From IMG/VR virus record IMGVR_UViG_3300031772_001620, positions 1 to 32,968 of that record: a stretch of 32,968 bases of DNA; one strand, given 5' to 3'. This document shows positions 1-32,968 of this stretch, one piece after another (position 1 is the first letter of the stretch; each line of letters starts with the position of its first letter). The notes below the pieces were generated by a model, which did no database searches, was not told where the DNA came from, and saw only the letters and a list, made by a program, of their open reading frames with translations. A program made the translations under genes and the position numbers. This stretch comes from a virus.

Positions 1-252
1 CATCAGGCGAAGTCATCACTCTATTACCAGTACCAGTGCCGGAAACTGCGGCAAACACGGTACCGTTCCAAGCAATGTCATACCACGCATTGTCAGCAGC
101 ACTGGTACGAATAGTCCAAGTAATACCATCAGGCGAAGTCATTACCCTATTACCAGTACCACTGCTAGCTACTGCGGCAAACACGGTACCGTTCCAAGCG
201 ATTGCCCGCCATGAGAGGTCAGCGGCACTGGTACGGCTAGTCCACGCAACCC
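1..252. repeat. 126-bp in-frame direct repeat (two units)
   Basis: Two consecutive 126-bp units begin with CATCAGGCGAAGTCAT at 1 and 127. They also share CGGCAAACACGGTACCGTTC. The period is 42 codons of the truncated tail-type gene on the minus strand. Differences cluster in the middle of each unit, as expected for blades of a propeller that vary in surface loops. More units may lie to the left of the window. Confidence 0.85.
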
Positions 253-748
253 CATAAATATCAGAGTCGTACCAAGTAGTACCAAGCTTAGTACTATGTT
301 TTACAGCATTAACATCGTAATCATAAATATATATTTCAGTACCAGCATCAATCATATGAGTGACGTTCGTACCCGCATAAACTTGAGTGGTGCCATCCAT
401 CAACTTAACGACACCTTTAGTCCAAGGGTCTACGTTGACAGAATGAGAATATTGGGATCGGTTAGCAGACATTTTTGGATCGTCGCCATAAGTCTGACCT
501 GCGCCCATAGACCAGTCCGTGACAGTACGTTTCCACCAGCCCTCAGTATTGAGGGAACGCTCACCAGGTTCATCACCGGTATCGGAAGGTTGACGCAACA
601 TAGGTAACGTCGAACGCTGATATTCTGCGACGTTAATCTTATAAGCATGACCGCCGATAGCGACTTCAAGATCCCAAGGGACAACCCCCGAAGTAGCAGT
701 AGCAGTACCCTCATACCAAGGCGTAGAGAAAAGTGCGCTAATACCCAT
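1..748 (-). CDS. Tail-type protein with propeller-like repeats (3' truncated)
   Basis: The reading frame starts at ATG 748 (MGISALFSTPWYEG), 1 nt after the stop of the connector gene, and stays open to the window edge, so the C-terminus is missing. The first ~165 residues look like a unique head domain. After that come 42-residue repeats, each containing AWNGTVFAAV and TSPDGITW. The latter resembles the Asp-box of BNR/sialidase-type beta-propellers. The DNA shows the repeat directly as a 126-bp period (1-126 and 127-252). The position after the connector and the repeat architecture suggest a tail or host-contact protein, but the exact role is inference. A competing 110-codon frame at 430-762 is hydrophobic and unlike the neighbours, and I regard it as a shadow. 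Confidence 0.75.
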   Translation of the reverse strand, partial: MGISALFSTPWYEGTATATSGVVPWDLEVAIGGHAYKINVAEYQRSTLPMLRQPSDTGDEPGERSLNTEGWWKRTVTDWSMGAGQTYGDDPKMSANRSQYSHSVNVDPWTKGVVKLMDGTTQVYAGTNVTHMIDAGTEIYIYDYDVNAVKHSTKLGTTWYDSDIYGVAWTSRTSAADLSWRAIAWNGTVFAAVASSGTGNRVMTSPDGITWTIRTSAADNAWYDIAWNGTVFAAVSGTGTGNRVMTSPD

Positions 749-749
749 A

Positions 750-1622
750 TTACATAGTCCAAGGGTAAGCGTTACGAAGCCTTAATGCCTCCTCAGCGAA
801 TCTCTTATCCCTAAGAGCCCGCATAGACCGAGAAGTAGCCGTAATCGTACCCGACTGCACTTCCGTCGCAATCCTCGGATCTCCCTGCGCTGCCATACTG
901 ACACGCTGTACCTCTTTTGAAGCCAGCAAACGAGCAGCAGCTCCAAAAGGTGCAATGTCTAACATAGATTCTGCCAAACCGACTTGAGTAATGAGATCAA
1001 TGTTGTCTGTAAAAATGTCTACAGCAAACGGGCAAGCAGCATCAACTCTAAATGTAGTGGCCTGACTTAAAGCAGCATTAAGGTTGATAACACCTGACGG
1101 ATAATCGTCGCTAGTGGTGCGCTCATATCGAAAGGTAACTCGACGCCAAGCAGTTTCGGTAGTAGTAGGAGGCCGAGTGACTCGCAACACTTGAATTACT
1201 TTACCAAAAGCAGACATATCTATAAGGCGAGTATCGCTACCGACAAGGACATCTTGCGACTGCACCTTAAATATTTCTGGCGGCCAAGAACGCAACTCAT
1301 CTTGTAAAGCTTGACGAATAACAGGCGTAGAAAAACGAGGATTAATTTCAATCACATCGTTAGCGGTATGGATAGCAGGAGTAGTGCCAAGCCAACCACG
1401 ACTAACCGTCAACGTCTTTGTGCTAGGAACAGCCTCCCAAACGTACAGGAGTTCATCGCCTATACAAATAGACGCCCCTGCGACAGCCCCATTAAGGTTA
1501 TATGTCGTAGTGATCGTTGTAGCTACAGCAGTGATCGTGCTGCCAAGTTTGTTCAGTTGCTGATTATGCGACCCAAACAGAAGCCGCCGGGTTTGCTCAA
1601 CAAGAGCACCGACGTTAGACAT
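750..1622 (-). CDS. Putative head-tail connector/adaptor protein
   Basis: This is a 290-residue protein placed after capsid and decoration genes and before the tail protein, the usual location of a head-completion or adaptor protein. The N-terminus is helical (VGALVEQTRRLLFG). A beta-rich insert follows at about residues 28-95, with GDELLYVWEAV and LTVSRGWLGTT, a pattern seen in phage structural proteins. The middle has an adaptor-like helix (STPVIRQALQDELRSWPPE), and the C-terminus is a basic helix. It starts 3 nt after the stop of the 92-residue gene. I recognise no catalytic motif; the role rests on gene order and fold pattern. Confidence 0.55.
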   Translation of the reverse strand: MSNVGALVEQTRRLLFGSHNQQLNKLGSTITAVATTITTTYNLNGAVAGASICIGDELLYVWEAVPSTKTLTVSRGWLGTTPAIHTANDVIEINPRFSTPVIRQALQDELRSWPPEIFKVQSQDVLVGSDTRLIDMSAFGKVIQVLRVTRPPTTTETAWRRVTFRYERTTSDDYPSGVINLNAALSQATTFRVDAACPFAVDIFTDNIDLITQVGLAESMLDIAPFGAAARLLASKEVQRVSMAAQGDPRIATEVQSGTITATSRSMRALRDKRFAEEALRLRNAYPWTM

Positions 1623-1625
1623 GGT

Positions 1626-1904
1626 TTACGCAACCCAAATATTGCCAGGAGCAGTGCCAGTAACAGTGGCATGGACAATCCCTGAAGGAACTATCACACC
1701 AGTTGGGCCAAGCCAGATACTAGCGCTCGCTCCAGCAGCATTAGTTTTTGCGCTCACAAGTATCGTTCCTGATGCGCCCGCATCACGAAGCACAACACCG
1801 TCGCCAAGGGCAGTCCCCACAATAGAGACACCCATGAGACGTATAGGGGTAGTAGTCGTAGTTTGATTGCCCGTACTACCGGACAATGCGATTGAAGCAG
1901 CCAT
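1626..1904 (-). CDS. Small capsid decoration-like protein
   Basis: This 92-residue protein is rich in Thr, Gly, Ala and Ser with alternating hydrophobics (GVSIVGTALGDGVVLRDAG, SASIWLGPTG), which predicts a compact beta fold. A clear Shine-Dalgarno (GGAG) lies a few bases before ATG 1904. It follows the major capsid gene, with a strong hairpin in between. Position and composition suggest a capsid-surface or head-accessory protein. No specific family was recognised. Confidence 0.45.
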   Translation of the reverse strand: MAASIALSGSTGNQTTTTTPIRLMGVSIVGTALGDGVVLRDAGASGTILVSAKTNAAGASASIWLGPTGVIVPSGIVHATVTGTAPGNIWVA

Positions 1905-1929
1905 CTCTCCACCAACCTTCCAACGAGAT

Positions 1930-1964
1930 GGGGTTCGCTACCCCGAGAGCCGAAACTCTCGGGG
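1930..1964 (-). terminator. Hairpin between major capsid and decoration genes
   Basis: CCCCGAGAG (1941-1949) pairs perfectly with CTCTCGGGG (1956-1964) around a 6-nt loop, just after the capsid stop. An overlapping alternative, GGGG (1930-1933) with CCCC (1941-1944), would exclude it. There is no T-run, so this may be a partial attenuator or an mRNA-stabilising element favouring capsid expression rather than a full terminator. Confidence 0.6.
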
Positions 1965-1987
1965 CAACAAACGTCCTATGATTGTGA

Positions 1988-3109
1988 CTAGGTAAGTGCA
2001 GAGAAGCGGAAACCATGCTTCTGGCGACGAACCTTGAGGGTTTTCTCTCCCACGATCTGTCCCTTAATTGAGTCACCGGTCTTAGCAAGTGGCTCAAACT
2101 GTAGAGGACGAAGAGTGGAAAGCTCAACCTGGTCACGGTTAAAGCCAAACGCATCCTGTGTACGGCACCAGCGGTCGAGGATTACCGAGACACGACCGAA
2201 ATCGGAGTCAAAGTAGTCAACGATTGTTCCACGGCCATTGTCAACTCTTGCACTGTTCAGGGTTAGACCTGACGTAAATGCGGAGATGACTCTCTTGGTC
2301 TTAGAACCGACAACAAGACGGTCAGGAAGGCCACCAAGGTCGTATGCTGCCTGCATCTGAGCAAGAAGCGTTGCCTCTGTGATCGTCGTGGTAGTGCTAT
2401 CCACGTTGGTAGTAACAAACGAGATTAGCCCGCTCATTGACCGACCAACAGCAGCGCTACCGTCTTGTTTGATGCCATACAGAACAGCCTGCTCAATACC
2501 GATAGCAGCCTCTTTAAGACGGTTAGCTACCTGGTGCTCAAACTCGGTCGTTCCGTTCAGTCCATACTTGCGGATGACCTGCTCCGAGCCGGTGACTCCA
2601 ACAGCGTAAGGCCCAAAAACCTGTGTGTTGTTGGTGACCGTTGTGCGGTCTACGTTACGGATTGTTCCGGGGTCAGAACCCTCAATTAGGACAGCTCCAA
2701 CACCTACGAGGCTTGTGCCTGCGGTAATGGTTGCTGCCGTTGAAGAAGCATACGAACGGGTGATCGTGAGGCTAGTACCAGCTGCATCAACCGCTGTAAC
2801 CCGGATATATTCGTTTGCCGCAGTGAGAATGACATCTCCAGCGACGAACACATCAGCATCGTTAATAACGAGAGTTACAACAGCCGACGTAATTGTTGCG
2901 TTAGCCGTAGTCCGTGGGCTAATGAGAACCTCATCAAGCCACTGAACTGACTTCTCAAAGCAAGTGCCCTGAGCAATCGCAGTACGCCCATCAGCGCCAT
3001 AACCACCCGTAAGCGGTACGTCGTATGGGGAAAGAAGGTTAATCATGGGTTCGATGTCAAGCATCAACCCATTAGTAAGGTTATAGGTAGAACCTACGCC
3101 TTGAGCCAT
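1988..3109 (-). CDS. Major capsid protein, SU10/DUF5309-like
   Basis: The 373 residues show the N-terminal region typical of DUF5309/SU10-type major capsid proteins, with PLTGGYGADGRTA near residue 32 and FEKSVQWLDEVL near 52. A beta-rich insert at about 70-150 (GDVILTAANEYIRVTAVD) is followed by a region with FEHQVANRLKEAAIGIEQAVLYG. The C-terminus resembles the closing strands of HK97-fold proteins (RPLQFEPLAKTGDS, IVGEKTLKVRRQKH). The scaffold gene sits upstream. Start ATG 3109 has AGGAG about 10 nt before it. The protein would form the icosahedral shell. Confidence 0.8.
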   Translation of the reverse strand: MAQGVGSTYNLTNGLMLDIEPMINLLSPYDVPLTGGYGADGRTAIAQGTCFEKSVQWLDEVLISPRTTANATITSAVVTLVINDADVFVAGDVILTAANEYIRVTAVDAAGTSLTITRSYASSTAATITAGTSLVGVGAVLIEGSDPGTIRNVDRTTVTNNTQVFGPYAVGVTGSEQVIRKYGLNGTTEFEHQVANRLKEAAIGIEQAVLYGIKQDGSAAVGRSMSGLISFVTTNVDSTTTTITEATLLAQMQAAYDLGGLPDRLVVGSKTKRVISAFTSGLTLNSARVDNGRGTIVDYFDSDFGRVSVILDRWCRTQDAFGFNRDQVELSTLRPLQFEPLAKTGDSIKGQIVGEKTLKVRRQKHGFRFSALT

Positions 3110-3125
3110 TAGAGTTTACTCCTAG

Positions 3126-3458
3126 TTAAGTTGAACGAATATGCCGTTGTCTGCGCATCTCATCAATCGCTGCACGCTTCTGCGGCAAGTCTTTGATAGA
3201 AACAGGAGACAAATCAGAATTGAGGATCGGCATGGTTCCAGACCGGCGATCTTCCGACACTTCGCCCTTCTCCCAAGTATTATCAGGAGTCTTAGGGGGT
3301 GTCGAACTACGCTTACTCGGGGTACAACTAGGGCCAATTTGTATAGACAACAACTTTTCGATTGACGAATCGTTCTTCTTTTCGTAAGCCCTTCGTGTCA
3401 TCCACGAATTAGGGCCAACTTGAATACGATCCAGCGGATCTTTACGTCCAGTTGCCAT
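3126..3458 (-). CDS. Hypothetical protein between scaffold and capsid
   Basis: This 110-residue, basic and hydrophilic protein opens with MATGRKDPLDRIQVGPNSW and has a Pro/Ser/Lys-rich, probably disordered middle. It ends in a charged helix (KDLPQKRAAIDEMRRQRH). Its start overlaps the scaffold gene by 17 nt, implying translational coupling. The place in the operon suggests a head-morphogenesis or minor head role. No family was recognised. Confidence 0.5.
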   Translation of the reverse strand: MATGRKDPLDRIQVGPNSWMTRRAYEKKNDSSIEKLLSIQIGPSCTPSKRSSTPPKTPDNTWEKGEVSEDRRSGTMPILNSDLSPVSIKDLPQKRAAIDEMRRQRHIRST

Positions 3459-3948
3459 GCTTCGCTAACGCCATAAACCCTTGAGCCAGTGCTTCCTCTT
3501 CGGATGCACCACGATCAAACGCTTCTTTTGTTACTTTCTGTGCTTCAATAATCGCATCCGGGTTCGGTGGCACATCAGCCGCAGCACCCGAAGAAAGATT
3601 CTGACGCTCAGAAGTGGAAGCCTGCTCAGTTAAAGGAACATCTGGAGCAACAATATCGGGGCCATCCCCGATGCCATACTCCAAAGCTACTGTCTTAATC
3701 GCATCAGGAGAAAGTTCCCCATCATACGCTTTATACAGTAAAGCTCCAACACCCTGCGAAGTATCAATACCCGCCTTGAGGAAAGCAACTTCTCGCCTGA
3801 GACTAACTGTCTCAGTAGCCGACTCGTCTGCCTTCTTCGCTCGACGGGCTTTCGCCTGCAAGTCGTTTAACTGTGAACGGGAAACAACAACTTGGTCGTC
3901 TCCATCCATCTCTTCGTCATCAATGTCAATGTCTGTAAAATCAGCCAC
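3442..3948 (-). CDS. Capsid scaffolding-type protein
   Basis: This 168-residue acidic protein has a DDEEMDGDD-type N-terminus and a predicted coiled coil at about 25-60 (RSQLNDLQAKARRAKKAD, ETVSLRREVAFLKAGID). A segment resembling phage scaffolds follows (GVGALLYKAYDGELSPDAIK), with a helical C-terminus ending HGNWT. It lies two genes before the major capsid gene, as usual for scaffolds that fill the procapsid and are later lost. It starts at GTG 3948 with GAGGAG 7-8 nt upstream. The TAG of the small upstream frame overlaps this GTG (TAGTG). Confidence 0.65.
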   Translation of the reverse strand: MADFTDIDIDDEEMDGDDQVVVSRSQLNDLQAKARRAKKADESATETVSLRREVAFLKAGIDTSQGVGALLYKAYDGELSPDAIKTVALEYGIGDGPDIVAPDVPLTEQASTSERQNLSSGAAADVPPNPDAIIEAQKVTKEAFDRGASEEEALAQGFMALAKHGNWT

Positions 3949-4100
3949 TATGCGCTCCTCGGGTCTATACCCATGCCATAGGTAGTTTCACGCCTGGTTG
4001 CATCCAAAAGACGGCGGATCTTTTGGCCCTCAAGTTCATCGGCACTAGGCTCACAATGACTCTGCTGGCCGCATCGCAGCTCACAACAGGTACTTGTAAT
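3948..4100 (-). CDS. Small Cys-rich ORF with non-canonical start (candidate)
   Basis: A 50-codon frame fills the otherwise empty gap between the 75-residue gene and the scaffold. It has no ATG, GTG or TTG start in its N-terminal part. A stop codon lies just upstream, and an ATT at 4100-4098 sits 7 nt after AAGG. The product would begin ITSTCCELRCGQQSHC, with four clustered cysteines, then a charged helix (DELEGQKIRRLLDATRRE). Its TAG overlaps the scaffold GTG by one base, the same junction type seen elsewhere in this genome, which supports real coding. The start codon is uncertain; a sequencing error is an alternative. Confidence 0.4.
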   Translation of the reverse strand: MTSTCCELRCGQQSHCEPSADELEGQKIRRLLDATRRETTYGMGIDPRSA

Positions 4101-4123
4101 AGTAGTACCTTAGTGGGACAAAA

Positions 4124-4351
4124 TCAAGTGAGAGGTTTTCCAGCGAAAGGATCGCCTACTACAGCCATCGCAGCCTTCTGGACATGATCCATTGATCCAT
4201 GAATTATCTGGCTGCTTCCCTTCTCAGGAGCAGGCATCTCTACACCAATCTCACACTGGTCGCCGCCCGTAGGCTCCAACCTCCAAAGGCCATTGACATC
4301 CCCTAGTGAATATGCTTTTACTGTTGAGTTTTTACCCTCTGAATATGCCAT
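4124..4351 (-). CDS. Hypothetical late-operon protein
   Basis: This 75-residue soluble protein begins MAYSEGKNSTVKAY and contains VNGLWRLEPTGGDQCEIG. Its ATG overlaps the TAA of the preceding gene (TAATG at 4351), so it is translationally coupled to the upstream structural gene. No recognised domain, signal peptide or membrane segment is visible. Its place among virion genes suggests a small structural or assembly role only by context. Confidence 0.5.
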   Translation of the reverse strand: MAYSEGKNSTVKAYSLGDVNGLWRLEPTGGDQCEIGVEMPAPEKGSSQIIHGSMDHVQKAAMAVVGDPFAGKPLT

Positions 4352-5175
4352 TACTGTTGACTCCCTCCGAGTCCGAATACGCCTTCTTTAGATTGTACCG
4401 CACCGCCCTGTCCTTGGAACTGTGCGGCCCTAGATTCTAACGCTTTCTTGCTCTTCTCCGCAGATGTCAGACCCGTAATACCGGCAAGAAGTTCGTCGCC
4501 CGTGAGGACAGAACCCTGCTGCTGCTCCATAAGAGTCTGCTCAGTCAACGGTCTTAACCCGCCAGCCTGACGTACAGCCTGCTGAGCCTGATCTGGAGCC
4601 ATAGTTGAACTGACCGTCTCTGCCATACCCTTACTAATATCCAGACCGATCCTGCCACCCTGAGCGGTAACAAGGGCCGCATTGACTTGCTTCTGAATAA
4701 TCGGTTGGGCTCGCTCAGGATCTAACACGAACGCTGCAAAAGCATCATCCGAGTTAGCCCCATACATCTGGCCGAACGCATCTCGAACGTCTTGAGGGGC
4801 TTGCGCGATCTTCGCATAAGCATTATTGACTCGCTGTTCGACCTCTGCCACAGACACATCTGATATTAAAAGGGAGGCAAAATCCCCCGGTTCGTTATAA
4901 AATGCGGGCGGCAACCCCGAGTTTCGCATGATCCCTCGGACAGCATTCTCATAGCCTATATATTGGGCTTCGCTGATAGCCCTACCTGAAGAAGAGAGTT
5001 GCGCCATCGCCGGAAACCGGGCCTGATACTCGGGGGTTTTAGGCAGATCCAACATGATCTGATCCATAGAGACGCCTTTAAGCATTTGCTCATAAGCCCA
5101 ATCAGTCAAACTAGACAGCCCATACTGATCTAAAGCTTTAGCCAGAAGCGACTTACCACCATCAACTGTTGTCAT
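4351..5175 (-). CDS. Internal virion/structural protein (274 aa)
   Basis: The protein is mostly helical, opening with LLAKALDQYGLSSLTDWAYEQ and then LPKTPEYQARFPAM and ISEAQYIGYENAVRGIMR. This pattern recurs in phage virion proteins encoded next to large internal proteins. The C-terminal 80 residues are Gln/Gly/Ala-rich (EQTLMEQQQGSVLTG). It overlaps the upstream 300-residue gene by 4 nt and the downstream gene by 1 nt. No enzymatic motif is seen. A component of the DNA-ejection or tail machinery is the most likely role, by context. Confidence 0.5.
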   Translation of the reverse strand: MTTVDGGKSLLAKALDQYGLSSLTDWAYEQMLKGVSMDQIMLDLPKTPEYQARFPAMAQLSSSGRAISEAQYIGYENAVRGIMRNSGLPPAFYNEPGDFASLLISDVSVAEVEQRVNNAYAKIAQAPQDVRDAFGQMYGANSDDAFAAFVLDPERAQPIIQKQVNAALVTAQGGRIGLDISKGMAETVSSTMAPDQAQQAVRQAGGLRPLTEQTLMEQQQGSVLTGDELLAGITGLTSAEKSKKALESRAAQFQGQGGAVQSKEGVFGLGGSQQ

Positions 5176-6074
5176 GCTGTAGCCCCAAACTTCTTAGTCA
5201 GCTGAGAAGCCAAATTAGCGGCCTCATCTTTAGCACCCTGAGTGTTATCCCACCCATATACCTGATCGCTACGAATCGTCTGACGCCAATGGTCAAGAGT
5301 CATCCCCTGTTTAGCAGGATCAGGACTTTCCTCCAAAAAGCGAGACCACTTAGAATCCTGCATATCAATCGTCTCAGGGTTAATCGCGAGCTCTTTTGCT
5401 GCTACCTGCATATAAGGATCAGCAAACGACTTAGTAGTCAGCCCATTCTTCAACGCAGCAACTAGAGCATCATTGCGAGAATATCGAGAAATCGCAGCCG
5501 ACCGTAGATACTCATCAACACCTTCAGCAGTCTGGCTCCCATTGAGGATACCTTGAGCATACTTATATATTTGAGGATCAGAAACAGTCACCCCATAATT
5601 AGCAGTAGCCCCACGAATACCTGTAATTGTATGCCCTAGATCGCCACCGGATACTGGCTTCCAGCCTCCATCAGCATGAGCGCCAAGCAACGCAGTAGTA
5701 AAAGTCTTATTGTCCCACCCATTGCGAGTGCCTTCATCCGTTATTCGCTGATAAGAATTAGCATCAAGTTGGACACCCAACGACGAACCAAGTTTCTGAG
5801 TGTTCTCAGTATTCAACCAATACTGGCGTTGCGCTGAAGCAGGATCGGTCGCTACAAGCAGATCCCATTTGCGTTGAGGATCAGTAGTCGTTTTGTAATA
5901 CTCTGTTTCTTGGAACTTCTGATTCATAACATCAGCAGTCCAGCCGTCTTTAGCGCCTTGTAAAAGCATTGCGGCTATACCAGGACGCTCCAAAAACCCC
6001 ACTAATGAAGGATACTTTTCCCGTACTTTCATAACAAGATCAGCAAATGCTTTGTTTTCCGCTTCAGTTGCCAC
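5172..6074 (-). CDS. Internal virion/structural protein (300 aa)
   Basis: This helix-rich protein has paired segments FLERPGIAAMLLQGAKDGWT and FQETEYYKTTTDPQRKWDLL. Later segments repeat the theme of short helices separated by Trp and Asp turns (EGTRNGWDNKTFTTALLGA). There is no signal peptide or membrane segment. It overlaps the upstream 79-residue gene by 11 nt and the downstream gene by 4 nt. Together with the 274- and 403-residue proteins it forms a helical set encoded after the giant protein, consistent with ejection proteins. The assignment is contextual. Confidence 0.5.
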   Translation of the reverse strand: MATEAENKAFADLVMKVREKYPSLVGFLERPGIAAMLLQGAKDGWTADVMNQKFQETEYYKTTTDPQRKWDLLVATDPASAQRQYWLNTENTQKLGSSLGVQLDANSYQRITDEGTRNGWDNKTFTTALLGAHADGGWKPVSGGDLGHTITGIRGATANYGVTVSDPQIYKYAQGILNGSQTAEGVDEYLRSAAISRYSRNDALVAALKNGLTTKSFADPYMQVAAKELAINPETIDMQDSKWSRFLEESPDPAKQGMTLDHWRQTIRSDQVYGWDNTQGAKDEAANLASQLTKKFGATA

Positions 6075-6303
6075 TAGATGCCTCCATTGAAGTTGTATCT
6101 ACAGTTTGAATAGGCACTTCTGCCACAACCGGCGGAATTGGATCTGCCATCTGTTCCGGTACACCCGGAACAAGCGGACTATCTGGAACAGGCAAAGTCG
6201 CCCATGAAGGTTCAGGCATTTCGCCCATTTCAGGTTCATACTTATCTCCAGCAAGAATGCCCAAATATATAGCCGCAGCCACAAGAAGAGGATCTTCGGT
6301 CAT
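6064..6303 (-). CDS. Short Pro-rich virion-associated protein
   Basis: This 79-residue acidic protein has an N-terminal hydrophobic helix (PLLVAAAIYLGILAGDKY, residues 5-22) followed by a Pro/Glu-rich, probably extended tail. The motif LGILaGDkY matches LLGILgGDnY at residues 32-41 of the adjacent NlpC/P60 protein, so the two share a short N-terminal module. It overlaps the NlpC/P60 gene by 4 nt. Function is unknown; a shared docking or targeting segment is possible. Confidence 0.5.
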   Translation of the reverse strand: MTEDPLLVAAAIYLGILAGDKYEPEMGEMPEPSWATLPVPDSPLVPGVPEQMADPIPPVVAEVPIQTVDTTSMEASSGN

Positions 6304-6929
6304 GGATTAATCCTCCTCATAGCAGTCAACTGACTCCAATTAACCTTTCGATGTCCAACTTTTGCGCCAGTATAGGGAGCATCAATCATCATCCCATCAC
6401 CAAGATAGATCGCAACATGACCATTAGCGACATGAGCTTTATCGCCCACAAAGAATAACAAATCGCCTGCTTGAAGTTGAGAACGATCATCTACAGCAAT
6501 ACCCGATTTTACTTGGTCATAAGTAACCCTCGGAATATGAATACCCATATCGGCAAAGACTTTCTGGACAAACCCAGAGCAATCCAACCCCGTCTGAGGA
6601 TTAGTACCCCCATACACATAAGGGATGCCAATATATTTTTCGGCATCTAACAGCATACGGTTCGCCCAACTCTCATCTTTGGCAGGTTCAGGCGCAGGCG
6701 CATTTACAGGAACCGGTTTTGGCGTCGCTACCGATGGCTGTGTAGGATCGGCCATTGTATTGAAACTTGCCGCATCTGTCCCATATTGTTGGTTGAGTTT
6801 TTGGACATAGTTATCGCCACCCAAAATGCCCAACAACACAGATGCCTGATAATCGAGATCATGGCGGCCACCCATATAGTCGCCCGCCAACTCTGAACCA
6901 GTCTGACCAATCTCTTCGGGCATACTCAA
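6300..6929 (-). CDS. NlpC/P60-family peptidase, virion-associated
   Basis: The 209 residues carry an N-terminal helix motif (ASVLLGILGGDNY, 29-41), a Pro/Ala linker (60-85) and a C-terminal NlpC/P60 domain (about 88-209). The domain shows YIGIPYVYGGTNP, the catalytic Cys117 in GLDCSGFVQ, a GDLLFF turn, and His171 in GHVAIYLGDG. Enzymes of this family cleave peptide bonds in the peptidoglycan stem. Among internal virion genes it probably opens the wall during DNA entry rather than serving as the lysis enzyme. It overlaps both neighbours by 4 nt. The domain call is firm; the role is by context. Confidence 0.85.
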   Translation of the reverse strand: MSMPEEIGQTGSELAGDYMGGRHDLDYQASVLLGILGGDNYVQKLNQQYGTDAASFNTMADPTQPSVATPKPVPVNAPAPEPAKDESWANRMLLDAEKYIGIPYVYGGTNPQTGLDCSGFVQKVFADMGIHIPRVTYDQVKSGIAVDDRSQLQAGDLLFFVGDKAHVANGHVAIYLGDGMMIDAPYTGAKVGHRKVNWSQLTAMRRINP

Positions 6930-8137
6930 CCAGTCCTAATATCAGGGTTTGTTGTATATGTCGGATTACGCAACATCTGTAGAAAATCTTGACCCCGACT
7001 ACCAATCTGATAAGGCATATAATCTGCACTTGCCTTAGCCGTAGCCTCAGCCCGAGCCCCAAGATCCGGCACCTCAACAATACCGCCACCTCCGCCACCA
7101 CTTGAAACACTCAACGTCGGATTAGAAGCATAAAACTTAGAGATAGCCGTATAGTCAACACCATACTTCGCAGCAACAGCAGCTCTTCCCGCAACCGGTA
7201 CGTCAGAAGCACGAACAAACTTGTGCTCATACTTAACTAACGGATCAACAACACTCTGCTCATATTGTCCAGTCAAAGCAGTTAACATATTTACTTGTTG
7301 CTGCTCAGGACTAGGCTCGTTCTGAGAAGTAGACTTTCGAGCAGCGATCTCATCAGCGCGAAAAGCGCTAGTAAACGAATCTTTCTCCGCTTTCGTAGCA
7401 GTACGCCCGGTCAACTGTCTAAACTGTTGATCCAAAGCCGACTCTCCAGCGAGAGTATCCGTCACAGCAATAGTCTGACCGCCACCAGAACCAGCAGACC
7501 GCTTCGCAGCATCTTTCGCTAACGCTATCGCTTTCTCAGTCTGGTCTTTCAGAAACTTACCAAGAGTGATATGAGGCTTACTAAACCCTTTACCCCCTTG
7601 AGTCCTACTATTAGCCATATCAAGATTAGCTAGAACATTTGTAAGAGCCTGATAATCGTTATCACCCCAAGTCCCCAACGCAGGGCCAGCACCAGGCTGC
7701 GTATAGGCGCCCGCCATTTCCATATAATATTGGAGACGCAGTAACCCTTCTCGACGGCCAGCAGCGTTCTTCCCAAAGACAGCCGCAATAGCCGGAGTCG
7801 CTTCACGCACTATTTTGCCTGGTACTGGAGCCAAAGAAAATATGAAAGCGCCACTTCCCATGCGCCCAACATATAGTTTGCGGTCAGGGTTAGCCATCAA
7901 AGTATTGAGGTCTGCGCCTGAAATAGAAATCCTGTGAGGTTTCCCGTCTTTAGTACGGATAGCGCCAAAGATTTCTGTTACATCAACTTCTGTATAGTCA
8001 GATAATCCGCTAGCGCCACCTCCTTGACCGGGGCCACCCTTTGCAAGATCATCGGCGCTAGATCCCCCCGAATATCCTTGAGTTGTAGTAGTCGGGGAAG
8101 CAGTAGTAGTTGTATTTTTTTTGTCTGTTCTAGCCAT
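6926..8137 (-). CDS. Internal virion/structural protein (403 aa)
   Basis: A Thr/Gly/Ser-rich disordered N-terminus (about 1-45) precedes a region with YTEVDVTEIFGAIRTKDGKP. Long helical segments follow, with basic and polar character (FLKDQTEKAIALAKDAAKRS; DQQFRQLTGRTATKAEKD). A seven-residue polyglycine stretch lies near residue 343. The start overlaps the stop of the giant gene by 1 nt (TAATG). No enzymatic motif is recognised. The helix-rich, linker-rich layout fits a partner of the giant protein in an ejection apparatus, which is inference. Confidence 0.5.
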   Translation of the reverse strand: MARTDKKNTTTTASPTTTTQGYSGGSSADDLAKGGPGQGGGASGLSDYTEVDVTEIFGAIRTKDGKPHRISISGADLNTLMANPDRKLYVGRMGSGAFIFSLAPVPGKIVREATPAIAAVFGKNAAGRREGLLRLQYYMEMAGAYTQPGAGPALGTWGDNDYQALTNVLANLDMANSRTQGGKGFSKPHITLGKFLKDQTEKAIALAKDAAKRSAGSGGGQTIAVTDTLAGESALDQQFRQLTGRTATKAEKDSFTSAFRADEIAARKSTSQNEPSPEQQQVNMLTALTGQYEQSVVDPLVKYEHKFVRASDVPVAGRAAVAAKYGVDYTAISKFYASNPTLSVSSGGGGGGIVEVPDLGARAEATAKASADYMPYQIGSRGQDFLQMLRNPTYTTNPDIRTG

Positions 8138-11100
8138 TATTCAACCTTTTCCAATGGGCCAAGGATACGCTGATAAGCAGTCTTATACAGCTCATAGAAT
8201 CTTGGATCTTTTTTAGCCAAATAGATTGCTTGAGCCCGGAACGTCCCCGTCCACTTTTCGCCCCAAGCCTGATACTCCTTTTTTTCGGCTTCAGTCTCAT
8301 CCTGTAATAGCCGACCAAACTTACTGACTCCCTTATTGAAGTCCTCAAAAACAACTTTTAATTTATCTTCGCCTTCAGCATTTAACTTCGCACCATACTC
8401 AGCGATACGGTCGTTGCTTTCAATAGCTTTTATGCTACCCAAAAGAGAATTATATCCGGGGTACCGATCCTGCACCATATTTTTGATCTGCGCAGACGTA
8501 ATTTCTTGACCCGCATATTTACCCATCACATCAAGATCCTCACTGAAGATCCATTTTTTGTTGGGATCACGCGTTTTTTTATTATCTGCGATCTTCTCGC
8601 CCCACTCTTTATACAACTGGTTCTGATATTTGAAAGCATCATGCAACTGCTCACTAGGAGCAAGCACAGATCGAGCAGGGTTAGCAAAGAAGTTTGGTGT
8701 GCCACTCTGGGCACGCCCAAGGTTTGTTAACTCTGCTTGAGCAACATACGCCTGCGCCAAAACATTCTCTTTAATACGCTCAAAATCTTTCAACACAGGA
8801 ACATACCGTTTCAACACATCAGTATTCTCAGACGTACTCCGCCACTGCTGCGGAATAAACAACTGCAACAACGGAGCATTTACTCCACCAAGTTCCCCAA
8901 AACTCAATCCATGTTGGAAAGCATTCAAACGCTGCACTTCCTCCAACAACGGCAGATGGCCTTTAATCCACTCGGCAGCACCCGGAGTATTTGGATGGTG
9001 CTTAGAAAAATCGTTATATGCAGCCAAAGTTTGGCGCATCATAATCTGTTGTGCAGGCCGGTCAAGAAGATAAACCCCGACGTTACGGTACAAAGTTTTA
9101 TCAAAAGAGAACGGAAAGAAAATGAAGTTCGCAGAACGCTCCATAGCGGAACGCCCAATCTGTCCTTCCCGCCCATAAGTAAACATGTGGATCAGTTTCT
9201 CTCGAATCACATGATCCGCTAATCCTTGTTTCTCTAACGCATAGGCAGCGGCCATTTCGTGAGAGCGACCGTTATAAAGCCCAAATACATCTTGTTGCTG
9301 CAAGAAACGATCTGCATCGTCGGCAGCATCCGCATAACTATTATTAAGTTCTGGAAATACTCGCTTTACAGTTTCAAGAGATTTTTTGATTGCCTCATCT
9401 TTGGCATTCTGAAGGAACACTTCAGCATCAGCTTTACTCAGATACTTGTATTCTTCGCTCTGGCGAGCAATACGAGCAGCATCATCACCAATAGATTTAA
9501 GAGGCCGAAGCGAAGGAGTGATCCCTTCCAAAACAAGTTTAAGGTTAGTTTTAACTACTCGACGTATAGAAAAAGACGGCGACAGAGCAAACCTAAACCG
9601 GTTGGAAGCAATCTTAAAACTGTTAGGCATATTTGCCATAGACCAACCAAGAGTATTTGCATAACCTTTGAACCCTATGCCCGGCGTTGAAAGAGCCAAA
9701 CCGGCAGCAGCACCAATCCCAACGTCACGAAGCAAATCTTTAGGATCATCACCCCGAGCAGTACCAACAGCAAGACCAGTACCAGCACCCAAAACAGTCG
9801 CACCGCCAGCAGTCGTCGCCCAACCTGGTGTTCCAACCCACTGTGCGGAAGCCCGAAAGAGGTTATCTAACTGGCTAAGTCCCGCAAACCTGAACGATAC
9901 AGAATAAGACTTGACGGTTTCTTGGTAAATAGCGTTTGCTTCTGCTTTAGTGAACGCTTGTACCCGAGATATAGGCGCTAACCCGACACTTTCGTTGACA
10001 CCAAAAAACGAATCCATTGCTTTCTGGTTAGTCAATATTGAGATGACTCGCTTGGGTCGCAAATCTCGCAACTGCATGATGTCTGTAATCTCGTTAGACA
10101 ATTCGTTTTGGCTAACACCTAAAGCATTTTTAAGACGAGTTTCTTCTCCTTTGCCAAGTCCGCCAAAAGCTTTATGCGCTCCTTTAGCAAAACGCTCCCC
10201 ATAAGATACGTCAGCAATGCCTTCAGTTCCTTCAAGGATCTTGTTTAGATTTCCATCATTGGAACGAATAAGTTGCATCAATTTTTCAATAGAAAGACCA
10301 TCCACACCCGGACGAGCAAACTTCGTAGCAAGCGCCGAATACCGTCTCATACGGTTAGCCTTTTGTGCCACAGGAATCGTAGAGTTCAAAACTACTTCGG
10401 TACTCAAACCCATTCTTGTTAAAGCACGCTTCGTCCACTCTGTACGAACAAACTCTAAATGGTCAGCAGCAGTCTCAGGGACAGTAAGAAATCCTAGATT
10501 TTTGCCTTGAACAAGTTTATAGCCGAGAGCATCAAGGTCTGCGACTGCTTGAACTAACGCAGGGTCAGCATTAATACCAAGAATAACGTCTCTAGCAAGA
10601 CTGTTTGCTCTTGTCGTATATTGGGTAAGTAGACTATTTATTCCTTCTGCACCCGATAATGCTTTTGATTGTTCCATACCAATAGCAAAATGTTGGAAAC
10701 CCCAAGAAAGCATCTTGTCTAGCAGATCATTACGTTCCGCTAAAGCATCCATACCGCCTTCGGCTTTTATAGGACTCTGTGCTTTAACGGAGGCTTCTAA
10801 TATCTTTTGTTCTGCATCTGATAGAGATTCCCAAAACTGGCGATCTTCTCCAAGATGCGACCATTTGCCAGCCCACACACCTGGATCTATTGCTTGAAGA
10901 GCTTGAAAATGTGCATCTGACATTTGGCTAAAATCTATTTTTGAATAAACATCAAAATCTTTACGCATCTGCGCTTGCTCTGCCGGAGTTGCCAAATCCC
11001 AATCAAAATCGTCCTCAATTTTTGGAGGTTCAACTATGCCGCCAGCGTTAGCTCGACCTTGTTTAGCATTAAGTCTTTCCGCAATCAGATCACTTTCTTC

Positions 11101-14100
11101 TTGAAACTTAGCAATCTCCTCTAAAGCTTGTTCTTGAGATAGCGTGTCATGGCCTTGAATGCCTATGTCTCGGACAGTACCCGGAGTTTGTTTGCCTTTA
11201 GTAAGAATCCCAATACTATTTAGATCGGCATCAACTTGCTTACTTTCTGCTTGTGCTGCCATAAGCGCATCGTGAGCATCGCTCACAGACTGTTCAGCGG
11301 CAGTAAGTTCTGGTGCTAACGGTCTGCCATGTCCCCCATAAAGTCTATGTGTACGCGGATCGTAGTTATCTATTGATCGTGATCGTGCGAGAGTAGCCTC
11401 AGCAGCAGCATCAGTCTGGGCAGTAACAAGCGCAGGATCTATAGCACCTCTAGGATCAGGGTGTGGCATTGTCGGGCGAGATTCCATAGCAAACCGAGTT
11501 TGATACGGTTTAGCAGGATCATAGACAGCACCCTCTTTAGCGACCGCAGCATGAAGTTCCTCCCACTTACTAGCAGTCTCCGCAACAGCCTTATCAACCT
11601 CAGCCTGAGCAGTCTTAACAGAAGTCGCATTAACAGACAAAGTGCGTCGCAACTCTGTACGAACCGCATCTGCCTCTTTACCAACATTAGTCCACGGAGT
11701 ACCCGCATCTTTAGCAGCCTGTTGAGCCGCTTTTACAGCCTCATCCTCAGCAGTTTTTAACTCATCAACAGTCATACCAAGATCAGCAGCACGAAGATCA
11801 GCAGATTGAAGAAACCCGGCTTCCTTAGATTTTGCTGCAATCTCTCGATCATATGCTTTACCAGCAGCAGTCTCAGCCGCTTTCAACGTAGAACGCACAA
11901 CCGCTTTAGGAGTTTTAGGTTCAAGAAGTTTCTCTGCTTCAAGACGCGCAGCATCTTTAGCGGCCTGTCGAGCAGCCAAATATTCTTCCTCAGTCATACC
12001 AAGTTCTATAGCCCGCTCAAGATAAGAACGCCGCTTTAAGAAATTAGACTGCGCCGTAGTAACACCACGCTCCGCAACACCTTGAGTCTTTTCTGCCCCT
12101 TTAGCACTCTTCTCCAAATCAGAAAGCCCACTACGAGCAGCCTCAATACGAGCCTTATCCGCAGTCACCTGTATTTCTTCATGCGCTTTGATTACGGCTT
12201 TTTCCGCATCTTGAACCGCTTGACCGGCTTGCTTTAACGCTTTCTGGGCAGCATTACGCTCACCAAACAAAGCAGTCTTTTCAGTCCGTTTTGCTTGAGC
12301 AAACGCAGCTTTAGCATCCGTTAAAGTTTTCTCTAGTCCCGGAATGTCCGCAGCACGATCCAAAGCAGTCGCATTTAACGTATCAACATTATCTGCCATA
12401 CCTGTAATATTGGCTTGCAAAGTCGTAAGAACATCCCGGTGAAAAATATCTGAAGCATCAATATAGGTATTCAGATCCCCAGAATGCTCTGCCCACGATA
12501 AACGTCCCGGCGAGTTTCGACCCGCATAAAAACGGTTAAAATCTTCAGCAAGCCATTTTACAAAACCTTCTTGCTCAAAATCTGAAAGGCCACGAAGATG
12601 AGCTTGAGCCAAAAGATCCGGCTCATTCATCAAACGATCTTTCATGTCATAGTGCATTTTTTGTTCTACTTGGCGGCTAACTTTTGCTCGCATAGCATCA
12701 TCAAAAGAAGTAGGAGGCAACTCGCCTGCTTTAATGGCTTGAGCAGTTATAAAAGCGTCAGCTTCGTCAGCGAAACTGCCTTGTTCAAAAGCCATCTCTC
12801 TAGCAGCAACTTGAAGCGCATAATCGTTAAGTTTTTTGTTAACCCAACGGTGAGCACGATTTTCGCCGCCAGCGGCTTTAACAAAATCTTCCCACGTTTT
12901 GCTCTCAGTATGAGACATCTTGCTAAAGCGTTCCCAAGCTTGTGGGATACCGAGACTGTTATAAGCCTCTCGAATGTTTGCGTTTCGAGCTTGGACTTCT
13001 TCGGCAAGCAGCGTTCCGGGCGAAACGCCTTTGGTTCCTGGTGGGGCATGAAATAGGAACATGAGGTTATCTATGTTGGCTAGAGCCCCATATTGTTTTA
13101 TGTTTTGTTCGTTCCAATGTTGGATAGTGTGTTCGTCTTGGATGGAACTGGCGAGTTCGTTAGTTCCGGGGCCAAGTTCGGTTGTGGCAGCAGTAAGGCG
13201 GGCTCTGATACCGAAACTTGTTATGCCGTGTAATGCTGCGCCTGCGATACGGACAGATGGAAAGATTTGTGGGCCTGCTGCAATAGTGCGGGCTCCATAC
13301 CATATTCTTCCGGCCCGCCCTAATGGGTCAATGATGCCCTTTTCGCCTGCTAATTTGCTTGCTATTTTGCCTGCGTTTTCTCCAAGATGCCAACCATAGG
13401 TACCACGCAACACTGGCAAATCTTCTACAAGGCTAGGAATATTCTTAAACGCTTGTGTGCCTGCTGACCCGCCTTGAGCGAAAGTTCCGCTGATAGCACC
13501 GGGCATTGCTATTTCGTCTGCGTATGTTAGGACTTCAGGATTAGCGACTTCTAGTCCGAATAGTTTTTTGCCAATAATTTTTGGTGTGCGAAATGTTGCT
13601 TTTTCGGTAACACCCCTAGCCATTTGTGTTTCAGCAGCATCCAAAAATCCGGCGGCGGCTTTTCCTGCGCTAGCAAGAAGAAATACCGTACCAATATCTC
13701 CAAGATAACGGTGTGCCATATCCCAAGTACCTATGCCCGTAGGTTTGTCACTTTGCAAATCTTTTAAGCTGACACCAAACGATTTAGCTTCTTCAGCAGC
13801 AGAAGTATCTCCACCAAGAAAGTTTTTAATTGCAGCTGTATGACCCATCATTATTTGTTTGCCATATTGGTTTGTTTCTTTTTGTGGTACGCCTCTAAGT
13901 TGATCGTAGAAACCAACAGATACGTCATACCCTACATTTTCTACTCCAGCTGCAAGATCGGCAACCACATTCCGCAAATCTTCGGGGAGTCCTTTAACGA
14001 ATCCGATAGCAGCATCAAGAGCGCCCGCAGGCATCGTTCCAGTCAACCAATCAAGCGCCTTGTTGACACTAAAACCTTTACCCCCACCAGAAGCCATATG

Positions 14101-14514
14101 CTTTTCCATCTGATGTTGGTTGTATTCGTACATCGCACCCTGCCACTCGCTACTCCAAACGCCAGTAACGGGCATATTTCCAAAACCTTTTGTATTCAAC
14201 AATGCTTGAGTGTCTCGAATGTTTTGTGAAGCAACCGGCAACGGGCCCGAAGTACCCCGCAAATAGCGAGCAAACTTAAGTTTTGCAGGAGGCTTATCAT
14301 AAAGACGCCCATCATCAAAAAAGCCGCCCAACGGATCAGGACTATTTTTGACATGAGCAGATCGCAACGCACCAGCAGTCTGCTCGGCATCATCAGGACT
14401 ACTAGCACTCTGAGCAATAGCAAACGCCGATAACGGAGTCATCCACCCATGAGTATTAGCAAGACGCTGCGAGTTTTGAGTAAACAGATCAGGCAGTTGA
14501 TCCTCAAAGGGCAT
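8137..14514 (-). CDS. Giant (2125 aa) internal virion / polyvalent-like protein
   Basis: This gene takes about a third of the late operon. Near residues 95-130 is a pattern like a peptidoglycan-binding domain (IRDTQALLNTKGFGN..PVTGVW). Around 710-995 runs a long Ala/Lys/Glu coiled coil (LEKTLTDAKAAFAQAKRTEK). At about 1560-1610 are two Gly/Ala-rich hydrophobic stretches (GGATVLGAGTGLAVG, IGAAAGLALSTPG) able to insert in a membrane. Near 1795-1835 is a conserved-looking aromatic segment (FIFFPFSFDKTLYRN). Encoded straight after the portal, it resembles large podovirus-type ejection proteins or giant polyvalent proteins carrying several tools in one chain. No single family was recognised. Confidence 0.6.
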   Translation of the reverse strand: MPFEDQLPDLFTQNSQRLANTHGWMTPLSAFAIAQSASSPDDAEQTAGALRSAHVKNSPDPLGGFFDDGRLYDKPPAKLKFARYLRGTSGPLPVASQNIRDTQALLNTKGFGNMPVTGVWSSEWQGAMYEYNQHQMEKHMASGGGKGFSVNKALDWLTGTMPAGALDAAIGFVKGLPEDLRNVVADLAAGVENVGYDVSVGFYDQLRGVPQKETNQYGKQIMMGHTAAIKNFLGGDTSAAEEAKSFGVSLKDLQSDKPTGIGTWDMAHRYLGDIGTVFLLASAGKAAAGFLDAAETQMARGVTEKATFRTPKIIGKKLFGLEVANPEVLTYADEIAMPGAISGTFAQGGSAGTQAFKNIPSLVEDLPVLRGTYGWHLGENAGKIASKLAGEKGIIDPLGRAGRIWYGARTIAAGPQIFPSVRIAGAALHGITSFGIRARLTAATTELGPGTNELASSIQDEHTIQHWNEQNIKQYGALANIDNLMFLFHAPPGTKGVSPGTLLAEEVQARNANIREAYNSLGIPQAWERFSKMSHTESKTWEDFVKAAGGENRAHRWVNKKLNDYALQVAAREMAFEQGSFADEADAFITAQAIKAGELPPTSFDDAMRAKVSRQVEQKMHYDMKDRLMNEPDLLAQAHLRGLSDFEQEGFVKWLAEDFNRFYAGRNSPGRLSWAEHSGDLNTYIDASDIFHRDVLTTLQANITGMADNVDTLNATALDRAADIPGLEKTLTDAKAAFAQAKRTEKTALFGERNAAQKALKQAGQAVQDAEKAVIKAHEEIQVTADKARIEAARSGLSDLEKSAKGAEKTQGVAERGVTTAQSNFLKRRSYLERAIELGMTEEEYLAARQAAKDAARLEAEKLLEPKTPKAVVRSTLKAAETAAGKAYDREIAAKSKEAGFLQSADLRAADLGMTVDELKTAEDEAVKAAQQAAKDAGTPWTNVGKEADAVRTELRRTLSVNATSVKTAQAEVDKAVAETASKWEELHAAVAKEGAVYDPAKPYQTRFAMESRPTMPHPDPRGAIDPALVTAQTDAAAEATLARSRSIDNYDPRTHRLYGGHGRPLAPELTAAEQSVSDAHDALMAAQAESKQVDADLNSIGILTKGKQTPGTVRDIGIQGHDTLSQEQALEEIAKFQEESDLIAERLNAKQGRANAGGIVEPPKIEDDFDWDLATPAEQAQMRKDFDVYSKIDFSQMSDAHFQALQAIDPGVWAGKWSHLGEDRQFWESLSDAEQKILEASVKAQSPIKAEGGMDALAERNDLLDKMLSWGFQHFAIGMEQSKALSGAEGINSLLTQYTTRANSLARDVILGINADPALVQAVADLDALGYKLVQGKNLGFLTVPETAADHLEFVRTEWTKRALTRMGLSTEVVLNSTIPVAQKANRMRRYSALATKFARPGVDGLSIEKLMQLIRSNDGNLNKILEGTEGIADVSYGERFAKGAHKAFGGLGKGEETRLKNALGVSQNELSNEITDIMQLRDLRPKRVISILTNQKAMDSFFGVNESVGLAPISRVQAFTKAEANAIYQETVKSYSVSFRFAGLSQLDNLFRASAQWVGTPGWATTAGGATVLGAGTGLAVGTARGDDPKDLLRDVGIGAAAGLALSTPGIGFKGYANTLGWSMANMPNSFKIASNRFRFALSPSFSIRRVVKTNLKLVLEGITPSLRPLKSIGDDAARIARQSEEYKYLSKADAEVFLQNAKDEAIKKSLETVKRVFPELNNSYADAADDADRFLQQQDVFGLYNGRSHEMAAAYALEKQGLADHVIREKLIHMFTYGREGQIGRSAMERSANFIFFPFSFDKTLYRNVGVYLLDRPAQQIMMRQTLAAYNDFSKHHPNTPGAAEWIKGHLPLLEEVQRLNAFQHGLSFGELGGVNAPLLQLFIPQQWRSTSENTDVLKRYVPVLKDFERIKENVLAQAYVAQAELTNLGRAQSGTPNFFANPARSVLAPSEQLHDAFKYQNQLYKEWGEKIADNKKTRDPNKKWIFSEDLDVMGKYAGQEITSAQIKNMVQDRYPGYNSLLGSIKAIESNDRIAEYGAKLNAEGEDKLKVVFEDFNKGVSKFGRLLQDETEAEKKEYQAWGEKWTGTFRAQAIYLAKKDPRFYELYKTAYQRILGPLEKVE

Positions 14515-14933
14515 TACATATTCCGTTTCTGGCTAAGAGTCGCTTCGGCATACGCCAACAGTTGTTTAGTAGCAGGATCAGCAGAATCACCCAAAGCCTG
14601 CAACGCAGCAAGACCTTTAATCAACAGACCATCAGGGCCAGGCTGATCCAAAACTTCTGAGCCACCACCCGGACCACCCATCATCCCATGAGTCAACGGT
14701 TCGTTAGGATTATTAGTAGGCGCATTCAACGGAGCAGGCATCTGAAACGCTTGAGCCTGCGGTAACACACGCGCCATATCAGGCGGCGCACCACCAACCG
14801 GAGCAGTCTGAGCCAACGGGACAGCCTGCTGCGCCTGCTCAGAAGCTTGTGCTGCACCATACTTACCGCCAGTAGCAGTCTTAACCGGCTGAGCCAGCAT
14901 ATCAGTACGATTAGGTCGAGCTTTACGAGGCAT
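14514..14933 (-). CDS. Pro/Ala/Gln-rich protein between portal and giant protein
   Basis: The 139 residues begin with a basic stretch (MPRKARPNRTDML) and continue as Pro/Ala/Gln/Gly-rich, low-complexity sequence. Residues 100-139 form a helix (LLIKGLAALQALGDSAD). It overlaps the portal stop by 1 nt (TAATG) and the giant gene by 1 nt, so translation is probably coupled across all three. It is probably flexible, perhaps a portal- or ejection-associated linker. No family was recognised. Confidence 0.5.
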   Translation of the reverse strand: MPRKARPNRTDMLAQPVKTATGGKYGAAQASEQAQQAVPLAQTAPVGGAPPDMARVLPQAQAFQMPAPLNAPTNNPNEPLTHGMMGGPGGGSEVLDQPGPDGLLIKGLAALQALGDSADPATKQLLAYAEATLSQKRNM

Positions 14934-16765
14934 TACTGCACCGGAGCCACAGGACGAGACGTACTACGCAAAGCAGACATCAACGCTGAAGCATTAGCCA
15001 AATCTGGTGGAACACCATTACCCTCTGCGGGAGGTGCTGACTCTGCGCCCATACCCGGCATCGCTAGACCCGGTTGCATTTCGGGCGCTGTAGCCTGACC
15101 TGGTTCTGGTGGCGGAGCTTGTGCAGCCTGTCGAGCACGAGCCATCTCATCTGCTTTAACAATCGCATCAGGGACACCCATACCTTTCTCCACAAGTTTG
15201 ATTACCTGAGCAACATCAATTGCAGGCATCTGACCGGAAGTAGCCTGCTGAAGAATTGACTGCAACAAAGCATCAGTCAACTTCTCTTGGACAATGCCAT
15301 CTTCCTCTTGCTCTGGGTTATCAATCAACGGATGCTCACTACGAGCAGTACGCTGAGAAACAAGACCCGCCCCGACCAACTGTGCGAGAGCAACAGTAAT
15401 CTGACTCATATCAGTACCCGGAAAACTGTACGAAACGGAGTTATGAGTAGCCTCAAAATGTTTCGCAGGCGTATATTCAACAACACCTTGGTCGCCGCGC
15501 CAACCTGAGAACACCGTATAACTTTTATTTGGCCAATATCCTTTTTCGACTTCCAAGATCGCAGGGTTAATGCTGCGCTCCAAAGCCCGACCCATGATGT
15601 CTTGAAGTTCTGCGACCATCGGATCTACAGCAAACGCTCCAACAGTGTCAATAGCTCGACCGGTACGCAATGCGTTAGGGTTATCCCCACCGTACAGAGG
15701 GCTCGCTCCAGAGGCCATACGGCCCGCACGTTCCAAAGACCCTAGAACTCTCTCAGTCATCGGCCCCGGTGTCGTATGGAGCATCTGGAGCCCTCTCACG
15801 CCTGTCAGGAGGTTAACCTCGCCAGAGCGTCCATCTTTCCATTCTCCACCAATTAGTTCTGGTACCCGATTCTCGTCACCAATAACAGCAATGTCAGGAA
15901 AAATGTCTTTCTCGGCAGCCAAAACGTCTAACGCCATCAGTTTCGCCATCCAATCAACGATCCCAACGATGCTATCCATTTGACCGGCAACTCGATCAAG
16001 AGTAATCCTGCGCGGCATAGCGACTGGCACCATGCCCGCCCGGTTCGGCCAACGCCGAAGTTCCATACCACCCGAACGATCAATGTCAGAAGTGTCAGCC
16101 TGTCGTGGGCCGAGGATACCTACAACAATTTCTGTCTCATCTATCCACTCAATAACATCCCACAACCGTTCTGTGGGCGTATTGTTGCCGCGCCCTGGAC
16201 GGCCAAGGACATATTCTCGACATTCGGGATAGTTATTTACTAGCCACCAAGCAGACCTGCCATAAACGAACCCTATGTTCGTTGGAGGGTCAACCATTTC
16301 GGGGGCACGCAACTCTGGATAGGCAGTCAGAGGATCTCGCAGTTCAATACGTGCTCGTTGTGTTTCGTGGTCAGGCATGACGACCATAGCGAACGTCGCA
16401 TATCCCGATAACTGACGAAACGCCCTACGCAGCAGGAGAGAAAGACTATTCTCTGACCAAGACGCATATAATGCTCGCCTACGGATAGAAGCAAACTCTC
16501 TTGATCTTGCGCTACTAGGCTTTAACGCCGGAATCGTGATAGATGGCATAGCAGACGCAGCCCGCATCGCATAACCTTCAATACCATCGTGAATTAGCTG
16601 TGGCATCAAAGCCCGCATCTCAGGCTGGTCGGGCATTTCCACGACTGGCACAACAATATCGTTGTTATAACGGTCGCGAATATCTATCATCCGGCGGACA
16701 GTCGCACTATCGTTTTGGCGTCGCAACGTCATGGTTGCAACAATCTGCTCCCAAGTGAACTTCAC
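14933..16765 (-). CDS. Portal protein
   Basis: This 610-residue protein is encoded two tiny frames after the terminase. The N-terminus has helical and basic features (RRMIDIRDRYNNDIVVP). The middle has the beta-rich wing region (IELRDPLTAYPELRAP, VYGRSAWWLVNNYPECREY) and PLYGGDNPNALRTGRAID, which resembles a portal stem/clip motif. The last ~100 residues are Pro/Ala/Gln-rich. A dodecameric portal would form the DNA channel and dock the terminase motor. It starts at GTG 16765, overlapping the TGA of the 29-residue peptide (GTGA). Confidence 0.8.
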   Translation of the reverse strand: MKFTWEQIVATMTLRRQNDSATVRRMIDIRDRYNNDIVVPVVEMPDQPEMRALMPQLIHDGIEGYAMRAASAMPSITIPALKPSSARSREFASIRRRALYASWSENSLSLLLRRAFRQLSGYATFAMVVMPDHETQRARIELRDPLTAYPELRAPEMVDPPTNIGFVYGRSAWWLVNNYPECREYVLGRPGRGNNTPTERLWDVIEWIDETEIVVGILGPRQADTSDIDRSGGMELRRWPNRAGMVPVAMPRRITLDRVAGQMDSIVGIVDWMAKLMALDVLAAEKDIFPDIAVIGDENRVPELIGGEWKDGRSGEVNLLTGVRGLQMLHTTPGPMTERVLGSLERAGRMASGASPLYGGDNPNALRTGRAIDTVGAFAVDPMVAELQDIMGRALERSINPAILEVEKGYWPNKSYTVFSGWRGDQGVVEYTPAKHFEATHNSVSYSFPGTDMSQITVALAQLVGAGLVSQRTARSEHPLIDNPEQEEDGIVQEKLTDALLQSILQQATSGQMPAIDVAQVIKLVEKGMGVPDAIVKADEMARARQAAQAPPPEPGQATAPEMQPGLAMPGMGAESAPPAEGNGVPPDLANASALMSALRSTSRPVAPVQ

Positions 16766-16851
16766 TTGCCTTTTGCCTTCTTTTTTGCTTTTTTAGGCAT
16801 AGGCATTGGCATTGGTGCAGCCTTCTTAGGATAACCTTTACTTGCTGGCAC
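16762..16851 (-). CDS. 29-residue Lys/Met/Pro-rich basic peptide
   Basis: A frame from GTG 16851 encodes MPASKGYPKKAAPMPMPMP followed by a run of Lys and Ala. It is preceded by GGAAAGGAAA, a plausible Shine-Dalgarno, and its TGA overlaps the portal GTG by 4 nt. The length is very short, but the strongly basic composition and coupling support translation. It could bind DNA or nucleic-acid surfaces of the packaging complex, but that is inference. Confidence 0.5.
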   Translation of the reverse strand: MPASKGYPKKAAPMPMPMPKKAKKKAKGK

Positions 16852-16930
16852 GACGTTTCCTTTCCCGCAAAAGTGCGAGACGGTCAATATGGGCCTGACG
16901 TTTTAAAGCAGCAGTAATAGACTGACCCAC
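16838..16930 (-). CDS. 30-residue basic helix peptide (candidate)
   Basis: A frame from GTG 16930 begins MGQSITAALKRQAHIDRLAL and ends with a cluster of Arg and Lys. It lies just after the terminase stop and overlaps the next small frame by 14 nt. The amphipathic, basic helix looks coding and fills the gap exactly. There is no good ribosome-binding site, so translation would depend on coupling to terminase. Confidence 0.3.
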   Translation of the reverse strand: MGQSITAALKRQAHIDRLALLRERKRRASK

Positions 16931-16941
16931 ATTTAGGTGGA

Positions 16942-18663
16942 TCAGCCCGGCAGCTTTGTCTCCGATTTTCTGTAACCACTTGGCGACCACGGTAACCCCT
17001 GTCTTGACCAAGCAGACGTAGAATTAGGCCCACCAGTGGGCATTAGTTCACGCCAATACTTCCAATTAAACCACAAAGCCATCACTAAGTCTTGTCGAAG
17101 GAGTTTACCACTAATATTGGGACGCCAAGCACGAAGTTCTGTAGCAAGCAGTTCCATCTTAGATCGAGCAAAGTTATCTCCAAAAGGGAGATCTACTTCT
17201 TTGCGTAAGAACGATCCTGCCATCGCAGCGACACCCATAATTGGATCAGATTTGCGACGAGCAGTCGTATGCGGAACAACCCTAAAGCCAAGCTCGCGTC
17301 CCAAAGTACGCAACCGGTCGTCGTTGACCATACCTTTCTGCAAAGAGTCTTGCTCTATCACCCAAGTTTGGACACCATACGACATACTCATGTCCGCAAT
17401 TTTTGCGTAAATCTGTTCTGTGCGGGCAAGCCCCGACTCGCTATCAAGATCAAGTATCTCTAACCGGTCAGCATGGTGAGCAGCGATAATCAACGCATTC
17501 TGACCACCCAACGCAGGGTCAAGACTCCCAACAATCGGCACTCGATGGTTCCTAGCGCGAGTGATCGGCCTCTCCAAGTTTCTAGCATCATCCACCATAT
17601 CGTCAGTGAACGTCGCAAGAGCATTCTCATGGGGTCGCTGCATATACGACGACCACCACACCTCGTCACCAACCTGAGATCGGATTAACTCCAAATATTC
17701 TCTAGGTGGCATATCAATATCGTTAGCCCACCACTCAGGACAAATCGGATCACCCGCCGCATCACACACCGGCAACTCGATATGTTTCGTAACAATACCC
17801 TCAGCAATCAGACGCTCATAAATATCCCCCGGAGCGATACGAGTACCCACCAACACAGTACGCATCTGACGGCCGCGAGTAAAATATGTTTGACGAAGAG
17901 ACGCCAACATCTGATCCGTCTGATTAATAGACTCCCGAGACTGAATATCGTCCACAATCAACGTATCAATACGAGTCCCATAAGTAGAACTGTTCCAACC
18001 GCGAGCTTCTAGCGAATAGTCACGCTCATCATGGTCAGCCCGCCAGACCGTAAAATAATCTCGCGTCCAAGGCTTCCCCTCCTTCTCCTGTTTATCCGAA
18101 TAGAACGGCCCAAACCGGCCAATCAGTTCAGGAAAATCTCGCACATTAGCCAAACGACGTTGAACCTGGCCCACAACCTTACGAGCAAGACCCATACTCT
18201 CAGACACAATCGTAATCCGATGATTCGGATCATTCGACAAGGTATAGACAATCCAATCTGCAATCGTTGTGGTCTTACCCGCCTCCGGGAAAATATTTAC
18301 CAAAACGATCTCGCGAGACTTTGCATCATTCAACACCTGCACCAACTGTTGCTGATGAGCAAACGTCTCCATCCCCATAAACACCTTACGGAACGAAGCA
18401 AAATCTCCCGTATACGCTGACATATCGCCAGTCTCCGCAGCACCCGCACGCGCCGCATCCACCAAAGCCCCAAACGCTTTATCATCAGCCCGCCACTGAT
18501 CCCACAAACGCTTCGTAATCCCCAACTGAGCGCACAACTCAGTAACCGAAAACCCCTGCCGAACCAACCCAATAGCAGCCTTCTTCTGCGAAGCCCTAGC
18601 AGCCTCACGCTCACCCTTCTGACGAGCACTAGCCCGATACTCCCGAATCTCCCGTTCACCCAT
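16942..18663 (-). CDS. terL: Terminase large subunit with N-terminal HTH
   Basis: The 573-residue DNA-packaging motor shows a Walker A-like loop (FPEAGKTTT, 125-133), Walker B (DTLIVDDI, 233-240) and a coupling motif (LVGTRIAPGD, 271-280). The nuclease domain has acidic residues at D382 (GSLDPALGG), E437/D439 and D525 (RQDLVMALWFNW). The first P-loop glycine is replaced, as in many terminases. Residues 30-65 read as a TerS-like helix-turn-helix (IGLVRQGFSVTELCAQLGIT). No separate small terminase is seen nearby. ATG 18663 overlaps the zinc-ribbon stop by 8 nt. Confidence 0.9.
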   Translation of the reverse strand: MGEREIREYRASARQKGEREAARASQKKAAIGLVRQGFSVTELCAQLGITKRLWDQWRADDKAFGALVDAARAGAAETGDMSAYTGDFASFRKVFMGMETFAHQQQLVQVLNDAKSREIVLVNIFPEAGKTTTIADWIVYTLSNDPNHRITIVSESMGLARKVVGQVQRRLANVRDFPELIGRFGPFYSDKQEKEGKPWTRDYFTVWRADHDERDYSLEARGWNSSTYGTRIDTLIVDDIQSRESINQTDQMLASLRQTYFTRGRQMRTVLVGTRIAPGDIYERLIAEGIVTKHIELPVCDAAGDPICPEWWANDIDMPPREYLELIRSQVGDEVWWSSYMQRPHENALATFTDDMVDDARNLERPITRARNHRVPIVGSLDPALGGQNALIIAAHHADRLEILDLDSESGLARTEQIYAKIADMSMSYGVQTWVIEQDSLQKGMVNDDRLRTLGRELGFRVVPHTTARRKSDPIMGVAAMAGSFLRKEVDLPFGDNFARSKMELLATELRAWRPNISGKLLRQDLVMALWFNWKYWRELMPTGGPNSTSAWSRQGLPWSPSGYRKSETKLPG

Positions 18664-18790
18664 CTAGTGACGCCTCAACCCAACCAACCTGGTCACAACT
18701 AGGACACGGCCCCAACCTCAACACAGAACGACCCCCAACAGGAACCAAAACAACCAACCCACACCTAGAACAAACACAACGCTCAACCAC
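18656..18790 (-). CDS. 44-residue zinc-ribbon peptide
   Basis: A frame from GTG 18790 encodes a protein with two cysteine pairs, CVCSRC and CPSC (residues 5-10 and 29-32), spaced like a zinc ribbon. It overlaps the upstream ribbon-helix-helix gene by 8 nt (GTGGTTGA) and terminase by 8 nt (ATGGGTGA). Longer alternatives reading further upstream give a Cys/Leu/Val-rich product in the wrong frame of the neighbours and are less likely. Its position suggests a regulatory or packaging accessory role, not proven. Confidence 0.55.
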   Translation of the reverse strand: MVERCVCSRCGLVVLVPVGGRSVLRLGPCPSCDQVGWVEASLDG

Positions 18791-18929
18791 CAGAACCCTC
18801 CAAAGCTTCCCACAAAACCAACCGCACCCACTCAGACACCCGAACCCCACGACCCTCAGCCGCCCGCACACAACGATCCCAAAACGGTTGTGGAACCCGC
18901 ACACTCAAAACCTTTACAAACTCAACCAC
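18783..18929 (-). CDS. 48-residue ribbon-helix-helix protein
   Basis: From GTG 18929 the frame gives MVEFVKVLSVRVPQPFWDR and then a helix-loop-helix (VSEWVRLVLWEALEG). This is the layout of an Arc/CopG-type ribbon-helix-helix DNA-binding protein: a short beta strand followed by two helices. The GTG overlaps the sigma-factor stop by 8 nt, so the two are co-translated. It could act as a repressor or co-regulator of the late or cassette promoters. A longer in-frame start would add a region overlapping the sigma gene and is unlikely. Confidence 0.6.
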   Translation of the reverse strand: MVEFVKVLSVRVPQPFWDRCVRAAEGRGVRVSEWVRLVLWEALEGSGG

Positions 18930-19494
18930 ACCACTGCTCCTGAAGTAGCCGAATAGCCCGAGCATGAATCTTCGAAGCCCAAGCCTCACTCCGATCAAAC
19001 ATAGTCCCAATTTCTCTAAACAACAGATCATCATAATAATAGAGCAACAAGACCTGACGTTCTCGCTCAGGCAACGTATCAATCAGATCGTGAAGGAGCT
19101 GTTTAATCTCCCCAACCTCAAACCTACCAAACGGATCGCCCAAAACGATCTCATCAACATTCTCAAACCCATCAACATAAACCAACACCGGACGAACCTT
19201 CACAGACCTCGGAACCCAATCAGACTTCCGCAACTCATCAATCATCGCACCACGAATACGAACCCTCGCATAAGTAGAAAACTTCCAACCCAAACCCGGA
19301 TCAAACTTCTCTATCGCATCAAACAGACCAAACATCCCATACGAAACAAGATCATCCTCCTCAACACTAGACGGCATCCGCAAGACCATATGGTGAGCAA
19401 TACCCACAACCAACGGCCGATACTTCAAGACCAAAAGTTCCCATACCTGTTTTGAACCGGTCGACTTATAGTCGGCCCACAACCCCTCAACCAT
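18922..19494 (-). CDS. Sigma-70 family factor, WhiG/FliA (sigma-28) type
   Basis: The 190 residues contain sigma region 2 (47-100) with DLVSYGMFGLFDAIEKFDP, KFSTYARVRIRGAMIDELR and DWVPRSVK. These are hallmarks of the FliA/WhiG group, which recognises promoters distinct from the housekeeping type. A region 4 helix-turn-helix occupies about 135-185 (LPERERQVLLLYYYDDLLFREIG). It is shorter than usual family members (about 240-260), with region 3 reduced. It is the first gene of the late operon, so it may redirect host RNA polymerase to late promoters. ATG 19494 has no strong Shine-Dalgarno. Confidence 0.85.
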   Translation of the reverse strand: MVEGLWADYKSTGSKQVWELLVLKYRPLVVGIAHHMVLRMPSSVEEDDLVSYGMFGLFDAIEKFDPGLGWKFSTYARVRIRGAMIDELRKSDWVPRSVKVRPVLVYVDGFENVDEIVLGDPFGRFEVGEIKQLLHDLIDTLPERERQVLLLYYYDDLLFREIGTMFDRSEAWASKIHARAIRLLQEQWCG

Positions 19495-19539
19495 CCCAAC
19501 AACCTACACACCAACGTATGACAAACCACCAAGAAACAC

Positions 19540-19634
19540 AAAACCGTAGGAGTAATAAGCGCCACATAGGCGGTTAGACACATAGGGGGTTGACAGTTCT
19601 CATTACAGGTCGGGGTGGGGGGGCCTACGGTTTT
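19540..19634. promoter_or_regulatory. Inverted repeat enclosing 16-bp direct repeats upstream of the sigma gene
   Basis: AAAACCGTAGG (19540-19550) is the exact inverse of CCTACGGTTTT (19624-19634), 73 nt apart. Between them CACATAGGCGGTT (from 19563) and CACATAGGGGGTT (from 19579) form a direct repeat with a 16-bp period. The element lies just upstream of the late operon's first gene, where a promoter and its control sites are expected. I could not identify a convincing -10/-35 pair here. Confidence 0.5.
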
Positions 19635-19795
19635 AGAGCATAGGGGCAGGGGTAGGCCGGGGGCAGGGTAGGGGCAGGGGCAGGGGCTCGGCGCCGTAGA
19701 ACCGGGTGAGAGTAGGGCCGGGCTCTATTAGATGGGGCAGGGGCAGAGTCAGGGGCAGGGGCCGAGCGTGCCGAGGGTAGGGGCAGGATCAGGGG
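19609..19795 (+). repeat. G-rich tract of GGGGCA-type repeats
   Basis: The plus strand carries many G-runs in repeats such as AGGGGCAGGGG (for example around 19641, 19668-19690, 19735-19762 and 19779). Several runs of three or more G at short spacing satisfy a G-quadruplex pattern. The minus strand of this tract shares CCGAGCCCCTGCCCC with the C-rich intergenic repeat near 22216, so it is an inverted relative. No gene is visible. Confidence 0.7.
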
Positions 19796-20126
19796 CCGAG
19801 ACTCTCGCCGCGCTATCTGCCCCGGCGCCTAGCGCGGTGCCATGCCCTCACGCTCCGGGCACTGATCTAGTGCCGCGCTATGTTGCTTTAGGGCTCGGGG
19901 TTCTCGCCGGTAGATAGTGCCGGGGTTCCCATTATCGGGGCGCTCTGCCCCTTGTAGAGCCCTATCCGGGGCCGATTCTCCCCGATTCTCTGCCATAGTG
20001 CCGAGCTCGGCGCGATAACTACCCCTAGCGGCGTAGGTTCGGGGTTCGGGGTTCTTTAGGGTTCGGGAGGGTAGTGTCGGTTGGTTGTGTTGTAGGTTCT
20101 CGGGGTTCTTATTGTGTCGGGACGCG
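19796..20126. other. Gene-free GC-rich spacer
   Basis: No frame in this stretch has a credible ribosome-binding site or recognisable product. It contains repeated CGGGGTTC words (20038-20110), a GCCGAGCTCGGC palindrome (20000-20011), and GGCGCCTAGCGCG near 19823, which is a degenerate relative of the cassette operator core in plus orientation. With the G-rich tract and the late-operon control region it makes about 690 bases without a gene next to the packaging genes. It is a possible site for termini or packaging signals. Confidence 0.5.
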
Positions 20127-20164
20127 TAGAACCCCGGCGCCTAGTGTTAGGGGCCGGGGTTCTA
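20127..20164 (-). terminator. GC-rich hairpin ending cassette 4
   Basis: TAGAACCCCGGC (20127-20138) pairs perfectly with GCCGGGGTTCTA (20153-20164), a 12-bp stem with a 14-nt loop. It lies 19 nt beyond the stop of the 57-residue gene on the minus strand. There is no T-run, as with the other cassette hairpins. Confidence 0.65.
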
Positions 20165-20182
20165 GAGGGTGGTGCTTAGGGT

Positions 20183-20356
20183 TTAGTTAGTTCTGACGCT
20201 CTGGATTACGGCGGCGGCGAGAATCGCGGAGGCTAGGCCGGTAGCTATTAGCACGCCGGGGAATGGGCCCCCGGTTACGGTTCCTATCGTTAGGGCGGCG
20301 ATCAGGTAGGCGGCGGCGTATGCGGCGGCGATTAGGTAGAACCCTAAGCGGCGCAT
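20183..20356 (-). CDS. 57-residue two-helix membrane protein
   Basis: The frame starts at ATG 20356, overlapping the TAA of the upstream gene by 1 nt (TAATG). The product begins MRRLGFYLIAAAYAAAYLIA and has two hydrophobic spans (about 5-26 and 33-51) separated by a Gly/Pro turn (GTVTGGPFPG). A short polar C-terminus follows. Positive residues at the N-terminus suggest the N-terminus faces the cytoplasm. The role is unknown. Holin-like size and topology are noted, but there is no lysis context to support that. Confidence 0.6.
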   Translation of the reverse strand: MRRLGFYLIAAAYAAAYLIAALTIGTVTGGPFPGVLIATGLASAILAAAVIQSVRTN

Positions 20357-20547
20357 TAGAGCTCTACCCCGTCGCGTAGGCCGGTCTCGATCTCGGCGAG
20401 GATACCGGCGGCGTAGGCAAGCGCTAAGCGTTCTAGTAATAGGGCCGGGGCGCTACTGAGTCCGTAGCCCTGTAGTATCTCTTCCGTCACGGCGTCGCCG
20501 AGATAGTTAGCGGCGGCGATACTCTCGCCGGGGGTTAGTGTTGGCAT
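20356..20547 (-). CDS. 63-residue helical hypothetical protein
   Basis: The product (MPTLTPGESIAAANYLGDAV, then a Leu/Ala-rich helix LLLERLALAYAAGILAEIE) looks soluble and helical. ATG 20547 is preceded by AGGAAA and lies about 40 nt downstream of the predicted start site of the conserved cassette promoter. It is the first gene of the fourth cassette, coupled to the membrane protein. No family was recognised. Confidence 0.6.
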   Translation of the reverse strand: MPTLTPGESIAAANYLGDAVTEEILQGYGLSSAPALLLERLALAYAAGILAEIETGLRDGVEL

Positions 20548-20594
20548 TAGTGTTTCCTATTCTGTCGGGGAGCTCGGGCGAGCTCCGCTAGATC

Positions 20595-20623
20595 AGTATG
20601 GCACGCGCTAGGCGTCGCGTCAA
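20595..20623 (-). promoter_or_regulatory. Cassette promoter/operator copy 1
   Basis: On the minus strand TTGACG (20618-20623), a 17-bp spacer and CATACT (20595-20600) make a near-consensus sigma70-type promoter for the 63-residue gene. The 16-bp core CGCGACGCCTAGCGCG (20604-20619) overlaps the -35 and spacer. It is identical in all four cassettes, although spacer sequence is normally free to vary. Confidence 0.8.
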
Positions 20624-20644
20624 GCATTTAGATTCTCGGGGCGC

Positions 20645-20681
20645 GAGAACGCCCCGGCCTACTTAGCGCCGGGGCGTTCTC
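20645..20681 (-). terminator. Strong hairpin after the sliding-clamp cassette
   Basis: GAGAACGCCCCGGC (20645-20658) pairs with GCCGGGGCGTTCTC (20668-20681), a perfect 14-bp stem with a 9-nt loop. It lies after the 84-residue membrane gene and just upstream of the next cassette promoter. It shares the plus-strand word GCGCGAGAACGCCC with the two other cassette hairpins to its right. Confidence 0.75.
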
Positions 20682-20708
20682 TTCAGGTTCTCTAGTCTCT
20701 GGCGCCGT

Positions 20709-20963
20709 TTAGGTTCTCACGATTAGGCCGAGGATTAGTACCCCTAATGCTCCACCCCATACGGCGAGACCGGCGGCGCGTCCCGATTCTCCGCGGCTAA
20801 CGGCAACGGCGTTGGCGTAGACCGCGGCCCGGCGGGTAATGGAGAGCCCTACGATTACGGCGACGATTACGGCGACGGCGAGAATGGGCCCGCGTAAGCT
20901 CTCGCCGCGTTGGATCAGGTTCTCACATTGTACGGGCCAACGCGAGCACTCTAGAGGGGTCAC
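20709..20963 (-). CDS. 84-residue membrane protein
   Basis: Two hydrophobic spans are visible: ILAVAVIVAVIVGLSI (about 27-42) and LAVWGGALGVLILGLIV (about 66-82), with a basic loop between them (TRRAAVY, SRGESGR). GTG 20963 overlaps the sliding-clamp stop by 4 nt (GTGA), so it is co-translated with the clamp. No signal peptide or family is recognised. A clamp/membrane association is only a speculation from context. Confidence 0.6.
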   Translation of the reverse strand: MTPLECSRWPVQCENLIQRGESLRGPILAVAVIVAVIVGLSITRRAAVYANAVAVSRGESGRAAGLAVWGGALGVLILGLIVRT

Positions 20964-22093
20964 GCGGTCACCGGCTCGGCGATTCTTACCGGCATAAGCA
21001 GGGCAAGAGTGCTAACCCCCGTGAAAATGACCGGCTTTAGGTTCCCGGAGAACCCCATAGAGAACCAGGTTCCCGCGCCGTAACCTGTAGATGCGTCTAC
21101 CATCTCGGCGAGATAGGCAGGGTTTAGGCCTACCGTCAGGGGCTCTAGGTTCGGATACTCGCCTAGCGCGATAGTCGCCGAGCCTGTAACCCCGGCCCCG
21201 GTAACGATAACGGCGCCGTAGTCTGCCCCGAACGTGAGAACCGCGGGAACCGTGTCGGCTTTATGCCCCGAGGCTTTAGCGGCGGCGATAATGCGCTTTA
21301 GAACGGCGCCGAGCTCGGCGCCGTTTAGTAGCACACCGTCAGGGTTCTCCGGAAATAGTTGCCTGAAGTTAGGAAAATCTCCATTTATCGGGCGGCCGGT
21401 AATCGTGAGAGAGTGCCCGGCTGTTATCCGGTAGAACCCTTCGCCTAGTTGTAAGTAGCCTGACGCCGAGAATCTCGCCGCGGCGATTATTAGGGCCGCG
21501 GGTAGCAGAGTATCCGGGGCCGGGGTACCCTCGGGGCCGGTAATACCATTACCGGCGCCGAGCTCCGCCGAGCGTAAACGATAGCTATCCGTAGCGGCGA
21601 GAGTCTGACCCTGCTCTAGTATCGCGAGCGCCGTCAGGATAGGCCGGGCGCCGTCGCTTGACGCTACCCGCGCGACCTCGGCGAACCGGTCAAGCTCTAT
21701 AGCCTGAACTCGGCCGAGACCGAAGGGCTCTAGCGCCGGGTGGGGATTATCGGCCCGGGATAGGGTTACGGTGTCGCCGTTATCGAACGTGAGGCCGAGA
21801 GTCTCGGCATCAGGGGCCGAGAGCCTTACGCTCCCCTTATCGGTACCTAGTGCGGCGATTAGTTCGCCGAGGTTTACCGCTACCGGGGCAGGTAGTAGTG
21901 TCTCGCGGTCATCGCCGGGGATAGTGAGCGCCGCCGTAGTGTGGTAATCGCCGAGCGTCAGGGTAAGAACCGTATCGGCGCCGGGATTAGTGCTCGGGGT
22001 AATCGTAACCTCCGGGCGCCGTAGGTTTAGGGCCGCGGCTACTCTCTTTAGCGCTTGCGCGCCTTGCTTTAGTTGTTTAGTTTCGACTCTCAT
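20960..22093 (-). CDS. dnaN: DnaN-like DNA polymerase sliding clamp
   Basis: The 377-residue protein has the three-domain length of bacterial beta clamps. The middle domain is recognisable: FAEVARVASSDGARPILTAL (137-156) and LAATDSYRLRSAEL (165-178) match the signature of beta-clamp domain 2. GDFPNFRQLFPEN (238-250) and the C-terminal KPVIFTG...LLMPVR (about 352-370) match domain 3. The clamp encircles DNA and tethers polymerases and other partners. It starts at ATG 22093 after AGGA, downstream of the cassette promoter copy 2. No polymerase gene is in the window. Codon use follows the GC-rich region. Confidence 0.85.
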   Translation of the reverse strand: MRVETKQLKQGAQALKRVAAALNLRRPEVTITPSTNPGADTVLTLTLGDYHTTAALTIPGDDRETLLPAPVAVNLGELIAALGTDKGSVRLSAPDAETLGLTFDNGDTVTLSRADNPHPALEPFGLGRVQAIELDRFAEVARVASSDGARPILTALAILEQGQTLAATDSYRLRSAELGAGNGITGPEGTPAPDTLLPAALIIAAARFSASGYLQLGEGFYRITAGHSLTITGRPINGDFPNFRQLFPENPDGVLLNGAELGAVLKRIIAAAKASGHKADTVPAVLTFGADYGAVIVTGAGVTGSATIALGEYPNLEPLTVGLNPAYLAEMVDASTGYGAGTWFSMGFSGNLKPVIFTGVSTLALLMPVRIAEPVTA

Positions 22094-22144
22094 TAGTAGG
22101 TTCCTATCTAGTTAGGCCGCGACGGGCGCCGCGACTCTCCCGAG

Positions 22145-22173
22145 AGTATGCCACGCGCTAGGCGTCGCGTCAA
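22145..22173 (-). promoter_or_regulatory. Cassette promoter/operator copy 2
   Basis: Minus-strand TTGACG (22168-22173), a 17-bp spacer and CATACT (22145-22150) drive the sliding-clamp cassette. The core CGCGACGCCTAGCGCG lies at 22154-22169. Only the last spacer base differs from copy 1. The predicted 5' leader is about 45 nt. Confidence 0.8.
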
Positions 22174-22189
22174 CTATCCCCGGCGAGAA

Positions 22190-22445
22190 TCTGCCCCGAG
22201 ACTCAGTATCCGGTGCCGAGCCCCTGCCCCGAGCGTGCCGAGCTCGGCGAGAGTCTCGGCGACGTATCCGGGGCCGGTTCGATTCTCTGGCGAAACTCTC
22301 GCCGAGCGTGCCGAGCCCCTGCCCCGAGAACCTGCCCCGAGCGTGCCAAGGTTCGCAAATCGGCCCCGAACCCGACCCGGCGCCCGAGCTCGGGCCGATC
22401 CTCTCGGCGATTCTCCAAAATCGCACCCGGCGACGCTATAGGGCG
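22190..22445. repeat. C-rich mosaic intergenic repeat, copy A
   Basis: This gene-free stretch is a patchwork of GCCGAG, CTCGGC, CTGCCCCGAG and related words. It shares an exact 23-bp block (22322-22344) and an exact 26-bp block (22367-22392) with the spacer at 23165-23385. It also holds a GCCGAGCTCGGC palindrome (22234-22245). Many overlapping frames are open in all directions because stops are rare in such sequence; none has a ribosome-binding site. Confidence 0.7.
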
Positions 22446-22468
22446 AGAGATGGCGCAAAAGATGGCGC
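22445..22468. repeat. 12-bp tandem repeat, two copies
   Basis: GAGAGATGGCGC and AAAAGATGGCGC sit head to tail, directly beside the hairpin at 22474. They belong to the same family (consensus GAGTGATGGCGC) as the seven-copy array upstream of the recombinase. Confidence 0.75.
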
Positions 22469-22473
22469 GAGAA

Positions 22474-22503
22474 CGCCCGGCCCCATAACATCAGGGCCGG
22501 GCG
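22474..22503 (-). terminator. GC-rich hairpin ending cassette 2
   Basis: CGCCCGGCCC (22474-22483) pairs with GGGCCGGGCG (22494-22503), a 10-bp stem with a 10-nt loop, about 40 nt past the stop of the 177-residue gene. There is no T-run. On the plus strand it is preceded by GCGCGAGAACGCCC, as in two other cassette hairpins. Confidence 0.65.
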
Positions 22504-22545
22504 CTAACGCGCTCTAAGTATCTCGCCTAAAGCAGATTTACCGGG

Positions 22546-23079
22546 TCAGAGTTCGCAATCGTGCCCATAAGAATCTTCGCACGCGCAAAGGTTCGCGCCA
22601 CATTCGGCGCATTTCTCATAAGCGGCTACCGGGCGCCCGTCGCAACTATCTGTTGGGAAGTGACGCGCCCCCGGTGGTACCTCTTCGCAAGCCTCCGCAC
22701 GCCAGACGGTAAGGAACGTATGCGCGACCGTGTAGAGGTCTACGCGCATACGGTCTAACGTGTCGTTCTCAGGGTTGTACCCGCCGAGCTCGTTAGCCTC
22801 CTCTAGGTATTGCCACGCCCTGAGCCCGCTCCACGTTTCTACAATGTCGGCATTGTAGGGGAGGTTATCCCCGGCGGCTAGGTCGGCGAGCTCGTGCGCT
22901 AGTTCGCTCCACGAATCCTCGGCGAGGCTCTCGGGGCTGTAGTTGTAGCGTTCTACTATGTCCCCGGCGAGCCGGGTCACAAAATCGCGCGCGGCGTCGT
23001 TGTCTCGGCTTATGTCGGCGACGTTGGCGACGCGCCACGCCTCGGGCCATTCTGTAGGGGATTCGGTTTCTGTAGTCAT
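22546..23079 (-). CDS. Hypothetical protein with Cys-rich C-terminus (177 aa)
   Basis: ATG 23079 (MTTETESPTEWPEAWRVAN) is chosen over the upstream in-frame ATG at 23136 because the latter would lie inside the cassette promoter. The body is acidic and helical (SWSELAHELADLAAGDNLP; DLYTVAHTFLTVWRAE). The C-terminus holds CAECGANLCACEDSYGHDC, a probable zinc-binding knuckle. It is the only gene of its cassette. The general style resembles accessory proteins of actinobacterial phages and plasmids, but I recognise no named family. Confidence 0.65.
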   Translation of the reverse strand: MTTETESPTEWPEAWRVANVADISRDNDAARDFVTRLAGDIVERYNYSPESLAEDSWSELAHELADLAAGDNLPYNADIVETWSGLRAWQYLEEANELGGYNPENDTLDRMRVDLYTVAHTFLTVWRAEACEEVPPGARHFPTDSCDGRPVAAYEKCAECGANLCACEDSYGHDCEL

Positions 23080-23117
23080 AGCTCTAGCCTCTCTCCCGTA
23101 GGGCGGGCGCCCTAATC

Positions 23118-23134
23118 GGTAAACACTGTTTACC
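23118..23134. promoter_or_regulatory. 17-bp perfect dyad over the -10 of promoter copy 3
   Basis: GGTAAACA-C-TGTTTACC is a perfect inverted repeat with a single central base. It overlaps the -10 box and start site of this promoter only. A half-site GGTAAACAC recurs at 25532-25540 upstream of the recombinase unit. It is a strong candidate for a repressor operator specific to this cassette. Confidence 0.65.
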
Positions 23135-23155
23135 ACGCGCTAGGCGTCGCGTCAA
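23127..23155 (-). promoter_or_regulatory. Cassette promoter/operator copy 3
   Basis: Minus-strand TTGACG (23150-23155), a 17-bp spacer and TAAACA (23127-23132) precede the 177-residue gene. The core CGCGACGCCTAGCGCG lies at 23136-23151. The -10 differs from copies 1 and 2 because it is part of the 17-bp dyad. Confidence 0.75.
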
Positions 23156-23164
23156 GCATCAAAC

Positions 23165-23385
23165 CTAAAACTATTTACAACCCCGAGAACCTGCCCCGAG
23201 CGTCTCGGCGGAGCTCGGCAAAACTCTCGCCAGAAAATCGAACCCCGAGCCCGTCGCCGAGCTCGGCACGCTCCAGAGGATCGAACCCCTACCCGGCGAC
23301 GCCAAAGCGAACCCGACCCGGCGCCCGAGCTCGCCCACCCTGATGCCCTGCCCTGCTCGCCGACAGAGTCTAGCCCCCACCCGGC
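23165..23385. repeat. C-rich mosaic intergenic repeat, copy B
   Basis: This gene-free stretch is related to copy A. An exact 23-bp match lies at 23181-23203 and an exact 26-bp match at 23308-23333. It also carries a GCCGAGCTCGGC palindrome near 23246. The order of the shared blocks is the same as in copy A, suggesting duplication of a whole spacer followed by divergence. No credible gene was found. Confidence 0.7.
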
Positions 23386-23421
23386 GAGCGACGGCGCGAG
23401 TAATGGCGCGAGAGATGGCGC
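23386..23421. repeat. 12-bp tandem repeat, three copies
   Basis: GAGCGACGGCGC, GAGTAATGGCGC and GAGAGATGGCGC follow each other without gaps and abut the hairpin at 23424. They are members of the same 12-bp family as the array upstream of the recombinase. Confidence 0.8.
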
Positions 23422-23423
23422 GA

Positions 23424-23453
23424 GAACGCCCCCGAGCGAACCCGAGGGCGTTC
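23424..23453 (-). terminator. Hairpin ending cassette 1
   Basis: GAACGCCC (23424-23431) pairs with GGGCGTTC (23446-23453). It lies about 55 nt after the stop of the Api92-like gene on the minus strand. It is the same architecture as the other cassette hairpins, again without a T-run. Confidence 0.6.
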
Positions 23454-23504
23454 CCTGTTACCCGGCGCCGAGGGGGTCAGAACCGAGATTCTGGCCTAAC
23501 AGCC

Positions 23505-23528
23505 GAGCTATGGCGCAAGAGATGGCGC
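23505..23528. repeat. 12-bp repeat pair at the 3' end of the Api92-like gene
   Basis: GAGCTATGGCGC and AAGAGATGGCGC overlap the last codons of the gene, so that the C-terminus reads LAPSLAP. The repeat family therefore extends into coding sequence here. The 12-bp length keeps the frame open. Confidence 0.7.
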
Positions 23529-24101
23529 AAGATGCTCATAGAGCTCTGTATCAAGCTCGTCTATTAGAGCGTGTTCGGCGTCTGACTGATTCTGGTAGAA
23601 CGTATCTAGCGGACTCATTCCTGTCGCCGGGTCTATCGTGTCTATTCCCTCTTGCTCCGGGTATGGAGTAGAACCGAGACGCACTAGAGCTGCGTCAAGA
23701 GCGTCACCGTAGTATTGCTTTGCCCAAGTCGCACCATTCTTGCCGTCAAAGATCGCACACCCGATGTCCAATGGCTGTTCTTCCTGCCAGAACAAAGTTA
23801 TGTGTATGTCTAACAAGGCTGCGAGTTTGATTAGCCCGATGTCAGCTGGCCCCCAAGCCGAGGTGAACGAAACATTTACTTCGTTACCGGTCGTGTCTTG
23901 TAATGCCGTCTCGTAGTCGGCCCATTTTGTGCCCCACATTTCTAAAGCTGCTGCGTGCGCATAGTTAGCGTTCGGCACTTTAGTTATGGGGAGGTAATGC
24001 TGGAGTATGCTCTCGCCTTTTTCTGCGAGGCCGATAATCGTGGCTCTTACTTCTGGGTCAGCAATCGTAAATGTTGCGGTCTGGTAAACGTGGTTAGGCA
24101 T
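23508..24101 (-). CDS. Api92/YubB-like ferredoxin-fold protein (DUF1281-like)
   Basis: The 197-residue protein opens MPNHVYQTATFTI and has MWGTKWADYE near 55-64 and NVSFTSAWGPADIGLIKLAA near 75-95. These positions match the N-terminal Asn/aromatic start, the WGTKW motif and the TAW-Pro motif of the Api92/YubB family found on phages and plasmids. The biochemical role of that family is not known to me. Its ATG overlaps the stop of the upstream gene (TAATG). The C-terminus is extended by repeat-encoded LAPSLAP. Confidence 0.65.
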   Translation of the reverse strand: MPNHVYQTATFTIADPEVRATIIGLAEKGESILQHYLPITKVPNANYAHAAALEMWGTKWADYETALQDTTGNEVNVSFTSAWGPADIGLIKLAALLDIHITLFWQEEQPLDIGCAIFDGKNGATWAKQYYGDALDAALVRLGSTPYPEQEGIDTIDPATGMSPLDTFYQNQSDAEHALIDELDTELYEHLAPSLAP

Positions 24102-24490
24102 TATTGCTCCTGTAGGTCGTTGTCAATGATTCGGACTTTGATTCCTTCGGGCCAATCTGTTGCTACCGCTACGCCGTTAGTTACTTCGATAACGACTTCA
24201 CGCTCAACTTCTAGGTCGTAGATCATCTGGGCAAGTTCCTCAACTTCGTATTCTTCTAGCTCGGCGATTCTTGCTTGCCTGCTAGTAGAGGGCTCAAACT
24301 CTATGTCAAAGTTAGACAGATCAGGGTTTACGAACCGTTCCCTCCCCTCTGCGTATGGGATAACAGCAACATCGGAATAGCCATCGTCAATCCACTTATT
24401 AGCCAAGAACCAAGCGGCTGCTTCGGTCAATAAGAAATCGTTTATCTCGGTACCGCCGACAAACACTGAGAAAGTCTTATCGTTAGACAT
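24101..24490 (-). CDS. Hypothetical accessory protein (129 aa)
   Basis: ATG 24490 (MSNDKTFSVFVGGTEINDFL) is preferred because it overlaps the upstream TGA by one base (TGATG); the longer start at 24517 lies deeper in the neighbour. The N-terminus suggests a beta-strand/helix start (VFVGGTEIND.LLTEAAAWFLANK). The middle has a charged helix (ARIAELEEYEVEELAQMIYD) and the end returns to beta strands. Third gene of its cassette. No family was recognised. Confidence 0.6.
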   Translation of the reverse strand: MSNDKTFSVFVGGTEINDFLLTEAAAWFLANKWIDDGYSDVAVIPYAEGRERFVNPDLSNFDIEFEPSTSRQARIAELEEYEVEELAQMIYDLEVEREVVIEVTNGVAVATDWPEGIKVRIIDNDLQEQ

Positions 24491-24822
24491 CAGACGTTCC
24501 CTCCAGAAAGCAAGCAACGCTCACGCCAATCAAGCGCATACAGGTTCTCGGTAGCAGTAAGAGACGCGAGGAACGCTCGCGACGCTTTAGCCTCAACCGG
24601 CCCCTCATCTTCACTCATTGCCTTGTAGGAAACTTCGTTACCCTCATACTCGCAAAGCACTACGGCAGCACAAACGTCGCCGTCAGCGTCACGGTAAGCC
24701 ACATAGAGAGTCGTATGCACAGTCTCCGCTCTGATGATCGGAACGTCAGGGCCAAAGATTTCGCCTATTGCCATTTGCTGTCTTGTTTCTCTCGGGTTGA
24801 TTTTAGTTGTAGTCCAACCCAT
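24490..24822 (-). CDS. DUF6927-like protein
   Basis: The 110-residue protein begins MGWTTTKINPRETRQQ and has a central beta region (TTLYVAYRDADGDVCAAVVL). VSYKAMSEDEGPVEAK and a C-terminal WRERC follow. The order MGWT..., YVAYR, YK-M-E-GP, WR-C matches my recollection of the DUF6927 family in phages and mobile elements; function unknown. It shares 1-nt overlaps with both neighbours and is the second gene of the cassette. Confidence 0.55.
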   Translation of the reverse strand: MGWTTTKINPRETRQQMAIGEIFGPDVPIIRAETVHTTLYVAYRDADGDVCAAVVLCEYEGNEVSYKAMSEDEGPVEAKASRAFLASLTATENLYALDWRERCLLSGGNV

Positions 24823-25352
24823 CAGACTCCACTCCCCTCTGGGTAAACGCGATCAAGAGCTCGCATCTCGGTCGCAACATAAAGCGCTTCGCTATGGAGC
24901 TGGTCGAGAAACTTCTCGCAAGCAATAACTAGCGCCATTGCCATACGTTCTGTAATACCAATCAACGGCTCGTCGGCGATCAGTTCGTCTACCGTGTCGT
25001 CAAAGAGGGAACCGGTAAGCTCGTTGTAGATAGCACGAACCGCATCATCGTCGTGAATGATTAGACCCGACGCTCCAATACCGCGATGCCAGAGCGAATC
25101 TACGGCACTGTTAGCAAGTTCGGTGCGCAAGTCAATACGGTCGTCAAAGTTCAGACCGAAACCCTCATCGCCGATCATTTCCCACGCCCACGCTTCGTCT
25201 ATGCGGCTAACCCAATCGGCATAAAGACTGTCAAGAAAAATCGCGGCGCCGGTACCGTCTAACACGATCTCGGCGCTGGCAGCTATGTCATTAGTCGTGT
25301 ATTCGGCAAGTAAACGCCGCTTAGTTCTATGGACTGTTTCTGTAGGATTCAT
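24822..25352 (-). CDS. Hypothetical accessory protein, first gene of cassette 1
   Basis: The 176-residue acidic protein begins MNPTETVHRTKRRLLAEYTT. Of two adjacent ATG codons, the second (25352) is better spaced from AAGGAG. The body alternates helices with acidic loops (WVSRIDEAWAWEMIGDEGFG; ELIADEPLIGITERMAMALV). It lies about 40 nt downstream of the start site predicted from promoter copy 4. It has no catalytic motif, membrane span or recognised family. Confidence 0.6.
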   Translation of the reverse strand: MNPTETVHRTKRRLLAEYTTNDIAASAEIVLDGTGAAIFLDSLYADWVSRIDEAWAWEMIGDEGFGLNFDDRIDLRTELANSAVDSLWHRGIGASGLIIHDDDAVRAIYNELTGSLFDDTVDELIADEPLIGITERMAMALVIACEKFLDQLHSEALYVATEMRALDRVYPEGSGV

Positions 25353-25400
25353 CATTCTCCTTGTAGGTAGTCGTAGAGCGGGCGCTCCACCGACAAAGAC

Positions 25401-25429
25401 AGTATCGCGCTAGGCGTCGCGCTTGTCAA
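25401..25429 (-). promoter_or_regulatory. Cassette promoter/operator copy 4
   Basis: Minus-strand TTGACA (25424-25429), a 17-bp spacer and GATACT (25401-25406) form the best promoter of the four. The core CGCGACGCCTAGCGCG is at 25406-25421, but here it starts 8 nt after the first T of the -35 rather than 4. The core has moved relative to the boxes and touches the -10 instead of the -35. That fits an operator rather than passive spacer. Confidence 0.8.
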
Positions 25430-25558
25430 GGATTGTTTTACAAAGATTCTGGCCTGATCGTTACGCGACGTTCGACACCCCTTACAAGCTCTAAGTGAAC
25501 GATAAGCACCATAATGTGATCCTAACCCTACGGTAAACACCAATCATCAGTGCGACGT

Positions 25559-25589
25559 TGTGTTACACTTTCCACTACTGAGTAACACA
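25559..25589. promoter_or_regulatory. Inverted repeat upstream of the recombinase (operator or attP candidate)
   Basis: TGTGTTAC (25559-25566) and GTAACACA (25582-25589) are exact inverses separated by 15 bases. A third partial copy (AGTAACAG) follows near 25595. The dyad sits about 300 bases before the recombinase gene, within the expected range for a serine-integrase attP or a regulator site. The sequence alone does not decide between them. Confidence 0.4.
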
Positions 25590-25602
25590 GCACTAAGTAA
25601 CA

Positions 25603-25651
25603 GACCCGCCTACCGGTGCCGCCAAGCAAACCGGTGAGCGGGTCTTTTATT
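25603..25651 (+). terminator. Rho-independent terminator, plus strand
   Basis: GACCCGC (25603-25609) with GCGGGTC (25638-25644), plus ACCGG with CCGGT inside, form a two-part stem followed by TTTTATT. The orientation is plus. No plus-strand gene precedes it in the window, so it either closes a short non-coding transcript starting between about 25440 and 25600, or insulates the recombinase unit. Confidence 0.7.
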
Positions 25652-25739
25652 GTCCCGATACGCCCTCGGCATCAGCCCCAAGCTCGGCTACCAAGCTCGC
25701 CACACTGCGCTCCCCTGATTGGGCCAGGCCCAACCCCCC

Positions 25740-25834
25740 GAGTGATGGCGCGAGCGATGGCGCGAGTGACGGCGCAAGCACCCGACGAGTGACGGCGCGA
25801 GTGATGGCGCGAGTGATGGCGCGAGAGATGGCGC
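25740..25834. repeat. Seven-copy 12-bp tandem repeat upstream of the recombinase
   Basis: Units of GAGTGATGGCGC and close variants run head to tail: three at 25740-25775, an 11-bp degenerate unit (25776-25786), then four at 25787-25834. The array ends about 40 bases before the recombinase start. It could be an array of regulator-binding sites or part of the attachment region. The 88 bases before it (25652-25739) show no gene or clear signal. Confidence 0.85.
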
Positions 25835-25874
25835 GAGATGGTATGGTGATTGTCCCTACATAAAGGAGAACAAA

Positions 25875-26570
25875 ATGCGTCTTATTGGTTATGTGCGTGT
25901 GAGCACTACAGATCAAGCAGAAAAGTTTGGGCCCGATGTCCAACGTAATGCGATTCTTGAGTATGTGAAAACAGAAGGTGCTGAACTTGTCGAGTTCTTT
26001 GAGGATCTAGGCGAGTCTGGTAGTAACGGTCTGGAAACTCGTATCGGTTTGGCACAAGCGATTAGTGCTGTAAAAGCAGGGCGCGCTGATGCTCTAGTTG
26101 TTCATCGGTTAGATCGTTTCTCGCGTGATCTTGGATTACAAGAAGCGTTGATTACTGACCTCGGACATAACAAGAATGGTGATGTCAGGTTGCGTTCTGC
26201 GTGGCCCGGCGAAGGCGAGTTGTTGCAGACTGATCCGACACGCGTTTTGATGCGACAGTTGTTGGGTGCTATCGCTCAGTATGAGAAGGCTTTGATTACT
26301 GCGCGTATGAGCGCTGGCCGGAAACTGAAAATGGCTCAAGGCGGGTACGGTGGAGGCCACGCGCCCTACGGTTATTGTGTCGTTGATGGCCTGTTAGAGC
26401 CTGTAGAGGAAGAGCAGCGCACGCTTGATTGGATTAAAGACCGGGTAGATGCTGGTAAATCTCAACGTGCGATCCTGCGCCTCTTGCTTGCCGAGCAAAT
26501 ACCTGCTAGGTCGGGTAAAGCCTGGTCTTATGGGACTCTCAGGAGTGTGATGGGGCGAGAGAATGGTTGA
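25875..26570 (+). CDS. Short serine recombinase (integrase/resolvase type)
   Basis: The 231-residue enzyme has an N-terminal resolvase catalytic domain (1-145) with R8 and catalytic S10 in YVRVSTTDQ, and D80, R81 and R84 in HRLDRFSRD. The long connecting helix carries LLGAIAQYEKALITARM. The C-terminal part (150-231) resembles the start of the Recombinase domain (GGYGGGHAPYGY) plus a small winged-helix end (SQRAILRLLLAEQIPARSG). It lacks the zinc ribbon and coiled coil of large serine integrases. A strong AAAGGAG precedes ATG 25875. It could integrate the phage, resolve multimers or invert DNA. Confidence 0.85.
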   Translation: MRLIGYVRVSTTDQAEKFGPDVQRNAILEYVKTEGAELVEFFEDLGESGSNGLETRIGLAQAISAVKAGRADALVVHRLDRFSRDLGLQEALITDLGHNKNGDVRLRSAWPGEGELLQTDPTRVLMRQLLGAIAQYEKALITARMSAGRKLKMAQGGYGGGHAPYGYCVVDGLLEPVEEEQRTLDWIKDRVDAGKSQRAILRLLLAEQIPARSGKAWSYGTLRSVMGRENG

Positions 26571-26760
26571 TCTGATTGCAGGAAATACCTATGATTTTAC
26601 TATTTTTAACGATGATGGAGTTACATCGTGTCAAGGGTTTGTAGAGATGGTTGCCTGCGAACTTGTTTGGCTAAATGTCAAAGGTGTGCCGTGTTTGGCA
26701 ATGCCGCTTGTTCGAGTTCTTGATGCGATGCCGGTTGAGCCAACTCTTTTTGATAAGTGA
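26563..26760 (+). CDS. 65-residue protein co-translated with the recombinase
   Basis: ATG 26563 overlaps the recombinase stop by 8 nt (ATGGTTGA). The product is short and beta-rich (IAGNTYDFTIFNDDGVTSCQ; CELVWLNVKGVPCLAMPLVR), with no recognised family. Being the only partner of the recombinase, it may modulate it, for example as a directionality or accessory factor, though this is inference. Its stop codon lies at the foot of a large hairpin. Confidence 0.55.
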   Translation: MVDLIAGNTYDFTIFNDDGVTSCQGFVEMVACELVWLNVKGVPCLAMPLVRVLDAMPVEPTLFDK

Positions 26761-26823
26761 CCCGCCGGGTGCTGCACTGTCTATCGGGGTGCGAGAGCCG
26801 ATAGGGAGCACTACCGGCGGGTC
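26759..26823 (+). terminator. Long three-part hairpin after the recombinase unit
   Basis: Three nested pairs are exact: GACCCGCCGG (26759-26768) with CCGGCGGGTC (26814-26823), GTGCT with AGCAC, and CTATCGG (26781-26787) with CCGATAG (26798-26804), closed by a 10-nt loop. The foot overlaps the stop codon of the 65-residue gene. It can stop or stabilise the plus-strand transcript. A compact dyad AGAGTAT-T-ATACTCT (26825-26839) follows, with TTTT. Confidence 0.7.
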
Positions 26824-26861
26824 GAGAGTATTATACTCTTTTGACTGCCATTTACACTCCG

Positions 26862-26880
26862 AACGCTGTAGAGCGTTTTT
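26862..26880 (+). terminator. Rho-independent terminator, plus strand
   Basis: AACGCT (26862-26867), GTAG loop, AGCGTT (26872-26877) and a T-run to 26880 form a classic small terminator for the recombinase unit. It lies 40 bases before the 3' end of the converging initiator gene, keeping the opposing transcripts apart. Confidence 0.75.
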
Positions 26881-26916
26881 AGCCCTCTAAAGTGCCGCTC
26901 CAGTGTCTGGTGCCAC

Positions 26917-27510
26917 TTAGGGTATATAACTCTCCTGACGGCTCTCTGAAGCGCCTTTGGAGCGCTTCTGTCTTAACTCCTTGAGTATCTTCCTGCCTTG
27001 TTCTTTTTCTGCGGCTGTTAACGGAACAAAACCATTATCAAAGTTATCCACAGTTTTGTCAGGATCGCGTCTTAAAGAGTTCTCTAAACTAATAGTAGGA
27101 TGGTTAAGGACGGTTAGGGTGTCATCAGTGACACCCCGTAAAGTCGTTTTTGACACCCCGTTACCTTTACGGCCTGTCATAGGTGACACCCCGTTACTAG
27201 GGTTATCCACAGGGTTATCCACATGCTGTCGAATCTGGAAAGTATAGCGATTCGGACGCTTATCATCCCGCATATCTTTCGGCCCACCAGCCTGCAACTC
27301 AACCCGAATCTCACTCAACTCGACCAGTTCGGCTATCCCCCGTCGGACAGTAGATTCCGAGCAAGCACACATAGCAGCGAGCCTCGCCACAGACGGCCAA
27401 GCATTAGTACCATCATCACTAGCATGATCGGCAATAGCAAGCGCTACGAGCCTTGTAGCCCCCTTAGATTGCGATCTATGCCATACCCAAGCCATAACCC
27501 GCACACTCAT
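26917..27510 (-). CDS. Helix-turn-helix, replication-initiator-like protein
   Basis: ATG 27510 (MSVRVMAWVWHRSQSKGATR) is chosen because it overlaps the upstream TGA by 4 nt (ATGA). The N-terminal ~85 residues form a winged HTH of the HTH_36 type (WPSVARLAAMCACSESTVRR, GIAELVELSEIRVE), common in phage replication initiators. The centre is low-complexity (VDNPVDNP, NGVSP, GNGVSK) because the DNA there consists of DnaA boxes and iterons. The C-terminus is charged and helical. A lambda-O-like initiator whose origin lies within its own gene is the best reading; a transcription regulator is the alternative. Confidence 0.65.
   Translation of the reverse strand: MSVRVMAWVWHRSQSKGATRLVALAIADHASDDGTNAWPSVARLAAMCACSESTVRRGIAELVELSEIRVELQAGGPKDMRDDKRPNRYTFQIRQHVDNPVDNPSNGVSPMTGRKGNGVSKTTLRGVTDDTLTVLNHPTISLENSLRRDPDKTVDNFDNGFVPLTAAEKEQGRKILKELRQKRSKGASESRQESYIP
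27044..27223. other. Candidate replication origin (DnaA boxes plus iterons)
   Basis: Three perfect DnaA boxes TTATCCACA lie at 27044-27052, 27203-27211 and 27215-27223. Three iterons TGACACCCCGT lie at 27129, 27151 and 27184. Two of them form dyads, GGTGTCA-TCAG-TGACACC (27118-27135) and TGTCA-TAGG-TGACA (27175-27188). The stretch 27062-27115 between the first box and the iterons is AT-rich and could be the unwinding region. All of this is inside the initiator-like gene. Confidence 0.7.
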
Positions 27511-27647
27511 GGCTCGACATCTTCCACATACTCGGGAGCAGACAGCTTCTTGTCTCGCATCACACACTTCTCATGCCAAGCCCGAGCCGATTTCCCATAG
27601 ACCACAAGTTTTTGACCACACAACGGACAAACCAAATGTTTTTTCAT
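27507..27647 (-). CDS. 46-residue zinc-ribbon protein
   Basis: A frame from ATG 27647 encodes MKKHLVCPLCGQKLVVYG followed by an HxxxC-type pair (AWHEKC), a compact CxxC...HxxC zinc knuckle. It overlaps WhiB by 4 nt (ATGA at 27644-27647) and the initiator-like gene by 4 nt (ATGA at 27507-27510). The perfect fit between two genes with coupled starts makes it very likely real. Confidence 0.75.
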   Translation of the reverse strand: MKKHLVCPLCGQKLVVYGKSARAWHEKCVMRDKKLSAPEYVEDVEP

Positions 27648-28045
27648 GTTTTCTTCTTGTTATGGTTTGGAGCGATACCACGATGCGCCTGGCTTCGACA
27701 CTGCCGAGAACAAAAGATATTGCGCGCCACATTTTGAGAATCTGTCTTAAACTCTTTACGGCACCCATGACAAATCAAAGCTCGCTCATGTTTAATAACA
27801 GTCGCAAAGTTACGACGCTCAGACGCGTTCAACCCACCCCAAATACCAACCTCGTTATTTTCGGTACCAAAAGTTAGACACGGAAACCGGACAGGACACA
27901 ATTTACAAATCGCTTTTGCTTTCTGCGCAATATGAGATTGTCCGCCAGTCTCAGGAAACCACCAACTCCCATCGTAAACAGGATTAGCGCACGCTGCTTT
28001 TGATCTCCACCCCTCGTCCCCTTGAGAACGTATTTCCTCTCGCAC
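27644..28045 (-). CDS. whiB: WhiB-family iron-sulphur regulator with extra C-terminal Cys4 domain
   Basis: The 133-residue protein has the WhiB signature: C19, then C47, C50 and C56 (AICKLCPVRFPC) for the iron-sulphur cluster, and the GIWGG turn at 67-71. These proteins occur in actinobacteria and their phages and bind DNA with sigma factor. Beyond the usual domain, residues 92-122 add CHGCRKEF and FCSRQCRSQAH, a second likely zinc knuckle absent from standard WhiB. It starts at GTG 28045 after AGGAGG. It may work with the phage or host sigma factor to shift transcription. Confidence 0.9.
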   Translation of the reverse strand: MREEIRSQGDEGWRSKAACANPVYDGSWWFPETGGQSHIAQKAKAICKLCPVRFPCLTFGTENNEVGIWGGLNASERRNFATVIKHERALICHGCRKEFKTDSQNVARNIFCSRQCRSQAHRGIAPNHNKKKT

Positions 28046-28053
28046 CTTGCCTC

Positions 28054-28281
28054 CTATTGTTGTCTAATTAATGTCATCCCATGAGAACTGAGCCAGCCGA
28101 GAGCTGATTCTGCTCGCATCCTATTTTCGGGATCATGTTTATCTAATCCCATTGCCTCGCACAACAACTCAACCGTACCCATAAACTCTGAATGGCGGTC
28201 ATCTGCTTGTAGCGCATAACCACATCGCATACAAACTCCACCCGCAACATTGACCATCGCAAAGCATCGTGGGCAAGGCAT
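28054..28281 (-). CDS. 75-residue zinc-ribbon protein
   Basis: ATG 28281 (MPCPRCFAMVNVAGGVCMRCGYAL) is preferred over an upstream start at 28326. It lies 1 nt after the stop of the acidic gene with GGGGAG at good distance. Two CxxC pairs (CPRC, CMRC) make a zinc ribbon at the N-terminus. The rest is a helical segment (GTVELLCEAMGLDKHDPENR). The function is unknown; such proteins often bind nucleic acid or partner proteins. Confidence 0.65.
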   Translation of the reverse strand: MPCPRCFAMVNVAGGVCMRCGYALQADDRHSEFMGTVELLCEAMGLDKHDPENRMRAESALGWLSSHGMTLIRQQ

Positions 28282-28282
28282 A

Positions 28283-28510
28283 TTATTCTTCTCCCCAATC
28301 GGCGTCAGTGTCAGGATATTCGTCATCGTCTATAGCATTTTCGCCATCGTTAACTAACGATAGTAAAGCGACTAGCAACATTCCTATACCTTCGTAATAG
28401 CCGCAGCCAGTAAAAGTTATTTGAGGATCTCCAGCTCCGTCGTCTATAACTTCTGTGGTGACAGCAACGACTCGAATATCAGGATATATTGGAGGTTCAG
28501 TTGTTGCCAT
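28283..28510 (-). CDS. Small very acidic protein
   Basis: The 75-residue product has about 18 acidic residues against one arginine, concentrated in the C-terminal IDDDEYPDTDADWGEE. A hydrophobic stretch in the middle (GIGMLLVALLSLV) could be a buried helix or a membrane segment. No family was recognised. The charge pattern allows a DNA-mimic role of the kind some phage proteins use against host DNA-binding proteins; this is speculation. Confidence 0.55.
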   Translation of the reverse strand: MATTEPPIYPDIRVVAVTTEVIDDGAGDPQITFTGCGYYEGIGMLLVALLSLVNDGENAIDDDEYPDTDADWGEE

Positions 28511-28527
28511 TAATGCGGAACCTTCCT

Positions 28528-28866
28528 CTAGGAGCGAGTAGTCAAATACGGTACGGCGTGGCCTTTGTTGACCATTTCTTGATTTACATTCATTGAGGTT
28601 TCAGAAATTATGACAATCCCTAAGATTCGCCCATATTTTTCGGTTTTATCTTTATAAGAGATAAGAGTAATAGCAGTACCCACCGGCAAAAGTTCTTTCA
28701 TATAAGTTTTGGCAACTAAACCTTCAGGGTTTCTTGCATCTGGAGCGTCAATCCCTATCAACCTGATTGGCATGTTATGGAGAATGACGTTAAAACCGAG
28801 ATCAATGTCAAGCCGGACGGTATCTCCATCGGTTACCGATACAAGTGTTGCTTGATATTCATACAT
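28528..28866 (-). CDS. Staphylococcal-nuclease-like (thermonuclease) enzyme
   Basis: ATG 28866 (MYEYQATLVSVTDGDTVRL) has GAGGA 8 nt upstream and is preferred to the ATG at 28881. The 112-residue protein is an SNase-type OB fold: VTDGDTVRLDIDLG, MPIRLIGIDAPD, EGLVAK and KYGRILGIV. The key residues are present: R35, D40, E48 and R80 (numbering from this start). The enzyme cleaves DNA or RNA with calcium. No signal peptide is present, so it would act inside the cell, perhaps in DNA processing or host genome breakdown. Confidence 0.85.
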   Translation of the reverse strand: MYEYQATLVSVTDGDTVRLDIDLGFNVILHNMPIRLIGIDAPDARNPEGLVAKTYMKELLPVGTAITLISYKDKTEKYGRILGIVIISETSMNVNQEMVNKGHAVPYLTTRS

Positions 28867-28906
28867 CACAATTATCCTCATTCGCTATATGATTGTTATC
28901 GTTCAT
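28859..28906 (-). CDS. 15-codon leader ORF before the nuclease (candidate)
   Basis: A frame from ATG 28906 (MNDNNHIANEDNCDV) ends inside the nuclease start, overlapping by 8 nt (ATGTATGA), the overlap length seen at four other junctions. The open frame continues upstream to about 28960 without a standard start (..IVNRLRERVHK), so the true start could be earlier. It may be a short coupled peptide. The rest of the gap (28907-29051) shows no other signal I trust. Confidence 0.3.
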   Translation of the reverse strand: MNDNNHIANEDNCDV

Positions 28907-29051
28907 TTTGTGTACCCGTTCTCGGAGTCTATTAACGATTTGCGTGTATAAGCCGGTTGCTTATAGTAGGCAAATTGCGTATGTTCGTGGTGCCACAAAC
29001 ATCAGCGTCGCACTGCTGTTCCTTTGTTTGTAGGTAAACCAGTAACGAGCG

Positions 29052-30143
29052 TTACCAGCCTTCTGCTTTTCTATCTTGACAATAGATCGCTGCCTCAATC
29101 GTAACCCCATGCTCCGGCGTGATAACGGCAAATGGTGATGAGGGTAGTTCGTAGCCAAAGTTCCCGAGATAAGCATATTCGTCTAACCCTTTAGGGCTGC
29201 CACCCACAGTGAAACTCAAGCCTCGAATATATTGGTGGAAATGGCCCATAAACATATGGTCGTGAGCCATACCAAACGAAGCATTACGTTTCCGTTTCCG
29301 ATGATCCAACAAACTGACCGGCGTTAAAAGCCCTGAGATACCGGAACCGCCTTTAGCCTGGTCGCCATGAGTCAATAGCAGTTTGGTGTTGTAGACATCC
29401 ACATAGGCATCGGCTGATAGGGGAATGTTCCAAGTGAATCGTTTATCTTCCCTGAAGTGGCGTTGTAGGTTGCGAGACATCAACCAGTCGAAGTTATCTT
29501 CTACTCGACCTTTAGTGCGAGGCTTCCGGGTGTTGCGTCCATGATTACCTACAACTGATACAACGTGCGTCGGACCGTAAGCTGTGGCTATCGTATCTAA
29601 GAACGCTGCAAGATGATCTACCCAATAATCTAAAGACGCTATAACGGAATGGGATTCGTTGAACTCGGCTAGGTCGTGGAGCGAACCGCTAAACAGGTCG
29701 CCTCCTAGACAGACGATAGCGCCATCATATTTGAAACCGCCCATCAGTTCTGTCCCTAAACGAATCGCTCCATCAGCGATACGTTGCAACCGGCCTAAAG
29801 CAATTTCCCGAGAGTAGGCGTTCATGCCGTTTACTTCTTCGGGCTTGACTATCTCATCAAGATGTAAGTCGGAAAGCATAATGAACGCTGTCGCAGCGTG
29901 CTTTTTGACTTTGATGGTAGGAAGCGCCCATTTAGGTTGCTGAACACTCATAGCGCTCGCAGGTTTAAAATATTCTTCTTGAAGTAGCAAGATTTCGTCC
30001 CGTTCGTCTATAAGTGAACGGACAGATTTTTCTAAAACTCGTATCTTGTTATCTCTAGCAGCGATACGTTCCTCATATCGAGAAAGTATCCGAGCAGTCG
30101 GATCGTTAGCGCTGGCGTCTAACTGTTCTTCAAACGATGCCAT
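29052..30143 (-). CDS. Calcineurin-like metallophosphoesterase
   Basis: ATG 30143 (MASFEEQLDASANDP) is chosen as the less overlapping start; 363 residues. A coiled coil (about 18-57) precedes a metallophosphoesterase domain with SDLHLDE (91-97), CLGGDLFSG, VVGNHGR, LLTHGDQ and MGHFHQY, the metal-binding signature of the calcineurin-like superfamily. These enzymes hydrolyse phosphodiesters or phosphomonoesters with two metal ions; in phages they are often linked to DNA repair or nucleotide metabolism. It overlaps the small HTH gene by 14 nt. Confidence 0.85.
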   Translation of the reverse strand: MASFEEQLDASANDPTARILSRYEERIAARDNKIRVLEKSVRSLIDERDEILLLQEEYFKPASAMSVQQPKWALPTIKVKKHAATAFIMLSDLHLDEIVKPEEVNGMNAYSREIALGRLQRIADGAIRLGTELMGGFKYDGAIVCLGGDLFSGSLHDLAEFNESHSVIASLDYWVDHLAAFLDTIATAYGPTHVVSVVGNHGRNTRKPRTKGRVEDNFDWLMSRNLQRHFREDKRFTWNIPLSADAYVDVYNTKLLLTHGDQAKGGSGISGLLTPVSLLDHRKRKRNASFGMAHDHMFMGHFHQYIRGLSFTVGGSPKGLDEYAYLGNFGYELPSSPFAVITPEHGVTIEAAIYCQDRKAEGW

Positions 30144-30360
30144 TACGGACACGCCAGTTGTTGATTGCACCCGAAGAAATTGTGTAACCCATAGAACGCA
30201 ATGCCCTTGTTATCAGAGCAGCATTATATTTTTTGTCCCTTAAAGCAGCATCAAAACTTTTCTTATCAGCAGCATCGAGATCGTTTAAGACCACATCAAC
30301 CATAAGAGGCTGACCAGATTTAAGTATTGAGCTCTTTAAAGCGTCATCAAACTTGCTCAT
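30130..30360 (-). CDS. Small helix-turn-helix-like protein (76 aa)
   Basis: The C-terminal half reads ALITRALRSMGYTISSGAIN followed by NWR, a helix-turn-helix pattern common in small actinophage DNA-binding proteins. The N-terminal half is a charged helical region (LNDLDAADKKSFDAALRD). The ATG overlaps the upstream TGA by 4 nt (ATGA). It probably binds DNA or regulates early genes. The family assignment is weak. Confidence 0.55.
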   Translation of the reverse strand: MSKFDDALKSSILKSGQPLMVDVVLNDLDAADKKSFDAALRDKKYNAALITRALRSMGYTISSGAINNWRVRNGIV

Positions 30361-30848
30361 TTAGAGACTCCTTCGCTTTGGACAACCGGCGTAATGATGA
30401 TCGCACACTTTGATGGTCCATCCGAATAGTCATCAGGGTCAATGTCGTGATCTCTTAGCCAAGTCGTACGCACATTGTCTCCGGCAAGACGGAACGCAGC
30501 ACGCACGCCTTCCCACAATTCTTGTGGACTGGTTTGCTCTCCAGTTTCTTGGTTCCACATGACTTGGCGACTAACCGCTGCAACAAGTTGCTCATTATCG
30601 GTCCATTTACGCTGCTTAGACCAACGAAATGTTGCCTGATATTTGCCTACAGTGACTTCACGCTCACCATCAAAAGCCACAGAAGCAAACTTCTCGATCA
30701 TTTTGCAAGCATCCTGAGCAGCACCTTTCATAGCCCTTGCCATCTCGACAAGTTCTAAGATGCGCTCACCATCGTCTGAGGTTTTGGCTTCTTCTTCCAT
30801 TTCGTGGAGAATTAGCGTCACATTGTCTAGTGCGGCACGATCAGTCAT
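30357..30848 (-). CDS. Hypothetical early protein (163 aa)
   Basis: ATG 30848 has a good Shine-Dalgarno (GAGGAG). The N-terminal 60 residues are helical and acidic (LILHEMEEEAKTSDDGERIL). A beta segment follows (EVTVGKYQATFRWSKQRKWT), then helices. The aromatic/basic YQATFRWSKQRKW stretch might contact nucleic acid. It is co-transcribed with the HTH protein and phosphoesterase. No family was recognised. Confidence 0.55.
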   Translation of the reverse strand: MTDRAALDNVTLILHEMEEEAKTSDDGERILELVEMARAMKGAAQDACKMIEKFASVAFDGEREVTVGKYQATFRWSKQRKWTDNEQLVAAVSRQVMWNQETGEQTSPQELWEGVRAAFRLAGDNVRTTWLRDHDIDPDDYSDGPSKCAIIITPVVQSEGVSK

Positions 30849-30884
30849 ACTCGCTCCTCAAAGGTAATTCCGCTTAGATATAGT

Positions 30885-31367
30885 CTAACCATTCTCAGGG
30901 GTTGCATCGGGTTCTTGCACTGCGGTAGCCCAATCCTCGTAAGGCATAATCACCCAACGAGGCTTTGTGCCAGTATTCGGGCCAAAGTTCCAAGACAAAA
31001 TTAACGCCCGGTTCACTCCATTAAGACCCATAGTGCGCTTCATCTTCGATTCTACGCCTTTAGATTCAATCCACCGGCGGAACCCTCGGCACACAGCGAC
31101 GTTCGACGTTTCCTCGTAAACCCACAATCCGACCCGACCGTCCGCACCAGAGAGCTGACCGCTCAACGGATCTCGGCTCCCCCCCGTCCGTTTCGCTATC
31201 GTATTCACTCGCTTCCGTTCCAAGCCCCTCTGACGGCCACCCACACAACGCTTGCATGGACATCCACGAACATGATGCAAGCCATCCCGCCATGCTTTCT
31301 TCTTGGGTGTCCCAAAACTTCCACAACCACATGGACAATCCTCCTTAGCAGGGCCAGGCAACATCAT
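30885..31367 (-). CDS. Zinc-finger protein, possible Holliday-junction-type nuclease relative
   Basis: ATG 31367 (MMLPGPAKEDCPCGCGSFGT) overlaps the upstream stop by 4 nt (ATGA) and is preferred to the ATG at 31385. The N-terminus has CPCGCG and CPCKRC pairs with a His between, a zinc-binding module. The remainder (RVGLWVYEETSNVAVCRG ... PRWVIMPYEDW) has the outline of actinophage resolvase-like proteins in which an E-x-K motif sits at the YEETS position. Here the lysine is absent, so activity is uncertain. It lies next to the Rad52-like gene. Confidence 0.45.
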   Translation of the reverse strand: MMLPGPAKEDCPCGCGSFGTPKKKAWRDGLHHVRGCPCKRCVGGRQRGLERKRVNTIAKRTGGSRDPLSGQLSGADGRVGLWVYEETSNVAVCRGFRRWIESKGVESKMKRTMGLNGVNRALILSWNFGPNTGTKPRWVIMPYEDWATAVQEPDATPENG

Positions 31368-31585
31368 TTTGTGATCTCTTTCCAAGCATCCATCTCAACA
31401 TATAACTCTACAAGGCCAGCATTATGGGCCGACTCAATACAAGCCAACAAAACTTGGACAACAGTACCTATCGAATCATCTAACAGGTCTATTTTCACAA
31501 GATCACACTCATCTCGAATCTCAGCCATACGCTGATCTACCTGCGCAGTAACCCAAGCAGGACGTTTCTTACCGGCCATTACCAT
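31364..31585 (-). CDS. Hypothetical early protein (73 aa)
   Basis: A short soluble protein (MVMAGKKRPAWVTAQVDQRM) with amphipathic helices (VVQVLLACIESAHNAGLVEL). It overlaps the upstream gene by 17 nt if the first ATG is used, or 11 nt from Met3. No Shine-Dalgarno is seen, so translation probably relies on coupling. No family was recognised. Confidence 0.5.
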   Translation of the reverse strand: MVMAGKKRPAWVTAQVDQRMAEIRDECDLVKIDLLDDSIGTVVQVLLACIESAHNAGLVELYVEMDAWKEITK

Positions 31586-31901
31586 CAGCCATCCCCAAAT
31601 ACTTGAGGTGAGACTGACCAGCGGACAAACGATGCTCTAACTCGTTGATCTTCGCTCGGCAAGCTTTAGTCCGAGCAATCGCAATATTCCACTGTTGCCG
31701 CTCCATATAAGCCTCAACCTGAGCGTTCTTATCTATCAACGTCGCAGGCAGACCACTAACCTTGCCCATAGTGAACGCTCGCGCATGAGTACCAAGGTAA
31801 GCATTTTCGGCTAGAGCTTCTAGGTCTAAGGCGGCCACATAATCGTCAGTAGATTTCTCTAACTGGCGAGAAAGCCTCAACAATGGGCCATCATCTATCA
31901 C
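31569..31901 (-). CDS. Hypothetical helical protein (110 aa)
   Basis: GTG 31901 overlaps the TAG of the Rad52-like gene by one base (TAGTG). The product is mostly helical with a likely coiled coil (LSRQLEKSTDDYVAALDLEA; KACRAKINELEHRLSAGQSH). Its immediate coupling to the annealing protein suggests an accessory role in recombination. No family was recognised. Confidence 0.55.
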   Translation of the reverse strand: MIDDGPLLRLSRQLEKSTDDYVAALDLEALAENAYLGTHARAFTMGKVSGLPATLIDKNAQVEAYMERQQWNIAIARTKACRAKINELEHRLSAGQSHLKYLGMADGNGR

Positions 31902-32590
31902 TAAAACGGTTCCTGTTCCATCTTCAAAATCAACAAGTTTGCTTTATCAAGTTGAGCGTCAGAGCAGTCACCCAATTTAGGTAACCCCGCAGACTTCCAA
32001 GCATCAGCAATAGGCATCTTCGCTTCTTTTAATACCCCAAGTCGAGCAGCAATCTCATTACGTTTCGTCTCCAGAGTAGGGGGCAGGGAATCCACGGCAG
32101 CAGAATCAGGTAACGCCCGCTCCCCGACCTGCGCAACCACTTCCGGCTCAAGCCGTCCTACATCGGCTTTCCGCTCAGAGGGCTGTGGATTCCCCGCCAC
32201 CTTATTGAGCGCCGTATGCAGATAGTAAGAATCGCCAGCCCACAAATGGAGCCCACAACCCAAACGCATCGCACACCGCTTAAACGCATCACTAGCAGCG
32301 TCTTTAGCTTTAGCGCCGTCGTTCTTATTTGAAGATGCCTCGGCATCTCCAATTTCGGTAATCGTAACACGCGTGCCGTCAATAGTGACAGTCATACTTG
32401 CTAGACAACCAACAACTTCACCGGTCTTATCTCGAATCAATTCAACAACACCGAAACTATACGGCCCAAGCACTTCAAGAAGGCGTTGAGCAATGATGTC
32501 ATGCGCTACATACGAAGCCGCAAACTTGCCAGGTTTCTGGCTAATAAACTTCGCAGGAAAAGGCTTGGAGAGTTCCGATAATTGGCTCAC
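31901..32590 (-). CDS. Rad52-family single-strand annealing protein
   Basis: The first ~120 of 229 residues match the Rad52/Sak type of phage annealing proteins: YVAHDIIAQRLLEVLGPYSF, VGCLASMTVTIDG, and ITEIGDAEAS followed by AKAKDAASDAFKRCAMRLGC. The C-terminal half is a linker plus a small helical domain. Such proteins anneal complementary single strands during recombination and replication of phage DNA. It starts at ATG 32590, 2 nt after the upstream stop, and is coupled to the next gene. Confidence 0.8.
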   Translation of the reverse strand: MSQLSELSKPFPAKFISQKPGKFAASYVAHDIIAQRLLEVLGPYSFGVVELIRDKTGEVVGCLASMTVTIDGTRVTITEIGDAEASSNKNDGAKAKDAASDAFKRCAMRLGCGLHLWAGDSYYLHTALNKVAGNPQPSERKADVGRLEPEVVAQVGERALPDSAAVDSLPPTLETKRNEIAARLGVLKEAKMPIADAWKSAGLPKLGDCSDAQLDKANLLILKMEQEPF

Positions 32591-32592
32591 TA

Positions 32593-32968
32593 CTAGTCTC
32601 GCCCTTTAACAGTAGTGTCCGCTGCCATCTCTCGCACAAGTTTCAATGTTTCTGCACCTGAAATGCCTAGAATCTTAGGAAGCAGAATCAGGATGCCTGC
32701 CAACTGGTTGTTATAGATATGAACAAACCCGCCCATATCTTCTTGCTTTGAGTATTCAAGTTGGCGACGCTCCAAAGTGATCGCCGTTTCTAGCGCATAA
32801 CTTCGCAACTCTGTTCGTGCTGCTAGCAAAGCTCGGATCTCTTCCAAGTTTGATGCAGCATATTCGGCTAACTCTTTAAGTTTTTCACTAGATTCTTCAG
32901 CCGCATCCAAGGATTTTTTAGCAACCGAACCAAGCGTTACTGTCTCGGCAAGGGCAACTTGCGCCGCT
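32593..32968 (-). CDS. Coiled-coil protein, 5' end outside window
   Basis: The frame is open through the right edge (it continues upstream of the apparent TTG start at 32910 as ...ETVTLGSVAKKS), so the start is beyond the window. The visible part is helical and charged (SEKLKELAEYAASNLEEIRA; ETAITLERRQLEYSKQ). A hydrophobic stretch lies near the end (LAGILILLPKILGISG). Coupled to the Rad52-like gene. No family was recognised. Confidence 0.6.
   Translation of the reverse strand, partial: AAQVALAETVTLGSVAKKSLDAAEESSEKLKELAEYAASNLEEIRALLAARTELRSYALETAITLERRQLEYSKQEDMGGFVHIYNNQLAGILILLPKILGISGAETLKLVREMAADTTVKGRD

Follow-up and report, generated by a model that had tools for sequence, protein, structure and literature searches.

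Repeated motifs associated with gene starts are known in actinophages of Clusters A, K, M, O and EC–EI; the anatomy described here is a new variant on this theme. The L5-type stoperators of Cluster A mycobacteriophages are more than 20 asymmetric 13-bp sites, many of them intergenic and away from promoters (PMC9283540). In Cluster O, the 17-bp repeat TGTTCGG-N3-CCGAACA, a full dyad, is present in 34 copies in Corndog, about one-third of which lie inside genes (PMC4351075). The 13-bp SAS/ESAS motif of Cluster K overlaps the ribosome-binding site, 3–7 bp from the start codon (PMC3203893), the EC and EG motifs of Microbacterium phages stand ~14–30 bp upstream of the start codon (PMC7302621), and the CR3/CR4 elements of Cluster M combine a conserved repeat with a stem-loop before many genes (PMC7953290). 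Among the descriptions of stoperators, Cluster O repeats, SAS/ESAS, EC–EI motifs and CR3/CR4, in the portions of those sources available, we found no invariant site embedded in a promoter spacer together with an invariant-loop leader hairpin. A sequence-only reading of the present locus had known of no description of its element, which holds for the core sequence itself, for which the literature search found none, and does not hold for the class, as start-associated motifs have been reported in several actinophage clusters.

The window analysed, 32,968 nucleotides, is the entire viral record IMGVR_UViG_3300031772_001620 (1–32,968), which is apparently a fragment, since genes run off both ends. 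Scans with Pfam and PHROGs indicated that it encodes terminase, capsid and tail proteins, a WhiB-like protein, a Rad52/Erf-type annealing protein, a replication initiator, a serine recombinase, a sigma factor and a DnaN-type sliding clamp. The WhiB-like protein, together with remote similarity to phages of Streptomyces and Arthrobacter (~26% identity for the terminase and ~28% for the clamp), indicates that this phage, which has not been described before, probably has an actinobacterium as its host. No near relative was found in the viral and genome collections searched. The clamp, sigma factor and terminase, each used as a single query, gave no match among the viral contigs, and an alignment search with the terminase reached 80 distant loci, mostly at 25–29% identity; in the 30 records searched among these, there was no clamp or sigma match and the shared element was absent. 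The Streptomyces Beephvirinae, which are distant terminase relatives, were also without an equivalent repeated promoter. Among other features of the window, the left end (1–252) consists of a 126-bp tandem duplication within an open reading frame, with copies 80% identical, and the serine recombinase (25875–26570) has a full resolvase domain and about half of the 'Recombinase' domain in just 231 aa, being truncated or unusual.

A 16-bp core inside four predicted promoters

The 16-mer CGCGACGCCTAGCGCG was present in four exact copies, all on the minus strand (20604–20619, 22154–22169, 23136–23151 and 25406–25421), with no further exact copy elsewhere in the record, which may be partial. By chance, 0.32 copies would be expected at up to three mismatches, and no shuffle reached five; a copy with two mismatches at 19821 on the plus strand was without promoter context. 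Each core sits between TTGAC and a −10-like hexamer, with a spacing of 17 nt in all four. Promoter A (25401–25429, minus strand, as are the others) reads TTGACA-N17-GATACT, and its core starts 8 nt into the −35, so that the core ends on the first base of the −10. Promoter B (23127–23155) reads TTGACG-N17-TAAACA, and promoters C (22145–22173) and D (20595–20623) both read TTGACG-N17-CATACT, with the core starting 4 nt into the −35 in these three. The core is, hence, displaced by 4 nt from the −35 in A compared with B–D, with the −35, the −10 and the 17-nt spacing unchanged. Both the four promoter-embedded copies and the shift of register at 25429 had been pointed out in the sequence-only reading and were reproduced here. 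Its proposal that the core is a protein site and not a passive spacer also stands as the probable interpretation, in that the core is identical in four copies amid unrelated flanks and slides by 4 bp against a fixed −35 and −10.

The sequence upstream of the four cores is unrelated among the cassettes, and the distance from promoter to start codon is confined to 74–80 nt (74, 76, 80 and 76 nt across the four units), placing the cores 50–61 bp upstream of the start codons. Weak −10 boxes are common to the four promoters, the TAAACA of promoter B being the weakest. A sigma-70 scan of 18.6–26 kb recovered three of the four promoters, and a regular expression (TTGAC-N16..19 and a −10-like hexamer) applied to the whole window returned three of the four and one coding-region site at 9065, the pattern excluding TAAACA and thus missing promoter B. 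By the hexamer score alone, four promoters compared with 2.9 expected in shuffles were not exceptional. What raises these promoters above chance is the combination of an identical core, a constant spacing, a constant distance to the start codon and the leader hairpin described below.

MerR-type promoters carry a dyad operator in a spacer of 19–20 bp. This reading was rejected here, where each of the four spacers measures 17 bp and the dyad is weak, CGCG-N8-CGCG at best (4/8 positions), weaker than a classic dimer site. The cores resemble the stoperators in being short, asymmetric and identical sites oriented with transcription, which in Cluster A coordinate many units and of which some lie in early promoters (PMC9283540); as there, all four cores are on the strand of the genes that they precede. 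The present locus differs from Cluster A in having four 16-bp sites that are all inside promoters, in a record that may be partial. No Cluster A-type (L5-type two-domain) repressor was recognised among the proteins of this fragment scanned with Pfam and PHROGs. With Cluster O, the locus shares a repeated near-invariant site, of which the function in Cluster O is unknown, and a phage-encoded beta clamp, but the Cluster O repeats are not reported as promoter-embedded (PMC4351075). A Cluster O reading was rejected, as neither the perfect 7-3-7 dyad nor some 30 genome-wide copies were found. Furthermore, the locus is similar to SAS/ESAS and to the EC, EF, EG and EI motifs in that conserved repeated motifs precede subsets of non-structural genes (PMC3203893, PMC7302621); the SAS/ESAS reading was rejected on the position of the core, which is inside the −35/−10 spacer.

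Leader hairpins, cassette genes and 3' ends

All four leaders contain a hairpin with an invariant GCCC tetraloop and a C-G closing pair, the stem beginning 8–11 nt after the −10. These hairpins, again on the minus strand, are GTGGAGC[GCCC]GCTCTAC in cassette A (25373–25390), TTAGGGC[GCCC]GCCCTAC in B (23098–23115), TCGCGGC[GCCC]GTCGCGG in C (22117–22134) and GGAGCTC[GCCC]GAGCTCC in D (20569–20586), with the loop in brackets. The stem sequences differ, and a scripted in-register count across the four hairpins gave 27/28 positions paired natively, compared with 14–17/28 when arms were swapped between cassettes. Minus-strand shuffles of 20.0–25.5 kb gave 0.035 such hairpins, compared with the four seen, and the chance of one per leader after shuffling was 0.0002–0.0006. 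The folding energy of single leaders was modestly below that of shuffles (z of −1.0 to −3.1) and unremarkable for B and C; it is therefore the identical loop and the covariation that carry the case for the hairpins. In a set of 177 sequences (2.0 Mb, the window included), this window alone had at least two non-overlapping promoters with same-loop hairpins after them. A search of Rfam gave no fitting family, the single match having an E of 0.88, below its threshold.

In boxB of phage lambda, the loop is the recognised part, a purine-rich pentaloop with a neighbouring boxA, and HK022 put is a larger two-hairpin element that acts without protein. The leader hairpins recall both as promoter-proximal RNA hairpins of early phage transcripts (HK022 put: PMC9378689). 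The combination of an invariant loop and a variable stem, as in boxB/nut-type elements, was found here in the invariant GCCC and the covarying stems, and a free stem with a fixed loop would be the signature of loop recognition, not of a DNA site. In Rey (Cluster M; PMC7953290), which we inspected, the repeat ACACGGAGAAGGG is ribosome-binding-site-like and hairpins are upstream of the repeat. The present hairpin differs in coming after the promoter and in its invariant loop. For the Cluster A stoperators, no mention of a leader hairpin was found in the available part of the source (PMC9283540).

The promoters precede one to four genes each, all on the minus strand. Cassette A (23508–25355) comprises 24822–25355 (177 aa), 24490–24822 (110 aa), 24101–24490 (129 aa) and 23508–24101 (197 aa); the last protein has a DUF1281/Api92-like C-terminal domain, and tblastn against phages gave no match for the first and the last. 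Cassette B has a single gene (22546–23079, 177 aa) with no family match. Cassette C (20709–22093) contains the gene at 20960–22093, which had been read as a sliding clamp and was identified as such by a match of the DnaN type (PHROG 947, E 8e-25), and a small hydrophobic protein (20709–20963, 84 aa). Cassette D (20183–20547) encodes proteins of 63 aa (20356–20547) and 57 aa (20183–20356), the latter hydrophobic. Beyond its last stop codon, every cassette has a long GC-rich hairpin. Those of A (23422–23455), B (22472–22505) and C (20645–20681) share an identical right arm, GGGCGTTCTCGCGCC, at 23417–23431, 22464–22478 and 20640–20654, respectively (0.08 expected with two mismatches), and that of D (20127–20164) has a 12-bp outer stem and a sequence unlike A–C. 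The 3' hairpins, which are without U-runs, are at most putative terminators. Each cassette with its own predicted promoter and 3' hairpin is, on this evidence, a self-contained predicted transcription unit, as in phage morons. The sequence-only reading was right about a shared element at the promoter level but missed two features, the hairpins of the leaders and those shared at the 3' ends, and these indicate that the whole unit, not the promoter alone, is of common design. Short arrays of the 12-bp tandem repeat CTCGCGCCATCA were also observed near cassette 3' ends and before the serine recombinase (22446–22472, 23387–23425, 23506–23532 and 25737–25838), possibly as iterons or a terminator-linked element.

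A scan of viral (IMG/VR) contigs and of genome contigs revealed no further core-bearing promoter. The 16-mer was found once each in 27 viral contigs: four of these have in common a repeated stretch in which TTGA lies eight bases upstream, with no −10 and an apparently coding context, and the remaining ones were without promoter context. TTGA followed by the core was present in four genome contigs, with no −10 among the matches listed. The shorter pattern TTGA-N0..6-CGACGCCTAGCG matched 56 viral stretches but did not recur in promoters; one match alone was promoter-like (L167, before a small predicted DNA-binding protein), and it was rejected as a single copy with no second in its phage. In the stretches examined around four distant clamp homologues (~28% identity), three of which have the clamp gene inside an operon, the core and GCCC hairpin were absent. 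A distantly related phage contig (L064) has TTGCCGTATAATACGGCA twice, at 292 and 1325 on the minus strand, as a palindrome over a −10 box.

Probable joint regulation of the cassettes and alternative explanations

Taken together, the four cassettes are probably under joint switching by regulators. We lean, with moderate confidence, towards sigma-A-type promoters in which the 16-bp core of the 17-bp spacer is an operator for an occluding repressor, combined with a loop-specific RNA element that acts after initiation. A DNA-binding protein of the phage or the host would sit on the operator and, most simply, block RNA polymerase, since the operator overlaps both promoter elements; such a protein, bound to the core, would extend over parts of the −35 and the spacer and, in A, of the −10 as well. 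The four cassettes would thereby be silenced and released together. On the nascent RNA, the GCCC loop could be read by a loop-specific factor affecting elongation, mRNA stability or translation, and the 3' hairpin would insulate each cassette from the next unit.

The window encodes three candidate regulators, namely the WhiB-like protein, the helix-turn-helix replication protein and a short open reading frame of 49 residues (18786–18932, minus strand; SVRVPxxFW...SEWVRLVLWEAL) overlapping the end of the sigma gene. The last of these resembles a ribbon-helix-helix protein by eye, has no Pfam match and is, speculatively, a candidate binder of the core; the repressor may also be encoded outside the record. 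The sigma factor (18922–19494, minus strand; regions 2 and 4) lies between cassette D and the terminase, directly upstream of the latter, which suggests sigma-driven late genes and a candidate later-stage regulator outside the shared element. The WhiB-like protein (27644–28045) has a C-terminal cysteine-rich segment with a weak match to HNH-type families.

The main rival is an activator site, in which a phage factor, such as the WhiB-like protein or a sigma-associated factor, recruits polymerase from the spacer and turns on a middle-gene class. Activator-dependent promoters often have poor −10 boxes, and the boxes here are poor; the four units are all in the same orientation, and a WhiB-like protein and a sigma factor are both encoded in the window. 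The 4-bp displacement of the core, more than one-third of a helical turn, would nevertheless rotate an activator by ~140 degrees relative to polymerase with the promoter geometry unchanged, which occlusion tolerates better than an activator on a fixed face, and the 17-bp spacing is already optimal, arguing against a MerR-type distortion of 19–20 bp spacers. We therefore favour the repressor operator and regard an activator as unlikely. Far less probable still, and rejected, is the reading that the core serves the nearby serine recombinase, encoded ~450 bp upstream of promoter A, and marks points of cassette exchange, even though the four sites are identical, point the same way and flank different genes. 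The sites of serine recombinases are longer and consist of inverted repeats on either side of a central dinucleotide; all four cores are inside promoters, the recombinase is small with a partial second domain, and the hairpin and the 3' arm would be left unexplained.

The hairpins might instead be protective stems that stabilise the mRNA alongside an operator, their common loop being a coincidence or a structural preference. They lie near the predicted 5' end, where stems of this kind are usually found, which would suit this account, but the especially stable tetraloops are UNCG, GNRA and CUUG, and GCCC, which is not one of them, is invariant in all four at the low chance level given above, so that we consider this account improbable. 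Equally improbable, in our estimate, is that a single cassette frame of promoter, hairpin and terminator was recently copied with different genes inserted and no binding protein involved. Cassettes B, C and D lie in an island (20000–23500) of ~62% G+C in a genome of ~50%, in which CTG/CAG occur at ~0.4 of expectation, GCAGC/GCTGC are absent compared with 12.8 expected, and GGCGCC and GAGCTC are in excess; the three share 22 bp from TTGACG through the core, and the 3' arm is common to A–C. On the other hand, the flanks and leaders are otherwise unrelated, and the stems have diverged by paired changes with the core and loop unchanged. Cassette A, moreover, is outside the island, has an ordinary base composition and thus lacks the moron-like deviation of B–D, and differs in register, yet has the core, the loop and the 3' arm in common with them. 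When four paralogous units sit in a single genome, common descent through copying is not fully separable from selection, and this explanation keeps real weight.

We tentatively put forward, as a possibility of rather low probability, a two-level regulon in which a DNA-binding protein at the promoter operator and an RNA-binding factor at the GCCC loop act on modular cassettes. If so, genes inserted between the standard ends would fall under both controls. The pair of operator and hairpin, if real, would represent a compact phage frame with control at and after initiation. More generally, the locus would then offer a concrete case for the long-unexplained repeated start motifs of actinobacterial phages in which the core, register, stem and loop can be separately changed.
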